This document shows positions 1 to 64,000 of a DNA stretch of 64,000 nt, one piece after another. A program made the position numbers and the translations under genes. This stretch comes from Gimesia benthica (GTDB lineage: Bacteria; Planctomycetota; Planctomycetia; Planctomycetales; Planctomycetaceae). The DNA is taken from the NCBI RefSeq assembly GCF_009720525.1, contig NZ_CP043930.1, positions 1,771,501-1,835,500 on the forward strand. The letters are read 5' to 3'. A model generated the notes under the pieces. That model was not told the origin of the DNA. It ran no database searches and saw only the letters and a program-made list of their open reading frames with translations. How positions within the stretch are numbered: position 1 is the first letter of the stretch; the number at the start of each line of letters is the position of its first letter.

Positions 1-1415
1 AGCCGGGTCGTATCCAGGCCCATCTGATGTAATACCGTGGCATGCAGGTCGGTCACATAGTGCCTGTCTTCAACAGCGTGGAACCCGAGTTCATCGGTCG
101 CACCATGAATATGGCCCCCTTTAATTCCGCCACCGGCCATCGCCACACTGAATCCATGCGGGTGATGATCGCGGCCTGTTCCCTGGACAGTGCTGTTCCC
201 ATTACGGTGTTCTGCACCAGGGGTACGTCCGAATTCAGAGCCGATCACAATCATGGTCTCATCCAGCAGGCCACGCTGCTTGAGGTCTTTAATCAGACCG
301 GCAATTGGCTGATCGACCTGGGCCGAAAGCTGCGAATGCAGGCGTTTAATATCGCGATGAGAATCCCAGGCACCAGCATTACCACGGTAGCCATGGAACA
401 GTTGAATAAACCGCACGCCACGTTCGGTCAGACGCCGGGCCGCCAGACATTTCTCACCGAAGCTTTTGGTGGTTGACTGATTCAGACCATACAGCTCCTG
501 CACATGCTGTGACTCTTCTTCAAAAGCCATGACTTCGGGAACGGCTGACTGCATCTGGAAAGCCAGCTCGTATGACTTGATCCGTGCTTTCAGGTTTTTG
601 TCATCCGGGTATTGAATTCCGGCGTGTCGGTTCAGTTTCCCCAGCAGGCCGAACATTTCCTGTTGTTCCGAAGGAGTCATTGAATCATCGGCAGACCGCA
701 CAAACGAGAGCGGATCTTTCGGATCCACTTCCATCCGGACCCCCGCATGTTCCGGCCCTAAATAAGAGGATCCGTGTGTCCAGGCGGCACCACAACAGTC
801 AGCACTTGGGTTCCCCAGCACGACATAATGCGGCAGATTCTGGTTGGCCGTTCCCAGGCCGTAACTGACCCAGGAGCCCACGGTCGGAAAAGCACCTTCC
901 GTAATTTTGCGGCCGGTATGATAAGTCAGCTGGGCACCATGGTTGTTGTCGATCGTCCACATGGAACGGACCAGTGTCAGGTCATCCGCACAGGTCCCCA
1001 GATTCGGGAACCAGTCGCTGATTTCCAGACCGCTTTCGCCATATTTTTTAAAGCCTGTCTGCAAAGGCATGATGGCTTTGAATACTTCACGTTTCTGCTT
1101 GGATGGGTCGAGCAGAATCTTGTTGATCTTGTCCTTATTCAACACAGATTCTGCATAGGGAGTTTCATCAATCGACTTCCCGGCATATTTATTGAGTGCC
1201 GGCTTCGGGTCGAAACTTTCCAGGTGACTGAGACCGCCAATCAGAAAGATCCAGATCACCGATTTGGCGCGCGGCACCATGTGCGGAACCAGCCCCGCTT
1301 CTGCAGCCTGCAGTTCGCCTTCCTGAAACAGGAGCGAAGAGAGCGCCATGCCCGTCATTCCCATTCCGGTGTCGTTTAAAAACGTGCGACGGTTCATCTG
1401 GGGTGAATTAAACAT
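1..1415 (-). CDS. DUF1501 family Tat-exported protein (3' end cut by window edge)
   Basis: The reading frame is open from an ATG at 1415 to the left edge, so the C-terminus is missing. The protein starts MFNSPQMNRRTFLND, and the RRTFL motif followed by a short hydrophobic stretch is a twin-arginine type export signal. Further in are SVIWIFLIGG, a FDPKP motif and a conserved region containing GSEFGRTP, all typical of the DUF1501 (sulfatase-fold-like) family abundant in planctomycetes. A GGAAAG ribosome site lies about 6 nt before ATG 1415. A second in-frame ATG at 1397 (MNRRTFL) would also give a functional signal. It lies 36 nt after the DUF1549/DUF1553 gene and almost certainly forms an operon with it, an arrangement seen twice more in this window. 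The biochemical function of DUF1501 is not established; export to periplasm is inferred from the signal. Confidence 0.9.
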   Translation of the reverse strand, partial: MFNSPQMNRRTFLNDTGMGMTGMALSSLLFQEGELQAAEAGLVPHMVPRAKSVIWIFLIGGLSHLESFDPKPALNKYAGKSIDETPYAESVLNKDKINKILLDPSKQKREVFKAIMPLQTGFKKYGESGLEISDWFPNLGTCADDLTLVRSMWTIDNNHGAQLTYHTGRKITEGAFPTVGSWVSYGLGTANQNLPHYVVLGNPSADCCGAAWTHGSSYLGPEHAGVRMEVDPKDPLSFVRSADDSMTPSEQQEMFGLLGKLNRHAGIQYPDDKNLKARIKSYELAFQMQSAVPEVMAFEEESQHVQELYGLNQSTTKSFGEKCLAARRLTERGVRFIQLFHGYRGNAGAWDSHRDIKRLHSQLSAQVDQPIAGLIKDLKQRGLLDETMIVIGSEFGRTPGAEHRNGNSTVQGTGRDHHPHGFSVAMAGGGIKGGHIHGATDELGFHAVEDRHYVTDLHATVLHQMGLDTTR

Positions 1416-1451
1416 TCTATTACTTTCCAATCCTATTCCGGTCAGGATTAA

Positions 1452-4085
1452 TCAGCGAATCGTGATAAAATCATTATGGTTGAATAATACGGTAATCAGT
1501 TTTTGATACTGCTCTCTGGTCGGTTGACTGCCCTCTGCTTTGACAGATGCCAGCAGAAAATCCCGACAGAGTTGATGCTCAACTTCATCCGGCTGACGCG
1601 AGAGAATTCGCAGGTAAGCCTCTTCGATAAAAGCATCCATGTCCCCGGTGGTCTTCTCTTCAATCTGAGACGCCAGGGCTTCACTTGCCAGGAAAGTCAG
1701 CTTACTGTTGGCCAGCGCCAGTGCCTGATGCGGTTGCACACTCGTCTCCCGCATATAACACTCTGAAACGCTGGGACCATCAAAGATCTGTACAAACTCA
1801 ACCAGTTTTTCATGTGCGTGCCGGAGGTAGATACTCTTGCGACGAGAATCCTGGGCCTGATGGTTATCAATATCCGGGCCTCCCATCGCAGAGTCGAGTC
1901 GACCGGGAATGTAAAGCAGATTATCCCGCACGATTTCCCCTTCCATTCGGCGCGCCGATTTTTTCCAGAGGAAAAGATTATCGGGGTCGATCGCATGGTT
2001 TTCCGGGGCACCAGTCCCTGCCATTCGATAAGTCGCACTGGTGACGATCAACCGGTGCATCTCTTTCATGCTCCACTCCCGGTCCATGAATTCCGCTGCC
2101 AGCCAGTCCAGTAATGCGGGATGAGTCGGTTCACGTCCATTTCCGCCATACTCATTGACCGTTGGCACAATCGGCTGCCCAAAATGTCGCAACCAGATAT
2201 GATTCATCGCCACACGAGCCGTTAACGGATTTTGACGGTCGGTCAACCAGCGGGCAAACGCCAGACGTCGCCCGGTGCTGCTTTCCGGATACTTGGACTG
2301 TTTACGAGGAGCATATTTCGTTGTCAGCTTTTCTTTGGCTGCATCCTCTGCTTTTTTGAGTTGAGTTTCTGCCGCCTTGTGAGCCTGCTCCGCTTTTTTC
2401 AACTGCTGCTTCGCTTTGCTGATACTCGATTTTTTCTTTCCTTTCTCAGCTTTCTTGAGCGCTGCAGTGGCCTGCTCCTGCTGCTTGATGGCAGAGGTTA
2501 ATTCCCATTGAGCCGCTTCAACAGCTGCTTCACGCTGTAGCTTCACCAGGTTCTGTGCTGCCGTTTTCCAGGCGTCAGATTTTTTGTCGCCAGCCACTTC
2601 CATCGCTTCGATGGCAAACTGGGCTTCGAGGACTGCCAGTGCACTTTCGGCAGCTGCTCTCTGCTCCGGTGCTTTGGCCTGCTCCATAGTCCCTTTGGCC
2701 TGATCGAGCAGATCCTGTTTGACAAACTCACGCCGGGCAGGCTGACTGGCCACCAGCGGCAGTGAGACCGGCTCGACTTCATATTTCCCTCCCAGGAATT
2801 CAGGCACTCCCGGCGGAATACTTTTGTCTTTTACGGGACGTCGTTCGTCACCAGCTTCCAGAAACCAGGTCTTCGAAGTCAAAGAACGATCGTAGGCACG
2901 AGGAATCCCGTTTTTCGAGACATCCAGTACGCCTGCCACACGGTCCGTACGAACGTGATACGGTTCGAAAATAGCCCGCATCTGATAGTATTCAGTCTGC
3001 TTGATCGGATCATACATGTGATCGTGGCATTTCGCACAACCGACGGTAATTCCCAGGAATGCCTGCGACGTATGCTTCACAACATCATCCATCCACTGGT
3101 CGCGTTCCGCGTGGTAATTGCGTGCCAGGAAACCGGTTGCCCGGAGTGTATCCCAGTCATCCGGCTTCAGTTCATCAGCTGCCAGCATCTCGGTCAGCAT
3201 CTGATCGTAAGATTTGTCGGCATTGAGCGATTCAATAATCCAGTCGCGCCAGTGCCAGATATGTCGCTGGCTCACACGCAGGGCATCCTTGTAACCGGCC
3301 CAGTCGCTGTAACGCCAGACGTCCATCCAGTGTCGTCCCCAACGCTCGCCGTAAGCGGGGTGATTCAACAGGCGATCAACGACCGCTTCATAAGCCTTGT
3401 CGTTCGTTTTGACGTCTTTTAGAAACGCACGGATTTCTTCGGGTGTCGGATTCAAGCCAATCAGGTCGAGATAAACCCGACGCAGCAGAACTTCTGGACC
3501 GGCCTCCGCAGCACGTTTCAAACCTTTCTGCTCGTGGCCGGCAGCAATGAATTGATCGATGGGATTCCGCGGCCAGTTGAGGTCGGCCACCACCGGAACT
3601 TCTGGACGATGAACGGGTTTAAAGGGTTTCCAGGCATAGCGGTTCTGGAATTCGTTAAACTCGGCCGTCAACTGTTCCAGTTTTTTCTTCGAGTCAGCAG
3701 CCGGGAATTTCGTTTTATCACCAGGTGCGGTACCGCTGAGTACTTCCTGCAGGTTTGTAAAGCCATCACCATCGGCATCCTGATCGGCGATCAGTTTCAG
3801 TCGCAGAGCCAGATCCGCGTCCTGATTTTGCTCCAGCAGTTTGTCTGCGGTTTCACGCAATTGATTCCCGAAGGGATTGTGCGGAAAATCGTCCAGGGAT
3901 TCAGCACCCTCTGCATGATCACGCACATGACAGGTACCACAGGAATTCAGTCCCTGTGCCAGGTACTTGCCAAAGTAGCGGACAAATGCCTGCCGATTAG
4001 CCGGGTTGGCCTGGGCCGGTGCCGTCAGCGTGACAGCTGATATGAGAACTAGCAAACTGAGAATTCGTCTGTTCATATCAATCAT
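1452..4085 (-). CDS. Planctomycete cytochrome-like DUF1549/DUF1553 protein
   Basis: This 877-residue exported protein has a hydrophobic signal at residues 5-26 (ending APAQA). A CGTCH c-type heme-binding motif follows near residue 49. The region from about 165 to 375 matches DUF1549, with LRRVYLDLIGLNPTPEE, YGERWGRHWMDVWRYSDW and a second CAKCH motif. A Lys/Ala/Glu-rich coiled coil spans roughly residues 480-600. The C-terminal DUF1553 domain begins at RRLAFARWLTDRQNPLTARV and continues to the end. Proteins of this architecture are a planctomycete hallmark and always sit beside DUF1501 genes. A periplasmic redox or polysaccharide-related role has been suggested for such pairs, but none is proven. 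It is the first gene of the operon with the downstream DUF1501 gene. The long charged coiled coil inserted between the two domains is the most distinctive feature. Confidence 0.92.
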   Translation of the reverse strand: MIDMNRRILSLLVLISAVTLTAPAQANPANRQAFVRYFGKYLAQGLNSCGTCHVRDHAEGAESLDDFPHNPFGNQLRETADKLLEQNQDADLALRLKLIADQDADGDGFTNLQEVLSGTAPGDKTKFPAADSKKKLEQLTAEFNEFQNRYAWKPFKPVHRPEVPVVADLNWPRNPIDQFIAAGHEQKGLKRAAEAGPEVLLRRVYLDLIGLNPTPEEIRAFLKDVKTNDKAYEAVVDRLLNHPAYGERWGRHWMDVWRYSDWAGYKDALRVSQRHIWHWRDWIIESLNADKSYDQMLTEMLAADELKPDDWDTLRATGFLARNYHAERDQWMDDVVKHTSQAFLGITVGCAKCHDHMYDPIKQTEYYQMRAIFEPYHVRTDRVAGVLDVSKNGIPRAYDRSLTSKTWFLEAGDERRPVKDKSIPPGVPEFLGGKYEVEPVSLPLVASQPARREFVKQDLLDQAKGTMEQAKAPEQRAAAESALAVLEAQFAIEAMEVAGDKKSDAWKTAAQNLVKLQREAAVEAAQWELTSAIKQQEQATAALKKAEKGKKKSSISKAKQQLKKAEQAHKAAETQLKKAEDAAKEKLTTKYAPRKQSKYPESSTGRRLAFARWLTDRQNPLTARVAMNHIWLRHFGQPIVPTVNEYGGNGREPTHPALLDWLAAEFMDREWSMKEMHRLIVTSATYRMAGTGAPENHAIDPDNLFLWKKSARRMEGEIVRDNLLYIPGRLDSAMGGPDIDNHQAQDSRRKSIYLRHAHEKLVEFVQIFDGPSVSECYMRETSVQPHQALALANSKLTFLASEALASQIEEKTTGDMDAFIEEAYLRILSRQPDEVEHQLCRDFLLASVKAEGSQPTREQYQKLITVLFNHNDFITIR

Positions 4086-4429
4086 ACAATTACCATCGGT
4101 GTTCTAACTGGAAAGAACCAGAAAATCACAGTGAAAATGTGTGTGTTAAATTTGAGGCTGCAAGTATTTAAAACTTACACGTCAGGAGAGAATTCAGGCG
4201 AGAAAACTCGTATCTCACTGAGTGAGATAAAATCAAAGTCAGATCAACGAGCATTTAATATATAATACTAAGATATTTGCGAAAAATCCAGTAGAATCTT
4301 GCTAGAGAGACGACCTGCACCGCTTTTTGGGCTCATATCTGGATGTTTGTTTTGCTCAGAACCCGATCAGGTAACGCGAAGTGCATAACTGGTATGACCC
4401 CAATACCTGTCTGTCAGGATCGTGGCAGA
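4086..4429. other. Intergenic region, AT-rich, no gene seen
   Basis: This stretch of 344 bases lies upstream of the minus-strand DUF1549/DUF1553 gene and downstream of the Gfo/Idh/MocA gene. It includes an AT-rich segment around 4250-4280 that could hold the promoter of the DUF1549 operon. I could not fix a -35/-10 pair with confidence. No coding frame of good quality and no strong hairpin was seen. Confidence 0.5.
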
Positions 4430-5437
4430 TCAAAATGTAATGACCGTCCCTGTCCGTGCCGACTCCGTTGCCGCTTCCATCCAGGCGACAGCGGCAGCAG
4501 ATTCAGCGGGTGTAATCCGTTGAGGTGGTTCCCCCTTGCGGACGCAGTTGGCAAAATATCGTAACTCTTCCTTTAACACTCCAAAATAATTCCCCAGAGG
4601 ACGGGGCCAGTACATGGTATCGGGCAGTTTCACTCCCTGTGCATCATGAATCGCCAGGCCCGCCTCACCACAGTTGATATAGAGCGCTCCCTCCGTCCCG
4701 ATGATTTCCATGCGGGCATCAATCGTAAACGGAGTGGATTCCGGCAAATGCCAGACTGACTCAACCACAGCGACCGCACCACTGTCCAGCCGGGCAATCG
4801 ACCAGCCGGCATCCGGAAATTTGTTCTTGCCGGGATGGACTTCCTGAGCATAGACCGTGGAGACGTTTGCCTGACTGAACCAGAGCATCAGATCCGCGTC
4901 ATGGATTCCGTCTCCCATCAGTGCCGAAATATCATCGAGCACCGTTTCACCAATAGCCTTCGACAGATTCCGACGGGCATGCATCGAAATAATATTTCCA
5001 ATCCGTCCCTCTTCAATTGCCTGCTTCGCGATGGTTACCCGGGGATCAAACCGGCAGATGTGCCCCACCATGAATAATCCGTCCGACTGAGCGGCTGCAT
5101 CCAGAATCTGCTCGCAGTCCGCCAGCGTTGGCGCCATCGGTTTTTCGAGCAAAACATGCTTACCACTCCGCAAGGCTTCAATGGCAATTTCACGATGATC
5201 ATAAATGTGGGTGGTAATACTCACCACATCGATATCAGGGTCGGCCAGCAATTCGTGGTAGTCCGTGTAGCGTTTCGAGACGTTCAGCCGGTCAGCCACT
5301 TCATTCAAGCGATCTGGCCTGCGAGTGCAGAGTGCGGTCAATTCAATATCCGGCATCTCAGCCAGATTATCGGCATGAACTTCACCAAACCATCCCAGTC
5401 CTATCACGCCCCATCGAACCGCCTTTGCCTGACTCAC
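4430..5437 (-). CDS. Gfo/Idh/MocA family NAD(P)-dependent oxidoreductase
   Basis: A 335-residue protein of normal length for the family. The N-terminal Rossmann fold carries GLGWFG at residues 13-18, and the conserved EKP cofactor/catalytic motif is at 98-100. The C-terminal half has GDGIHDADL with His179 at the position of the usual catalytic histidine. Family members oxidise or reduce sugars, inositols and related cyclic polyols, but the substrate here cannot be read from sequence. The start is GTG at 5437, supported by GAGG about 6 nt upstream. It follows an FAD-dependent oxidoreductase gene with a gap of 76 nt on the same strand, so the two probably act together in a carbohydrate or polyol catabolic step. 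No signal peptide is seen, so the enzyme should be cytoplasmic. Confidence 0.9.
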   Translation of the reverse strand: MSQAKAVRWGVIGLGWFGEVHADNLAEMPDIELTALCTRRPDRLNEVADRLNVSKRYTDYHELLADPDIDVVSITTHIYDHREIAIEALRSGKHVLLEKPMAPTLADCEQILDAAAQSDGLFMVGHICRFDPRVTIAKQAIEEGRIGNIISMHARRNLSKAIGETVLDDISALMGDGIHDADLMLWFSQANVSTVYAQEVHPGKNKFPDAGWSIARLDSGAVAVVESVWHLPESTPFTIDARMEIIGTEGALYINCGEAGLAIHDAQGVKLPDTMYWPRPLGNYFGVLKEELRYFANCVRKGEPPQRITPAESAAAVAWMEAATESARTGTVITF

Positions 5438-5513
5438 GGGTTACCTCGCTTCCTGGTTACACTGTTGATTCAAAAGTTACACTCACGGGCATTCGGTTGT
5501 CCTGTAGCCGAAT

Positions 5514-6893
5514 TCAGACGATGGCTCCCTGCTCGCTTAATGTCGTTCTTAACTGATCGATATCCACGTCGCGCGGGGCTACTCCCTGCTTGATTGCCAG
5601 ACTCGCAGCGGTTCCCGCGGCCTGACCGGTGGCATAACAGGGAGGAATCACTCTCGCCGATGCAGCCCCTTCGTGATCTGCTGAAATCGGACGGCCGGCC
5701 ACCAGCAGATTCTCCACATCGCGCGGCACCAGGCAGCGATAGGGAATTTCATAATGATCGGCGTGAATCCCCTCCAGCCTTCCCCGGGGTCCCTGGGGAT
5801 CGTGAATGTCGATCGGATAGGAACACTGCGCGATGGAATCATCGAACTTCCGCCCTTCGAGCACATCTGCCCCATTCAGCACATAGTCACCCAGAATGTG
5901 ACGTGTTTCCCTCACTCCAACTTGAGTTCCCGTGGCCAGCAATTGTGCATTTTCCAGGCCGGGACAATGGGATCGGAAAAATCGAATCAGTTCCCACGCC
6001 TGGCGTCGACTGTCGATTTCCGCCCGGGACAGATCATCGGGATTGGTACCGTCCACGTTCTGGACACGGGTTGTGTTGACACGCCACTGCCCCGGAGTCG
6101 GCTCACGATAAATATTCAGAAACTCGCGTTCCAGCGTCCAGTCACCGCTTTCCCGGGCCTGTTTGACAATACATTCAAACAACCGCTCTCCCGGATGCAG
6201 AACTTCATGCTCCTTCATCCAGGCAATCACGCGTTCGTCTTCGACATTGCCAATTGTCAGAAACAGCGTCACCGGCATCATTTTGCCATCCGCCTTTCGC
6301 CCCACTTCAAAGGGAGCTCCGGCCTTGGCAGCAATATCGCCATCGCCGGAAGTATCAATCACAGTTCCCGCCCGGAGCAGTCCCAGGCCGGCCTTGTCCA
6401 GAATTACGATCCCGTCAATCTGCTGATCCCGCATCACCACATCAACAAACGAGGTATGGAACCGGATCCGTGCCCCCGCCTCGCAGACCATTTCCAGGGC
6501 CGCCATTTTCAGTGCTTCGACACTGAAGGGGGTCACATTGGCATGTCCGAGATCAATAAAAGAAGCCCAGGCAGAACCGGCTTCTGTCGTAGAGGGATCA
6601 ACGGCTCCGCCCATCTGGACCATTTTATCGATGACCTCCTGAAAGACACCGGCCACCAGTTGCCGCTTCCCGTCAGGCGTGTAGGAGGTCATGAAGGGAC
6701 CGACCATCCCTGCCGTCGATGTACCTCCCAGGAAACCATAGCGTTCGACCAGCACAGTGGACGCTCCATTCCGGGCAGCAGCAGTCGCTGCAGCCACACC
6801 AGCCGAGCCACCACCGATCACAGCCACATCGACTGTCTCTCGGAGCGGAATCTCCCATGTTTGTGTAATTGAATCAGACGACTGCGACATCAC
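5514..6893 (-). CDS. FAD-dependent oxidoreductase (FAD_oxidored family)
   Basis: A 459-residue flavoprotein. The N-terminal dinucleotide-binding motif is IGGGSAGVAAA (about residues 25-35), followed by VLVERYGFLGGTST, a signature of the FAD_oxidored family common in planctomycetes. A second FAD-contact segment, GTVIDTSGDGDIAAKAG, lies near residues 175-195. The C-terminal segment LLVAGRPISADHEGAASARV contacts the flavin in relatives. No cleavable signal peptide is visible. The frame opens with GTG (6893) then ATG (6890); neither has a clear ribosome site, so the start could be either. It precedes the Gfo/Idh/MocA gene on the same strand, suggesting a shared oxidative pathway for a sugar-like compound. 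Substrate unknown. Confidence 0.88.
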   Translation of the reverse strand: MMSQSSDSITQTWEIPLRETVDVAVIGGGSAGVAAATAAARNGASTVLVERYGFLGGTSTAGMVGPFMTSYTPDGKRQLVAGVFQEVIDKMVQMGGAVDPSTTEAGSAWASFIDLGHANVTPFSVEALKMAALEMVCEAGARIRFHTSFVDVVMRDQQIDGIVILDKAGLGLLRAGTVIDTSGDGDIAAKAGAPFEVGRKADGKMMPVTLFLTIGNVEDERVIAWMKEHEVLHPGERLFECIVKQARESGDWTLEREFLNIYREPTPGQWRVNTTRVQNVDGTNPDDLSRAEIDSRRQAWELIRFFRSHCPGLENAQLLATGTQVGVRETRHILGDYVLNGADVLEGRKFDDSIAQCSYPIDIHDPQGPRGRLEGIHADHYEIPYRCLVPRDVENLLVAGRPISADHEGAASARVIPPCYATGQAAGTAASLAIKQGVAPRDVDIDQLRTTLSEQGAIV

Positions 6894-7033
6894 GTACTAT
6901 CCCTTCGAGAGTTTTTGAATAACTACGATAGCAGTGAGCTCTCAGGGTCGCAATCTAACAACAGGGTCAGCGGAAGGGCGCACCATCCCCTATGATTTAA
7001 ATACATGAGTGCAATAGTACGCCCGCTAGCTGC

Positions 7034-8461
7034 TCAGGCAGAGACTGGCTGCAGTTCGCGTATCGGCTTTCCGAAGGGCAGAATTGGGACTGGACGGCCC
7101 TGCAAATCGTGCAGGATATGCTCATGATCGATACCCAGGTGCCGATAAACGGTGGCCCAGAGATCGTTCGGAGTCAGTCGGCGTTCCACCGGATATTCCC
7201 CTTTCGGGTTGGTTGCGCCGATCACCTGACCGGTCTGCATCCCACCTCCGGAAACCAGTACTGACATCGCTTTTGGCCAGTGATCTCGACCGGGTTGCAT
7301 GACACCAGTCTGAGTTCCCCGCTGAACTGAAAGCTTTGGAGTCCGACCAAACTCGCCCGTCACTACCAGCAGAACTCGTCGGTCGAGTCCCCGTTGATAG
7401 AGGTCTTCGATCAGAGCAGAAACGGCCTGGTCATAAGGAGGCAGTCGCCATTCGCAGTCCTTGAAGAGATGTGCATTCACAGCATGGGAGTCCCAGTTAT
7501 ATGCTGCCGTCTTGGGAGTCTTACTCCCCGGGAAAGGATGTTCCCAGACCATCGTGACAAACCTGACGCCTGACTCGACCAGACGCCGACCTAAGACAGC
7601 CCGTTGACCGTACGCATTCCAGCCATATCGATCACGGACCTCCTTGGGTTCCTGTGAAAGGTCAAAAGCCCGACGGACTTTTTCACTGGTCAACATGTCG
7701 ATGGCCTGACGGTTAAAACTGTCCATGGCTTCCATCGAACCACTTTTGTCTACATCACGACGGAAATTATCGATCCCCTTCAGCATGGCAATTCGGTCAT
7801 CGAGACGCGTTTCCATCGCTGATTTCACGCCGATATTCTGTACTTTGAAATCGGGATCGCTGGGGTTGCCGGCTACCATAAATGGAGTTGATGATGGTCC
7901 CAGATAAGCGGGCCCCATGGCAAAGGTATCAATGGACGCACGGGAAGAGTCAACCTCAGTCACACAGACCGGCATTTCATTCCCCGGTTGCTCCAGCATT
8001 TTCTTCACAATTGTATTTACAGCTGGGGCGTCATTAATAGTTCCCACTGGAGTTGCGGGAATTCGGCCGGTCATGAGACGTTTATGACCGCCACCATGAT
8101 CGGCAAACTCATGATGAATCGAGCGGATCAACGTAAACTTGTCTGCAATTTTCGCATGCTGTGGCAGCATCTGGCAGACGTCGAGACCGGGAACATTGGT
8201 ATGAATTGGTGAATATTCCCCACGGTACTCGACTGGTGCCCCCGGCTTCATGTCATATGTTTCCATATGAGGGGGGCCACCCGGCAACCAGACGAAAATC
8301 ACGGCCGTATCATCAGTTGCGTTTCCTGCAGAACTGGCAAGCGCCTGCTGACGGAGCAAATCCGTCATACCCAGACCAAGCATACCTGCCCCACCGATTT
8401 CCAGGAAGGTGCGACGTTTCATCGGTCCTGCACAACGCTGATTTCTGGATTTGGCACTCAT
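7034..8461 (-). CDS. DUF1501 family Tat-exported protein
   Basis: This full-length DUF1501 protein has about 475 residues from ATG 8461 (MSAKSRNQR), or 488 if the upstream ATG at 8500 is used. I prefer 8461 because a GGGA box lies about 10 nt upstream and none precedes 8500. The Tat signal is MKRRTFLEIGGAGMLGLG. Conserved segments follow: AVIFVWLPGGPPHMETYDMKP, RSIHHEFADHGGGHKRL, GVRFVTMVWEHP and the C-terminal VVTGEFGRTPKL, then DHWPKAMSVLVSGGG. Function is unproven, and it should be exported folded. The gene is divergent from the DUF1549/PPC operon starting at 8708, and the roughly 245-bp gap probably holds promoters for both. The trio DUF1501, DUF1549/1553 and PPC protein is a recurrent planctomycete neighbourhood. 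Confidence 0.92.
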   Translation of the reverse strand: MSAKSRNQRCAGPMKRRTFLEIGGAGMLGLGMTDLLRQQALASSAGNATDDTAVIFVWLPGGPPHMETYDMKPGAPVEYRGEYSPIHTNVPGLDVCQMLPQHAKIADKFTLIRSIHHEFADHGGGHKRLMTGRIPATPVGTINDAPAVNTIVKKMLEQPGNEMPVCVTEVDSSRASIDTFAMGPAYLGPSSTPFMVAGNPSDPDFKVQNIGVKSAMETRLDDRIAMLKGIDNFRRDVDKSGSMEAMDSFNRQAIDMLTSEKVRRAFDLSQEPKEVRDRYGWNAYGQRAVLGRRLVESGVRFVTMVWEHPFPGSKTPKTAAYNWDSHAVNAHLFKDCEWRLPPYDQAVSALIEDLYQRGLDRRVLLVVTGEFGRTPKLSVQRGTQTGVMQPGRDHWPKAMSVLVSGGGMQTGQVIGATNPKGEYPVERRLTPNDLWATVYRHLGIDHEHILHDLQGRPVPILPFGKPIRELQPVSA

Positions 8462-8707
8462 GAATTCATCATCCCGATCGAAATATTGCCGTCTGAGCAT
8501 TTTCTTAACAAGTACGCATCAACGTATTGTAATGTATATTGCATCGTTTAGAATAGAAATTCAAGTTCAATTTAATTTCAGATTCTCCCGGAATTCATTC
8601 TAAAACTGACTGTCATCCCCTAAATACTGATTGGCAGACCAGTTAAGGTGCTACTTACAGAGTCAGTCCGGGTGAAGCTCCAGATTCCAGATATCTTGGG
8701 AAGATCG

Positions 8708-11218
8708 ATGAAATTGAGGCAATATACGCTGCTGATTGTTTTATTCGCAGGCATCCTCTTTGGGAGGCTGGAGAAATCTTCCCATGCGGCTGAATTGGAA
8801 GTCTATCTGCCGAATCAGGACCAGAGGATTGAATTATCAGATCCCGATGCCCGCCAGCAATTATTAATCACACACATAGACCAGTCGGGTTCCGTAAGCG
8901 ATGTCACGCGGAGTGTGAAATATCAGGTTGAACCACAGGGAATCGCTGTGGTCAGCCCCACAGGATATGTCAGCCCCCTGTCCAACGGATCTGCTACCAT
9001 TACCGCCTCTCTGGATTCGAAACGTTCCCTCAAAATTCCGGTTCGTGTTTCTTCGTTCGAACAACGTCGTCCGGTCAGCTTCTACAATGACGTCATCCCG
9101 CAACTCACGCGGGGTGGTTGTAACAGTGGCGCCTGCCATGGCACGCCTTCCGGGAAAAATAACTTCCATTTGTCATTACTGGGTTTTGAACCGGACAATG
9201 ACTTCGAGTACATCACGAAAGAATCTCTCGGACGCCGGATTAACCCGGCAGCACCAGAAACCAGTCTCTTGTTACAAAAAGCAGCTGGAACAGTACCCCA
9301 CGGTGGAGGAAGTCGGTTCAAGGCGGATGGAGCAGAAATCAGACTGATCGCCCGCTGGATCCGCGAAGGGATGCGGTATGATCCGGAAAAAGAAGCGAAG
9401 GTGACGCACATCGAAATATTTCCTCAAGTCCGCGTCCTGCCCAAACAGGCTACACAGCAACTGGTCGTCACTGCTTATTTCTCTGATGGAACAAAACGGG
9501 ACATCACACGTCTGGCGGAATTCAAACCAAACCAGCCTAAGATGGCAGCAGTCGACGAACATGGACTGGTGACATTAAAAGACCAGACCGGCACAACATC
9601 GGTGATGATCCGTTTCCAGGAACAGGTCGCCGTTTTCATGACGACCATTCCTCTTGGCCAGCCAACGCCTGACTTGCCGACTCCTGAGAACTTTATCGAC
9701 CAGCATGTTTTTGCGAAGCTGAAAGTGCTCGGGCTTCCCCCTTCAGAACGATGTGATGATTCCACCTTTGTCCGCAGGGTGACTCTGGATATCACCGGTC
9801 GGATCCCCACATTGGAGCAGACACAATCTTTTCTGGCTGATCAGGGTACCGATAAGCGGGCTCGTAAGATTAACGAACTATTGGACAGTTCGGGCTATGC
9901 AGATCTGTTCGCGTCTAAATGGGCCGGCGTATTACGTAACAAGGCCGGTGGAAATCTGGAACAGGTTGCCCGGGAGACTTTCGGCTTTCATGCCTGGATC
10001 CGAACCAGTCTGGCCACGAATAAGCCTTATAACGAATTCGTAACAGAGCTGATTACAGCCCGAGGCAAGCCGGGGACCAATCCTGCCGTCTCATGGTACC
10101 GAGCCGTCAAAGATCCCAAAGATCAGATGTCAGACATCGCCCAGGTTTTCCTGGGGGTCCGCATTCAATGTGCGCAGTGCCACCATCACCCCTATGAAAA
10201 ATGGAGCCAGGACGATTTCTACGGATTTCAGGCATTCTTCAATACACTGGGACGCAAAGAAGTTTATAAGCTGCCGGAAGACGACATCGTTTACCATAAA
10301 CGAATCGTCGCGGTTGCCAAAAACCCGAATACCAATCGGGAACTCAAACCAACGCCCCTGGATGGAGCAGCCCTGGACATCCCTGCTGAACGGGATCCGC
10401 GTATCGATCTGGCTAACTGGGTCACAGGTCCCGAGAACCCCTTCTTTGCCAAAATGCTGGTGAATCGTTACTGGAAACATTTTTTCGGTAGAGGTCTGGT
10501 TGAACCGGAAGATGACATTCGTGTCACGAACCCGGCCACGCACCCTGAACTGTTGAATCAGCTGGCAGAATCATTCGTCAAATCGAATTATGACCTGAAA
10601 GCGATCTGCCGCACCATCTGTAACAGCCGAACCTATCAACTCAGCTCTTTTCCGAATCAGTACAATCAAAGTGATGAGCAGAATTACGCGCGCTACTACC
10701 CTCGACGGCTGCCAGCCGAGATGATGCTGGATGCAATGAATGATGTTGCAGGTTCGAAGAACAATTTCAATCACCAGCCGGTGGGTGTTCGGGCAGTCGC
10801 CTTACCCGATGATTCTGCTAACGTTGAGTCATTTTTCCTGCGGGTCTTCGGTCGGCCGCAGATGGACACGGCCTGTGAATGTGAGCGCACCGCCAATGCG
10901 GATCTGGCACAAAGTCTGCATCTGATTAATTCCGATACGATCCAACAGATTCTTTCCGCCTCTGACGGCCAGGCAGTCCAGTTGGCCCGTGACAAAAACG
11001 GGGACGATCAGACACGCATCAAAGAGCTGTATCTGCATGCTCTTTCGCGATCTCCCAATGAAAATGAACTTGAGACAGGGCTGGCTCATCTGCAGAAAAA
11101 AAGGAATCAGTCCAAGGCAGATCCCAAGAAATTATCTCTCGAACAGGCTGAGAAACAGGCCTATGAAGATATTATCTGGGTGATCATCAATACCAAAGAG
11201 TTCCTGTTCAACCATTAA
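8708..11218 (+). CDS. DUF1549/DUF1553 protein with N-terminal Ig-like domain
   Basis: From ATG 8708 the protein has 836 residues and starts with a clear signal peptide (MKLRQYTLLIVLFAGILFG, cleaved near SHAAE). A GTG at 8648 would add 20 residues in front of the signal and is less likely; GGGAAG lies just before 8708. After the signal come a bacterial Ig-like segment (SVSDVTRSVKY... ATITASLDSK) and a cysteine segment CNSGACHG. A second Ig-like stretch follows, then DUF1549 (FVRRVTLDITGRIPTLEQ) with a CAQCHHHP heme-like motif. The C-terminal DUF1553 domain contains NPFFAKMLVNRYWKHFFGRG. It is periplasmic or envelope-attached by inference, and function is not established. It is the first gene of an operon with the PPC-domain gene 19 nt downstream, and divergent from a DUF1501 gene. 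Confidence 0.92.
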   Translation: MKLRQYTLLIVLFAGILFGRLEKSSHAAELEVYLPNQDQRIELSDPDARQQLLITHIDQSGSVSDVTRSVKYQVEPQGIAVVSPTGYVSPLSNGSATITASLDSKRSLKIPVRVSSFEQRRPVSFYNDVIPQLTRGGCNSGACHGTPSGKNNFHLSLLGFEPDNDFEYITKESLGRRINPAAPETSLLLQKAAGTVPHGGGSRFKADGAEIRLIARWIREGMRYDPEKEAKVTHIEIFPQVRVLPKQATQQLVVTAYFSDGTKRDITRLAEFKPNQPKMAAVDEHGLVTLKDQTGTTSVMIRFQEQVAVFMTTIPLGQPTPDLPTPENFIDQHVFAKLKVLGLPPSERCDDSTFVRRVTLDITGRIPTLEQTQSFLADQGTDKRARKINELLDSSGYADLFASKWAGVLRNKAGGNLEQVARETFGFHAWIRTSLATNKPYNEFVTELITARGKPGTNPAVSWYRAVKDPKDQMSDIAQVFLGVRIQCAQCHHHPYEKWSQDDFYGFQAFFNTLGRKEVYKLPEDDIVYHKRIVAVAKNPNTNRELKPTPLDGAALDIPAERDPRIDLANWVTGPENPFFAKMLVNRYWKHFFGRGLVEPEDDIRVTNPATHPELLNQLAESFVKSNYDLKAICRTICNSRTYQLSSFPNQYNQSDEQNYARYYPRRLPAEMMLDAMNDVAGSKNNFNHQPVGVRAVALPDDSANVESFFLRVFGRPQMDTACECERTANADLAQSLHLINSDTIQQILSASDGQAVQLARDKNGDDQTRIKELYLHALSRSPNENELETGLAHLQKKRNQSKADPKKLSLEQAEKQAYEDIIWVIINTKEFLFNH

Positions 11219-11237
11219 CAGTTACTGTGAAGCAAAT

Positions 11238-13664
11238 ATGAAAACCAGCACCAGGCTCATCCCTGTACTTTGTCCGCTGCTCTTCCTAACGTTATGCAAT
11301 CTGGGCTCGCAATACGTGGAAGCCCAGCTCCCCACGGCAGATCTGAGGCAACTGCGTCCTTTTGCAGCGCCTGCAGGCAAGACTGTCGAACTCAGCATCA
11401 TCGGTTCCAACCTGGATGACGCATCCGAACTGCGATTCTCCCATCCAGGAATCAAAGCGAAACCCGTAATGCTGCCTGCTGATGAATTTCATCCGGCTCC
11501 TCGGCCGCAGGGATCCCGCTTTGAAGTTTCCGTCGCCACAGAAGTTCCTCCGGGTATCTACGAGGCACGCGTCGTTTCTTATTTTGGTCTTTCGACGGCG
11601 CGCCCATTTGTAGTGGCTGAAGCTGATAGCCGGGAAGTTGCGGAAACCGGCAATCATGCAACCCGCGAATCAGCCATGCCTGTGGATGTCAATTCCGTGA
11701 TCTCTGGTTATGTTCCCTCCCGCGGAATCGACTGGTATCAGCTGAAGGCAAAAGCGGGAGAGCGGATTCTGGTAGAACTGCTGGCACAGCGTATCGACTC
11801 ACGTCTGGATGGCCAGATCATTGTTTACGATTCTGAAGGTCGCGAAATCACCCGCAACCGCGACTGGTTCGGCCGGGATTCATTTGTCGAAATCCAGCCC
11901 CAACAGGATGCCACATATTATCTGGCGATTTCTGACATTCTCTACCGTGGGGGCTCAGAACATTTTTATCGTCTGGAGATTTCTAATCGCCCTCACATTG
12001 ATTTCATTTATCCGCCCGCCGGTGAGCCAGGTTCCACACAGACCTACACAGTATATGGTCGCAACCTTCCTGGTGGCAGTTACGGAAAATCTGCGGAGCT
12101 CAATGGTCACAAGCTGGAATCGGTGGAAGTGGAAATCACACTCCCTGATGTAGCAGGCCCTACAGGTAGTTTTCAACCGGGTAAACCACGCCAGGGGCTG
12201 CTGGATGGTTTTGATTTTCAGCTGGAGAATTCCAACAGGATCAAGATCGGTTATGCGACAGCCCCTGTGACTCAGGAGCAGGCCCATCTGGACCGGCAGA
12301 ACGTTTCGATCCCGACGGAAATTGCCGGACGATTCGATCAGCCGAATGACGAAGATCAGTTTGTCTTTCGTGCAAAGAAAGGAAAAACCTATTGGATTGA
12401 AGCCATCGCAGACCGGATGGCTTCTCAGGTGGATCCGTTACTGATCGTGCAACAATTGACCCGCTCCCAAGCTGGTGAAGTCAGCGTGAAGACTGTAACA
12501 GAAAATGACGACCTGGCTTCCTATTTCAGCCCCCACAATAAAAATGCGATTAACCTCGACACAAATGATGCAGCGGTCTCGTTCGTCGCAGAACAGGATG
12601 GGGAGTACCTGGTGACGATCGTCAATCAGTTTGGAGGAGGCAGCGCAAAAGATCTTTATCGTCTGGCGATTCGAGAACCCAAGCCAGACTTTCATCTGAT
12701 CGCGACCACAGAACGCCCGCTGCCTACCAATCGTACGGGTTACTCTGTCACCCCCCTGCTTCGACGTGGAGCCAACTGGGGAGTGCGGATTATCGCTCCT
12801 CGTCAGGATGGCTTTGCAGGAGATATCGTTGTAACGGCAGAGAACCTTCCCAACGGTGTCACTGCCCAGCCTCTGACGCTCAGTGGAAAGACCGACCATG
12901 GAATTCTGATCCTCTCTGCAGATGAATCAGCCAAGACATGGGCTGGTGAAATCCAGATTAATGGAACTGCCCAGATCAATGGCCAACCTGTGATGAAAGA
13001 AGCACAGTTTGCGTCCCTGATCTGGGGCCACATCTTTGCCGATGCGATTCGTGTTCGCTCCCGACTCACCACAAGCATGCCTCTGGCAGTGAATGAACAT
13101 GAGACGGCGCCCGTCATCATTTCTCCAGCAGAGGACAAAGAGTGGACTGTTGAATTGAATCAGAAACTGGAGATTCCCATCAAGCTGACCGGTAACGGGA
13201 ATCGAACGGGTAACCTGACGATAGAGCCGCACGAACTGTTTGGTATCCAGCGCAATCCTCCTACTGTAAATATTGGAGAGAAAGACACGGAAGGCAAGCT
13301 GGTCATCGATTTCAGACCCAACGGGAATTTCAAGGCAGAACCGGGACGATATCAGTTTGCACTGCTGGGTGTGGGCGTAACACAGTATCGCCAGAATCTG
13401 CCAGCCAGTCAGGCTGCGAAAGCCGAACTCGAGCGACTCGAAAAACTGGTCGTGCAGCTCAAGGCCGATGTTGAGTCCAGCAAAGCGGAAGCAGCCAAAG
13501 CCAAAGCGGCCTCTGACAAACTGGCTCGCGCTGAGAAACTCGTAGAACAGGCGGCTCGGACAGCAAAATCCGCAGAAGCAAAGTCAGCTCCTGCTAATAC
13601 GAAATTCGCAGCCTGGTCGAAACTGATCACCGTGAATGTCGTCGAACCAGCTAAGAAAAAATAG
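11238..13664 (+). CDS. Secreted PPC-domain protein with C-terminal coiled coil
   Basis: An 808-residue protein with an N-terminal signal peptide (hydrophobic residues about 8-22, cleaved near VEAQ). Two regions resemble bacterial pre-peptidase C-terminal (PPC) beta-sandwich domains. The first is near residues 145-250 (SVISGYVPSRGIDWYQLKAKAGERI... LDGQIIVYDSEG) and the second near 355-480 (DEDQFVFRAKKGKTYWIEA... DGEYLVTIVNQFG). An IPT/TIG-like stretch lies around 255-285 (IDFIYPPAGEPGSTQTYTVY). The C-terminus carries an Ala/Lys/Glu-rich coiled coil, about residues 725-790. Such proteins are thought to bind carbohydrate or protein partners outside the cell. It follows the DUF1549/DUF1553 gene by 19 nt and is surely cotranscribed. 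No catalytic protease or hydrolase motif is visible, so a scaffold or binding role is inferred. Confidence 0.85.
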   Translation: MKTSTRLIPVLCPLLFLTLCNLGSQYVEAQLPTADLRQLRPFAAPAGKTVELSIIGSNLDDASELRFSHPGIKAKPVMLPADEFHPAPRPQGSRFEVSVATEVPPGIYEARVVSYFGLSTARPFVVAEADSREVAETGNHATRESAMPVDVNSVISGYVPSRGIDWYQLKAKAGERILVELLAQRIDSRLDGQIIVYDSEGREITRNRDWFGRDSFVEIQPQQDATYYLAISDILYRGGSEHFYRLEISNRPHIDFIYPPAGEPGSTQTYTVYGRNLPGGSYGKSAELNGHKLESVEVEITLPDVAGPTGSFQPGKPRQGLLDGFDFQLENSNRIKIGYATAPVTQEQAHLDRQNVSIPTEIAGRFDQPNDEDQFVFRAKKGKTYWIEAIADRMASQVDPLLIVQQLTRSQAGEVSVKTVTENDDLASYFSPHNKNAINLDTNDAAVSFVAEQDGEYLVTIVNQFGGGSAKDLYRLAIREPKPDFHLIATTERPLPTNRTGYSVTPLLRRGANWGVRIIAPRQDGFAGDIVVTAENLPNGVTAQPLTLSGKTDHGILILSADESAKTWAGEIQINGTAQINGQPVMKEAQFASLIWGHIFADAIRVRSRLTTSMPLAVNEHETAPVIISPAEDKEWTVELNQKLEIPIKLTGNGNRTGNLTIEPHELFGIQRNPPTVNIGEKDTEGKLVIDFRPNGNFKAEPGRYQFALLGVGVTQYRQNLPASQAAKAELERLEKLVVQLKADVESSKAEAAKAKAASDKLARAEKLVEQAARTAKSAEAKSAPANTKFAAWSKLITVNVVEPAKKK

Positions 13665-13712
13665 ACTGTCTTTTATCCCACTGTTCGTTTCCCGCTGAAA
13701 TTGCACTTTTAC

Positions 13713-15371
13713 TTATGGGAACAGACCGCGCGCCAGCTTGGCCTGCGCGACGCGTTCAATCCCTTCCATGAGTGCCGCCGTCCGCATGTCGACGTTGTTC
13801 TTCTCCGCGCGGTTCAAAGTACGCTGAAAAGCATCTTGCAGAATGCGTTTCAATCGTTGATTGACTTCATCCAGGCTCCACATATAGTTCTGCGTATCCT
13901 GCACCCATTCGAAGTAAGAAACAGTCACCCCACCCGCGTTTGCCAGAATATCAGGGAGTATGAAAACCCCTTTTTCATTGAGTACCTCATCAGCTTCCAG
14001 CGTAGTAGGCCCGTTAGCACCTTCCGCCAGTAGACGGCAATTAATGCGATCTGCATTTTCTGCTGTAATCTGATTTTGCAATGCAGCAGGTACCAGAATA
14101 TCACACTCCAGTTCGAGCAGTTCCTGGTTCGTGATTTCATCTCCTTCAGAATAACCTTCCAGAAAACGGTTCTGACTCACATACTCAAGCAGTGAGGACA
14201 TCGAAAGCCCATTACGGTTATAGATGCCCGTAGTTGCATCACTGACACCAATGATTTTCACGCCCAGATCACTCAAAAACTGGGCAGCATGACTGCCCAC
14301 ATTTCCAAACCCCTGAATCACAGCCGTAGTCTCACTGAGATTCATCTTCAGATGATGGGCCGCTTCTTCAATCAGATAGACGACGCCTCTCCCTGTCGCT
14401 TCATTACGTCCCCTGGCCCCCCCGAGGACGACCGGCTTACCTGTCACAACTGCCGGCACAGAGTAACCTACTTGTTGGCTGTACGTATCCATTATCCAGG
14501 CCATCACCCGTTCGTTGGTTCCCATATCGGGAGCAGGAATATCTTTCTCGGGACCAATAATCGGACTGATTTCGGTCGCAAATCGTCGGGTGAGACGCTG
14601 CAGTTCATGCCCGGTTAACCCCGTGGGATCGATGCGTACGCCCCCTTTGGCTCCACCAAAGGGCAGGTGCACCAGGGCACACTTCCAGCTCATCCACATC
14701 GCCAGTGCTGAAACTTCTCCGAGGCTGACATCCTGATGATAACGAATCCCCCCCTTGGTAGGTCCCATGGTCAGAATGTGCTGTACTCGATAGCCGAATA
14801 CAGTTTCGACTTCGGTATAGTGGTCTCGACGAAATGGCAGTGTCACGACCAGCGTTCGTTGCGGAAACAGTAACCGCTGGCGAATATTATCGTCCAGTCC
14901 CATATATTGGGCCGCCTTGAGAAACTGCCGCTGCGCCAGCCTGAACATCGGCGAATCCCATTCGGCATCCCGCACACGTGTCCGCTCAATCGCATAACGC
15001 AAAGAACGTGTTAGCGAAGTTCGGCTCAGCTGTGTCTTAACCAGATAATCCTGGGCCCCCGCCTCAACCGCCTTCGCAGCCAGTTTCACATCATCCAGGC
15101 TCGTGACAATTACGATCGGGATCGAGGGAACAAACGAACGGACCCGGATGAACGTATCCAGATCCTCGCTGTCAGGCAGTGTCAAATCCAGCAGAATAAT
15201 GTCGACCGGAACTGCTTCGAGCAGTTTCAACCCATCCTGGAGAGATCCTGCATGCTGTAATTGAAATACGGGTGCCCGGGATTCCCCCAACAGGGTTTTC
15301 ACCAGTCCTACATGAATCGGGTTATCCTCAATGAACAATACTTTGACGCCACTTCCTGATGCGACATTCAT
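13713..15371 (-). CDS. Fused response-regulator receiver / glutamate dehydrogenase
   Basis: A 552-residue two-domain protein. Residues 8-125 form a complete receiver domain: acidic pair E15/D16, phosphoacceptor Asp62 in IILLDLTLP, Thr90 in VIVTS and Lys112 in YLVKT. Residues 140-552 are a full Glu/Leu/Phe/Val dehydrogenase. It has GPTKGGIRYH (Lys206), MSWKCALV (Lys230), PFGGAKGGV with catalytic-type Lys242, PAPDMGT with Asp282, and a Rossmann loop GFGNVGSHAA near 354-363. All expected catalytic residues of a glutamate dehydrogenase appear present, so the enzyme should interconvert glutamate and 2-oxoglutarate. Free-standing GDH is about 410-450 residues; the extra N-terminus is exactly a receiver. 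Its ATG overlaps the stop of the upstream hybrid histidine kinase (TAATG), implying coupled translation. I infer that phosphorylation by that kinase sets GDH activity or oligomer state. Confidence 0.93.
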   Translation of the reverse strand: MNVASGSGVKVLFIEDNPIHVGLVKTLLGESRAPVFQLQHAGSLQDGLKLLEAVPVDIILLDLTLPDSEDLDTFIRVRSFVPSIPIVIVTSLDDVKLAAKAVEAGAQDYLVKTQLSRTSLTRSLRYAIERTRVRDAEWDSPMFRLAQRQFLKAAQYMGLDDNIRQRLLFPQRTLVVTLPFRRDHYTEVETVFGYRVQHILTMGPTKGGIRYHQDVSLGEVSALAMWMSWKCALVHLPFGGAKGGVRIDPTGLTGHELQRLTRRFATEISPIIGPEKDIPAPDMGTNERVMAWIMDTYSQQVGYSVPAVVTGKPVVLGGARGRNEATGRGVVYLIEEAAHHLKMNLSETTAVIQGFGNVGSHAAQFLSDLGVKIIGVSDATTGIYNRNGLSMSSLLEYVSQNRFLEGYSEGDEITNQELLELECDILVPAALQNQITAENADRINCRLLAEGANGPTTLEADEVLNEKGVFILPDILANAGGVTVSYFEWVQDTQNYMWSLDEVNQRLKRILQDAFQRTLNRAEKNNVDMRTAALMEGIERVAQAKLARGLFP

Positions 15372-18300
15372 TATTTATTTCCTTCCAGAGCGGTAGAATC
15401 AATGTGAGCAGAAACAGCTGGCAGTAACCGGTCGACTTCCTGTTCCAGGGCAGGCAGAGCTTCGCGCGCTTCCGTCAGCTTTTCCTCTTTTCCAAGTAAC
15501 TCCAGCTCCAACGCGGCATCGGCAGCATGGTGTGCTTCAAAAACGGCAGCTGAACTTTTAAGTGTATGAGCGGCTCGCCTTAGTGACGAAGCATCCCCCT
15601 GTTGTATTGCATCCCGAATTTCGTTCAGCAATTTAGGGGCTTCCTGCAGAAATAGTTGTCCCAGTTCGCTCAAGGCTTCAGCAGGTATTTCTGATTTCTC
15701 CATTGCCTGCTCCCAGTTCAATACATCGTCATGGGAATCCTGTTCTTCAGACGGGTTCATGATTAACTCCTCTCTCGATTCTTCCCCCTGGGTTGTCTCG
15801 TGTTCCATCTGAATCGAATCAGCCTGCTGTTCTGACTCTTCAGGTGTGGACTCATTTTTTACAGCTGCGAGTTGGGCATTCATTTGCAGTGTTTCTTCAA
15901 TCATCTGGTACAGTTCTCGCACACGCACCGGTTTAGAAACGTAGCCGTCCATACCGGCCTCAAGGCAGCGTTCCCGGTCTCCCTTCATCGCATGTGCAGT
16001 CATCGCAATGATTGGTATATGTTCCTCGCATGTCTGTTCGTAGTCTCGAATTTCGCGCGTCGCTTCCAGACCGTCCATCTCAGGCATCTGGACATCCATT
16101 AGAATGAGATCAAAATGAGCTGTTTTTCTCTGTTCGACCGCCTCTTTCCCGTTGGTCACGACAGTAATTTCGTGGCCATGGGGTTGCAGCAGGGCCAGCG
16201 CCAGTTTCTGATTCACGATACTGTCTTCTGCCAGCAGTATTTTTAAAGGCGGAATACGCTTACCCAGTTCAGCCGTTTTCAATCGCGTCGAATGATGATC
16301 TGCTCCGTTAATTCCCAATGTCTCTGCAATCGAGTTAAACAGTTCCGATTGCTTGAGAGGCTTAATCAGGTGCGCTGCAATTCCGAGTTTCTTGCAGCGG
16401 GAGATCTCCCCTCTTCGGTCACTGGAAGTAATCATCATAATGACTGCACTTCCCAGTTCCTTATCCTGTTTGATCGCTTTCGCCAGCGAGAACCCATCCA
16501 TCGTCGGCATATTCGCGTCCACCAGTACGAGATCGAAAGGTTCACCCACCCTCACACGGGCATGCATCGCTTCCAGAGCATCTTTCCCACGCGTGACGGT
16601 TTGGGGTTGCATCTTCCAGTTAGAGAGCATTTCTTCCAGAATTTGACAGTTAGTGAGGTTATCATCAACAACCAGCACGCGCAGGCCATCCAGGTCAGCT
16701 TTGACCAATGGTTCACTGGCGGGGACTTCTTCCTGTGTCAGCTCAAAATGAGCTGTAAAATGAAATGCACTCCCCTGATCGACTTCACTGATGACCCAGA
16801 TTCGCCCCCCCATTAAATTGATCAGGCGGGAAGCAATCGCCAGGCCGAGTCCAGTACCGCTGAAACGACGGGCCATCGATTCATCAACCTGCTCGAAGGC
16901 CTGAAAGATTTGTTTCTGTTTGCTTTTGGGAATTCCGATACCCGTATCACGCACGACGAAGTGCAACAGAACGTCTCTCTCTGATTGAGATTCGACATTT
17001 ACATCTACGACTACTTCTCCCTCATCCGTAAATTTGATGGCATTTCCGACGAGATTGACAATGATCTGTCGTAAGCGGTAACGGTCACCAACGATGGTAT
17101 CAGGAACTTCCGGTGCCAGATGAAATGCCAGTTCCAGGCGTTTGTGATGCGCGCGAACAGCCAGCGATTTCATGGTATCTCCCAGATTTTCCCTCAGATG
17201 GAATGCGGCCTGATCCAGATCGAATCGGCCTGCTTCAATTTTGGAGAAATCCAGAATATCATTGATGACTGCCAGTAAAGATTCCCCCGATTCCTGCACC
17301 ATGGTCATGTATTCCCGCTGGGTGGGGTTCAGATCGGTATCGAGCAGTAATTCGGTCATACCAATTACGGCATTCATGGGAGTTCGGATTTCGTGACTCA
17401 TCGTTGCCAGAAAAGCACTTTTTGCCTGGCTGGCAGCCTCGGCAGCTTCTTTAGCCCGTTTGAGTTCTTCTTCGGCCCGTTTGACTTCCGTGATATCATG
17501 CACAAAAGCAGCAAACAGGAAATTGTCCCCCTGCCGCACGGGAGTGATCGTCAGCTCCACAGGAAATTCGTGGCCATCCTGATGCAGAGCTGAGAGTTCC
17601 AGACGCTTGTTAAGAACAGGGCCTTCACCTGATGCAAGAAATTTTTCGACCCCCTGCATATGTTGCAATCGATAGCGTTCCGGAATGATGGTCTCTACCA
17701 ACGATCGTCCAATCACCTCCGGTTGAGTCCATCCAAAAGTCGCTTCCGCCTGTTCATTCCAGTCACAGATTCGACTGTTCTCATCGATACCGACGAACGC
17801 TTCGTGCGTCGTCGCCAGAATTGCCCGGTTTTTCTTATCGCGTGATTCCAGTTCTTCCTGTGTGGCTTTCGCTTCGGTAATATCGTGCATTACGATCACG
17901 CCACCACGCAGATCACCACGATCATTCTTCAATGGACGTGCAGTCACACTGATCCAGGTTCCGTCAGGAATATCGGGATTTTTGAGAAAGAGAATCGAAT
18001 CATCGAGTGACTCTCCCCGCATGGCCCGCGCCAGAGGCAGATCCTCGGAAGGACACATCGAAACTCCATCTGCAAGGTAACAGCCATAAATCTGTGACCA
18101 CTTGGAAGGATCTACATTCTGCGGTCCGATACCAACAATCTGCTCTGCAGCCGGGTTCCAGAAGACGGAATTCCCATCCTGATCCGCAACGATCACTCCA
18201 TCTCCCATGCTGTCCAAAATTGACTGCAGGATTTGAGTCTGGCGACGCAATTTCTTTTGGGAGGCGTTCAACTCCGCAGTTCGTTGTTCGATCCGTTCCT

Positions 18301-19489
18301 CCAGTTGATCCCGTGAGGCTGCCAATTCAGACGTCATATGATTAAACGCAGCCCCCAGCATCCCCACTTCATCTGTCGAAGTGATCGGCACCCGGACATC
18401 CAGATTTCCACGAGCAATTTTCGATGCAGTATCGGCCAGTCCCAATACCGGCCGGGTCACTCTCCGGGCAACCAGAAAAGAGACCACCATTCCGAAAAAA
18501 ACGAGCCCAAACTGCAGTCCCAGTAACAGATGACGTAAATGTGTTACGGGAGCGTAAGCCTCTGTCAGATCTATTTTGGCTACCATTCCCCAGGGAGCAT
18601 CATCACTATTAGGCTGATAATCTACAGGACGGTAAGAAACAAGCACTTCATCGCCACTGTAATGCATAACCTCGGATCCGCTTTCTCCATTCAGCGCTTT
18701 CTCCATGGCAGGCACTTCTTTGAGCTGTACCGATCGTTGCATGCTGTCTTCCGGGGTTAATAAATATCGGACCTGATCCCCCTCTCTGGTCGCGACCAGA
18801 AGTGCTCCCGTGTCCTGCAACCCCGTCCGATTCGTCAGAATCCGCTCCAGAGGAGTGACATCGAGCCAGACCATTAAAACGCCGATCAGATCCCCCGCTT
18901 CACTCTTCATGGGAGCCATGAGGTAAGTCACATACTTACCATCCACTTTCTGTGGATAATCCAGCTGGGGATGTTCTTTCGCTTTCAGAAATCCAGGATC
19001 ATCGGCAAAGGTCTGATTGAGATAATTGTCACTCGTCGCAGTGATCACAGTCCCTTCCGGATTCACAATCCAGAGATCTCGAAACTCGGAGGTACTCCCC
19101 GAAATAGTATCTTCCAGTATCCGCTTTGATTCTGACTGGAAAGCATCCTCATCGAGAGTTCCTTGTTCGAAGTCTTGAATCAGCTCCCTCAGGTGAGTCC
19201 GACTGGTAATCAACGCAGCTCGATCCAACTGCTGTCGCACATATCCTTCGAATAATGCAGCCCGGTCACTGACAACCAGTTGAAGGCGGACGCGGATATT
19301 ATCGTGCAGAATATCGCGGGCAAAAATATAAGCAAGATGCCCCAGAATACCGGCAGTGAGCACCACAACAATGGCCACAAACAGCGTGTTCTTTAAGAGC
19401 AATGATCGCCAGAAAGAAGGTGGCTCAGCTGTGAACGAACGCTGATCGTCTGGCGGTGGGACGGGATTCTGTTGTTCGGAAGCGTACAT
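15371..19489 (-). CDS. Membrane hybrid histidine kinase (Cache-HAMP-PAS-PAS-HK-REC-REC-HPt)
   Basis: 1372 residues from ATG 19489, chosen because GAGGAAGG lies 8 nt upstream; the longer frame from 19555 lacks such a site. Order of domains: transmembrane helix 35-56, periplasmic Cache-type sensor about 60-315, second helix about 320-342 and HAMP to about 395. Then two PAS domains (about 420-535 and 550-670) and the HisKA domain with phosphoacceptor His699 in MSHEIRTPMNAV. The ATPase domain follows (NLVGNAIKF, DTGIGIP, GTGLGLAI). Receiver 1 has Asp991 in LVDANMP, receiver 2 has LILMDVQMPEMDG, and the C-terminal HPt domain has AHTLKSSAAVF. It senses a periplasmic small molecule through the Cache domain and runs a phosphorelay. 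The coupled downstream gene is a receiver-GDH fusion, so the output probably includes direct control of glutamate metabolism. Confidence 0.94.
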   Translation of the reverse strand: MYASEQQNPVPPPDDQRSFTAEPPSFWRSLLLKNTLFVAIVVVLTAGILGHLAYIFARDILHDNIRVRLQLVVSDRAALFEGYVRQQLDRAALITSRTHLRELIQDFEQGTLDEDAFQSESKRILEDTISGSTSEFRDLWIVNPEGTVITATSDNYLNQTFADDPGFLKAKEHPQLDYPQKVDGKYVTYLMAPMKSEAGDLIGVLMVWLDVTPLERILTNRTGLQDTGALLVATREGDQVRYLLTPEDSMQRSVQLKEVPAMEKALNGESGSEVMHYSGDEVLVSYRPVDYQPNSDDAPWGMVAKIDLTEAYAPVTHLRHLLLGLQFGLVFFGMVVSFLVARRVTRPVLGLADTASKIARGNLDVRVPITSTDEVGMLGAAFNHMTSELAASRDQLEERIEQRTAELNASQKKLRRQTQILQSILDSMGDGVIVADQDGNSVFWNPAAEQIVGIGPQNVDPSKWSQIYGCYLADGVSMCPSEDLPLARAMRGESLDDSILFLKNPDIPDGTWISVTARPLKNDRGDLRGGVIVMHDITEAKATQEELESRDKKNRAILATTHEAFVGIDENSRICDWNEQAEATFGWTQPEVIGRSLVETIIPERYRLQHMQGVEKFLASGEGPVLNKRLELSALHQDGHEFPVELTITPVRQGDNFLFAAFVHDITEVKRAEEELKRAKEAAEAASQAKSAFLATMSHEIRTPMNAVIGMTELLLDTDLNPTQREYMTMVQESGESLLAVINDILDFSKIEAGRFDLDQAAFHLRENLGDTMKSLAVRAHHKRLELAFHLAPEVPDTIVGDRYRLRQIIVNLVGNAIKFTDEGEVVVDVNVESQSERDVLLHFVVRDTGIGIPKSKQKQIFQAFEQVDESMARRFSGTGLGLAIASRLINLMGGRIWVISEVDQGSAFHFTAHFELTQEEVPASEPLVKADLDGLRVLVVDDNLTNCQILEEMLSNWKMQPQTVTRGKDALEAMHARVRVGEPFDLVLVDANMPTMDGFSLAKAIKQDKELGSAVIMMITSSDRRGEISRCKKLGIAAHLIKPLKQSELFNSIAETLGINGADHHSTRLKTAELGKRIPPLKILLAEDSIVNQKLALALLQPHGHEITVVTNGKEAVEQRKTAHFDLILMDVQMPEMDGLEATREIRDYEQTCEEHIPIIAMTAHAMKGDRERCLEAGMDGYVSKPVRVRELYQMIEETLQMNAQLAAVKNESTPEESEQQADSIQMEHETTQGEESREELIMNPSEEQDSHDDVLNWEQAMEKSEIPAEALSELGQLFLQEAPKLLNEIRDAIQQGDASSLRRAAHTLKSSAAVFEAHHAADAALELELLGKEEKLTEAREALPALEQEVDRLLPAVSAHIDSTALEGNK

Positions 19490-19890
19490 GTAACTGCCCT
19501 TCCTCTCCCCCGATACAGCTCTGCCATGCTGGGAAAGTTTTAACCGCTCCCCCAACCTGAAAACAGAGGCTCTTGCCTGATGGCAATGCCTAAGCTGATT
19601 GCTTACTGTATCGGCCTAAGTATATTGTAGGCAACAACCTTTGTTTTGAAAACAGGCTGTCTGACGGAATATTACCCCGCTCATCTGCAATGGATTCTGT
19701 CACAACAATTCTCCCCTGGTAAAACAGCGACAAACCAATCGCACCATATCCCCCCTGGACGTAAGCATCATAGAAATCGACACTTACAGGCATTCATCAG
19801 ACTTCCGTATTGAGAATAAGTCGTTCGCCTGTCTGCTGATAAAAGCCCTGTTCAAAATGGAGTGAAGTAATATGAATCTCCTTTTAGAGA
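19490..19890. other. Intergenic region upstream of hybrid kinase, no convincing gene
   Basis: About 400 bases between the kinase start and the propeller gene stop. A 67-codon frame at 19590-19793 (minus) has no ribosome site and no recognisable motif, so I do not call it a gene. A short hairpin TTGCC-tgat-GGCAA lies near 19575. The kinase promoter should be here, but I could not define it. Confidence 0.45.
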
Positions 19891-21933
19891 TCAATAACGC
19901 AGCCAGAGGACGAAAACTCCACTAGCATAAAAACAGGTAAATGTAATCAGTTTCAATAGCAAAACGAAGCACACCTGTAGCGGTGTCTGAGGTTTCAAAT
20001 ACCATTCCGAGCAACCTGCAGGTAACGCCCCGATGGGTCCCGCCAGGAACGCCCATTCGAAGACGAGGCTCAGCCGACGACAGATTAAAAAGTAGAAAGT
20101 AAATACACCGATTAAACCGATAAGTGGCCCATAATCTCGCCAGATGGCAGCCCGTTGGCCTTCCCTGCGAAACTGGACAGACTCCAGTACAGGCTCGGTC
20201 GCAATATAGAGACACAACGGCCACGTGAAAATAAAATCCTGATACCAGAGACTGATCCAAGTGGTTCCGAGTGCCCCAGCCAGAAATGCCATGATGCGGT
20301 ATGAGCGGATCCACACCCGCCTTCGATATTGAGCCGGTATCCACCAGATTGGGACCGCGGCCAGCATCAGGCTGACGATCAGTAAACCGAGAGACCAGTA
20401 GTACCATCTGAAAAGCCATTCCGTCGAAGGCAAATCGAAAGCGTACTCCGGTTCCACAGACAGGATCTGTCCCGCCCAGTCGTAGTAAGCTTCCTGCGGA
20501 ATATCAGCCAGATTCAATGTGGCCTGATCGGTCGCTAACAGATCAGGATCCCCGATATAAACACAGGCGGCCCGGGATTGATTTCGAATAAATACGCAAC
20601 CACTGTGCAGCACCGGGGGCGTCCAGGTTAATTCTCCTGAAAGAATCGAACATCGAGCCAGAATATCACATTGTTCGGGATTCTGACGAAGCAGGATCAA
20701 CTCGCCTCGTTCATTAAGGAGAATCAGTTTTCCATCAGCGACAATGATGCCGGATTGTCCCAGCTCGTCAGAGATGTCATTAGTTGATCGTTCGGGGCGT
20801 CCAGATCCCTGCTCCCATAATTCTTCGCCCGTCAAAAAATCAATACAACGAAACTTACCTCGAGAAGGACGCTGTGTTTTTGACTGTTGATCAAAAATAT
20901 CAAAACCGTAAATCCTTCCATCCACCAGCACACTCGATAACACATCATTGGACATCACACGAGAACGCCAGACTGTTTTCAACGGTTCTAAGTGTGGAAA
21001 CTGATCCGGTAGTTCTAATAATTGAGAGCCAGAACGAAATGGAGCAGCGAGCCAGAGATACGGTTCTCGATAAAGGGGCCAGGCGGAGTGCTCGTCATAC
21101 CCTTCGGATAACTCATGTTCGAGCAGCAGCTCTCCTGTCTGTAGATCATGGATAACCAGGGCGTTCTCCAGATAACCCACCACCAGTTTTTGCCCCTTAC
21201 GTTCAATCGGAAATGCTGGACAGTAACTGGCAGGTCGATTGCCTGCCTGCCAGACGGTCTTCCCATCGTTGAGATTCAGGGCTACCAGACTGGCATCTGG
21301 CCCGCCCACTGGTAAGATGACCAATTGATCAACGACTGTCGGCGAACAAGCATAACCAAATCCGTCTCCCCCTGTACCATGAAACTCTTCCAGTACATTT
21401 CTGGACCAGATCAGTTTCCCCTCATCAGCATCCAGACAGCCGATGAGTCCACTGGGTGCCGCAAAGAGGACCTTTCCAGCGACCAGCGTGGGGGTCGCCC
21501 TTGGTCCGGGATAAACGCCAGCCAGTTCATAGGGCCAGTCATAACGGTACTGCCAGATCGTTTTTCCCGTTTTTGCTTCCAGACAATACACGTATTGTCC
21601 CTGTAAAGTCTGGGCCTGGGTATAGACGCGATTCCTCTGGGCGACGAAAGCAGAATATCCCTGTCCCAGTTCTTTAACCCACAGAACTGGAGGTCCCTCT
21701 TCAGGCCAGCTGTCCGCCAGATTTATTTCCGGAGAATGCGCATCAAAATCAGGGCCCCGAACATCAGGCCAACCACGATCTTCCACATCAGAGGGTAAAA
21801 AGGGATTTGGATCGTTCGCCTGCCCGGGTTTTGCAGTTAAGAAAAACAGAAAGCAAACCGTCGCCAGGATCTGCATCCTGGGGGTTAGCAGATCCTGTTT
21901 TGACCGCTTCTTTCTGCAGAAAGAAAATTTCAC
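19891..21933 (-). CDS. PQQ-type beta-propeller protein with C-terminal membrane domain
   Basis: A 680-residue protein. The N-terminus has a basic start followed by a hydrophobic signal (about residues 20-38, ending PGQAN). Residues 55-490 hold repeated propeller blades of the PQQ-like type: YCLEAKTGKTIWQYRYD, GCLDADEGKLIWSRN, VALNLNDGKTVWQAG, VIHDLQTGELLLEH and CIDFLTGEELWEQG. The consensus is ALDxxTGKxxW. Residues about 515-680 contain roughly five transmembrane helices (WYYWSLGLLIVSLMLAAV, MAFLAGALGTTWISLW, LIGLIGVFTFYFLI and others). The propeller should lie outside the membrane. No PQQ dehydrogenase catalytic residues can be identified, so a binding or assembly role is more likely than an alcohol dehydrogenase. 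The HEAT-repeat gene lies 48 nt upstream on the same strand, probably one operon. Confidence 0.82.
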   Translation of the reverse strand: MKFSFCRKKRSKQDLLTPRMQILATVCFLFFLTAKPGQANDPNPFLPSDVEDRGWPDVRGPDFDAHSPEINLADSWPEEGPPVLWVKELGQGYSAFVAQRNRVYTQAQTLQGQYVYCLEAKTGKTIWQYRYDWPYELAGVYPGPRATPTLVAGKVLFAAPSGLIGCLDADEGKLIWSRNVLEEFHGTGGDGFGYACSPTVVDQLVILPVGGPDASLVALNLNDGKTVWQAGNRPASYCPAFPIERKGQKLVVGYLENALVIHDLQTGELLLEHELSEGYDEHSAWPLYREPYLWLAAPFRSGSQLLELPDQFPHLEPLKTVWRSRVMSNDVLSSVLVDGRIYGFDIFDQQSKTQRPSRGKFRCIDFLTGEELWEQGSGRPERSTNDISDELGQSGIIVADGKLILLNERGELILLRQNPEQCDILARCSILSGELTWTPPVLHSGCVFIRNQSRAACVYIGDPDLLATDQATLNLADIPQEAYYDWAGQILSVEPEYAFDLPSTEWLFRWYYWSLGLLIVSLMLAAVPIWWIPAQYRRRVWIRSYRIMAFLAGALGTTWISLWYQDFIFTWPLCLYIATEPVLESVQFRREGQRAAIWRDYGPLIGLIGVFTFYFLICRRLSLVFEWAFLAGPIGALPAGCSEWYLKPQTPLQVCFVLLLKLITFTCFYASGVFVLWLRY

Positions 21934-21981
21934 AGGCAGACCTTCTGAAATGAAGGTGCGGGAATTGATAAATCGAACAGG

Positions 21982-22470
21982 CTATTTAAGCTTTGAAAGT
22001 GCCTTTTCGGATTCAACCGGAACCAGCAGAGACGAATCAAGCGACATCAGCGCTTCAACCACAGGGGTCAACGGCTCACGTAGTTTTTCGTCATCTGATG
22101 CCAGATGATGCAACACAAAACAACCACCGTCCCGGAACCGGGCTGGTTCATGAATCAATGCCCGCAAGAGGTGAGGCACTGAATCGTTACTCATTCCAAT
22201 TAAAGCAGAAGCAGCAACAAACCGCACACTGTCGTCGTCTGCCAGGATCTCGATCAATGGTTCGACTGCAGCAGGATCTCGGATTTCTCCCAGTGCTTTG
22301 GCTGCTTCCCAGCGCATAGTCTCGGAAGAATGATCCAATGCATTTATCAAAGCCGGAACCGCATCTGATCCTGTTTGAACTAATTGATGACGCGCTGACT
22401 GTCTGATCTCTCCATCAGAGCTGTCGAGCTGAGAAATCCAGTCTGTGAGTTGACTTTCGTTGATTGCCAT
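21982..22470 (-). CDS. Small HEAT-repeat protein
   Basis: 162 residues from ATG 22470 (MAINESQLTDW), chosen because AGGAGG lies 7 nt upstream. The frame extends to 22506 but that start has no ribosome site. The protein is made of HEAT/PBS-lyase-like helical repeats: AVPALINALDHSSETMRWEAAKALGEIRDPAAVEPLIEILADDDSVRFVAASAL in outline, with a third copy around SVPHLLRALIHEPARFRDG. These repeats make a superhelical protein-binding surface. No lyase catalytic residues are evident. It has no signal peptide and should be cytoplasmic. It precedes the propeller-membrane gene and may form a two-gene operon with it. The partner is unknown. Confidence 0.82.
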   Translation of the reverse strand: MAINESQLTDWISQLDSSDGEIRQSARHQLVQTGSDAVPALINALDHSSETMRWEAAKALGEIRDPAAVEPLIEILADDDSVRFVAASALIGMSNDSVPHLLRALIHEPARFRDGGCFVLHHLASDDEKLREPLTPVVEALMSLDSSLLVPVESEKALSKLK

Positions 22471-22771
22471 TGATCTGCCTCCTGATGCTGTTCTTAAGAA
22501 AATCAATATTCTCCAAAGGTCGAATTAAACATTACATTAATCCTACCAAAACATCCTGATTATACCATGCCTTCAACAAAGTACACCAGTCTTTGCTGAG
22601 CAAAGAACGGCGGAAGGAACCTGTCAGCCCCGTCTTGACTAATTGAATCTCACGAAGTGCAGACAGGAATCAGTTGTGATCAGCGACAGGGATAATTAAA
22701 ATTTAACCTGACAAATATGTCATCTGATATATATACTCGAACGATTTACTGAGATCCATCAGGCGATTTGT
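22471..22771. other. Divergent intergenic region with short hairpin
   Basis: About 300 bases between the HEAT-repeat gene (minus) and the His-rich secreted protein gene (plus). It contains a perfect small hairpin, CTTTGC-tga-GCAAAG, near 22592-22606, without a T-run. Promoters for both flanking genes are expected here but were not pinned down. Confidence 0.45.
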
Positions 22772-23185
22772 ATGACCTACATCCCCAGCAGAATTTTGAT
22801 AATTGCATTGATTCTGCTTTCCATTTGTTTTCCCCTCCCGGGTGGGCATTCACACCAGGGAATGGCTGAAACTGAGCTCGCCACCCATCTAAGACTTTAC
22901 CATGCATGCGACCACTCTCCCCTTCTTCTCAGAAGTTGGCACTCCCATTCATCCCTGCCACTGCCCATTTCAGGTTTCATTAATGCATTTCCTGGAGTGG
23001 AAGAAAGTGAAGCTGCTTGTAAGAAACGACTCAATCAGCAAAAGCAATTCGAATCGGGTAGTCTGAGGCAAATCCTTTGTAACGTAGATGGCAATTCAGC
23101 AAGCCAGACTACATCAATCCCGATTCATCACCTTTCAGAAATCGGCTGTCCCCTCTTTATGCAACTGAATGTTCAATTAATCTAA
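22772..23185 (+). CDS. Small secreted His-rich hypothetical protein
   Basis: I do not recognise this 137-residue protein. It starts MTYIPSRILIIALILLSICF, a good signal peptide, cleaved around residue 24. The mature N-terminal half is rich in histidine, with GGHSHQG, RLYHACDHSP and WHSHSSLPLP, plus four cysteines overall. Such clustered histidines can bind transition metals, which I only infer. AGGCGA about 5 nt before the ATG may be the ribosome site. A small c'-type cytochrome gene follows 111 nt downstream on the same strand, so a link to periplasmic metal or redox handling is possible. The alternative is that the open frame is fortuitous; the signal peptide and position argue against that. 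Confidence 0.55.
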   Translation: MTYIPSRILIIALILLSICFPLPGGHSHQGMAETELATHLRLYHACDHSPLLLRSWHSHSSLPLPISGFINAFPGVEESEAACKKRLNQQKQFESGSLRQILCNVDGNSASQTTSIPIHHLSEIGCPLFMQLNVQLI

Positions 23186-23296
23186 CATCGCCTTACTCAG
23201 AGTCAGCTGTAATTTTTTCATCCTGACAGGTTAAGCCTGCAGGAAATGTAATATCCAATCTGAACTATCGTTTCATTTAAATTTAGAGAGAATCAA

Positions 23297-23779
23297 ATGC
23301 ATAGAATTAATCGAAAATCGTTGTTCGGATCTATCGTTCTATTGGGGTTGGGAACCGCCCTGGTATGGTCACAGTCAACACAGTCTCTCGCGGGACCAGA
23401 TTCGAAGAAATCGCAAGCGGGTGTACCCGTTGAACCCGATATGCACGAATTCATGGAATATGTCTTCCAGCCGACCTACAAACGGCTTAAGCAGTCCATC
23501 GCGACAGAACCTGAAAACCGCAAGGCCTGGAAATCCATCAAATCAGATGCCCTCATCCTGGCTGAAGGTGGGAATTTATTGCTTCTGCATGAGCCGAAAG
23601 ATAACGGCACCAGCTGGAACACACACAGCGTGAATGTCCGTAAGGAAGGCGGACTGCTTTATAAAGCAGCGAAAGCCAGCGACTTCAAAGTTGCTCGCAA
23701 GCATTACGAGGCCATGCTGAAAAACTGCAACGCCTGCCACCAGGATTTTGCAGATGGCGAACATCAACTGGCTCCTTGA
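23297..23779 (+). CDS. Small periplasmic cytochrome c (class II/c'-like)
   Basis: 160 residues with an N-terminal signal peptide (about 1-32, cleaved near SLAGP). A single c-type heme motif CNACH lies at residues 144-148, close to the C-terminus, which is the layout of class II (c'/c556-type) cytochromes. The rest is predicted helical (FMEYVFQPTYKRLKQSI, FKVARKHYEAMLKNC), as expected for a four-helix bundle. It should carry one covalent heme in the periplasm, for electron transfer or small gas binding. The gene appears to be a monocistron, ended by a strong hairpin with T-run 27 nt after its stop. The upstream neighbour is a His-rich secreted protein. Confidence 0.85.
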   Translation: MHRINRKSLFGSIVLLGLGTALVWSQSTQSLAGPDSKKSQAGVPVEPDMHEFMEYVFQPTYKRLKQSIATEPENRKAWKSIKSDALILAEGGNLLLLHEPKDNGTSWNTHSVNVRKEGGLLYKAAKASDFKVARKHYEAMLKNCNACHQDFADGEHQLAP

Positions 23780-23806
23780 GTCTTTTGAAAAACGTTTCCA
23801 TATATA

Positions 23807-23848
23807 AAATGCCTGACAGGGACCGAAATTCTTGTCAGGCATTTTTTT
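23807..23848 (+). terminator. Rho-independent terminator after cytochrome gene
   Basis: A 12-bp stem AAATGCCTGACA / TGTCAGGCATTT (23807-23818 with 23833-23844) is followed by a run of T to 23848. It lies between convergent genes, the cytochrome on plus and the SDR on minus. The opposite strand also ends in a T-rich stretch (ATTTTATATA), so it may work in both directions. Confidence 0.88.
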
Positions 23849-24615
23849 CAACCACTCTTCTGTCGTGGTCGTGGAATCACAGAAGCCAATCCACCATCGA
23901 TTCCCAGAATCTGACCTGTCATCCAACTGTTCTCCGGGTTCACCAGCCATTCTATCAGCGAAGCGACATCAGCTGGCTCCCCCAGTCGATCCAGGGCATG
24001 CATCGAAATCGAAGTCGCTTCCGCTGCTTCTGATTCCCACAAATGACGAGTCATATTCGATTTGACCAGACCGGGAGCCACCGCATTAACTCGAATCCCT
24101 CGACTGGCATAAGTGGCGGCCGCTGACAGGGTTAAACCGGCAATACCAGCTTTGGCTGCAGCAATGGCTTCATGGTTTGCGATTCCAGCTCTGGCAGCAG
24201 CGGATGAGATCAGAACAACCGAGCCACCATTCTTACGCATAACCTGCGCAGCACTTCGGACTGTTATGAAAGCGGATGTCAGATTCACAGAAAGAGTTTG
24301 CGCCCATTCTTCATCTGAGGTTAGGTGAGCGGGTTTCAACAGCACAGAGCCGATGCAATTAACAACACCATCGACGCTTCCATATTCAGCTTCTGCCTGC
24401 TTCAGGCATTCATCAATAGTTTGTGATTCTGCCGCATCAATTCGGCATGAAGGAGAATCCAGTTCCTTGGATAATTGATCCAGTTTCTCCTGATCACGTG
24501 CCCCGAGCATCACTTTATGCCCGCCTTTGATCAGACGTCGGCTGAGTTCAGATCCAACGGATCCAGTTGCCCCCAGTATCACATAGTTCCGTGCATCGCC
24601 AACAGTAGCAGACAT
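23848..24615 (-). CDS. Short-chain dehydrogenase/reductase lacking the catalytic Tyr
   Basis: 255 residues, the classical SDR length. The cofactor motif GATGSVG (residues 15-21) and the N-N-x-G-like motif VVNCIGS (near 84-90) are present. Ser138 is in the catalytic position (VLISSAA) and Lys155 is in place, but the expected Tyr of YxxxK is Ile151 (HEAIAAAKAG). The Asn of the helix-4 tetrad is at SVNLTSAF. The C-terminus has the usual VNAVAPG and TGQILGIDGG segments. The fold and NAD(P) binding should be intact, while ordinary Tyr-dependent hydride chemistry is doubtful. Relatives with an NHE(A/L)IAAAK motif occur in several bacteria, from memory. It is convergent with the cytochrome gene and divergent from the SRPBCC gene. 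Confidence 0.85.
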   Translation of the reverse strand: MSATVGDARNYVILGATGSVGSELSRRLIKGGHKVMLGARDQEKLDQLSKELDSPSCRIDAAESQTIDECLKQAEAEYGSVDGVVNCIGSVLLKPAHLTSDEEWAQTLSVNLTSAFITVRSAAQVMRKNGGSVVLISSAAARAGIANHEAIAAAKAGIAGLTLSAAATYASRGIRVNAVAPGLVKSNMTRHLWESEAAEATSISMHALDRLGEPADVASLIEWLVNPENSWMTGQILGIDGGLASVIPRPRQKSG

Positions 24616-24855
24616 ATCTTAATCCAGCTTTCAAATCAATGTGCACTAGTAATATTAAGTGAGTTGTGCATTTCAGAGTGGTATTAATCAAATCTGAAAA
24701 GAGAGCCCTACCTTTTTCACCGCTCGGGACAATAATCACACAGTGGGCATAAACCTTATTACTGTCAGCTTGATAGTCGGCTGATGGCGTATTTCAATCC
24801 CTGAACATCAATTTTTAATCTTCACGTCGACAAGCTTTTTGGGATCACATCAGAC

Positions 24856-25344
24856 ATGCTGAAAATAAGTAGAAATCCTTCGGGGGACTACGAACTGGAA
24901 ACTGAGATCGTCATCCCCTGCCCCATCATGGATGTATTCGAATTCTTCGCGCAACCTGAGAATCTCGAGACAATTACTCCCCCCTGGTTGAATTTCAAAA
25001 TCATCACTCCGGGGCCGATTGTGATGCAGGCTGGTGCTTTAATTGACTATCAACTCAAGCTGCACGGTATCCCGCTTCGCTGGAGGACAGAAATCACTGA
25101 ATGGGTCCCCGGAGAACGGTTTGTTGATACACAACTGAAGGGTCCCTATCGCTTGTGGAGGCACCTACACACATTTGAAGAACACACTGATGGCACACTG
25201 GCCAGGGACCATGTGACTTACTCCGTCTATGGAGGTGCTCTCATCAATCGCCTTTTTGTGCAAGGCGATGTCGAACGGATTTTCAAATACAGACTGGAGC
25301 GGCTCAAGAATTTTGAGTTTGCAACGACCAGCCAACAGGGTTAG
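24856..25344 (+). CDS. SRPBCC (START-like) family ligand-binding protein
   Basis: 162 residues with the SRPBCC/START fold pattern: an N-terminal strand ELETEIVIPCPIMDVFEFFAQPENLETITPPWL, then FKIITPGPIVMQAGALIDYQL, WRTEITEWVPGERFVDTQLKGPY in outline, and a C-terminal helix VERIFKYRLERLKNF. These proteins enclose a hydrophobic pocket and bind or transform lipids and other hydrophobic ligands. This one resembles the subfamily often found beside or fused to NAD-dependent epimerases. It is divergent from the SDR gene (240-bp gap), which fits a shared reaction. Its last 4 bases overlap the 3' end of the convergent BNR-repeat gene. No signal peptide. Confidence 0.85.
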   Translation: MLKISRNPSGDYELETEIVIPCPIMDVFEFFAQPENLETITPPWLNFKIITPGPIVMQAGALIDYQLKLHGIPLRWRTEITEWVPGERFVDTQLKGPYRLWRHLHTFEEHTDGTLARDHVTYSVYGGALINRLFVQGDVERIFKYRLERLKNFEFATTSQQG

Positions 25345-26582
25345 TCATCTTTTGACTTTCCGGAAGGAGTCGCCCGGCTGATCAGCATCTTGAGTCGGGA
25401 TTTCGGCCCTGTCAGTTTGCGAGCCATGACATCCTGCTCAGTAAAACGGGCCAGCAAGATTTCTCCGTCAGTGGACCGGTTCCGATCATAAGAAATATAA
25501 ATTGTTCCATCCGGTGCCTGAAATCCATCGGGATAAGAAATCCCCTTCCGTTCATCCAGCACCAGCCCCCCTTGCCAGACCTTGCCGTCATCCTCTGATA
25601 ACCAGGCACTCAATTGAACCCGGCCTTTGTGCGCATCAATTTTGTCACCATGCTTGATTAACAGCAGTCGCCCCGAGGCTAACCGACGGATGTGAAAGCG
25701 GGCATTCGGCTGTTTAATCTGGGGAGGTAATGATGGCTTTGCCCAGGTTCGTCCACCATCCCGGGATGTTGTCTGCATAATGCCTTTACTGGTCCGGGCC
25801 AGCATCCAGAGAGTACCGTTTTTACGTTCAACGATCATGTGTTCGTGCCAGTCCGGATTGGGAAAACGCGCGGCCCCCCTGCGTTTCCAGGTTGCCCCTT
25901 TATCAGTGGATACAAACACATTTGCACCTCGCACAGGGTCCAGTTCTTTAAAACATCCCTTGAAAGGACCGAAACCTTCCCGCTGATCGAGGGAAATCGG
26001 CAGCATCCATTCTCCATTAGAGAGTACCGTTGGTTTATTCAGTGTGACCCCATGCCAGATACGACGCGGCTCTGACCAGACCGGTACGTCAGCATCGGGG
26101 TTATTACAAACGGTGGCCCAGACCCCAGCTCTCCCGTCAAACATGTGCATTGACTGATCAAATATCAGCCACAAACGTCCTTCAGGATCGGTCCAGAGAT
26201 TTCCTACTAGAATACTGCGATCCATGGGCAAATCTGCTGAATGTGAATCGAGGACCAAACGGGGTTGTGACCAGTTCTCTCCATCATCATCACTTGTCGC
26301 CAGCACAAAAAATGCCTTGGGGCTATCCCCACCAGCTACCCAGCAGGCCCAGAGACGCCCTCCTGGGGTACGTTCAATCCCAATCGTCATGCCGTAATCG
26401 AGCTTATCGTAGCCATATTCAGGTAGCGGAGACGTATTCAGAGCAGGCGGAATCAGCGCCAGATCGGCAATCTTTTCCATACGCTCGATTTGATTTACCG
26501 ACTTCGTTTGGGGTTCGGCTGCAAAGAGTCCCGCACCGAACAAGAGCCCACAAACACCTGCAACAATCATCGAATGTTTCAT
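25341..26582 (-). CDS. Sialidase-like BNR/Asp-box repeat protein
   Basis: 413 residues from ATG 26582 (MKHSMIVAGVCGLLFGAGLF), which begins exactly at a good signal peptide ending LFAAEP. The longer frame from 26615 adds 11 residues before the signal. Four Asp-box motifs (SxDxGxxW type) are visible: SDDDGENW, STDKGATW, SRDGGRTW and SEDDGKVW. These mark a six-bladed sialidase propeller. An N-terminal RTPGGRLWACWVAGGDS segment and an ERKNGTLWML segment fit exo-alpha-sialidase-type proteins common in planctomycetes. It is secreted or periplasmic. Whether it cleaves sialic acid is uncertain, since many relatives act on other glycans. It overlaps the end of the SRPBCC gene by 4 bp, tail to tail. 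Confidence 0.88.
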   Translation of the reverse strand: MKHSMIVAGVCGLLFGAGLFAAEPQTKSVNQIERMEKIADLALIPPALNTSPLPEYGYDKLDYGMTIGIERTPGGRLWACWVAGGDSPKAFFVLATSDDDGENWSQPRLVLDSHSADLPMDRSILVGNLWTDPEGRLWLIFDQSMHMFDGRAGVWATVCNNPDADVPVWSEPRRIWHGVTLNKPTVLSNGEWMLPISLDQREGFGPFKGCFKELDPVRGANVFVSTDKGATWKRRGAARFPNPDWHEHMIVERKNGTLWMLARTSKGIMQTTSRDGGRTWAKPSLPPQIKQPNARFHIRRLASGRLLLIKHGDKIDAHKGRVQLSAWLSEDDGKVWQGGLVLDERKGISYPDGFQAPDGTIYISYDRNRSTDGEILLARFTEQDVMARKLTGPKSRLKMLISRATPSGKSKDD

Positions 26583-26800
26583 AAAACTGATGCCCTGTTT
26601 TATTGAATGACTCAAAAGACAATTCTTTGTCTGTGATCATTATGGCAAATCACCAGACCGACAACCAGGCGCGAACTTCACATTGAGACTCCGCACCGCC
26701 CAGGAATCAAATAAAACCTTGCTGATGTTTAACAATCTGTTAGAGTCATGCCATATTGATAACACGGAAATAAAGTACTGAGGGTATCAGCGAGACTGGA

Positions 26801-28273
26801 ATGAGCAACAACATTAGTCCTCAATCTGCAAGGATCACTGGCGATCTCGCTCCCTGGAGCGAAGAGGATCTGCCAGCCCCGCCTCCTTTTTCGATTCGCA
26901 ATCTGTTTCGTACAATCGGCCCGGGGGCCATCCTGCTCGCAGGTTCCATTGGTGGCGGCGAGTGGCTGATTGGTCCTACAATTACTGTCAAATACGGTAT
27001 GAGTATTCTCTGGATTGCGACAGTCGCGATTGCTCTTCAGCTTTTATTTAATCTGGAGGCAATCCGTTACACACTCTATACCGGAGAACCCATTCTGGTG
27101 GGTATTATGCGTTTGCGTCCCGGATCTAAGTTTTGGGCGAGTGGTTACATCTTTGCTACCCTAGCGCAACTGGGAGTGCCGGCTCTGGCAGCTGGATGCG
27201 CCTCAGTCCTCTTCGCGACATTTGTGGGTCGGATAGCGGGTGACGGAGATGCGACGGCACTTCATCTGCTGACATATCTGGTGATTACAATTACGGTAGC
27301 TATTCTACTCTCAGGAAAAACAATTGAGCGGATGCTGGAGTACTTTTCCTGGGTGATGATTACCTTCATCTTTTCCTTTCTGATTACCGTCAACCTGCTG
27401 TTTGTTCCCTTCTCACACTGGTTGAAAACGCTCTCCGGATTTGTCCAGTTTGGCTCACTCCCTGCCAACCTGGATCCGCTTCTGCTGGCCACATTTGCAG
27501 CGACTGCGGGATCCGGGGGCATCGGGAATCTGGTAATAACCAACTGGTATCGCGATAAAGGTTTCGGCATGGGTGCCAAAGTCGGATCGATTACCAGTGC
27601 TTTCAGCCACAGTGAAATGCAGCTCTCGCCAGTCGGAAAAGTGTTTCCACTCACTGAGGAAAACCTGAATCACTGGCGTTCCTGGTGGAAATACGTCTCC
27701 GCAGACCAGGTCTGGCTCTGGGGGCTGGGTTGCCTGCTCGGCATGTTCCTGAATGTGAATCTCGCAACCGCCGTCATTCCGGAAAACACCAATATGGAGC
27801 ATCTGGCTGCGGGAGCATTTCAGGCACGTTTCATGGCAGAACAACTCTGGACTGGTTTCTGGTGGTTGGCTCTGTTGAACGGATTCTGGGTGCTGATGTC
27901 AACTCACCTCAGTAACACCGATGTGCTCATTCGAACGGTAACGGATATCGTCTGGGTAGCCAGCCCCCAGTTGCGGGAACGACGTAAGATGAGTGTCAGT
28001 CGGCTCTATTATCTGTTCCTGATGATTGCCACAGTCTGGGGTCTGTTTGCCGTACACTGGGGACACGCTATTTCACTGTTTAAAATCCTGGGCGCTGTAG
28101 CAGGTCCTGTCCTGGCTGTTGCGGCGATTCAGATCCTGATTATCAATACAAAACTCCTGCCGCAACAACTTAGGCCCCCCATCTGGCGGCGTGCTGCTCT
28201 GATTGTCTGTGCCATCTGCTATGGCAGTCTGTCTGCTGCGTTCATTTGGGACTTGTATTTGTCTCTTAAATGA
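26801..28273 (+). CDS. Nramp-related membrane transporter with altered metal site
   Basis: 490 residues with about 11 hydrophobic helices from residue 35 on. The first helix reads IGPGAILLAGSIGGGEWLIGP, which aligns with helix 1 of Nramp (LeuT-fold) transporters, but the metal-binding DPGN motif is absent. The later MPH-type motif of helix 6 is also not seen; the corresponding area reads LATFAATAGSGGIGNL. The protein is therefore an Nramp-superfamily member that probably moves something other than Mn2+ or Fe2+. Planctomycetes encode several such proteins. It stands alone between the sialidase-like gene (divergent) and the third DUF1549/DUF1501 operon 56 nt downstream, with which it might be cotranscribed. 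Confidence 0.82.
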   Translation: MSNNISPQSARITGDLAPWSEEDLPAPPPFSIRNLFRTIGPGAILLAGSIGGGEWLIGPTITVKYGMSILWIATVAIALQLLFNLEAIRYTLYTGEPILVGIMRLRPGSKFWASGYIFATLAQLGVPALAAGCASVLFATFVGRIAGDGDATALHLLTYLVITITVAILLSGKTIERMLEYFSWVMITFIFSFLITVNLLFVPFSHWLKTLSGFVQFGSLPANLDPLLLATFAATAGSGGIGNLVITNWYRDKGFGMGAKVGSITSAFSHSEMQLSPVGKVFPLTEENLNHWRSWWKYVSADQVWLWGLGCLLGMFLNVNLATAVIPENTNMEHLAAGAFQARFMAEQLWTGFWWLALLNGFWVLMSTHLSNTDVLIRTVTDIVWVASPQLRERRKMSVSRLYYLFLMIATVWGLFAVHWGHAISLFKILGAVAGPVLAVAAIQILIINTKLLPQQLRPPIWRRAALIVCAICYGSLSAAFIWDLYLSLK

Positions 28274-28329
28274 GCAAAACTACACTATAGTCTTACAGCA
28301 GCGTTCATAGATTTTTGGAGCATCTCGAC

Positions 28330-31101
28330 ATGCCCTCTCTGCCGCTGATCAAAATATCCTGCATGCCCTCTCGACTAACAGCCATCTCAACAGGATTGAT
28401 GTTGCTGTTTCTGGTTCGTGCTCCCAGTCTCTCCCATGCAGCAGAACCTGATTCCCTGATCCTCTACGAAAACCGTATTCGTACCATTCTGAATAATAAA
28501 TGCGTGCGCTGTCATGGTCCCAGCGAAAAAAAAGCGGGACTGGATCTCAGCACTCCCCGGGGAATTCTTAAAGGCAGCGAATCTGGACGTATCCTGCAAG
28601 GAGGCGCTGTTGATGAAAGCCTGTTATTCCAGATGATCGAGGCTGATGAAATGCCTCCAGACGAAAAAGACCATCTCAGCGCAACAGAGCGCGAGACAAT
28701 CCGCGCATGGATTCAGACAGGTGCCCATTTCAGGGAATCCGTCAAAACCATACCAGCGGTAACACAACATGATATCATCCCTCTGCTCCATCTCCGCTGT
28801 GTTGCCTGCCATGGAGGCCGCCGCCAGGAGGCGGGTCTGGACCTGAGGACCAGGCAGTCCATTATGCAGGGTGGGAAATCCGGCCCGGTAGTCGTTTCAG
28901 GTAATCCAGAAGCGAGCCTGCTGATTCAACGGATTAAAGCTGCCGAGATGCCTCCCAGGCGTAAACTGGTCTCAGTCAGTGTCAAACCGATAGAGGCGAA
29001 TGAGCTGGAACGACTCTCCCAGTGGATTCAGCTGGGGCTCCCCGAAGTTAATGATTTTGAGATGACGGAATCAGAGACTCTCGTCAGTGAAGAGGATCGC
29101 CAATTCTGGTCTTTTCAGCCTCCAGTTCGAGTTGAACCTCCTCACGTGAAACAGCAGCACCGAGTGCAGAATCCCATTGATGCATTCATTATCAACAAAC
29201 TCGAAGACGAAGGGCTTACATTAGCTCCTCCAGCAGACAAACGTACGCTGATCCGTCGTCTGTCGATTGATTTAACAGGTCTGCCACCCACTCCGGAAGA
29301 AATCGACAAGTTTTTAAACGATGAAGATCCCCAGTCCTATGAAAACCTGGTTGACCGCTTGCTGGCATCCCCCCGTTATGGTGAGCGCTGGGCCAGACAC
29401 TGGCTGGACGTCGTCGGTTATGCAGATTCGGAAGGGGCGCAAAATGAAGACAAGCTGCGTCCTCACATGTATCGCTATCGTGACTACGTGATCCGCGCAT
29501 TGAATGAGGATAAACCCTATTCACGATTCCTGCAGGAACAGATTGCCGGTGATGAACTTGTCGATTACCAGTCCGGAAATATCACACCCGAAGTCTATGA
29601 TTGCCTGGTAGCCACTGGTTTTTTACGAACAGCTCCCGACAGAACCTTCGCCAACATTACCAATTTCGTACCGGATCGACTTGAAGTCATCTCAGATGAA
29701 ATTCAGATCCTGGGTTCAGCCGTCATGGGGTTGACCATCAAATGCGCCCGCTGCCACTCGCATAAGTTTGACCCGATTCCGCAAAGCGACTATTACCGAC
29801 TGACAGCCATTTTCAAGGCGGCCTATGACGAACATGACTGGTTAAAATCACAGGGCCCTCGTACCCTGTCTCATGTCAGCCAGGAAGAACATCAGAAATA
29901 TCAGGAACACGAACGTCAGCTGTCTCGACAACAGGGGCTACTACAAAAAAAACTTACCCAGTTGGATCCGACTAAACCAGACTATCAACAAAAAAGTACA
30001 GAAGTCAAAAAACAGATCGCCGCCCTGAAAGACCAACACTGGCCAGCCCCTCGGATTCGCGCCCTCTGGTCCCGAGAGTCCCCATCGCCCACCTATATCT
30101 ATAAACGAGGAAACTATCTCACACCGGGTCGTCCGGTCGAACCAGGTGTGCCTGCTGTCTTAACCAGTGTGGATGAATCAATTAAATTTGATCAAGTATC
30201 CGCTAATGGAAAGCCAGTCGGTCGTCGGCTGCTCTTCGCCCGCTGGCTGACTCAATCCGATCACCCACTGACAGCACGGGTGATGGTCAATCGAATCTGG
30301 TTACATCATTTTGGACGGGGTATCGTCAATACACCTGGAAACTTTGGCCGTGCAGGAGAGCGCCCGACACACCCGAAACTCCTTGACTGGCTGGCAACCG
30401 AATTCATTCGCCAGAACTGGAGTATAAAGGCCATCCACAAGCTCATGGTCACCTCCAGTACTTATCGACAGTCTTCTGACATTTCTGACGAAGCAGCCCG
30501 ACTCGACCCTACGGGAAGCCTCCTGTCCCGAATGCCACTCAAACGAATGGAAGCGGAGGTTCTCCGTGATTCTCTTTTGTTAATCTGCGGTCAATTGGAC
30601 GAAACCCCGTTCGGGCCGGCAGATCCGGTTGAGGCTCGCGCCGATGGTCTGGTGACATCCCGGCGGGGTAAAGCTGGATGGCGCAGAAGTATCTACGTTT
30701 TACAGCGTCGCACCAAAATCCCGACCCTACTGGAAAACTTTGATTTCCCTCAAATGGGACCTAACTGTATTCAGCGTGGAGAATCGCTGGTGGCTCCTCA
30801 GGCGTTGCATCTCATGAATAACGAGATGATCCACCAGCTAGCGGTCTACTTAGCTGGAAATATCCAAAACACTGTTGGTGACGACTGGGAGCAACAGATC
30901 CAGCAGATCTACCTGAGAGCACTGGGCCGTGAACCAGATCCTGAAGAAACCAGAGTAGGCCTGGAAACGCTTCAGTTGCTGGAAGAGAAGTGGAATACTC
31001 AACTGAAAGATAAGCAGACATCCTCAACCAGCGTTCAAAAAGCATTAAGCAGTTACTGTCACGCGATATTCAATCTGGCTGAATTCCAATACATCGATTG
31101 A
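28330..31101 (+). CDS. DUF1549/DUF1553 protein with two cytochrome-like domains
   Basis: 923 residues from ATG 28330, supported by GGAG 9 nt upstream; a TTG at 28315 gives five extra residues and is less likely. The signal peptide is hydrophobic around residues 18-34, ending LSHAAEP. Two tandem planctomycete cytochrome C-like domains follow, with CVRCHG near residue 58 and CVACHG near 160, both flanked by AGLDL...G segments. DUF1549 spans about 280-480 (LIRRLSIDLTGLPPTPEE, YGERWARHWLDVVGYADS, CARCHSHKFDPI). A coiled coil lies around 520-570, and DUF1553 runs from about 630 to the end (RRLLFARWLTQSDHPLTARV). It is exported. It is the first gene of an operon with the DUF1501 gene 36 nt on. Role not established. 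Confidence 0.92.
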   Translation: MPSLPLIKISCMPSRLTAISTGLMLLFLVRAPSLSHAAEPDSLILYENRIRTILNNKCVRCHGPSEKKAGLDLSTPRGILKGSESGRILQGGAVDESLLFQMIEADEMPPDEKDHLSATERETIRAWIQTGAHFRESVKTIPAVTQHDIIPLLHLRCVACHGGRRQEAGLDLRTRQSIMQGGKSGPVVVSGNPEASLLIQRIKAAEMPPRRKLVSVSVKPIEANELERLSQWIQLGLPEVNDFEMTESETLVSEEDRQFWSFQPPVRVEPPHVKQQHRVQNPIDAFIINKLEDEGLTLAPPADKRTLIRRLSIDLTGLPPTPEEIDKFLNDEDPQSYENLVDRLLASPRYGERWARHWLDVVGYADSEGAQNEDKLRPHMYRYRDYVIRALNEDKPYSRFLQEQIAGDELVDYQSGNITPEVYDCLVATGFLRTAPDRTFANITNFVPDRLEVISDEIQILGSAVMGLTIKCARCHSHKFDPIPQSDYYRLTAIFKAAYDEHDWLKSQGPRTLSHVSQEEHQKYQEHERQLSRQQGLLQKKLTQLDPTKPDYQQKSTEVKKQIAALKDQHWPAPRIRALWSRESPSPTYIYKRGNYLTPGRPVEPGVPAVLTSVDESIKFDQVSANGKPVGRRLLFARWLTQSDHPLTARVMVNRIWLHHFGRGIVNTPGNFGRAGERPTHPKLLDWLATEFIRQNWSIKAIHKLMVTSSTYRQSSDISDEAARLDPTGSLLSRMPLKRMEAEVLRDSLLLICGQLDETPFGPADPVEARADGLVTSRRGKAGWRRSIYVLQRRTKIPTLLENFDFPQMGPNCIQRGESLVAPQALHLMNNEMIHQLAVYLAGNIQNTVGDDWEQQIQQIYLRALGREPDPEETRVGLETLQLLEEKWNTQLKDKQTSSTSVQKALSSYCHAIFNLAEFQYID

Positions 31102-31137
31102 ATCAGAAAACCCCAAACTGAATATTCCAGAGAACGA

Positions 31138-32603
31138 ATGTCAGACATGAAACAGGAACATCTGAGCGAAAATCATGTAAGCAGACGCAGTTTTTTCGAG
31201 CAAGTCGGAACGGGACTCCAGGGTGCTGCATTAACCTGGCTCCTGCAGCAGGACCTGTATGCCGAGTCTACAGCTCCTGAAACGAAAAAACATCAATTTT
31301 TATCCGGTCCTCACCACAGGCCCCGGGCCAAATCTGTCATTCATCTGTTTATGAACGGCGGTCCCAGCCAGATGGACCTGTTTGACCCCAAACCGATGCT
31401 CGACAAACTGCACGGCAAAGAACACTTCAAACAGATCGCAGGCGAGGTCGAATTTCCGGAACGTGCGGGAGCATTAATGAAGAGTCCATTCCAATTCGCC
31501 CAGCACGGTGAATCGGGAATGTGGGTCTCTGATGTCATGCCTCACCTGGCGAAACAGGTCGATGAAATCACGATGATTCGTTCGATGTATACGACTAATC
31601 TGACTCATGAACCAGCACTTTATAAAATTCAGTCAGGCAGCGAATTCACTGGTCACCCCGCCCTGGGTGCCTGGGTCTCCTATGGACTGGGTAGCGAGAA
31701 CCATAACCTGCCCGCTTATGTTGTACTGGATGATCCACTGGGACTGCCCGTCAACGGTATCGAAAACTGGCAGGCGGGTTTCCTGCCTGCACAACACCAG
31801 GGAACCCGTTTTCGTGCAACCGGTTCACCTGTCTTGAATCTGAAACCGGAATTTGAGCGCCCATCGGCAGTTTCAGAATTAGAACGGAATCTGATTTCAC
31901 GTCTGGACCAGATTCATCAGCGTCGACACCAGCACCAGCATCAACTTGAAGCACGACTTTCAACCTATGCCCTGGCAGCCCGCATGCAGATTGCCGCCTC
32001 CGACGCACTTGATCTTTCCCAGGAAACGGCTGAGACACAGAGAATGTATGGGATTGATCAACCGGTTACGGAATCTTACGGGCGTCGCTGCCTGATTGCA
32101 CGTCGGCTTATCGAGCGTGGCGTTCGTTTTATTCAGCTATTCATTAATAGCCAGATCTGGGACTCACATAATGCGATCGCCTCCAGCTTGAAATCAGCCT
32201 GTCAGAGAACAGATAAACCCGTTGCAGCACTTCTGCAGGATCTCAAGCAGCGCGGACTCCTGGATGAGACCCTGGTGATGTGGGGGGAGAAATGGGCCGG
32301 CTCCCCATAGCTCAATTGTCCCCCGATAAAGATGCACGCAAATCAGGCCGCGATCATAATAAAAACGCGCTCTGCACCTGGATGGCAGGCGGCGGTGTGA
32401 AACGGGGACTGGTTCTAGGTGAAACCGATGAACTGGGATTCGCCGCCGTGGAAAACCGGGTCAGTGTTCCCGACTGGCACGCCACGATGCTGCACCTGCT
32501 TGGTCTGAATCACGAAGAGCTTTTCATCGAACGCAATGGACTCAAAGAACGCCTGACTGGTGTCGGCAACGAACCCCGAGTAGTCACTGAAATTCTGGCC
32601 TGA
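31138..32603 (+). pseudogene. DUF1501 family protein, frameshifted by one base
   Basis: The gene starts at ATG 31138 with a Tat-type signal (SRRSFFEQVGTG) and the DUF1501 segments SVIHLFMNGGPSQMDLFDPKP and RGVRFIQLFINSQ. After GLLDETLVMWG the frame ends at 32310, but the next frame continues the family directly: MGRLPIAQLS, GRDHNKNALCTWMAGGG and LGLNHEEL, ending at 32603. The break lies in a run of six G at 32282-32287. Seven G would restore WGGEMGRLP, the usual WGGEFGRTP-like motif, and give a 488-residue protein. So either the gene is a recent pseudogene or the base is missing through sequencing or assembly error. It follows the DUF1549/DUF1553 gene by 36 nt in one operon. Confidence 0.88.
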
Positions 32604-32615
32604 AACCTGACAGAG

Positions 32616-32641
32616 GCTGGCCCCGCCAACGGGGATCCAGC
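32616..32641. terminator. Hairpin between convergent genes
   Basis: The stem GCTGG-CCCCG / CGGGG-(AT)-CCAGC has a CCAA loop and spans 32616-32641. It sits 13 nt after the DUF1501 stop and 29 nt before the stop of the minus-strand NtrC-type gene. It is very GC-rich but lacks a T-run, so it is a probable but not textbook terminator. Confidence 0.5.
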
Positions 32642-32669
32642 TCAAACAAGATAGTTGATAAACGCGTTT

Positions 32670-34031
32670 TTAATGCAGGCCGTAACGACTCATTTTGTAG
32701 TGCAGCGTACGCACACTGACCCCCAGCAGCTTGGCCGTCTTTTCACGATGATAATCGCAGGCTGCGAGTGCTGTCGTGATCGCTTCTTTTTCAGCATCCT
32801 CAGTCACCTCTGCCAGTGTTTTCACGTGCGCGGAATCAGAGGCAGGAGTCGGACTCAGTTCCACTGGCAGATCTGGAGCTTCAATCAAATCTGCCGGCAG
32901 CGTGACTACCAATCTTTCGATGACGTTCCGCAACTGACGCACGTTTCCGGGCCAGCGAGCAGTCACGAATATGCGCATGGCCTCTGGTGAAACAGTCTTT
33001 AGCGGTCGATTATGCCGCTGGCAGAAATGTGTTAGAAAATGTTCAATCAACAAAGGAATATCATCGCGACGCTCACGCAGTGCGGGGATATGAATGGGAA
33101 TGACATTCAGGCGATAAAACAGATCCTCACGGAAGGTCCCATCTTCGATCAATGGCTCGACAGCTTTGTTCGTGGCTGAAATAATGCGGGCATCACTGGT
33201 GAGAACCTCTTCACCACCTACTCTCATATATTGTTGAGTTTCCAGCACGCGGAGCAGATCGACCTGACTTTTGGCAGGCATTTCTGTCACTTCATCCAGG
33301 AACAGGGAACCGCCCTGTGCCTGTTCAAAACATCCGGGCTTCTGTCGCGTCGCTCCACTGAAAGATCCTTTTTCATGACCGAAGAGTTCACTCTCCAATA
33401 GCGTTTCCGGCATTGCTCCCAGATTGACAGCCACGAATGGGCCACTACTCCGATTACTCAAATCATGGACGGCCCTGGCAATCAACTCTTTTCCAGTACC
33501 ACTTTCTCCCTGAATTAGAATCGTAGCATCAGTGGCGGCCACCTGGCGAATCTGCTGGAATACATCATGCATGGCCGCACAGTTACCAATAATATTGGAA
33601 ACTTCTCCAGCGTTAACCAGACGATTACGCAATTCACGGTTTTCAATCTGCAGCCGATAGTGTTCGCGGGCCTTACGGACCTGATGTCGAATCAAATCGA
33701 GATCCAGCGGTTTGGTAATAAAATCAAATGCCCCCAGCCGCATCGATTTGACTGCCGTCTCCACGGTCCCATGGGCGGTGATCACGATGGTTGTTGTCTG
33801 GGGGCTGCTGCGGAGGATCTGTTCAATCAGTTCCAGCCCATCCATTTCACCCGGTAAGCGCACGTCGGCGATGACCAGTTGATAAGTCCCCTCACGAAAT
33901 TTAGCGAGCCCTTCCTCAGCATCCTGGGCTGTCTCCAGAACATCCGCCTCTTTCGCCAACCCCTTGGCAAGCCCGGAGCGAATGTTGGGCTCATCATCAA
34001 TGATTAAAATTCCGAAACCGTCTGTATTCAT
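32670..34031 (-). CDS. NtrC-family sigma-54 response regulator
   Basis: 453 residues from ATG 34031 (MNTDGFGILIIDDEP). The longer frame to 34130 would run back into the kinase gene and lacks support. Receiver domain 7-120 has the acidic pair near D12-D13, phosphoacceptor Asp56 (VIADVRLP) and Lys107. The AAA+ sigma-54 interaction domain runs from about 145 to 380, with Walker A GESGTGKE at 175-182 and Walker B SLFLDE. The sigma-54 contact loop is GSFSGA at 222-227 instead of the usual GAFTGA. The C-terminal Fis-type helix-turn-helix is at about 420-453 (TAKLLGVSVRTLHYKMSRYG). ATGA overlap with the upstream kinase gene shows translational coupling. Its likely target is the divergent porin gene at 35832. 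Confidence 0.94.
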   Translation of the reverse strand: MNTDGFGILIIDDEPNIRSGLAKGLAKEADVLETAQDAEEGLAKFREGTYQLVIADVRLPGEMDGLELIEQILRSSPQTTTIVITAHGTVETAVKSMRLGAFDFITKPLDLDLIRHQVRKAREHYRLQIENRELRNRLVNAGEVSNIIGNCAAMHDVFQQIRQVAATDATILIQGESGTGKELIARAVHDLSNRSSGPFVAVNLGAMPETLLESELFGHEKGSFSGATRQKPGCFEQAQGGSLFLDEVTEMPAKSQVDLLRVLETQQYMRVGGEEVLTSDARIISATNKAVEPLIEDGTFREDLFYRLNVIPIHIPALRERRDDIPLLIEHFLTHFCQRHNRPLKTVSPEAMRIFVTARWPGNVRQLRNVIERLVVTLPADLIEAPDLPVELSPTPASDSAHVKTLAEVTEDAEKEAITTALAACDYHREKTAKLLGVSVRTLHYKMSRYGLH

Positions 34032-35386
34032 GCTGTCCCACTTGCTGGCAATAAAACTGAGAACGAGGTACCACTCGGACCCGTGTTGAAATCGATTGTT
34101 CCATCGTGTTGTCGTACAATCTTCTCGCATAGTGCAAGTCCCATGCCGGTCCCTTCGTGCCGCGTCGTGAAGTAAGGGTCAAAAATTCGCTCTCGCAGTT
34201 CGGCAGGGATTCCTTTCCCGGTATCGGTAATGCTGATTCGCAACCAGTCCCCCTCCTGATTCAGACCGATGGTCAGTACCCCGCCTCCCGGCATCGCCTG
34301 TATAGCATTGAGTGCCAGATTCAAAAGTACCTGATCGATGTGAACGGAATCAGCCATGATTTCTGGAGGCTTTTCCTGCGGCAGCTTCACCTCTACTTTC
34401 ACTTTCTGCTGCTCAGCCTGTGGTCTGATGAAGCGGACCAGTTTATTGATTAATGCGGTTAAATCAACACGGGATCGTCCTGGTTCTGACATCGAAGCAT
34501 AATCACGAAACCCTTCGAGTACTGAAGTCAGTCGCTTGACTTCGGTTTGAATGACTTCCAGCATTTCATCGATTTCGTCAGATCGATTCTGAGACTCCAG
34601 AGCCTCTTCAAGAAGTTGCACATGGAGTGATAGTGCACTCAGTGGATTTTTGATTTCATGCTGCAGCCCGGTTGCGAGAGAACCCAGACCTGCATAACGC
34701 TCCATGCGACGTAAGCGTTGTTCCATTAAAGCGCGTTCCGTCACGTCACGAACGTGGAGCACAGTACCTAGCTCTTCCTGGCGTTCATTCCGCAACAGAC
34801 TACAACCCGCCCTGAGAGTCTGTTCATGACCATCACGATTGATCGTATAATCACAGTCCCGCACGGGCGAATGATGGGCATTCACGTGACTGCAGATCAC
34901 GCATAACAGCGTATGTTCGACTCCCACATCAGAGAGTGGGCGACCAATGACAGGTTCTTCCAGGCTCAATAATTCACGACCGCGGGGATTGATACTTGTG
35001 ATGATCTCATCTCGGTCCGTCGTCAGTACGCCCTGATCCATACTTGCCAGAACGTCGCTGGCCATCACTTTGACTTCACGGAGAGATCGCTCACTGTTGA
35101 GATAAGCTCGCACCAGCAGGACTAGAGCAATCGCGGTCACAATAATGTTGAGAAACAACAGAATCGATAATTGCGACTGAAATCGCAGTTCCCCCGCCAG
35201 CTCCCGGGCAACTGCCAGATCGCTGTCGGGCAGGTGACGAATGATTTTGGCAACGATTTCCTGCTCGTGATGGAAATCAACCAGAATCCACAGCGTCACC
35301 ACCAGGCCGGTAAGGCTCAGTAAAGCCAGCCCCCCGATTGCCAGTTGAAAACCACGGCTGACACGCGTTTCGTAAACATGAAACAT
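34028..35386 (-). CDS. NtrB-like sensor histidine kinase
   Basis: 452 residues. Two transmembrane helices (about 13-36 and 73-94) enclose a short periplasmic loop of about 36 residues, so sensing may be in the membrane or cytoplasm. A PAS domain spans about 105-225, containing four cysteines and the peptide LCVICSHVNAHHSPVRDC, which could hold a metal or cofactor. HisKA follows, with phosphoacceptor His243 in LQHEIKNPLSAL, then an ATPase domain with NLALNAIQAMP, DTGKGIP and GTGMGLAL. It should phosphorylate the NtrC-type regulator whose start overlaps its stop (ATGA). The pair is divergent from the OprP-type porin gene, which suggests control of anion or nutrient uptake. Confidence 0.93.
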   Translation of the reverse strand: MFHVYETRVSRGFQLAIGGLALLSLTGLVVTLWILVDFHHEQEIVAKIIRHLPDSDLAVARELAGELRFQSQLSILLFLNIIVTAIALVLLVRAYLNSERSLREVKVMASDVLASMDQGVLTTDRDEIITSINPRGRELLSLEEPVIGRPLSDVGVEHTLLCVICSHVNAHHSPVRDCDYTINRDGHEQTLRAGCSLLRNERQEELGTVLHVRDVTERALMEQRLRRMERYAGLGSLATGLQHEIKNPLSALSLHVQLLEEALESQNRSDEIDEMLEVIQTEVKRLTSVLEGFRDYASMSEPGRSRVDLTALINKLVRFIRPQAEQQKVKVEVKLPQEKPPEIMADSVHIDQVLLNLALNAIQAMPGGGVLTIGLNQEGDWLRISITDTGKGIPAELRERIFDPYFTTRHEGTGMGLALCEKIVRQHDGTIDFNTGPSGTSFSVLLPASGTA

Positions 35387-35601
35387 CCGTTGAACTCCGG
35401 CCCCCGGCTAAATATCCAGACTAAAGCATCCGGAATGGACTGAAACAAGACAGGTCATACTCATAGGTGCACCGAGGAGGGAAGGCAGAAGCATTTGCTG
35501 CTCGATGGATTTAACGCAATCATTTTGCTCGCAAGGCATTATATTCAGTTTATGATATTTCTCAATTAAATTCATCCCTCGTCTTAACCCGTCCATTCAT
35601 G

Positions 35602-35678
35602 TGCAGCTTATTGCAGACCCCCTGCAGGACATTGCAGCATGTCTTTAATCAAAAAACTGCAGAATCGATATTTTGCAG
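35602..35678. repeat. Helically phased TGCAG repeats, likely activator sites
   Basis: TGCAG occurs six times, starting at 35602, 35612, 35623, 35633, 35658 and 35674. The first four are spaced 10, 11 and 10 bases, one turn of the helix. They lie about 80-155 bp upstream of a sigma-54-like element and between an NtrC-type kinase/regulator pair and a porin gene. This is where bacterial enhancer-binding proteins bind. The role is inferred; the repeats are plainly visible. Confidence 0.55.
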
Positions 35679-35753
35679 GAAAAAATCAGCCGCTATCAGG
35701 GGGAAACCAATAAAAAAGGAAAAGTTTACATATCCTGCCGTCTTTAAAATCAA

Positions 35754-35774
35754 TGGAATGCAAATCGCAATCCA
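35754..35774. promoter_or_regulatory. Sigma-54-like element, near-palindromic, facing both ways
   Basis: On the plus strand TGGAATG-CAAA-TCGCA has GG and GC at the required 10-nt spacing. On the minus strand TGGATTG-CGAT-TTGCA also fits, with a perfect TTGCA. The plus-strand copy would start transcription near 35780, about 50 nt before the porin ATG. The minus-strand copy would read toward the kinase/regulator genes. Chance matches to GG-N10-GC are common, so the call rests on position as well. Confidence 0.4.
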
Positions 35775-35831
35775 AATCAGATAGTGAACCGTCCTGATTG
35801 ATGCCGGGCGGTAAATTATCCACCACATCGA

Positions 35832-37370
35832 ATGGCCCTTATTGGAATCTCAGCCATGATCAGGAATCACAATTCAGGGACAGAATCCTCTTCTCCCGCG
35901 CTAAAAATCGCGGTCAAACAACCTTCGCACATCTTCCATTGCCTCTCAAAAAGGATCGTCGCGATAGCTGGCCTGTTTGTTTTTTGTGTCTCCCCTACTC
36001 AAGCCAAGTTGCCTGAGGTACACGAGACAAACGAAAACCTCACATCTCAGCTTCAAGATCTTCAGCGACAGATCGATGAGTTAAAGTCGCAGCAGATCAT
36101 GACAGTTCAGAATATCGCCCCGCCCGCAATCGATCCCATGATGGAGGCCCCAGATGAATACGATTCTGATCTGCCTCCCTACATGTTCGGAGACTCAAAT
36201 ACTTCTCAGGATTTCCCGACAGTCAGACTCACTGGCTTCTTCCAGGCAGATGCTGTCTGGTTCAGCCAGGACAGTAAGAACATTCAGGCTGTGGGAGATG
36301 TTCAAAACGGAGCTGATTTTCGTCGTGCCCGTCTGGCTGCGACTGGGGATGCCTGGGAAAATATAGGCTACATGCTCGAAATGGACTTTGCTTTTCCCGG
36401 TCGCCCTTCATTCATGGACGTCTGGCTGGAAGTGCGAGACGTCCTGGGGGGAAATACGGTACGCGTCGGACAATACCGTCAACCGATAGGTATGGATGCA
36501 TTAACCAGTGTAAAAGAGCTGACATTCCTGGAACGTGCACTCCCCTTCGCTTTTCTCCCATTCCGACAGATTGGTGCCATGTACTTCGGAAATACAGAAG
36601 ACGAACGGTCAACCTACGCCATTTCAGGATTCCGTTATCCCACGGGCCCTTATGGTGGGAATATCGGTGACAGCGGCGGTTATGGACTCGCCACTCGACT
36701 GACTCATCTTCTCGTTGATAATGGGGATGGAAACGGGCTGGTTCATATCGGGGCAGACTACAGTTACGCCAACCCAGCCAACAACCTGATTCAATACCGC
36801 AACCAGCCCGAAGTCTTCGTGACAGAGGCTGGCGGATCCAATGTTCCGGTTGGAGTTCCGAGTGCCATGCCTCCCTTTGTAGACACGGGGTTGATTTCAG
36901 CACAAGACTATCACCTGTTCGATGCTGAACTCGCATATGCAATCGGGTCATTTTATGCACAATCAGAAGTCCTGTATTCCATCGTGCAACAGAGAAATGG
37001 CGAGGTCGACACTTTTTCTGGAGCGTACGCTCATTTCGGCTATTTCCTGACCGGAGAAACCCGGGCCTATAATCGCAAGGGGGGTGTTTTTGGACGCGTC
37101 AAACCACTCGATCCCTTCAATCGCGATGGAGGCTGTGGCGCGTGGGAAATTGCAGGACGCTGGTCGTATATTGACTTGAATGACAAATCAATCCAGGGTG
37201 GTCGAATGACCGATTTAACATTTGGCCTGAACTGGTATCTGAATCAGTTCACAAAATTTCAATTTAACTATATTCATTCATTCCTTCACAGCAGTCCAGC
37301 CGTTTACGGACCTGTCGTGAATAATTCGAATGCAGATATCTTTGCTCTTCGTGCACAGGTTGATTTCTGA
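35832..37370 (+). CDS. OprP/OprO-type porin
   Basis: 512 residues from ATG 35832, with in-frame ATG 35856 as an alternative; neither has a clear ribosome site. A signal-like hydrophobic segment [19 protein letters not shown] ends near residue 60, so the start may be further downstream than annotated. A coiled-coil segment follows ([21 protein letters not shown]), as in planctomycete porins that attach to the cell wall region. The rest is a beta-barrel of the phosphate-selective porin O/P family: [49 protein letters not shown] and a terminal aromatic residue (ALRAQVDF). It should form an outer-membrane anion channel. Upstream are phased TGCAG repeats and a sigma-54-like site, next to a divergent NtrC-type pair. 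Confidence 0.88.
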
Positions 37371-37451
37371 TTATTCCTGGTTGTCCAAAGTATCACAACC
37401 ATAGCCTGAATAACTAAGACCTGGTTCACTCACACAGAGCATTTCTTCTCA

Positions 37452-37479
37452 AGCTGGTTTATTATGAACCAGCTCTTTT
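37452..37479 (+). terminator. Hairpin with short T-run after porin gene
   Basis: The stem AGCTGGTT / AACCAGCT (37452-37459 and 37467-37474) has a 7-nt loop and is followed by CTTTT. It lies about 80 nt after the porin stop and is a plausible intrinsic terminator. Confidence 0.6.
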
Positions 37480-37552
37480 ACCGATTCATATCGCTTGAAC
37501 AAATTCTGCCTATGATGTCTGAGGCTCATGAGCGATTAATTCTTCGAACACA

Positions 37553-37765
37553 ATGATTTCGCTTGCTCACAAGCTAATGCCCTGGACTAACACTGCATCC
37601 CGAGAACGATCCACTGGTAAATGTAAGCGTATTTCTAGCTGTCGTATTGAATTCACGGTACTGGGGAAGCCCCTTCCTCTCGGTCTGATTAAAAAAAAGA
37701 GTGGACAAGGTCTGGGCATTATTATCTGTTCTCAGGACAGAATTCAAAAACATCTGCATAAATAG
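37553..37765 (+). CDS. Possible small gene or RNA gene ahead of a strong terminator
   Basis: A 70-codon frame with basic composition (GKCKRISSCRIEF, GLIKKKSGQG) ends exactly at the foot of a strong terminator (37766-37806). No ribosome site is seen before its ATG and the protein is not recognised. The porin already has its own terminator upstream, so the second terminator implies a separate transcript here. That transcript may be a small RNA rather than a coding gene. I rate the coding call as weak. Confidence 0.22.
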   Translation: MISLAHKLMPWTNTASRERSTGKCKRISSCRIEFTVLGKPLPLGLIKKKSGQGLGIIICSQDRIQKHLHK

Positions 37766-37806
37766 AAAAAGCAGCCCTGCAATTAATCTACAGGGCTGCT
37801 TTTTTG
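37766..37806 (+). terminator. Strong rho-independent terminator
   Basis: A 14-bp stem AAAAAGCAGCCCTG / CAGGGCTGCTTTTT (37766-37779 and 37791-37804) has an 11-nt loop and continues into T. The symmetric A and T runs would also allow function on the minus strand. No confident gene ends just before it on either strand. Confidence 0.88.
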
Positions 37807-38274
37807 AGATAACAGGAACGTGTCCGCCGCGAAGTTCAGACTCCCGGATTAAGCACGTAGTCGCCAGCCACCCATCATGCTAGCTACCCGCCAAAGTAAG
37901 CACATGAAGGTGACCGGCAAACTACGAAATATCCAGTCGAGGAACAAGACTGACCCCCCCACTTGCGTGGGCATTGGTAATGCGCAACTGATTAATTCAG
38001 GAACCAGCACGACGGAACACGACTCCTCTTATCTTGCGAAACAAAACAGTTTTTCGACGACCATAATCTTCCAACTGTTTTACTCCGCAAGTAGAAACAT
38101 AATCGAACCAGAATCAGTCACTGATTCTTCTTATTTACTCAATGGTCTTTACAACAACATGGTTTTAATGAATGAGTGGATGAGGCATAAATGAACGAAA
38201 TGGAGAGTCGTCCGGCTTACAGTCCACTCATTCATTGGTGAAGTTTTTCAGCCGTATTCTAACATCACATCGTT
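37807..38274. other. Intergenic region before carbonic anhydrase gene end
   Basis: About 470 bases. A 105-codon plus-strand frame (37877-38194) has no recognisable motif and atypical composition, so I do not call it. A run of seven C lies near 37954. A 14-bp inverted repeat is at 38167-38236, listed separately. Confidence 0.45.
38167..38236. repeat. 14-bp perfect inverted repeat
   Basis: AATGAATGAGTGGA at 38167-38180 pairs perfectly with TCCACTCATTCATT at 38223-38236 across a 42-nt spacer. It lies about 40 nt beyond the stop of the minus-strand carbonic anhydrase gene. It could be an extended 3' hairpin of that transcript or a remnant of a small mobile element. Confidence 0.6.
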
Positions 38275-39213
38275 TTATGTTTTTGCAGTTCGCTCCCTCA
38301 TCGAAAGGGTATCCCAGGTAGATTTTTCCTGCGGCCCGAGTGATTTTGTCGAGAATCTGGCAGCATCAAAGTTATCCATTTTTGAGAGATACTGAGCCAT
38401 ACTGCTGGCGACATCGTCGAGGTCAATCACACCGGGAGCATTTCCCAGTCCGAACAGCAGGGAGCCATCGCGACGTTCCAGGTCCACATGCAGAATACGA
38501 CAGGATGCCAGATCGTAGATGCCATACCAGACCGGGACAACACGTTGCAGCCTGTTGACAAATTCCTGAATTTTCCAGGCCATCGCCGCAGCATTCACAA
38601 ACACGACGGTTTTGATCAGCTTATTTCGGTCAAGCGTGAAGCGGGGCACACTTCCAGAAAGGAATCGCGTCTTCTTTCCCAGAGCTGATGCAGCAATTTC
38701 GATGGAAGGCATTACGGAATTAACTAGGGATCGGATTGAACTGTCTGCTGCAGTAATTTCCGGTCGCGGAGAAAGAAACTGATCTACGGCTACAGATACT
38801 GCATCGCAACCAGTGTGTCCCAGCACAACAACTCCCTCAAGCGTCGGTAGATTTTCAACTGCGTGTGCCAGACTCCCCAGACATTCCGCAGAAGCCACAT
38901 TTCCTGCTAACTGGATTTCATAAACCTCATTAGGACGTTGATTAAAAATATCCAGAACGGGCACTCGAGCATCAGAGCAGGCTAATACAGCAGCACGAGG
39001 AGTTTGTGGTGGAATTTCACCCAAAGCCCCAAGCTGCTCGATATAACTCTGTTTGAATTCTACAGGGCTTGTAGTGGCAGGAGTGTTACCCCTGCTCAAA
39101 GCTTCCTCCATCAACTGTTGCTCGCAGCGCAGTGTTTCCACAAATTCCATATTTCCATGGTTCAGTGATTCTTTGACGCACTGACATGTATTTGACAATG
39201 ATGTGTAATCCAT
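38275..39213 (-). CDS. Beta-class carbonic anhydrase
   Basis: 312 residues, longer than the usual 200-230. Zinc ligands and the catalytic dyad are clear: Cys79, Asp81 and Arg83 in ACSDARVP, and His133 with Cys136 in GHTGCDAV. The enzyme interconverts CO2 and bicarbonate and should be cytoplasmic. About 60 N-terminal residues (with NTCQC and LRCEQQ) precede the fold. The region after residue 225 (VPVWYGIYDLASCRILHVD) is typical of a larger beta-CA subtype, and about 50 more residues follow to the end. The gene stands alone. A sigma-54-like element lies about 190 nt upstream on the same strand, but that is weakly supported. Confidence 0.92.
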   Translation of the reverse strand: MDYTSLSNTCQCVKESLNHGNMEFVETLRCEQQLMEEALSRGNTPATTSPVEFKQSYIEQLGALGEIPPQTPRAAVLACSDARVPVLDIFNQRPNEVYEIQLAGNVASAECLGSLAHAVENLPTLEGVVVLGHTGCDAVSVAVDQFLSPRPEITAADSSIRSLVNSVMPSIEIAASALGKKTRFLSGSVPRFTLDRNKLIKTVVFVNAAAMAWKIQEFVNRLQRVVPVWYGIYDLASCRILHVDLERRDGSLLFGLGNAPGVIDLDDVASSMAQYLSKMDNFDAARFSTKSLGPQEKSTWDTLSMRERTAKT

Positions 39214-39833
39214 TTTATTAATCTCCTGAAAACGGGTAGCTGCTTCGCCTTACACATGCCCTGTTTACAAACACTCCCAGATGGTCAGGGCACACCATCG
39301 AGAGACTACCCGATTCAGATCTATCTATTTGTATTTGATACCGAAATTTTAAATCGAAAGTATGTCAGTCTGCTTGATCTGACATTAACTGCCTCTACTT
39401 GCAAGAGGCATACCGGCGCAGCAAAAATTCTTTCACTGAAGATTGAAAGATTCAGTGAGAGCCTGAAATATCAGCAATAAAAACCTACAAATTCATTTTG
39501 CTGATCGCGATTCTTCCAGCCAAAGAGTTCGGAGTTGAGCAGTATGAGACAACGATTCCATGCAACTCTTTGCAGTTCAGACGCAATATCGTGCATATAT
39601 TTTCAAGAACCGACATCATTGCCAGGTCATGCGATATCCAGGTTGTCCGTTTAACCATTTAAGAGTGAATTGGTGGAATGAATGAGATAGCGAGAGAAAA
39701 GCCGTAGATAGTACGCCCGGCCTGGCTGTCACAGAGACGGATTATTTTTCTCTCCCTGTGTAGCCCCACTCCTGTTAAGTCAGGGAGTCAGATTGATCAA
39801 CCTGTTGATGAGATATCATCAGCAGGGGGCAGG
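39214..39833. other. 620-bp intergenic region with several hairpins
   Basis: No convincing gene; a 74-codon plus-strand frame at 39256-39480 has no motif or ribosome site. Structures seen: TGCCTCT/AGAGGCA near 39390-39410, TCACTGAA/TTCAGTGA near 39428-39456, and GAGAGAAAA (39692-39700) with TTTTCTCTC (39746-39754). A further hairpin, CTGTTGATGA/TCATCAGCAG, lies near 39803-39826, just beyond the BlaI-type stop. A small RNA is possible but unproven. Confidence 0.4.
39400..39415 (-). promoter_or_regulatory. Weak sigma-54-like element upstream of carbonic anhydrase
   Basis: Read on the minus strand the site is CGGTATG-CCTC-TTGCA. The -12 half is perfect, the -24 half has GG but otherwise fits poorly, and the 10-nt spacing is correct. 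It lies about 190 nt before the carbonic anhydrase start. One such match is expected by chance in a region of this size. Confidence 0.22.
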
Positions 39834-40217
39834 CTACTGATTTTCCAGTTTCCTGATTGCCTCTTTGAGAGCATTGATATCGTCTTCTGAAATCTTCTCT
39901 TCTTCCAGAAGATTTAACATGAGGCTCGGCAGCGAGTCTTTCAGCAACACCTGCTTGATCTGGCCGAGCATCGACCGCGAGACTTCTTCTCGCGAAACCA
40001 CGGGTTGATAGATGTAAGCACGGCCGTTTTTGACTCTTTTCAAGACTTTCTTTTTTTGCACCAGAAGACTGAGGGTCGTCATCACGGTTGTATAGGCCAG
40101 ATTCCGTGGTAATGCATCACAAACATCCTGGACGCTGGCCTCTCCGAGGTCCCAGATCACATCCATCAGTTCCAGTTCATAAGGCGTCAGCCGATAGTCT
40201 TTCACAGATAAACCCAA
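39834..40217 (-). CDS. BlaI/MecI-family repressor
   Basis: 127 residues of the BlaI/MecI/CopY family. The N-terminal winged helix reads LTPYELELMDVIWDLGEASVQDV, then NLAYTTVMTTLSLLVQKKKVLKR with wing NGRAYIYQP. The C-terminal half is the helical dimerisation region. The start is TTG at 40217 in the longest frame; GTG at 40205 (MKDYRLTP) fits the family length equally well. No BlaR1-type peptidase sensor gene is adjacent, so the inducing signal is unclear. A matching operator (ACTACTAT-N4-ATAGTTGT) lies at 40358-40377, between this gene and the divergent YceI gene. A second copy precedes the polyketide synthase operon at 48286. I infer that it represses both arms of the lipid cluster and itself. 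Confidence 0.9.
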   Translation of the reverse strand: MGLSVKDYRLTPYELELMDVIWDLGEASVQDVCDALPRNLAYTTVMTTLSLLVQKKKVLKRVKNGRAYIYQPVVSREEVSRSMLGQIKQVLLKDSLPSLMLNLLEEEKISEDDINALKEAIRKLENQ

Positions 40218-40357
40218 TACAGAAGAAAGTCAGTTTATTTTCTGAACAGAGTTTAACGACTCTAAACCTCAGTTAAAACCAGTCTTCCGGCCCCCCACCC
40301 AAACATAAATCAGAGAATTTCAGCAAGGGTGTTTATGAATTTTCCAAACCGACCTTT

Positions 40358-40377
40358 ACTACTATAACAATAGTTGT
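40358..40377. promoter_or_regulatory. BlaI-type operator, copy 1
   Basis: ACTACTAT-AACA-ATAGTTGT is an inverted repeat with 7 of 8 arm bases paired. It matches the style of BlaI/MecI sites (TACTACAT..GTAGTA) known from staphylococci. It lies between the repressor gene and the YceI gene, 84 nt from the latter's ATG. The same left arm and spacing recur at 48286-48305. Confidence 0.7.
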
Positions 40378-40461
40378 TACTTTTCGCCGCAAATTGGAGG
40401 CTTTGGTAAGACATCCGCCTCTCTGCACTACTGACATAAGTTCACAGACAAGGATTGACTG

Positions 40462-41178
40462 ATGACAATTCTCGATAAAAAACAGAAGTGGTTGATTTCC
40501 ATCTGCTTGAGCACTTGCCTGATCTGGATCATTTCCGTTCGCAGTTCTCAGGGAGAAGTCCTGACAGGGGTAATCCACCACCTGTCACGAAACTCAGTTT
40601 CGCAGTCCCCGCTTCCAACAGGTAGTATCGATACCTCTTCCAGCCGCGTTTACACATATGTGGGAAAAACCGGTTTTGGACATGAGCATGCTGTGGAAGG
40701 TAAAATTAAATCGGGTTCCTTGAACCTCGGAGTCCGCAGCAATGCGGGTGAAATTATTTTCGATATGACAACCTGGCGGGCAGATACTGCTCAAGCAAGG
40801 CAATATATCGGCTTAAGCGGTACCACATCTGCATCGACCCAGAAAGATGTGAATGCCAATATGCTAGGGAGTGCAGTGCTTCATGTGCAGAAATATCCGA
40901 CAGCCACATTCGAAGTCAATTCGGCACTTCCGCTGCAACAGAAATCAAGTTCCGGCAAACCGCTCTACCAGCTAAGCGGTAAGTTCACATTGCACGGAGT
41001 GGCACGAAAAATGAACATTGTCGCAGAAGTGACAGAGAAAAAAGACTCTTATCACCTGAGAGGCAACTTCTCCATTTTACAGTCGCACTATGGAATCACT
41101 CCCTTCAGTAAGGCTTTTGGGGCAGTCGGAGTCACAGATCAATTAAAAATATATGGTGAAATTGACGTGGCCAGATAA
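40462..41178 (+). CDS. YceI-family periplasmic lipid-binding protein
   Basis: 238 residues with an N-terminal signal or anchor (hydrophobic 11-26, then SSQGEV). The body is a YceI-type lipocalin-like barrel: YTYVGKTGFGHEHAVEGKI, FDMTTWRAD, KYPTATFEVN, GKFTLHGVARKMNIVAEV and a terminal KIYGEIDV. YceI proteins bind long isoprenoid or amphiphilic lipids in the periplasm. The gene opens the plus-strand arm of the lipid cluster behind a BlaI-type operator. It is followed 52 nt on by a methyltransferase, so it may bind or carry the cluster's lipid product after export. Substrate is inferred from context. Confidence 0.88.
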   Translation: MTILDKKQKWLISICLSTCLIWIISVRSSQGEVLTGVIHHLSRNSVSQSPLPTGSIDTSSSRVYTYVGKTGFGHEHAVEGKIKSGSLNLGVRSNAGEIIFDMTTWRADTAQARQYIGLSGTTSASTQKDVNANMLGSAVLHVQKYPTATFEVNSALPLQQKSSSGKPLYQLSGKFTLHGVARKMNIVAEVTEKKDSYHLRGNFSILQSHYGITPFSKAFGAVGVTDQLKIYGEIDVAR

Positions 41179-41230
41179 CATTGATTCTTATTTTTCTTTC
41201 GCGACAACACAGTTAATACGGTAAGACAGA

Positions 41231-42106
41231 ATGATTAGTTGCCCCACGGTAGAGAAGGAAGTGATTCGCAGTCACTACAACTTGTCAACATTGTTCTATC
41301 GTCTGCTCTGGGGACGCCATATTCATCACGGACTATGGGATGAAGAACTTGCGAATTCGGAGAATCTTCAAGACAGATATCGCGCACCTGCCAAGGCACA
41401 ACAACAGTTGACGGAAACGATGGCTGAACTGATACAGATTCAGGATGGTCAGGACCTGCTTGATGTCGGTTGTGGCATGGGCGGCTCATCCATGTTTCTG
41501 TCTCAGGCATTTAAGTGTAATGTCACGGGGATCACACTCAGCCCTGTTCAAAGACGTTGGGCCAGCCTGGAAGCGTTTTTTCGTGGACAGTCCAGTCGCA
41601 CCCGCTTCCTCTGCCAGGATGCTGAGACAGCAGAATTTCCAGCGGAATCTTTTGATGTCATCTGGAGCATCGAGTGCACAGAACACTTGTTTGATAAACC
41701 AGCCTTTTTCCAGAAAGCAGCTTCCTGGCTTAGGCCTGGAGGACGAATGATTATCTGTGCCTGGCTGGCCGGCGATCAACTTGATACCGATGATGCAAAA
41801 CAAAACGTCTACGACGTCTGTGAAGGTTTCTTCTGCCCTTCACTGGGGACCGCCGCTGATTATCAATCCTGGATGGAACAGTCTGGTCTGGAATTTCATG
41901 ATTTCCACAACTGGACCAATCGCGTCAGCCAGACCTGGGAAATCTGTCATCAAAGAGTCAAAAAAACAAAAGTTCGCTGGCTGGCGAAACTCATCGATCA
42001 AAATACAGTTATGTTTCTGGATCGATTCGAAACCATTCTCAAGGCATACGAGACCGGTGCAATGCAGTATGGATGCTTCATTGCCAGCAAACCAGAAATG
42101 AAATAA
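41231..42106 (+). CDS. SAM methyltransferase, tocopherol O-methyltransferase-like
   Basis: 291 residues. The N-terminal segment SHYNLSTLFYRLLWGRHIHHGLWD is typical of the gamma-tocopherol methyltransferase group. SAM-binding motif I is LLDVGCGMGGSS, followed by GITLSPVQ, a motif II area FDVIWSIECTEHL and motif III LRPGGRMIICAWL. It should transfer methyl groups to a phenolic or quinol-type acceptor in the cytoplasm. In this operon an alkylresorcinol or related phenolic lipid is the natural candidate substrate. It sits between the YceI gene and the ICMT-like membrane methyltransferase gene (27 nt gap). Confidence 0.88.
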   Translation: MISCPTVEKEVIRSHYNLSTLFYRLLWGRHIHHGLWDEELANSENLQDRYRAPAKAQQQLTETMAELIQIQDGQDLLDVGCGMGGSSMFLSQAFKCNVTGITLSPVQRRWASLEAFFRGQSSRTRFLCQDAETAEFPAESFDVIWSIECTEHLFDKPAFFQKAASWLRPGGRMIICAWLAGDQLDTDDAKQNVYDVCEGFFCPSLGTAADYQSWMEQSGLEFHDFHNWTNRVSQTWEICHQRVKKTKVRWLAKLIDQNTVMFLDRFETILKAYETGAMQYGCFIASKPEMK

Positions 42107-42133
42107 TCAAATAACGACCTCGAGGAAGCAAGG

Positions 42134-42901
42134 ATGCGACGTTTCGTTGGTATTGTATTCGGGATCGCAACACAGTTGCTGTTCCTGATCACAGTCTGGT
42201 ACCTGTTCTGGTTTCTGAAAGAAGACTTCAGTCACCACGCAATTGGGTCTCTGGGAATTGATGCACTTCTGGCAATCCAGTTCGCGGTCGGACACAGTCT
42301 GTTGCTTTACCCCGGCATACGCACTGCTATCACGCGCAGGATTCCTTCGCAGTTCTATGGTAGTCTGTTCTGCGTGCAAACCTGTGTGGGAATTCTGTTA
42401 ACAGCATTCTGTTGGCGCAGCAGCCCCGTAGAAATCTGGAATCTGTCAGGTTGGGGAGGCTGGCTGATGACAGCCGGCTTTTATGGATCGTGGCTTACGC
42501 TGCTCTACAGTCTCAACCTGACTGGTCTGGGCTATCAGACCGGTCTCACTCAATGGTGGTACTGGCTGAGAAAACAGCCACTCCCCCGAAGGGATTTTCA
42601 ACCACGGAGTCTCTACTGCTGCCTGCGGCATCCGGTTTACCTGAGCTTCATGGGCTTACTCTGGTTCACACCTTTAATGACACTGGATCGCGCGGTTCTG
42701 ACAGGAATCTGGACGGCTTATATATTCGTGGGAAGTTATCTGAAAGATGAACGTCTCAGTTTTTATATTGGAAAACCCTATCGGGACTATCAATCCAGAG
42801 TTCCCGGTTATCCCTTCATCTTTTTTGGTCCCCTGGGAAAGCGAAAGACGAAAGTTACACCTGTAAAATCACTTGAAAAAACTCCCCTCCAGACAACCTG
42901 A
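42134..42901 (+). CDS. ICMT/NnrU-like integral membrane methyltransferase
   Basis: 255 residues with about five or six transmembrane helices. The C-terminal signature of the isoprenylcysteine methyltransferase/NnrU/methanethiol methyltransferase group is present: LRHPVYLSFMGLLWFTPLMT, then SYLKDERLSFYIGKPYRDYQ with the Asp-Glu-Arg motif that binds SAM. Relatives methylate small lipophilic thiols, carboxylates or phenols at the membrane. In Streptomyces an ICMT-like enzyme methylates phenolic lipids made by a type III polyketide synthase (srs locus, from memory), which fits this setting well. It is the third gene of the plus-strand arm, followed 61 nt on by the MMPL transporter. CGAGGAAG before the ATG is a good ribosome site. 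Confidence 0.86.
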   Translation: MRRFVGIVFGIATQLLFLITVWYLFWFLKEDFSHHAIGSLGIDALLAIQFAVGHSLLLYPGIRTAITRRIPSQFYGSLFCVQTCVGILLTAFCWRSSPVEIWNLSGWGGWLMTAGFYGSWLTLLYSLNLTGLGYQTGLTQWWYWLRKQPLPRRDFQPRSLYCCLRHPVYLSFMGLLWFTPLMTLDRAVLTGIWTAYIFVGSYLKDERLSFYIGKPYRDYQSRVPGYPFIFFGPLGKRKTKVTPVKSLEKTPLQTT

Positions 42902-42962
42902 GCTATCGAATTTTCTTCGACTCCTCTGCTTCTCATTCTCCCATTCTTAAAGTATCAGCGTC

Positions 42963-45224
42963 ATGTTGATTCATCGTAAACGATTCTGGTTACTGGTGAT
43001 CTACCTGCTGATTCTACTGCCTTTCGTCGGCTACGGGGCTTTTCAGGCACTTCAGACCAAAGTCAACTCACCACTGGACTGGGTCGATGGAACTTTCCCT
43101 GCCCGGGCAGACTATGATCGTTTCCGGGAACAGTTCGGCAATGCAGATACCGTAATCGTCAGCTGGAAAGATTGTAAGCTGGACAATCCGGATCTGGACC
43201 AGTTTGTTTCCGCGCTGCGCACAGATGCCGTTTTTAAGGATGATTCTGGACAATGGTATTTTGAACGCGTGATCTCCGGCAGAGAGTTTTATCTCTCTCT
43301 AAGTTCTCCTGCCATGCGTCTGAATGACCGGGAAGTCCACCATCGACTGGATGGGACTTTCATCGGAAAAGACCATGAAACAACCTGTATTCTTGTGAGT
43401 TTCACGCCAGCCGGCCTGCTCAAACGAAGAAAGCTGGTGAGCGAAATCCGATCTGCACTGGAAACACAATGTCAGGTTTCAGAGAAAGAATGCTATCTGG
43501 CAGGTCCCATTATAGATGGACTGGAAATAGACCTGGCCAGCAAAGATTCCATGGACAGGTTCGTCCTCCCCTCAACCTTGATGGTCCTGTTAATCTGCTG
43601 GATCTGCCTGCGTTCACTCCGCGCGGCACTGCTCGTCTTTGGTCTGTCGCTTCTGGCCCAGGGTATTACACTGGCATTGATTCATTACAGTGGAGAAAGT
43701 ATCACGGCCCTGTTGATCGTGCTGCCACCGCTGATTCAGGTACTCGCAGTCGCGGGTGGAATTCATCTGGTCAACTATTACTTTGATGCAGTCAAAGACC
43801 CGCAGATTGCCAGTCCTGCTGCGTACGCTTTTCAGGTTGGCTGGCTGCCCTGTCTGCTTTCTGCAGGAACGACTGCAATTGGACTGGCTTCTCTGCTCGT
43901 CAGTGGACTGACACCGATTCGACTGTTCGGCGGTTACGCCGCCTGCGGTGTGCTGATTACCACAGGACTGCTGCTAAGCCTGATTCCGGGAGTCTTCACT
44001 GTCTGGCCTCTCAAACAGCGTTTAAAATCGACAAATGAAACTGAAGACTTCGAGGAAGATCGACACGACATCTGGTACTTTCTGACAACAATTTTAAAAA
44101 GAAACCATACCGTGATTGTCTGTCTGGCTCTACTCACGATGCTGGGAGCCGGTCTGGGAATTTCTCGAATCTCTGCATCCGTACGCATCGAAACACTGTT
44201 TTCCGAAAACAGCAAAATACTGAATGATTACGGCTGGCTGGAAGATCATGTCGGCTCACTCGTCCCGATCGAAGTGGTTTTGACCTGCTCACCTGATGTG
44301 GACCTTACGCTTCGTGAACAGTTACTGATGGTCTGGGATATCGAACGCAGCCTGCGTAAGACCAGCATGGTAAATCGTACGATTTCGACCATGTCATTTG
44401 CCCCCCGATTTCCTCGCCCAGAGAATCTTTCGGACGAATTATTTCAATACCAGCTCAATGAAGCACTGACACGTTTCAAACCTCAGTTTATGAATGCAGG
44501 ATATCTGAAAGAAATCGACGGCAAGCATCTGTTTCGAATTACCGCGTATGTCAGCGCACTCAACGATGTGGACTATAATGCGTGCCTGGAGCAGATCGGG
44601 ACACATGTAGAATCAGCTCTGATGAATAAATTTGAGACGGTTCCTGCAGGCGTAACAACACAACAGACGGGAATCATGCCTCTGGTCCACGAAATTCAAC
44701 GGCAGTTAATGCAGGATCTGTTTAAAAGCTTTCTGTTTGCCTTTTTGATCATTGCGGTTGTCATGACAATCGTTCAAGGCGGGCTTTCAGCGGGCTTAGT
44801 TTCCATGGTCTCCAACGTGTTTCCACCGTTGATGATCTTTGGACTTCTGGGCTGGCTGTCCGTCGCTGTCGATATCGGATCTGTAATGACAGCCAGTGTG
44901 GCACTCGGTATCGCCGTCGATGATACCCTGCACTATCTGACCTTCTTCCGCCGCCATTTGGATGCGGGGCATTCGTCCCGGGAATCAGTACTCTATGCTT
45001 ATCGACATTGCGGAAAGGCGATGATTCAGACATCACTGATTTGCGGCCTCGGCCTGCTTGTGTTTGCTCTGAGCAGTTTTGTACCTACATCCCGGTTTGC
45101 CTGGATGATGGCGGGACTGTTAATGATGGCCCTGCTGGGCGATCTGATCGTCCTGCCTGCTCTGCTTTTAAGCCCTCTGGGACGATGCTTTGAGCTTAAA
45201 CCTGAGACAGATCACAATCATTAA
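42963..45224 (+). CDS. MMPL/RND-family lipid exporter
   Basis: 753 residues. There is one N-terminal helix (8-26), then a large periplasmic domain to about 200, then five to six helices (about 205-350). A second helix at about 385-405 precedes a second periplasmic domain to about 585, and a second helix bundle extends to the end. This duplicated half-structure is the MMPL/SSD layout. Charged residues typical of proton relay are visible in the last bundle (GIAVDDTLHYL). MMPL proteins export lipids or lipid-linked products from the inner membrane. As the last gene of the BlaI-controlled arm it probably exports the polyketide lipid. Its final 29 bases overlap the 3' end of the convergent polyketide synthase gene. 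Confidence 0.9.
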   Translation: MLIHRKRFWLLVIYLLILLPFVGYGAFQALQTKVNSPLDWVDGTFPARADYDRFREQFGNADTVIVSWKDCKLDNPDLDQFVSALRTDAVFKDDSGQWYFERVISGREFYLSLSSPAMRLNDREVHHRLDGTFIGKDHETTCILVSFTPAGLLKRRKLVSEIRSALETQCQVSEKECYLAGPIIDGLEIDLASKDSMDRFVLPSTLMVLLICWICLRSLRAALLVFGLSLLAQGITLALIHYSGESITALLIVLPPLIQVLAVAGGIHLVNYYFDAVKDPQIASPAAYAFQVGWLPCLLSAGTTAIGLASLLVSGLTPIRLFGGYAACGVLITTGLLLSLIPGVFTVWPLKQRLKSTNETEDFEEDRHDIWYFLTTILKRNHTVIVCLALLTMLGAGLGISRISASVRIETLFSENSKILNDYGWLEDHVGSLVPIEVVLTCSPDVDLTLREQLLMVWDIERSLRKTSMVNRTISTMSFAPRFPRPENLSDELFQYQLNEALTRFKPQFMNAGYLKEIDGKHLFRITAYVSALNDVDYNACLEQIGTHVESALMNKFETVPAGVTTQQTGIMPLVHEIQRQLMQDLFKSFLFAFLIIAVVMTIVQGGLSAGLVSMVSNVFPPLMIFGLLGWLSVAVDIGSVMTASVALGIAVDDTLHYLTFFRRHLDAGHSSRESVLYAYRHCGKAMIQTSLICGLGLLVFALSSFVPTSRFAWMMAGLLMMALLGDLIVLPALLLSPLGRCFELKPETDHNH

Positions 45225-46320
45225 TCAAAGCGGCTTCAATAGTCAGCCCAGGACCAAAGCCCAGCATGACACAAGGTAAGCGTGCCTGTTCTGCCTTTAG
45301 TTTCTTGAGAATAAACAACACCGTTGGAGAAGACATGTTTCCATAACGTGCCAGAACTTCTCGGGAAGGACTGAGCAGAGATTCCTCAAAACCAACTGTT
45401 TCCGCGACCGCACTCAGAATGCGAGGGCCGCCAGGATGAATCGCCCAACTACCGACATCTTCAATGTTCATTCCCTGTTGCAGTAGCCATTGCTTGAGCC
45501 AGGGACGCAGATTTTGATGGATCAGATCCGGGATGCGGGGGGAGAGTGTCATCTCAAAACCATTGTTGCCGATGCGCCAGCTCATCATCTCTTCGGAGTC
45601 CGGTACGATCGTTGATCCGGATGCGATCAGCTGCCAATGATCAACAACCTCTCCAGAAGCCTGCTTTCCCACAACGGCCGCAGCACCATCCGCAAACAAC
45701 GCATTCGCTACAATTTTATCCGGACACCAGCCGTACTGCTGATGCAGGCTGCACAATTCAACCGCACAGACCAGAACTCTTGCCTGGGGATCATTGTCTG
45801 TAAATGCCTTGGCAATCCGCAACCCGTTTAAGGCACCATGACAGCCCATAAATCCGACGTGTGTACGGGCCACATCTGCTGTCAGACCCAGTTCTCTAAC
45901 TAGCGCAATATCAAAACCGGGAGCGCTGAATCCACTGCACGAAACTGTGATCAGTTGGGTAATCTCACCAGGGGCTACCTGACTAGCCTGCAACGCTGCT
46001 TCCACTGCCGAAACGGCAAGAGATGCTGCATTCGATTCATATGCCTGCATCCGCTGTGATGTCGTTGGCCCCTGATCAGACTCTGATTCTGCGGGAGGAT
46101 AGAAACTCTGTCGTGCCATCTCACCATTGGTGCTGCTCTCCAGCACGACACTGTGTCGTGTTTTAACACCGGCTCTTCGATACAGAACTGGCAGTAACCG
46201 CCTCTGCTGTTCTGTTGATTCCGCCGAACAGCTGAGTGCCTCCGCATGTGTGGCGGCTTCAATCTGCTCGATTGAATGCACTGGATTGACTGTTCCGATT
46301 CCAAGAATTTCAAAACTCAT
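45196..46320 (-). CDS. Type III polyketide synthase
   Basis: 374 residues, the standard size for chalcone-synthase-fold enzymes. The catalytic triad is visible: Cys160 in VGFMGCHGALNGLR, His295 in WAIHPGGPRIL and Asn328 in YGNMSSPTVLF. The C-terminal GFGPGLTIEA loop is also present. It condenses an acyl-CoA starter with malonyl-CoA units to make an alkylresorcinol, alkylpyrone or related product. A broad acyl pocket is likely in bacterial homologues. It is last in the minus-strand operon after a methyltransferase and a flavoprotein. From memory, type III clusters of this make-up have been linked to alkylresorcinols in planctomycetes. The gene end overlaps the MMPL gene by 29 bp, tail to tail. 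Confidence 0.94.
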   Translation of the reverse strand: MSFEILGIGTVNPVHSIEQIEAATHAEALSCSAESTEQQRRLLPVLYRRAGVKTRHSVVLESSTNGEMARQSFYPPAESESDQGPTTSQRMQAYESNAASLAVSAVEAALQASQVAPGEITQLITVSCSGFSAPGFDIALVRELGLTADVARTHVGFMGCHGALNGLRIAKAFTDNDPQARVLVCAVELCSLHQQYGWCPDKIVANALFADGAAAVVGKQASGEVVDHWQLIASGSTIVPDSEEMMSWRIGNNGFEMTLSPRIPDLIHQNLRPWLKQWLLQQGMNIEDVGSWAIHPGGPRILSAVAETVGFEESLLSPSREVLARYGNMSSPTVLFILKKLKAEQARLPCVMLGFGPGLTIEAALINDCDLSQV

Positions 46321-46351
46321 CTGTAATACTCGATCTCGCTACAATTGCGAT

Positions 46352-47515
46352 TTAATGATTTAAGCTGGCAACGATGGGCCGGGCCACATTGGGAAACCAG
46401 CGAAACAACCGCAGTCCAACGTTGATTGCTGTTGGAGAGCGTAAAAGCTGAGACAGATAGCGGCACCAGTGTGAGCGTCCCTCTGTTAAAGTCTGATGCG
46501 TGTGCAACCACTGCTGTTCGAGAGATTGATCCCAGTCCTGCAATCCGTTCAACGCGATACGTACAGCAGCAACCCCTTCCGATATCGCATTTGACATTCC
46601 TTCTCCGGTAAATGGCTCAAGATATCCGGCTGCATCCCCCACCAGTAACAGCCGATGGGAGGCAGGCCGCACCGTTTTTCTGGTCAATGGGATCGTCCCT
46701 TTCAGATTCATACTTCTCATCACCGGAGGAACAGGATACCCTGATTCTTCCATGATGCTCATCACTGCGGCAGTTGGACTCTGCTGCTGTTTAATAAATT
46801 CACGATCGATGGCAGAAGCCACGTTCAGTTGATTCGACTCGACACGTGCCAACCCCACATAGCCGTGCCTGTGGATTGCCATATGAATCGTGCCCGCAGG
46901 ATAATCTGAGATTTGATCACCGGGCAAGATGACTCCTGCACCAATTCGAGAATCTTGAGAAATCTTACTTTCAAACTCTCCACAATGTTTCAGGCTGGGA
47001 TGACCAAGACCATCTGCTGCTAATACAACTCGCGCTCGTGCCACTCCACATAATGCTCCCTGCTGAAATAGATCAATTTTGCGAGTGAAACCAGAAATTG
47101 CTTCGTTACATACCAGTGCCTTCGTCTCAGCAAGAAAATTGACTCCTGACTGCTGAGCCATTCGAACCAGTTGAAGGTCCAATGCAGAACGGGAGACTGC
47201 CATTCCTCCGGGCAGGGGAATCTTTAATGCCCGTCCCTTGTAACGCATTTCAAACTGATCTAAGGGAACGGCATCGAGTTCATCGAGGGCTACTGCCAAA
47301 CCTGCTTCCTGTAACGCATTCACAGCTCTCTGATTGAGACAACCGCCACAGACTTTGTAACGTGGAAACACTTTTTTTTCGATGAGAAGTGTTTTGAATC
47401 CTGCCCTGGCTGCCTGATGAGCCGCTACAGTACCCGCAGGTCCGGCACCAATGACAAGTATATCCCACTCTTGCCTGCTCGCATCCGCGATACTAATTGA
47501 CTTAAGAGCAGTCAT
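46352..47515 (-). CDS. Geranylgeranyl-reductase-like FAD monooxygenase/oxidoreductase
   Basis: 387 residues from ATG 47515, which overlaps the stop of the upstream methyltransferase gene (ATGA), so I prefer it over the longer frame to 47527. Motifs: dinucleotide-binding VIGAGPAGTVAAHQAARAG, then FPRYKVCGGCLN, and the second FAD motif LLVGDAAGYLEPFTGEGMSNA. This matches the geranylgeranyl reductase/aromatic hydroxylase branch of flavoproteins. Next to a type III synthase the likely task is hydroxylation or oxidation of the phenolic or pyrone ring, as for the flavoprotein of the Streptomyces srs locus. Reduction of an alkyl chain is the alternative. It lies 31 nt before the synthase gene. Confidence 0.9.
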   Translation of the reverse strand: MTALKSISIADASRQEWDILVIGAGPAGTVAAHQAARAGFKTLLIEKKVFPRYKVCGGCLNQRAVNALQEAGLAVALDELDAVPLDQFEMRYKGRALKIPLPGGMAVSRSALDLQLVRMAQQSGVNFLAETKALVCNEAISGFTRKIDLFQQGALCGVARARVVLAADGLGHPSLKHCGEFESKISQDSRIGAGVILPGDQISDYPAGTIHMAIHRHGYVGLARVESNQLNVASAIDREFIKQQQSPTAAVMSIMEESGYPVPPVMRSMNLKGTIPLTRKTVRPASHRLLLVGDAAGYLEPFTGEGMSNAISEGVAAVRIALNGLQDWDQSLEQQWLHTHQTLTEGRSHWCRYLSQLLRSPTAINVGLRLFRWFPNVARPIVASLNH

Positions 47516-48219
47516 ACCCGACTCCACTCCAGCAGAAATCTTTGAGGCCAGTGTCGGGATATTTGAACCTGGTTTAAGCCCGCCTGTCGGGCCAACTGTT
47601 CTGTCTCGTCAATTGAAAAGGCCGCTGCGACGGAAATAGGACCATCAGTGTGTACAATTGGCGAACGCGTTAATAAACGGCAGCCACACCAGGCCAGCCA
47701 GTACCCCAGTCGGGTCCTGCGCAGATCATTTATCAGCAATAAATGCCTGGTTGATTCTGACATCCATTGCATCAGTTGTACCGCCTGGGGTTCATCGAGA
47801 TGATGCAGAAATAGCGAACACATCACAAGATCGTATCTACGTTCTGCCGGTTCCTGGAAAATATCACTCTGGAAAAAATGAATCTTCTCCAACCCTTTCT
47901 GTTGAGCCCTTTCGGTCGCGTGTCTGACGGCATATTCACTGATGTCACATCCGGAGATTTCGATATCCAGTCCCGTCTGCCGGGCGCGCATCGCCAGATC
48001 GATACTGACATCGCCCCCTCCACTGGCAATATCCAGGATCTTCACAGGTCTCTGATCAATCGTCTGAGCCAGCTTTGACAGAGGCCCCCAGAAGATGGAA
48101 CTACTGCGGCTGAACCAGTTCACGCGACTCAAGCCAGTAAGTGCACTACCATGCTCAGCATCACTGAGTCCCGGCTGATCCATCAATTCCGGCTCGCGTT
48201 GCCGAATCTGTAAATTCAT
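47512..48219 (-). CDS. SAM-dependent methyltransferase of the polyketide operon
   Basis: 235 residues of the class I methyltransferase fold. Near the N-terminus is LSRVNWFSRSSSIFWGPL, a stretch that recurs in methyltransferases next to type III polyketide synthases. SAM motif I is ILDIASGGGDVSIDLA, followed by GCDISEYAV and the post-motif region YDLVMCSLFLHHLDEP. It probably methylates the polyketide product or its hydroxylated form. It is the first gene of the operon methyltransferase, flavoprotein, type III synthase. Its stop overlaps the flavoprotein start. The second BlaI-type operator lies 67-86 nt upstream of its ATG, where it could block transcription. Confidence 0.9.
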   Translation of the reverse strand: MNLQIRQREPELMDQPGLSDAEHGSALTGLSRVNWFSRSSSIFWGPLSKLAQTIDQRPVKILDIASGGGDVSIDLAMRARQTGLDIEISGCDISEYAVRHATERAQQKGLEKIHFFQSDIFQEPAERRYDLVMCSLFLHHLDEPQAVQLMQWMSESTRHLLLINDLRRTRLGYWLAWCGCRLLTRSPIVHTDGPISVAAAFSIDETEQLARQAGLNQVQISRHWPQRFLLEWSRV

Positions 48220-48589
48220 AATCCCTCTGAATTTCTGACGCGCTTACAATCGCGGTTCCGTGTGAGTCTTCACGAATATCATAATACTACTATTTCAATA
48301 GTATTTCATTGAGGTGGATCTTCGTTAAACCTTGTTGTTCTGTCAAGATAAGTCTGATCCTGATTGGTTTATCTAGTGTCCACTTATTATAGAAAATCAG
48401 AGTGGAATCGGTATCAGTAAAGTTCAAATATCACAATTCAGAGCGAGTAATGTGTCTGATTCGGTTCGTAAATGATTCCTCGAACTTCTCACTATACATC
48501 CATCTCTGCATTGTCTATTTTAAGATGAATCTTACATTTTCAATCCGATATACTGATATCGCATCCTGACGACAGGCAGATCTTCTCCT
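48220..48589. other. Divergent regulatory region between lipid cluster and MoxR system
   Basis: This 370-bp AT-rich region carries the second BlaI-type operator (48286-48305). No open frame of quality was seen. The promoter for the MoxR-vWA-propeller operon should be in the right half, but I could not fix it. Confidence 0.5.
48286..48305. promoter_or_regulatory. BlaI-type operator, copy 2
   Basis: ACTACTAT-TTCA-ATAGTATT has the same left arm and the same 4-nt spacer as the site at 40358, and 7 of 8 arm bases pair. It sits upstream of the minus-strand operon methyltransferase, flavoprotein, type III synthase. This links that operon to the BlaI-type repressor 8 kb away. Confidence 0.7.
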
Positions 48590-49249
48590 ATGTCTTCCTT
48601 TCCGACATTTCTCGAATCACTGTTTGATGATGGACATGTTCTGGTTCCAGAAATCGAACCACTTCAGGAAGAGGAACTCCTGGATGCGAGAGAAGTCATC
48701 AGCAATTTTGAGAAGCTATATCGACTGGAATTACCTCGAGAGATCCCCTCCCTCGATATCCCTCTGGCTGAACGAGCCGCAGTTTTGTTTTATCGTGCCT
48801 GTCAATTTGTCGTTATGCGCAATGCGCCCCCTCAGCAACTCGATGAAGAATTAAAAGAGATACAATATTTCCCTGATACGCCTGAGTCACATTATGCAGT
48901 CGATCTGGTATTCCGATTCCTGCCTGATCTGTTTCGCCTTTCAAAATCAATGATGGAAAATGACCCGCTACTGAAACATCTGAATGACTGGGCGAACCGC
49001 TGGCCTTTATCGTCTGTCGGCATTAAAGAGATTTCTGTACCGTTCCCGATTGAGGGTTTCGTAGATTGTCCCGGACTGCTCCGCCTTTATTGCGACCGCA
49101 TCCTGGCAAGAAACGATGTCTCACGCCTGGCTGATCCTCGCGTGAGAACACTTGTCGAGGCATCCTGGGGAATGTATTCTGAACTTGCGCCCAATATCCA
49201 CAATCACATCCAACATGAAATAAAACAGCAAGATGGACCAGACAATTGA
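48590..49249 (+). CDS. First subunit of MoxR-vWA-propeller system (uncharacterised)
   Basis: 219 residues, mostly helical, without a signal peptide. There is no enzyme motif that I recognise. Notable segments are LAERAAVLFYRACQFVVMRN, DTPESHYAVDLVFRFLPDLFRLSK and a C-terminal DVSRLADPRVRTLVEASWG. Its place directly before a MoxR ATPase, with 17-nt overlap, marks it as one of the short accessory proteins (bpX-type) of MoxR-vWA-beta-propeller ternary systems, as far as I can recall the family descriptions. It may act as an adaptor between the ATPase and the propeller proteins. The exact bpX class is not assigned. Confidence 0.7.
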   Translation: MSSFPTFLESLFDDGHVLVPEIEPLQEEELLDAREVISNFEKLYRLELPREIPSLDIPLAERAAVLFYRACQFVVMRNAPPQQLDEELKEIQYFPDTPESHYAVDLVFRFLPDLFRLSKSMMENDPLLKHLNDWANRWPLSSVGIKEISVPFPIEGFVDCPGLLRLYCDRILARNDVSRLADPRVRTLVEASWGMYSELAPNIHNHIQHEIKQQDGPDN

Positions 49250-50407
49250 GCCGCAGTCTGAAGAGTTGGCACTCAGCCAAAAGCTGAAAGATACGATTCT
49301 ATCACCCATGAAACAGACATTTGTGGGTAAGGATGAAATCATTGATCTGCTCGGCATCTGCCTGGTAGCACGTGAGAACCTCTTTTTGCTGGGCCCCCCG
49401 GAACTGCCAAAAGTGCGCTGGTGCAGGATTTGTCTCGACGGATTGAAGGCAATATCTTTGACTATCTCCTCACTCGATTTACCGAACCCAACGAGATTTT
49501 CGGACCTTTTGATATTCGCAAACTCCGTGAAGGTGAACTGATCACGAATACTGAGGGGATGTTGCCGGAGGCCACTTTTGTATTCCTGGATGAGCTGCTC
49601 AATGCCAATAGCGCAATTCTGAACAGCCTGTTGATGGTACTCAATGAACGTATCTTCCGAAGGGGACGTGAGACGAGGGCACTGCCGACCCTGATGGTAG
49701 TCGGAGCCAGTAATCACCTGCCCGAGGATAGTGCACTGGGCGCGTTGTTTGACCGCTTTCTGGTCCGTGTGCGTTGTGATAATGTCGAACCTGATCAGTT
49801 GTCACAGGTATTGACGGCTGGCTGGAAAATGGACGTAAAGCGTGAACAGACACAGGGCACCATGTCTATTGATGAGATTCGCAGCTTGCAAAACACCCTC
49901 GCGCAGGCAGACTTCAGTCAGGTCCAGTCTGATTATGTCGCGTTGATTCATCGCATGCGAAAAGCAGGAATTGATGTCTCGGACCGCCGCGCTGTTAAAC
50001 TGCAGCGTCTGCTGGCTGCCAGTGCGATTCTGTCCGGAAGACTCAAAGTTAACCGTACTGATTTCTGGATTCTCCGTTCCATCTGGCACACGGAAGAGCA
50101 GATTGAAATCCTGGCCTCGCTGGTAAATGATGCCCTTGAGAAGGCAGATGAAACGGAAAAACAGTCAGGACATCCCCGTTCACGTTCCACAGACGTTCCC
50201 GACCCCGAATTACTGGTTCGTGATATCGAGCAACTGGAACAACGCTGTGATGACGAAAGTCTCACAGAGATCGAACGAGCTCAGTTACAGGATCAGGTTA
50301 CCCTACTTGCGTCGCGTTGTCAGTGGGTAGAATCGGATCAACAGAAAACGTTTCTTACTGAAAAAATCGATAAACTGCGTGAACGACTGCATTCGCTCTC
50401 AGATTAA
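49233..50407 (+). pseudogene. MoxR-family AAA+ ATPase, frameshifted in Walker A
   Basis: The first frame (ATG 49233) reads FVGKDEIIDLLGICLVAREN then LFLLGPP, and breaks in a run of six C at 49394-49399. With seven C it becomes GPPGTAKSALVQDL, a perfect Walker A motif, joining the second frame to give a protein of 391 residues. The second frame carries Walker B FVFLDE, the MoxR-typical LLNANSAILNSLLMVLNER, sensor Asn in GASNHLPE and FDRFLVRV. A helical C-terminal region with a coiled coil (EQLEQRCDDESL) follows. MoxR ATPases remodel partner proteins together with vWA-domain proteins, and the vWA partner lies two genes on. The shift is either a real inactivation or a missing base in the sequence; all other residues look intact, which suggests recent loss or error. 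Confidence 0.9.
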
Positions 50408-50447
50408 GTCGGCGATTCGATCAAAATAGTTCATTCCGGACAGATCA

Positions 50448-51188
50448 ATGACAACACAGTGGGTACTGCGCCTCCCTGCAGAGCAATCGAAATCGCTGAG
50501 CTCACTCCGCCTGGAGAAACAGATTCAGGCTAGCACCCTGGACCAGGAAATCTGGCTCCGTGGTTCAATGCTGGATGAGAATCTCACACGAACACTGCGA
50601 TCAATTCCCGACAGTGAACTTTTTGATCTGCAAAAAGACGCGCAACTCATTCCCGCCGGTCGCCATGTCCCCCTGGGCTATCTGCCAGACACGGAATGGC
50701 TGCCACTTCCGGAATGGTTAACCGTACAACTGCAGGCTCCCGCCCTGGCTGGAAAGACAGACGACCGTATCTCGTTTGAGCTGGTGCGCAGTCAACAGAA
50801 TCTGAAGGCGAACGTATTGCTGACAACGCTTGTCAATTTAAAAAAACTCGTTGATTGCGATTCCCAGATCCGTTTGAAACCATTGCAATACGCGGTCGAC
50901 AGTCAGCAACGGACCATTATTCGGGGTGCTCCCCTGCCCTCAATTGAAGGATCTTTTTTCTGTGAACAAAAGGGGATCGCTGTCGCAGCGGGCTGGGTAT
51001 GGTCTCCTCAGGTAGATGTAGATGTTCTACATTCACTGTTCAAGCTTAATCCGGGTGATGTTGTATTACTTCACGCGGATCAATCACGCGAGTTTATTGG
51101 CGCGGACCAGTTCACTCCATTAACACGCTCCTCTGTCAGATTGACACTTCAGCGGTTTGATAACACTTCGTCCTCTGATCCAGTATGA
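50448..51188 (+). CDS. MoxR-vWA-propeller system accessory protein
   Basis: 246 residues, soluble, without signal peptide or known catalytic motif. It begins TTQWVLRLPAEQ and contains a central LTVQLQAPALAG and a terminal TLQRFDNTSSSDP. Its order in the operon (after MoxR, before the vWA-propeller gene, 18 nt gap) matches the short bpX-type component of MoxR-vWA-beta-propeller systems. Such proteins are thought to recognise or present a target to the ATPase, which is not proven. I can support the assignment by neighbourhood and general look only. Confidence 0.68.
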   Translation: MTTQWVLRLPAEQSKSLSSLRLEKQIQASTLDQEIWLRGSMLDENLTRTLRSIPDSELFDLQKDAQLIPAGRHVPLGYLPDTEWLPLPEWLTVQLQAPALAGKTDDRISFELVRSQQNLKANVLLTTLVNLKKLVDCDSQIRLKPLQYAVDSQQRTIIRGAPLPSIEGSFFCEQKGIAVAAGWVWSPQVDVDVLHSLFKLNPGDVVLLHADQSREFIGADQFTPLTRSSVRLTLQRFDNTSSSDPV

Positions 51189-51206
51189 GAGGGAATAATT
51201 ATCTTC

Positions 51207-54005
51207 ATGAGTGACCTCAGCAAAGATATTCGCAAATACCTGATCCCTTCCCGGGACGCATTCTGGAAGTGGACTGATGCAGGAGAAGTGATTGCCTGGC
51301 AGGATGGAAGTACAATCCTGTTTCGACAGGAACTGGAGGAAATTCTTTCGCACCTTGCTCCGCAGGGACTGCCTCCATTAGACCTGTTATTAATTCTGTT
51401 GGCGGGGATGCGAGATCCGATTCATGACCTGGAACGGCTTGAAGCACAGGTCAAAGATTTCGCCTCGCTTTCCCCTGTCGTTTCCAAAACGGAAGCTCTC
51501 TCATCCACACAGGGAATCCTGGAATCAGGTCTGAAAAAAGTTCAGCAATTGCCTGGTGAACTACGTTCCCGGGCACAGGGTAAAGCACTGGTTGCAGAAT
51601 GCGTATTTGATTTCTCAAGCCAAAGGACGTCTCCTGAACTGGCACGAGCTATCGTCGAAGAAGTCTCCTCAGGACTGGAGGAGATAATCTTTGACCCGAT
51701 ATTTGAGAGCATTCAAGGCAAACTCTCCCAGCGATTGACGCTCAAGGAAGTCAGTCATTTCCTCAATGGACTGGAACAGCTTGATGCAGAAAAATTAAGG
51801 CTGCGCGAGACTACCGGGCTGGATGAATTGCCTCTCCCAGATGCTCTGGACATCCCCTTTGCGGATCAGGTTCGACAACTCATCGCGGAATTGAAAGAAG
51901 ATCGGGAACACAGTGGCCTGGCCAGGCTGGCTCAGAACCTCTTGGCGGCAGTATCCATTCCGCGACCAGTTGCAGAGCCGGAAGACCTGGCACATGGTGG
52001 TGTTTCTGATATCTGTAATCGTGGTCCACTTGATCGCTTACTGCTCAGTGAACTTGCCAATGATGACTTAACTTTAACTGTGCGCATCGCAGTGAATGAA
52101 GCCCTCTATCTGCGCAGGGAAGCATCACCGCATCCACCGCAACGGTGCAGGACTTTACTCATCGACTGCGGAATTCGTACCTGGGGCATTCCGCGTGTCT
52201 ATCTGGCTGCAGTCGCGATGGCCCTGGCTGCTTCTACCGATCAACAGACTGAATTCAGAGCGTTTCGGGCATTTCAAAAACAACTCGAAACTGTAGATCT
52301 GGCATCTCGCGAAGGTCTTGAAGAGCTCCTGCAGGCCCTGGACAGTCATCTGCATCCGGCGTTTGCTTTACCTGATTTTCTCAAACAGCTCGAAGAAGTA
52401 GAATCCGATCCGGAACCGGTGCTCTTAATCACTGAGGACGTCTGGCATGACCCGGAATTCCAGACTGCGCTACGGACAGTCGATCTGGATATTCTGCACA
52501 TCGCCACTGTCAAACGCGATGGTCACTTCCAGTTGATCGAGAAAAGCTTACGGGGTAATAAAATCGTATGTAATCTGGAACTGGATCTGGAAAGCCTGTT
52601 TGATACAGCTTCTACAACGATTGCCCCCCTCGTAAGACAGGAGGGTTTTGAAGGTTTACCGGCCATTTTTGCCACTCATCCTTTTCCTTTGAATCTCGCG
52701 TACTCATTCCAGCAGAACAAACAGGTCACCTGGTGGGTTCCCGGTTATGGACAGATTGGTGTTACAGATTCCGGTCTTCTGTTGTACTGGCCCAAATCAC
52801 ATACGGGAGCTCAGTTGCTGGCATTCGGAATTCCCCAGTTAAAAGGCAGGAATATCTGCTGGAAAACAGGGATTCCTGATCAGGGAAGAATATCGCTGCT
52901 CACAGGCGACCTTCAGAATTCAGAACTTCAACTGGTACACATAGACCTGGAACAGAAAAGTGTCACACATACTCCCATTGAGCTGAAGCAGATGGAATTC
53001 ACCGCGATCTGCGCCCATCATGGCTTCCTGTTTCTGATCAATGAAACATTCAACACCATTATCGCCATCGATCCTGCTACGGGCGAACGCGTTGGTTCCT
53101 CACATTATTCTTCTGACTTGATTCTGGCCTGTGACCGTTTTTTCCACACACTGGATCGGAGCCAGTGGCTCGCACTCTCCTTTGATATATCTCGGGGACA
53201 GCCCGTGATGACCGAATTCAGCCTGGGAACAGTCAATCCCAACGATGTCGTCACCATTTTCGAACGTGACCCTGATATTGGACCAGTCTGTATCCTGTGG
53301 AAGGGAGGTAAAATCTATTTTCCCGCCAGAGAAGAACTGAAAACCATTCCGGTCATGGATTCTGTAAAAGTTGAATCAATCTCAAGCGAGGATATCTCCA
53401 CCGATGGACAAATTGTTGCGATCAAACTGGACAATACTTTCAGCTGGGACAGATGTGTCCTCAATCTATATAGCATGCAGGCTGAATTGAAACCTGCGCG
53501 GCCAGACATTCAGAAATGGATAGATCAGCCGGCCCACTGGAAAAATTCCGGCCGAAACATCCGCAAAAAGTTTATGGGAATCCTGGTGACGGAATCAGGT
53601 GAGCTGGTTTTGAAGACGACAAAACAGTCAACATTACGAATTTTGTATCAACCGGAATTGAAGTATATCATGCTGCAGGGTTCCCGAATCTCATCCAGTG
53701 ATCAACGACGACTGAAAACCTTTAAACAGGTCAAACATAACCGGGATCTGGGATGTCATTTATCTGTCGCTACCTGGGATGATGGTTCACAGGCTTTCCT
53801 GGATTCTCGAGGCATGCTGCATCTCAAAAGTGCAGACATCAATATTCCTGAAGTATCTCTCTGTCTGGTAGAGGGTAAAACGTCAGGCTGGTGCAATGAT
53901 GGACGTTTCTGGGGCGATGCATATTTCTGTGGTGAAAACGAGTGTATCAGTCCCCAACCGATCTTTGATACAGCGATCAAGAAATTCGGGGAGCACCTGA
54001 CATGA
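51207..54005 (+). CDS. vWA plus beta-propeller protein of ternary system
   Basis: 932 residues. Residues 1-260 are helical (DAFWKWTDAGEVIAWQDG at the start). A linker, GGVSDICNRGPLDRLLLSELA in outline, at 264-284 and LYLRREASPHP at 300-310 lead into a vWA domain at about 315-460 (RCRTLLIDCGIRTWGIPR). That linker is typical of vWA proteins paired with MoxR. The metal-site motif DxSxS is degenerate: D320-C-G-I-R324, so metal-dependent ligand binding is doubtful. From about 480 to 930 weakly repeated beta segments (ILVTESGELVLKT, GVTDSGLLLYWP, IAIDPATGERVG) fit a beta-propeller. It is predicted to be the substrate or partner of the MoxR ATPase. Its stop overlaps the next start (ATGA). Confidence 0.85.
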   Translation: MSDLSKDIRKYLIPSRDAFWKWTDAGEVIAWQDGSTILFRQELEEILSHLAPQGLPPLDLLLILLAGMRDPIHDLERLEAQVKDFASLSPVVSKTEALSSTQGILESGLKKVQQLPGELRSRAQGKALVAECVFDFSSQRTSPELARAIVEEVSSGLEEIIFDPIFESIQGKLSQRLTLKEVSHFLNGLEQLDAEKLRLRETTGLDELPLPDALDIPFADQVRQLIAELKEDREHSGLARLAQNLLAAVSIPRPVAEPEDLAHGGVSDICNRGPLDRLLLSELANDDLTLTVRIAVNEALYLRREASPHPPQRCRTLLIDCGIRTWGIPRVYLAAVAMALAASTDQQTEFRAFRAFQKQLETVDLASREGLEELLQALDSHLHPAFALPDFLKQLEEVESDPEPVLLITEDVWHDPEFQTALRTVDLDILHIATVKRDGHFQLIEKSLRGNKIVCNLELDLESLFDTASTTIAPLVRQEGFEGLPAIFATHPFPLNLAYSFQQNKQVTWWVPGYGQIGVTDSGLLLYWPKSHTGAQLLAFGIPQLKGRNICWKTGIPDQGRISLLTGDLQNSELQLVHIDLEQKSVTHTPIELKQMEFTAICAHHGFLFLINETFNTIIAIDPATGERVGSSHYSSDLILACDRFFHTLDRSQWLALSFDISRGQPVMTEFSLGTVNPNDVVTIFERDPDIGPVCILWKGGKIYFPAREELKTIPVMDSVKVESISSEDISTDGQIVAIKLDNTFSWDRCVLNLYSMQAELKPARPDIQKWIDQPAHWKNSGRNIRKKFMGILVTESGELVLKTTKQSTLRILYQPELKYIMLQGSRISSSDQRRLKTFKQVKHNRDLGCHLSVATWDDGSQAFLDSRGMLHLKSADINIPEVSLCLVEGKTSGWCNDGRFWGDAYFCGENECISPQPIFDTAIKKFGEHLT

Positions 54006-56764
54006 AAACGGCTACCGTCCAGTTACAATATCATCCAAAACCTGTTAGAGACACGACAGCCTGGTTTCTGCCGGGTAACCGTCCCGAAGTATGGATCGAT
54101 GAGATCAGCCAATGGGAAGTCGCCCAGATGTCGCTCAAGCTGTATTTGATTCCTGAGTCGAATCAGAGCCGGAGGCCATGTGGTCTGCTGGCCGTTTCGG
54201 ATCAGCAGATTCGGTCACGACAGGGAGTACCCTATGGGCAGATCGCTTCACGTCTTTATCTACCGGTTGAAGCTTCGCTTCGACCAGTAGTTTCGCTACA
54301 GGAACTGGAAAACCTGCTGAGCCCCCCTTATACCTGGATCTGGCATCCGGCAGCGGGCCTCGTCGCTTGTGAGCAGCAGGATGAATTAACGGTTGCGGAT
54401 TTTTTTCAGCCCTGTATTTCCCGGGATTCCGACTGGGATTGTGCAGTTCCTGGAATAGCAATCTCATCTCAGCTGCATACCATCTCCCTGATTCAGTTTC
54501 CCAGTCTGGATACGTTATTTGAAGAGGAAGAAAAAGAGATTGGTTCGGACCAGGATTCCCTGAAGAAGCTCCCTAGAAATCCAGATGAATCTGTATTCAA
54601 CAATCTTCCGAATCCACTCAAGCTTCCGCATGCTCTGTTTGCCAAGGCGATCCTTTCATTTACGAGCAAGGTACCTACCCGCAATCAGGGTGCGCCTAAC
54701 TGGATTAATCATCTGGAAAACTGGGCTGGAAAACAGCTGTTCTCTGCGTTCAGGCCGGATCAGTCTAAACGCAATAGAGAGATTAAACGCCTGCTAAATC
54801 TGCTGGGTAATAATCCGGATGAAGGTCTTAAATATGCACTACCTATGGGCGGCGATCCCGGTCACCGGGGTGTTGCCCCGCCCGGAGACACCCTCTCCAG
54901 GCGTGACATGAATGTCGATTTCACCAGTATGGGATCGGGAGGAGCCGCTGATTTCTGGGATATTCCTTATGAAACTCAACTGGAATTAATGAACCGCTAT
55001 CGGGAATTAGCAACCCGGGAAGTCCAACTTGGACGATACAGACGGGCAGCTTATATCTATGCCCACTTGCTGGGGGATTATAGTGCTGCCGCACAAACAC
55101 TCAAATCTGGTCGCCAGTGGCGCGAGGCTGCTGTTCTTTACAAAGACAAGCTTAACCAACCTCGCTCTGCCGCCGAATGTCTCGTTGAAGGTGGTCTCTG
55201 GGCTGAAGCAATCGCCGAGTATGAGGAACTCAAAGAATTTGAAACCGTAGGCGATTTGCATCGAAAATTAGACCAGGAAGAGGAAGCGATTGAAGCATAT
55301 CGCCGGGCAGCAAATCAACTGCATCAGCAGCAACTCCCGACTCAGGCTGCTCGTATTTTAGAAGATAAAATCAAAGCCACTGATGAGGCAATCGCAGAAC
55401 TGGAATCGGGCTGGCCCCATTCATCGCAGGCTAGACTCTGCCTCGATCATTTATTTGAAATTTATTCCAGACATGGCTTACATCAGGAGGCTCAAGAGAA
55501 AATCAATGAACTATCGGAAACCAATCTGCCCCTCAGTGGTCGACTCCCGCTGATTGAATTTCTGGCGCAAACGCGTTCCACGTATCCTGATCGAGTTGTG
55601 ACTGGACATGCTGAAGAAAAAGCGAGAATCCTGATCTCACGAAGCCTGAATCATGCCGACCTGACTCAACGAAAGGCTCTGGTTACGGAACTTGGTAAAC
55701 TGGTTCCCTCAGATAAACTCCTGCAGCGGGATACCGGGCGATATCTTCAACAGAAAAATACCGCACGTAAACCTGTTAAACGTAAAAGCCCCAAAAAATC
55801 AATCCAGTTGGTTAGAACGATTGAACTTTCCAGTGACGTTGAATGGCAGACTGCAATTACCATTGGTGAAACAATCTACGCAGCAGGAGTCAATCCTCAG
55901 ACCTCTCGACTGGTTCTGGAACGCTGTTTGTGGGACGCTTCTCACGTCCCCTCCCGCCTGAGTTGGTCACTGAATCCAGGTAAAACTCACGATTTCCCCA
56001 TCCTCTTGATTCCTAAAACCACTTCACCGGAACATCAACTTTATGTAAGAGTCCTCACAGCCCGCGATCAGTTTCAATCCCAGGTTTTATCTGAGTCGGA
56101 CCACTTTCCCTGCAGATTGACTGTGGGTGATTTCAACGGATTGCCGCATATTATACTGGGGGCAACTGCGGGTTCACTCGATGGAATCTCCTGGAACCTG
56201 GCCATTCAAAGAGATCTCCTGCTGACGAGTACTTATAATAGAGAAAATCATCTGATCTCCAGTCATTCAATCCCGCTTCCCCGGGACCTTGAGCTTGAGG
56301 AAGGCGCAATTCAATTTCCGATCCCCTGTCTTGAACGACGAAACAAGCTGTATATCGGGGTAGGCCCATATCTGGGAATTGTTGATCCTCAGGGGGCAGA
56401 ATTTGATAATTATCATCGACGAATACGCTCGATGACCGCGTCTTATCCAAATGCTCAAATTCGAATCGCGCTGGCATTTGACCAGGGAGGAACCGTAATC
56501 TGGGACGGATTTGGCTCAGATACGACATTCAACTTCGGAGAAGGACTGGATAATCCCTGTACTGCGTTTCAACGAAATGGAAACCTGATCGTTGCAGGCA
56601 GTAATGCTCTGGAGATCTACCAAACTCAGCAAAGACAATTGCAGCTCATTAACGATGTAACTCTTAATAATACGGATCCCATTGCCGTTCTCCCGGGAAA
56701 TCACAATCAGGAATTTGCACTTCTACATCAATCAGGCCTGCTTGCTATTTACCAGGCTGATTAA
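54002..56764 (+). CDS. TPR-like solenoid plus beta-propeller protein (bpX6-like)
   Basis: 920 residues. The N-terminal 200 residues resemble the bpX6-type module at the head of such proteins (AWFLPGNRPEVWIDEISQWE, YLPVEASLRPVVSLQELENLL). A helical region with an acidic stretch follows (LFEEEEKEIG). A TPR-like alpha-solenoid runs from about 325 to 460 (LGRYRRAAYIYAHLLGDYSAA, WREAAVLYKDKL, AEAIAEYEEL, EEAIEAYRRAANQL). After a basic linker (KPVKRKSPKKS, about 590-605) the remaining 310 residues form a second beta-propeller. It closes the operon and is translationally coupled to the vWA gene (ATGA). Likely role: target-binding scaffold of the ternary system. No nuclease or other toxin motif was found. 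Confidence 0.82.
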   Translation: MKTATVQLQYHPKPVRDTTAWFLPGNRPEVWIDEISQWEVAQMSLKLYLIPESNQSRRPCGLLAVSDQQIRSRQGVPYGQIASRLYLPVEASLRPVVSLQELENLLSPPYTWIWHPAAGLVACEQQDELTVADFFQPCISRDSDWDCAVPGIAISSQLHTISLIQFPSLDTLFEEEEKEIGSDQDSLKKLPRNPDESVFNNLPNPLKLPHALFAKAILSFTSKVPTRNQGAPNWINHLENWAGKQLFSAFRPDQSKRNREIKRLLNLLGNNPDEGLKYALPMGGDPGHRGVAPPGDTLSRRDMNVDFTSMGSGGAADFWDIPYETQLELMNRYRELATREVQLGRYRRAAYIYAHLLGDYSAAAQTLKSGRQWREAAVLYKDKLNQPRSAAECLVEGGLWAEAIAEYEELKEFETVGDLHRKLDQEEEAIEAYRRAANQLHQQQLPTQAARILEDKIKATDEAIAELESGWPHSSQARLCLDHLFEIYSRHGLHQEAQEKINELSETNLPLSGRLPLIEFLAQTRSTYPDRVVTGHAEEKARILISRSLNHADLTQRKALVTELGKLVPSDKLLQRDTGRYLQQKNTARKPVKRKSPKKSIQLVRTIELSSDVEWQTAITIGETIYAAGVNPQTSRLVLERCLWDASHVPSRLSWSLNPGKTHDFPILLIPKTTSPEHQLYVRVLTARDQFQSQVLSESDHFPCRLTVGDFNGLPHIILGATAGSLDGISWNLAIQRDLLLTSTYNRENHLISSHSIPLPRDLELEEGAIQFPIPCLERRNKLYIGVGPYLGIVDPQGAEFDNYHRRIRSMTASYPNAQIRIALAFDQGGTVIWDGFGSDTTFNFGEGLDNPCTAFQRNGNLIVAGSNALEIYQTQQRQLQLINDVTLNNTDPIAVLPGNHNQEFALLHQSGLLAIYQAD

Positions 56765-56793
56765 TTATCTGAAGCGGACCTTCTATCGAAAAC

Positions 56794-57552
56794 TTATGAG
56801 ACAACGGCTTCCTGCTCCTCTGATCGTTTCTGGTCATCCACGGCTTTATGGTGTTCCCAGTTCCCGGCAGCACCGCGCCGACGCTCATCCAGGTTTTTCA
56901 AGACGCTGGCCTTGCCATACAACAACACCCGATCGTTGACCTCCAGTCGCGTATCGCCGCGCGGTGCACCGATATAAGTTTCATCTTCTTTTTCAATTCC
57001 AAGTACGAGTACACCTTCATCATTGAGCTTCAACTCGTTTAAACTCGACTCGGCCAGCCAGTCGTTCGCGTTCACATTCAACTCGACCACGACGTAATCT
57101 CCGGTCAGATGTAGGAGCCCGGCATAGTCTCGAATTTCCAGATCAGTCCAACGCTGTAGAGCACTCTGAATGAATTCAGACATGCGACGATCGACCCAGT
57201 CGCTATAGGACAATAACCAAAGTAATGACAACCCGGCAGCCAGCAGGGCAATTCTGAGCCATAAGCCACCGCTGGATTCAGCACCAACAAAGGAGACGAT
57301 CAATGAAGAAATTGCTGTAACGATTCCCGCGTTTCCCAAAATCATTAATGTCATAATGATTTTTCGGCGAACCGGGTGTCGCATTACTTTTTCAGTTTCA
57401 CTGCTCGTAAAACCGGTACTGGTAAATGCAGATCTGGCCTGGAAGCGAGCCAACTGGTTTGAGAGCCCGGTCAGTGATAACGCAACCGTTGCCACTCTGA
57501 CAACGATGATTGAAACCACCACGATTACGATCAGTGAAACAATGGCAAACAT
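56794..57552 (-). CDS. Membrane protein with RCK_C (TrkA-C) domain
   Basis: 252 residues. Transmembrane segments lie at about 3-28, 65-90 and 98-115. Between the first two is ARFQARSAFTSTGFTSSETE, which recalls the K+-selectivity loop of Trk/Ktr channels (STTGF type). From about 140 on the protein is soluble, ending in a TrkA-C/RCK_C domain (WLAESSLNELKLNDEGVLVLGIEKEDETYIGAPRGDTRLEVNDRVLLYG in outline). There is no RCK_N Rossmann domain. It may be a small regulated K+ channel-like protein or a sensor of a ligand such as a cyclic dinucleotide. It follows the Pmp3-type gene by 50 nt and probably shares its promoter. The C-terminal 30 residues are highly charged. Confidence 0.82.
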   Translation of the reverse strand: MFAIVSLIVIVVVSIIVVRVATVALSLTGLSNQLARFQARSAFTSTGFTSSETEKVMRHPVRRKIIMTLMILGNAGIVTAISSLIVSFVGAESSGGLWLRIALLAAGLSLLWLLSYSDWVDRRMSEFIQSALQRWTDLEIRDYAGLLHLTGDYVVVELNVNANDWLAESSLNELKLNDEGVLVLGIEKEDETYIGAPRGDTRLEVNDRVLLYGKASVLKNLDERRRGAAGNWEHHKAVDDQKRSEEQEAVVS

Positions 57553-57602
57553 AATTCCTCATCAAATTAGCGAAATTGAAGCTGCTGATTGAGTATGTGA
57601 AG

Positions 57603-57809
57603 TTATTTACGGGCGATGACCCAGATTGCGTGAACGAGCCCGGGAATGTAGCCACATAATGTGAGAACGATATTCAACCAAAAATGCATTCCCAACCCGA
57701 CCTGCAATAATACGCCGACCGGCGGCAGAAGAACTGCGAGTACAATTCGGAGAATATCCGCAACGACTGATTGATTAGGTGCAACCTGGTGTTCGACATG
57801 AGTAGACAT
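57603..57809 (-). CDS. Pmp3/YqaE (UPF0057) family small membrane protein
   Basis: 68 residues with two transmembrane helices. The family pattern is clear: ILRIVLAVLLPPVGVLLQVGLGMHFWLNIVLTLCGYIPGLVHAIWVI in outline, with the PP(V/I)GV and the GYIPGxxHA motifs. Members are induced by salt, cold and envelope stress and are thought to maintain membrane potential. It is first in a two-gene operon with the RCK_C protein. A sigma-54-like element ends about 60 nt before its ATG. Confidence 0.94.
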   Translation of the reverse strand: MSTHVEHQVAPNQSVVADILRIVLAVLLPPVGVLLQVGLGMHFWLNIVLTLCGYIPGLVHAIWVIARK

Positions 57810-57868
57810 TGATTTGATCCTTTCTAAATGGGGCCTGAAAATCAGGTTATCTATTTCAGGATCTAATA

Positions 57869-57884
57869 TGCACTTCTCATACCA
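57869..57884 (-). promoter_or_regulatory. Sigma-54-like promoter for Pmp3-RCK_C operon
   Basis: On the minus strand the site reads TGGTATG-AGAAG-TGCA. GG and GC are 10 nt apart as required, and transcription would start near 57858, about 50 nt before the Pmp3 ATG. The match is fair, not perfect. A strong sigma-54 activator gene lies in the same neighbourhood (62689-64000). Confidence 0.42.
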
Positions 57885-58025
57885 AAACAGATCAAAGGGT
57901 CTCTACCTGTTGCACAGCAGGGACTTACAACAAATGGAGAATCTCGGCGTGGAAGATCAGCGAACAAGATGCCAGCTCAGCGATCAATGAGGGAGAGAGT
58001 TTACTCGTAAAACTGACAAGTGAGA

Positions 58026-61000
58026 TCAGAGTTCTGATCGCCATTTCGTCAATTCGCTGGTGAGACGTTCAATTTCTAATTCCAAGGCAGGAATTGCATC
58101 GGGAACCCCCTGCAAATCTCCTTGAAGTCCCATCTCTTCGATCACCTTCGCAGCCCCTACTGCCGAATCTGCGTTGAAGTTGGCGCAGAGCCCTTTGAGA
58201 CTATGTGCTGCGCGCGCAACTTCATCTGCATCTCCTGACTGATTCTGCTTAGAAATCTCTTGAACCAAGCCAGGTGCATCCTCAAAAAAATATCCGACCA
58301 TCGAGTTGAGCAAATCGGAATCATTCCCCACACGGTCTAGTGCAGCCTTCATATCCATTACAGGCTGAGTTGAAACTATACCTGCGGAGTCAGCTAGAGT
58401 CTGTTCCGATGTCTTGCCTGCTGGATCAGCGGAGGAACTTGATTCTTCTCTGGTAATCGCCGAGTTTAAATTAGACTGGCGCGGGTATTTTGATGCCAGA
58501 CGTTCCAGCAGCCTGATGAGCTTGGGGGCATCGATTGGCTTCGAGATATAATTATCCATCCCCGCAGAGATGCACTTATCACGATCACCCCGCATGGCAT
58601 AAGCAGTCATTGCGATAATGGGGATATGCTCATCGGCATCCTCTTCATATTCGCGAATCATTCTTGTCGCCTGCAGACCATCCATGGTTGGCATCTGCAC
58701 ATCCATTAATACGACGTCGAAGGTATCATTGCGCACCCATTCCACAGCCTCGCGACCGTTATTGGCGATGACACACTGGTGCCCCCTCTTCTTCAGTATT
58801 GCTGTAATTACTTTCTGATTTGCAGGTGTATCTTCCGCTACCAGGATTCGCAGTGACTGTTTGGTCTCGTTAATCTGCACAACACCATTTCTCTCGAGCT
58901 GTGGTCCTTTTAATGCGGTCATAATGGCATCGAGTAAATCAGACTGGGAAATTGGTTTCTCCAGAAATGCCGAGATATCGAGCCCCTGACACCGCTCTCC
59001 GAAAATCTGATGATCTGCTGATGAAAGCATCAAAATGGTGGCCGTATCAAGCAGCCCCTCTTCTCGGGCTTGCTCAAGAAGCATAAAGCCATCGGTTTCA
59101 GGCATCAGCGCATCAACGATTACCAGAGGATACTCTGTCTCAGTTTCCTGGATTGAGTTGAGATGCTGTAATGCTTCTTTCGCGGATTCTACTGGCGTGG
59201 GAGACATTGACCAGTTCGACAACATTTCCTCTAAAATCACACGATTCGTCTGGTTGTCGTCTACCACCAGTACGGGAAGATCTTTTAACTCAGACACTCG
59301 CGACTTCTCTCCTGGGAAATCTATTTCTTCCGGATCAGCAACCGGGAATACAACCTGAAATGAAAACCGGCTACCTTGTCCAAGATCACTTTTCAAATTC
59401 ATCTGGCCTTTCATGAGGCTGATTAGTTCGTGACAAATTGCCAGTCCCAAGCCAGTTCCTGAATAATGCCTGGTTGTAGAAGCATCCGCTTGAGCAAATG
59501 GAGCAAAGATCCGCTCCTGATCTTCCGGTGCAATACCGATGCCGGTATCCGACACACTGAATTCCAGAAGTACTTGTTTTTCAGTATGTTTGCCGATGAT
59601 CGGTTCAATAGCAGATCGACCATCTGCAGGAGAATAGACTGATTCTTCGATAAACTTGACATTAACAACGACTTCACCCTGTTCGGTAAATTTTATCGCG
59701 TTACCTGCCAGGTTGGTTAAAATCTGTCTCAACCTGACCGGATCTCCAATGACGCGCCCCGGCACACGCCGATCAATACGACAGATTACTTCCAGCCCTT
59801 TTTCACAGGCGCGGAGAGAGAGCGTTTTGATTGCCTCATCAATAAGTTCTCTCAAATTGAAGGCAACGGGCTCCAGCTCAAAGCGCCCCGCCTCAAGTCG
59901 TGAGAAATCCAGAATGTCATTTACCAGAAGCAACAGTGAATCGGCGGAGTCTTTTGCTGTCTGCAGGTAGTCCCGTTTCAACGGAGTTAAGTCTTCCTGA
60001 AGAGTCAGTTCAAGCATTCCCAGAATCGCGTTCATGGGTGTCCTCAGCTCGTGACTGACGTTTGCCAGAAACTCACTTTGTGTGCGGGTTGCCTGCTCTG
60101 CTTCATCGCGTGCTTTGCTGAGCTCCTCTTCGCGACGTCGGCGTGCAGTAATATCTCGCTCAATGGTCGAAGTTCCTACAATCTGGTTATCCATCCCACG
60201 GATTGGTGAAACGGAAATGGAAACATCGATGATCGAACCATCTTTTCTCACCCGCCGTGTCTGAAATTGATCGAGGCGACGTCCCGTCTTCATTGCTTCC
60301 AGAATCTCTGATTCCTCACGAGCCATCCCTGGTGGCAGTAAGACCGATACCGTCTCGCCGATAACTTCATCCGCTATCCAGCCATAGATTTCTTCAGCAC
60401 CTTTATTCCAGGAAGTGATTGTGCCATCGGGCGCCTTGCCGATGATGGCGTCCCCTGAAGACTCCACAATCGCGGCCAGTCGAGTTCGTTCTTCCTGCCA
60501 TTGCACACGTTCAATAACATGGCGGATCAGGTTTCCCACCCCACGTGCCAGTGCCAGCAGATTTAGATCAGGTGTTGTCAGCCGCGTATTAAAGAATTCT
60601 ACGACTGCGATAACCTCGCCATCGAGTTTCACGGGAAATCCAAATGCAGAGCGAACCCCCAGTGACGAAAAGTCGCGGGGAGACTGGAGTGATTGATCAT
60701 GCTCAATATCTGTAATCCAGACCGGTTCGCCGCGTTGCCAGACTTGTCCGGGCAAATCCTCACCACGGGAAATACTGAGTTGCTGGGAAGCCTCATCCAG
60801 TGCTCTAAAATTATCTCGATTGGAAAAATGCCAGATCCGCGAAGAGACCAGACGGGTTCCATTTTGATTCATGAGGAATGCATGCCCGACAGGCCAGCCG
60901 GAAATTTCGCCGAGATTAGCGACACAGATTCTTAAAGCATCTTCCAGAGCATCAATGGTCGATGAAGCAAAACTGGCCTGTTGGAGAAGCGCAGCCTCAA

Positions 61001-61445
61001 GCTTTTCCCGTGCAATTAACTGTTCCGCTTCTTTGCGATCCGAAACATCACGAACGAAAGCATTAAATATCGTCTCCTCTTTCCAGTCGACTTTGGTAAC
61101 CATCAGTTCCACAGGAAACTCGTGACCATTCCGCCTGAGAGCGGTTAGCTCCAGCTTCTGGTTGATGACTCGCCCCTTACCTGTCGATTTAAAAAGTCTC
61201 ATACCGTCGAGGTGTTGCAGACGATACTGCTCCGGAATGATCAGATCAACCAGAGGATTCCCAACTGCTTCATCGTAAGACCAGCCAAAGATCTCTTCCG
61301 CACGTCGATTCCAGTCTACTACCAGCCCTTCCATATCCATCGTAATGACAGCATCCAAAGCAGAATCAATAATCTTCTGCAATTGTTCATCAGAAGCCCA
61401 GAGTGCTGAATTGGGGATATTCTCATTCGGCGAGGAAGGAACCAT
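58026..61445 (-). CDS. Soluble hybrid histidine kinase (PAS-GAF-PAS-HK-REC-REC-HPt)
   Basis: 1139 residues without transmembrane segments. PAS 1 covers about 18-135 and a GAF domain about 150-310 (LPGQVWQRGEPVWITDI, SAFGFPVKLDGEVIAVVEFF). PAS 2 covers about 320-435. HisKA has His465 in NVSHELRTPMNAIL. The ATPase domain carries NLAGNAIKF, DTGIGIA and GTGLGLAI. Receiver 1 (LVVDDNQTNRVIL, Asp in VIVDALMPE) and receiver 2 (VLMDVQMPTMDG) are followed by an HPt domain (AHSLKGLCANF). PAS 1 closely resembles the second PAS of the kinase at 15371-19489 (YRLQH..., NG/DGHEFPVEL), so the two are paralogues. It should run an intracellular phosphorelay; its partner may be the sigma-54 activator at the right edge. 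It is flanked by stress-type membrane protein genes. Confidence 0.93.
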   Translation of the reverse strand: MVPSSPNENIPNSALWASDEQLQKIIDSALDAVITMDMEGLVVDWNRRAEEIFGWSYDEAVGNPLVDLIIPEQYRLQHLDGMRLFKSTGKGRVINQKLELTALRRNGHEFPVELMVTKVDWKEETIFNAFVRDVSDRKEAEQLIAREKLEAALLQQASFASSTIDALEDALRICVANLGEISGWPVGHAFLMNQNGTRLVSSRIWHFSNRDNFRALDEASQQLSISRGEDLPGQVWQRGEPVWITDIEHDQSLQSPRDFSSLGVRSAFGFPVKLDGEVIAVVEFFNTRLTTPDLNLLALARGVGNLIRHVIERVQWQEERTRLAAIVESSGDAIIGKAPDGTITSWNKGAEEIYGWIADEVIGETVSVLLPPGMAREESEILEAMKTGRRLDQFQTRRVRKDGSIIDVSISVSPIRGMDNQIVGTSTIERDITARRRREEELSKARDEAEQATRTQSEFLANVSHELRTPMNAILGMLELTLQEDLTPLKRDYLQTAKDSADSLLLLVNDILDFSRLEAGRFELEPVAFNLRELIDEAIKTLSLRACEKGLEVICRIDRRVPGRVIGDPVRLRQILTNLAGNAIKFTEQGEVVVNVKFIEESVYSPADGRSAIEPIIGKHTEKQVLLEFSVSDTGIGIAPEDQERIFAPFAQADASTTRHYSGTGLGLAICHELISLMKGQMNLKSDLGQGSRFSFQVVFPVADPEEIDFPGEKSRVSELKDLPVLVVDDNQTNRVILEEMLSNWSMSPTPVESAKEALQHLNSIQETETEYPLVIVDALMPETDGFMLLEQAREEGLLDTATILMLSSADHQIFGERCQGLDISAFLEKPISQSDLLDAIMTALKGPQLERNGVVQINETKQSLRILVAEDTPANQKVITAILKKRGHQCVIANNGREAVEWVRNDTFDVVLMDVQMPTMDGLQATRMIREYEEDADEHIPIIAMTAYAMRGDRDKCISAGMDNYISKPIDAPKLIRLLERLASKYPRQSNLNSAITREESSSSADPAGKTSEQTLADSAGIVSTQPVMDMKAALDRVGNDSDLLNSMVGYFFEDAPGLVQEISKQNQSGDADEVARAAHSLKGLCANFNADSAVGAAKVIEEMGLQGDLQGVPDAIPALELEIERLTSELTKWRSEL

Positions 61446-61665
61446 GCGTAGCTTATACTTTCATAGCATTTTTCGATTGATTCAAAACGATAAACCAGGG
61501 AAGTGGACTTCAAATGAAGTTATCAAATTCCAGACTCTTATTCTACTAAATTGGTGAGGTGAAATTGAAATGGATCATCTTCAGACATTTATCAGTCGAG
61601 AAGCCTGCTCAGATTCTAAAAGATGAAAGTGCGACTTGAAGACTTTGAAGTCTTATGCTGAAATT

Positions 61666-61944
61666 TCAAGGGGAGTCAGCAGGCTCAGTCTCCTCTATGT
61701 CAGTTGCATTTTCACTTGCTGGCTCGCCCTGAGTCTCCTGATCAATCAACTCTTTGCTTTTACTTGTCGCCTTATTCACAAGCTTTTCTCCCTGCTCTAC
61801 TGCAGATTCTGTATCCTGCTTAATTTTTTCCTTGTGAATCGTGACGCTGGCTTTCTCCCCGCTATCGTTAAATGAAATCCAGCCCCCAAAGGCCATCGCA
61901 ACTACAGCTACGATGATCAAAATAATTACAGTTGAATTTCGCAC
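61666..61944 (-). CDS. Small membrane-anchored acidic protein
   Basis: 92 residues: an N-terminal transmembrane anchor (STVIILIIVAVVAMAFGGWI) followed by a charged, probably helical and then disordered acidic tail (EKIKQDTESAVEQGEKLVNKA, EETEPADSP). I do not recognise a family. The layout resembles small stress-linked anchored proteins that sit next to DUF1328 genes. AGAGAAGAG just before the ATG on the minus strand serves as ribosome site. It follows the DUF1328 gene by 135 nt with a hairpin between, and may be expressed from the same promoter. Confidence 0.7.
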   Translation of the reverse strand: MRNSTVIILIIVAVVAMAFGGWISFNDSGEKASVTIHKEKIKQDTESAVEQGEKLVNKATSKSKELIDQETQGEPASENATDIEETEPADSP

Positions 61945-61993
61945 AGCTCTTCTCTCCTAGAGTCTTACTACAATCGGGAACTACTATAGCGCA

Positions 61994-62027
61994 CGAACCG
62001 ACGACACATTCGTAAACATGCCGTCGG
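61994..62027 (-). terminator. Hairpin downstream of DUF1328 gene
   Basis: AACCGACG (61994-62001) pairs with CGTCGGTT (62020-62027) across an 18-nt loop. It lies about 50 nt after the DUF1328 stop and before the small anchored protein gene. There is no T-run, so it may be a processing or attenuation structure rather than a full terminator. Confidence 0.4.
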
Positions 62028-62079
62028 TTGAGTGCTCCAGCAGATTATTAATCGACTGTTTTAAATACCTGTTCAGGAA

Positions 62080-62247
62080 TTAGTCAGTAGGAACCCGTCG
62101 ACCGGTCAACAGACTGAAAATCGCCAGCACGAGGAAGATGAAGAAGCAGATTTTAGCTGCACCATAGGCCATGCCACCAACCAGTCCAAACCCAAACAGT
62201 CCCGCAATCAGTGCAATAATCAGAAACATCAATGCCCAACTTAACAT
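62080..62247 (-). CDS. DUF1328 family small membrane protein
   Basis: A 55-residue protein. It starts MLSWALMFLIIALIAGLFGF, continues GLVGGMAYGAAKICFF and ends LLTGRRVPTD, an exact fit to the DUF1328 (YtjA-like) pattern with two transmembrane helices. AAAGGG before the ATG is the likely ribosome site. These proteins are widespread stress-associated membrane proteins of unknown mechanism. A very good sigma-54 promoter lies about 170 nt upstream, and a sigma-54 activator gene lies just beyond it on the same strand. Confidence 0.93.
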   Translation of the reverse strand: MLSWALMFLIIALIAGLFGFGLVGGMAYGAAKICFFIFLVLAIFSLLTGRRVPTD

Positions 62248-62688
62248 GTTGATACCCTTTCAGAATCCAGGCCAATTTTCGAAATCAGAATTTTGCTTCT
62301 AATCCGGTTGGGCTCTCCGCTTGATCTGCCGGTGCCAACCGACCAGGTAAAATTCCTGGCTCAGATAATTTACTTTTCACATTTTCAATCGCGTTATTGC
62401 GACAAATGTCGAATCAGCAAGTGCTATGCCAGAGTTGGTCCACAAAAATGATTATCAACATAAATCCTTAAAAAGCAGTCGGTTAACCGCCTGCAATTTT
62501 AGACTGTCTGTAAAAATAGACTATGTGGAGAGCGAGAAAGCGGTCGATAATCGATCTGTTCAATGAATATCGTGATTGGTCAGCGACCACCGCCTTAGAA
62601 AGGGGAGTAATCAGGCGGCTTGAGAAGTTAACAGCCTTCTCAGAGCCTGACCCAGGTCTCATTGAGGTCAATCTGCTTATGGCAGGAG
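62248..62688. other. Regulatory region upstream of DUF1328 gene
   Basis: 440 bases holding a sigma-54 promoter element (62416-62431, minus). Short frames at 62483-62692 and 62523-62714 show no motif and no ribosome site and are not called. The proximal 170 bases would form a long 5' leader of the DUF1328 transcript. Confidence 0.55.
62416..62431 (-). promoter_or_regulatory. Sigma-54 (-24/-12) promoter for DUF1328 gene
   Basis: On the minus strand the site reads TGGCATA-GCAC-TTGCT, an almost perfect fit to the sigma-54 consensus TGGCACR-N4-TTGCW. Transcription would begin near 62405 and run to the DUF1328 gene at 62247. The sigma-54 activator gene ends 258 bp upstream, making it the obvious candidate regulator. 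Confidence 0.7.
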
Positions 62689-64000
62689 TCAACTGCCATT
62701 CTCATCAATGCTGACTGTCTTCTCGAGGGAAATTCCAAATTGCGCAATACGATCACGAATTTTGCCTCGCGTGATCCCCAGGATCTCTGCAGCGCGGGTC
62801 TGATTTCCCCCTGTTTCATTTAGAACACGGGTTAAGAGATAACGCTCCATCGTTTCCAGAGTCTCGCTGTACAAGTCTTTGGTTTGCGCTGCAAGCCTCT
62901 GATCGACAAATAGTTGAAGATCTGAGAGCGGCAATGCCGGATCTTCGTCCAGAGGATCTTCTGACTGGAAGACTTCGGGAGTTGATTTAAATTGACTGGA
63001 AACGTCATCAGGAAGAAAAGAAGGAACGATTACCGGGCTGGTACTGTTCAATAGAGATTGACGGACTACACTCTGCAATTCACGCACATTCCCTGGCCAG
63101 CGATATTGTAACAACTGATCCAGGGCTTCAGAGGAAATTCCCTCGATCTCGGTACGCCCCATTTCGTAACATGCTTCGTTGAGATAGTGCTCAACCAGCA
63201 GAGCGATGTCGTTTCCTCGTTCCCGGAGGGGAGGTAGCGAGATAGTCATTCCATTCAGACGATAAAAGAGGTCTTCTCGAAACGTGCCGTCTTTCACCAT
63301 CTGTTCCAGGTTTCGATTAGTAGCAGCAATAATACGTACGTCTGTTTCAATTGTCTTATTGCCACCTACGCGTTCGAACTTCTGTTCCTGCAACAGCCGC
63401 AGTACTTTCCCCTGAGTGAGCTGTGACATGTCCCCCACTTCATCCAAAAAGATTGTACCGCCATTGCATTGCTCAAATTTACCGATTCGCTGTCGGTCAG
63501 CGCCTGTAAAAGCTCCTTTTTCATAGCCAAAAAGTTCGCTTTCCAGCAGAGTCTCTGTCAGTGCTGCACAGTTTACCGCCATAAAGCATTCTTCAGAGCG
63601 AGGGCTATGCTGGTAAATGGCTCTGGCGACGAGCTCTTTCCCGGTTCCACTTTCACCACGAATCAGTACATTAACATTTTCCGAGGCGACACGTCCGATA
63701 GACTTGAAGACTTCCAGCATCTGTGGACTGCGACCGACAAACTGATCTCCGCTACTCCGTTTCTTTCCTCCCACAGGCAGGGCCACAGGAATATTCATCA
63801 ATCGCCTGTTCTCGATAGCTTTCGAAACCAGATCGTTCAGTTTGGGAAGATCCAATGGCTTAGCCAGATAGTCAAACGCTCCCAGCTGCATTGCTTCAAT
63901 TGCAACATTGCTTTCACTGGAAGAGGTAATGAAGAGCACTGGCAGCCTGCGATCCAATTCACGAATTTCTCGAAACACATCCAGTCCGGACACGACCGGC
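62689..64000 (-). CDS. Sigma-54-dependent response regulator (5' end cut by window edge)
   Basis: The frame is open to the right edge, so the N-terminus and the phosphoacceptor region are outside. What remains starts in the second half of a receiver domain (SGLDVFREI, VLFITSSSES, FDYLAKPLDL). The AAA+ domain has Walker A GESGTGKE, an intact GAFTGA loop (EKGAFTGADRQR), Walker B TIFLDEVGDM and RYRWPGNVREL-like sensor 2. A linker with EDPLDEDPALPLSD leads to a Fis-type helix-turn-helix (TRAAEILGITRGKIRDRIAQFG). It activates sigma-54 RNA polymerase when phosphorylated. The closest target is the sigma-54 promoter at 62416-62431. The soluble hybrid kinase nearby may phosphorylate it. Confidence 0.93.
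   Translation of the reverse strand, partial: PVVSGLDVFREIRELDRRLPVLFITSSSESNVAIEAMQLGAFDYLAKPLDLPKLNDLVSKAIENRRLMNIPVALPVGGKKRSSGDQFVGRSPQMLEVFKSIGRVASENVNVLIRGESGTGKELVARAIYQHSPRSEECFMAVNCAALTETLLESELFGYEKGAFTGADRQRIGKFEQCNGGTIFLDEVGDMSQLTQGKVLRLLQEQKFERVGGNKTIETDVRIIAATNRNLEQMVKDGTFREDLFYRLNGMTISLPPLRERGNDIALLVEHYLNEACYEMGRTEIEGISSEALDQLLQYRWPGNVRELQSVVRQSLLNSTSPVIVPSFLPDDVSSQFKSTPEVFQSEDPLDEDPALPLSDLQLFVDQRLAAQTKDLYSETLETMERYLLTRVLNETGGNQTRAAEILGITRGKIRDRIAQFGISLEKTVSIDENGS

What the first reader, a model, noticed from the sequence alone, without database searches (positions are those of the whole stretch)
13713..19489. Receiver domain fused to glutamate dehydrogenase and coupled to a Cache-type hybrid kinase
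The sequence shows a complete receiver (E15/D16, Asp62, Thr90, Lys112) joined to a complete glutamate dehydrogenase (Lys206, Lys230, Lys242, Asp282, Rossmann loop). Its start overlaps the stop of a hybrid kinase with periplasmic sensor, two receivers and HPt. Response regulators with enzymatic outputs are mostly cyclic-nucleotide, methylesterase or phosphatase types; a central nitrogen enzyme as direct output is unusual. It suggests that an external ligand switches glutamate/2-oxoglutarate flux by phosphorylation without transcription.
Basis: partly seen in the sequence, partly recalled or inferred. Interest (0 to 1): 0.78.

Follow-up and report, generated by a model that had tools for sequence, protein, structure and literature searches.

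The report
Phosphorelay wired to glutamate dehydrogenase
A bacterial signalling chain appears to end not in a gene switch but in a central nitrogen enzyme, glutamate dehydrogenase, and the same sensor-enzyme pair recurs in several unrelated bacterial groups, so it is probably a real and little-studied way of controlling metabolism directly.

Summary
Window 13713-15371(-) encodes one 552-residue protein, an intact receiver (REC) followed by an intact hexameric-type glutamate dehydrogenase (GDH). It overlaps by one base (TAATG) the stop of a dCache-HAMP-PAS-PAS-HisKA-HATPase-REC-REC-HPt kinase (15371-19489, -). The fusion is neither unique nor unlisted: database proteins carry it, and P2CS (2009) lists GDH as a 'Probable' enzyme in two-component proteins. 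No study of it appeared in my ten searches of the held papers. New here: REC-GDH occurs in at least six phyla. A histidine kinase lies within 400 bp in 58 of 69 informative loci; 51 of 54 complete ones keep the HPt histidine. In 23 of 23 linked genomes examined, that kinase is the genome's best-scoring relative of the window's kinase core. Sensors differ between groups. The best reading is a portable phosphorelay, HisKA to REC to HPt to REC-GDH, that switches GDH after translation; the effect on GDH is inferred. 'External ligand' fits Gimesia, not the family: 23 of 57 partner kinases lack a predicted membrane segment. Two Halomonadaceae carry a catalytically dead GDH under purifying selection.

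The parts
13713..15371 (-). REC-GDH fusion gene, 552 aa, including stop
15027..15347 (-). receiver domain, about residues 9-115; phospho-acceptor Asp62
   Evidence: Pfam 11-114; Asp62 kept in 77 of 77 REC-bearing sequences; model elements E9-14 to E108-111
14901..15023 (-). linker: helix 117-136 followed by helix 141-157, where the match to other GDHs begins
   Evidence: model secondary structure; conserved EWDSPMFRLAQxQFLKAA-like stretch; PDB GDH matches start at residue 141
13716..14954 (-). glutamate dehydrogenase, about residues 140-552, catalytic Lys206, Lys230, Lys242, Asp282
15371..19489 (-). hybrid sensor kinase, 1372 aa, including stop
18581..19309 (-). dCache_1 sensor domain, residues 61-303, with predicted membrane segments at both ends
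18323..18475 (-). HAMP
17867..18217 (-). PAS domain 1
17486..17800 (-). PAS domain 2
17228..17425 (-). HisKA with phospho-acceptor His (residue 699 from the ATG)
16748..17089 (-). HATPase_c
16310..16687 (-). receiver 1 of the kinase (limits set by me, approximate; Asp 991 from the ATG)
   Evidence: two Response_reg stretches, only the better one located; Asp
15896..16240 (-). receiver 2 of the kinase (Asp 1132 from the ATG)
15425..15658 (-). HPt domain (His 1308 from the ATG), one of 7 Hpt matches in the genome
15371..15371 (-). one-base overlap of kinase stop and REC-GDH start (TAATG)

Best explanation
A multistep phosphorelay with an enzyme as its terminal output. Step 1 (inferred): the kinase's sensor, a dCache domain in Gimesia, sets autophosphorylation of the HisKA histidine. 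Step 2 (inferred from a conserved architecture): the phosphoryl group passes to a kinase receiver, then to the C-terminal HPt histidine. Step 3 (inferred from co-inheritance): HPt passes it to Asp62 of REC-GDH, the kind of acceptor such relays use. Step 4 (inferred): phosphorylation of REC shifts the activity, effector response or assembly of the fused GDH, and so glutamate/2-oxoglutarate/ammonium flux, without transcription. The direction of the effect (on or off) is not known. The kinase-output pair is inherited together while the sensor is exchanged between lineages.
For: Asp62 is kept in 77 of 77 REC-bearing sequences; Lys206, Lys230 and Asp282 in 79 of 81 and Lys242 in 81 of 81. A kinase lies within 400 bp in 58 of 69 informative loci, against no kinase part in 27 plain or REC-less GDH loci, most of them read with short flanks. 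In 54 complete partner kinases the HK His is kept in 54, REC1 Asp in 52, REC2 Asp in 54, HPt His in 51. In 23 of 23 linked genomes examined, the linked kinase is the best match to the window's kinase core. In 17 Gimesia-genus genomes kinase sensor and REC-GDH are both found in 8, both missing in 8, and one has REC-GDH on a contig that ends inside the kinase. The REC active site is intact in 58 of 58 kinase-linked cases and 8 of 11 unlinked ones, Fisher p 0.003. The own genome shows only 7 Hpt matches. No other neighbour family was seen shared across phyla.
Against: No biochemistry. 11 planctomycete REC-GDHs have no kinase nearby, and 8 of them keep an intact REC. Four close relatives lack REC altogether. 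Three of 54 complete partner kinases show no HPt His (L056, L082, L104), and L082 and L083 lack the REC1 Asp. The two dead enzymes show that the output need not be catalysis. Three other GDH-family genes exist in the own genome, so this is not its only GDH. The Fisher test ignores relatedness, and the 11 unlinked cases are one phylum. The model is of one chain, mean pLDDT 77.6, with residues 201-206, 272-287 and 302-318 under 50, and says nothing about how REC touches the hexamer.
Confidence: 0.66

Rival explanations
1. REC-GDH is a regulator that uses the GDH fold to read glutamate/2-oxoglutarate/NAD(H) state and acts through a partner protein; catalysis is secondary or dispensable.
For: Two Halomonadaceae (L098, L103) carry REC-GDH with Lys206, Lys230 and Asp282 replaced and a stretch deleted nearby, still beside an intact relay kinase. 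dN/dS of the GDH part is 0.134, against 0.136 and 0.187 in two active Halomonas pairs. Bacillus RocG/GudB act as regulators as well as enzymes (recalled).
Against: Lys206, Lys230 and Asp282 are kept in 79 of 81 sequences. In 4 of 27 genomes REC-GDH is the only PF00208 match, which favours an enzymatic role. The two dead copies are 96% identical, so this may be one event.
Confidence: 0.18
2. Reverse flow or sink: REC drains phosphate from the relay, with GDH ligand state gating it, so the enzyme reports metabolism to the kinase.
For: HPt relays are reversible (recalled); REC and GDH are joined by conserved helices.
Against: No second response regulator shared across the loci turned up as an alternative output within the flanks compared; one encoded elsewhere in the genome is not excluded.
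Confidence: 0.08
3. REC serves only as a scaffold or assembly domain for GDH; phosphorylation is irrelevant and the kinase has another target.
For: Unlinked planctomycete copies exist, three of 11 with a changed active-site set; REC-less relatives exist.
Against: The acceptor Asp is kept in 77 of 77, and the pair is co-inherited with relay kinases.
Confidence: 0.08

Closest known systems
Hexameric glutamate dehydrogenase (Thermotoga maritima 1b26; B. subtilis RocG 3k92, GudB 3k8z)
   Same: GDH part aligns end to end with 1b26, 53% identity and TM-score 0.90 by target length; catalytic lysines and aspartate present
   Different: In the 1b26 match only residues 141-552 align; here GDH follows a REC and a conserved linker
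Unorthodox HPt-bearing hybrid kinases (BarA, TorS, EvgS)
   Same: HisKA-HATPase-REC-HPt core; best NCBIfam scores are BarA and TorS, below their cut-offs
   Different: Two receivers in the window's kinase; sensors differ across the family; the linked partner is an enzyme, not a DNA-binding regulator
Response regulators with enzymatic output (CheB, PleD, RpfG; recalled)
   Same: REC followed by an enzyme domain
   Different: Those act on signalling proteins or second messengers; here the output is a central-metabolism enzyme
P2CS list of enzymes in two-component proteins (PMC2716373, Table 1; one passage and section 5 read)
   Same: EC 1.4.1.3 glutamate dehydrogenase is listed as 'Probable'
   Different: List entry only: the section read names no such protein, kinase, distribution or mechanism
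OdhI/PknG control of the 2-oxoglutarate node in Corynebacterium (PMC9769921; title and start of abstract seen in the listing)
   Same: A membrane and periplasmic input is proposed to control 2-oxoglutarate dehydrogenase by protein phosphorylation
   Different: Kinase PknG and a separate inhibitor protein, not a His-Asp relay into the enzyme itself

Membership tests
Response regulator | REC domain with acidic pair, phospho-acceptor Asp, Thr/Ser and Lys | tested here: met
Response regulator | Accepts phosphate from a cognate kinase or HPt | not testable with these tools
   Linkage and co-inheritance only
Response regulator | Output changes with phosphorylation | not testable with these tools
   Needs an assay
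Hexameric glutamate dehydrogenase | ELFV_dehydrog_N plus ELFV_dehydrog over full length with catalytic Lys/Lys/Lys/Asp | tested here: met
Hexameric glutamate dehydrogenase | Assembles as a hexamer and oxidises glutamate | not testable with these tools
   Single-chain model only
Unorthodox HPt hybrid kinase | HisKA, HATPase, REC and HPt in one protein with phospho-residues | tested here: met
BarA or TorS equivalog | Score above the NCBIfam cut-off | tested here: not met
   541.3 against 890 and 520.1 against 676.5 bits

The most novel reading that the evidence does not exclude
REC-GDH and its HPt kinase form a widely spread, sensor-swappable cassette that sets a central nitrogen enzyme directly by aspartyl phosphorylation in several phyla; in one Halomonadaceae branch the enzyme has become a non-catalytic regulator still driven by the same relay, so the GDH fold itself has become a signalling output.
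Probability: 0.35. Interest if true: 0.8.

Novelty: new variant of a known kind. Interest (0 to 1): 0.62.

Why it matters
Two-component outputs are mostly transcription, second messengers or chemotaxis (general knowledge). A relay whose last phosphate lands on glutamate dehydrogenase would be direct, fast control of the carbon-nitrogen branch point. The pair is compact, mostly in one gene neighbourhood on one strand, recurs in cultured bacteria (Gimesia, Halomonas, Zobellella, Ensifer, Ruegeria), and gives defined acceptor residues, so the question is directly testable. Natural controls exist: unlinked, REC-less and catalytically dead versions.

Tried and rejected
PMC12918730 (GrtK/GrtR ammonia sensing; outline and passages read) looked like a match, but its regulator is a Fis-type DNA-binding protein. 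Term searches inside PMC4558063 and PMC1183210 found no GDH output; only passages were seen. Galperin 2010 on output domains is not held, so prior mention there cannot be excluded.

A first Mantel test (34 sequences) suggested that REC tracks the kinase more than its own GDH (0.80 against 0.54). This was an artefact of an outlier. With L098, L103 and L082 left out (32 sequences) REC-kinase is 0.82, GDH-kinase 0.86 and REC-GDH 0.86. I claim only that the pair is inherited together.

The tree (75 rows after dropping near-identical and short ones) nested REC-less GDHs inside REC-GDHs, suggesting REC loss. A test did not reject REC-GDHs as their own clade (p 0.765; 0.413 without L098), so loss against sister group is left open.

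Ligand of the dCache domain: no usable relative of known ligand; the best PDB sequence hit is sporulation kinase D at E 0.28. Not pursued.

The largest 'shared neighbour' cluster (15 loci) consists, as far as listed, of minus-strand frames that overlap REC-GDH or lie close to it (shadow frames); it was dropped without a family search. A Na+/dicarboxylate symporter-like gene recurs in six Latescibacterota/Gemmatimonadota loci; its name is my reading of the sequence.

Coenzyme (NAD or NADP) was not decided from sequence.
Full report
WHAT IS THERE. The window lies in an 8.03-Mb single-contig genome. The closest relatives that bear a name are Gimesia, a planctomycete genus. On the minus strand a 1372-residue kinase (15371-19489) is followed, with a one-base TAATG overlap, by a 552-residue REC-GDH protein (13713-15371). 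The kinase carries dCache, HAMP, two PAS, HisKA, HATPase, two receivers and HPt. The GDH part is closest among solved structures to Thermotoga maritima GDH. The model shows a REC, a helix at 117-136, then a helix at 141-157, where matches to other GDHs begin.

HOW COMMON. A protein search scored 8000 candidates and listed the best 120. Of these, 119 carry the three Pfam domains at 69-99% identity; one (P0018, 458 aa) shows only the two GDH domains. A genome scan with the REC-plus-linker alignment confirmed 178 stretches, of which the best 80 were kept as loci. They come from Planctomycetota, Pseudomonadota (alpha and gamma), Myxococcota, Gemmatimonadota, Latescibacterota and one Zixiibacteriota; Lujinxingia and some unassigned metagenome-assembled genomes (MAGs) are also among them. 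Distribution is patchy. In 393 sampled Planctomycetota genomes 15 have a match that runs into the GDH part (E 1e-72 or better); 14 further genomes matched by REC alone and are not counted. It is in 9 of 17 genomes of the genus and 10 of 201 sampled in the family of Bisbaumannia.

THE PAIR. With the window added there are 81 sequences; 4 lack REC (L110, L111, L113, L114), leaving 77. Of these, 58 have a kinase within 400 bp: 48 downstream, 8 upstream as in Gimesia, 2 on the opposite strand. Four of the 58 kinases are cut by contig ends, leaving 54 complete. Eight of the other 19 loci sit at contig ends where a kinase core could not be seen on one side (L037, L043, L044, L060, L061, L076, L102, L107). 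The remaining 11, all from Planctomycetota, have no kinase core found in the locus (L038, L069, L071, L084, L085, L089, L093, L099, L106, L108, L109). So 58 of 69 informative loci are linked.

As a control, none of 27 plain or REC-less GDH loci shows a kinase part. Flanks there were a few hundred bases to 1.5 kb, and 1.2 to 10 kb for the four REC-less ones; two of the 27 are probably copies of one gene. In 14 REC-GDH loci read with 1.5-kb flanks, 7 of 7 from the Gimesia genus showed a kinase core, while 7 of 7 from other planctomycetes did not; one of these, L014, gave only a REC match in a 558-residue frame, the length of the REC-GDH frame itself. The control is therefore uneven in flank and in relatedness.

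CO-INHERITANCE. I searched the window's kinase core through 28 genomes: the own one and 27 chosen from those of the 80 loci. The tool scored at most 42 candidate places a genome. Set aside were the own genome, three without linkage (G114, G115, G119) and Roseiconus (G099). In 23 of 23 of the rest the best match is the kinase next to REC-GDH; in G100 two kinases lie in tandem there and rank first and second. The three unlinked genomes have unlinked kinases that score as high (571-596 bits), so an unlinked partner is possible. In Roseiconus the best match, 58% identical, lies near the end of a 10,958-base contig, and REC-GDH starts at the beginning of another, as if the pair were cut by assembly.

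In 17 Gimesia-genus genomes, 8 have both the kinase's sensor region and REC-GDH, 8 have neither by strong match (two of these, G005 and G015, are only 74-76% complete), and one (G006) has REC-GDH on a contig that ends inside the kinase. Distances of kinase core, REC and GDH correlate at 0.82-0.86 over 32 sequences.

RELAY RESIDUES AND SENSORS. In 54 complete partner kinases the HK His is kept in 54, REC1 Asp in 52, REC2 Asp in 54, and HPt His in 51 (missing in L056, L082, L104). Sensors are not conserved. Among 57 sensor regions Pfam finds PAS_7 in 26, CHASE in 9, GAF in 9, dCache in 3, DUF4154 in 3, V4R in 2 and a TorS sensor in 1, the last a weak match. By a simple hydropathy scan 23 of 57 have no membrane segment (L036, cut at its start, left out). 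The conserved unit is the relay plus REC-GDH; the input is exchanged.

WHAT HAPPENS WITHOUT THE KINASE. The REC active-site set (E/D, D, D, T/S, K) is intact in 58 of 58 linked cases and in 8 of 11 unlinked ones; L099, L106 and L108 have changes (Fisher p 0.003, relatedness not corrected). This fits REC being kept for phosphorylation, but it is one phylum and may reflect few events. REC and REC-less GDHs form one group against the 22 plain GDHs used (99% SH-aLRT), which fits a single fusion. Whether REC-less ones lost REC or never had it is open.

DEAD ENZYME. In L098 (Bisbaumannia pacifica) and L103 (Halomonas sp. 328) the GDH lacks Lys206, Lys230 and Asp282 and has a deletion nearby, while the REC set and the neighbouring kinase's relay residues are intact. 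dN/dS between the two is 0.055 for REC, 0.134 for the GDH part and 0.166 for the kinase; two active Halomonas pairs give GDH 0.187 and 0.136. The dead enzyme therefore appears to be under selection to stay. The two are 96% identical, so they count as one case.

ROLE IN THE CELL. The own genome has four matches to the GDH-family N domain including this one, so it adds a regulated GDH to others. In 4 of 27 carrier genomes (G101, G102, G103, G107) REC-GDH is the only PF00208 match; three are MAGs, so absence is provisional, and other GDH types need not match this model.

LITERATURE. P2CS (PMC2716373; a passage and section 5 read) lists EC 1.4.1.3 as 'Probable' among enzymes in two-component proteins. 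In ten searches of the held library I saw no study of the fusion. Several listings were capped at 12 or 20 rows, I opened four papers, and most subscription journals are not held. Database names such as 'response regulator' or 'Glu/Leu/Phe/Val dehydrogenase dimerization domain-containing protein' show that it is annotated in public.

VERDICT. The external-ligand claim is limited to Gimesia-like sensors. The effect on GDH activity is the missing, testable step.

Noticed in passing
window 58026-61445 (-): A second HPt hybrid kinase (1139 aa), the best other match to the REC-GDH kinase core in this genome (513 bits, 45%). Window 62689-63999 (-) encodes what reads as a receiver followed by a sigma-54 AAA regulator (my reading of the sequence).
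   Followed up: partly
L098:9992-11620 and L103:9992-11620: REC-GDH with a dead GDH active site beside an intact relay kinase, under purifying selection.
   Followed up: yes
L110, L111, L113, L114: GDHs of the same subfamily without REC and with no kinase part found in the locus.
   Followed up: partly
L046:11831-19080: Pontibacterium granulatum has two HPt hybrid kinases in tandem after REC-GDH, possibly two inputs to one enzyme.
   Followed up: no
L084:11997-16977 and L093:12015-16986: In Stieleria and strain TBK1r the unlinked REC-GDH is followed by a 213-aa frame that reads like an ECF sigma factor and a frame of about 1450 aa; no family search was run.
   Followed up: no
G000:C1:5053570-5054868 and G000:C1:7065625-7066923: Two GDH matches of equal score at distant places in the own genome, probably a duplicated gene.
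   Followed up: no
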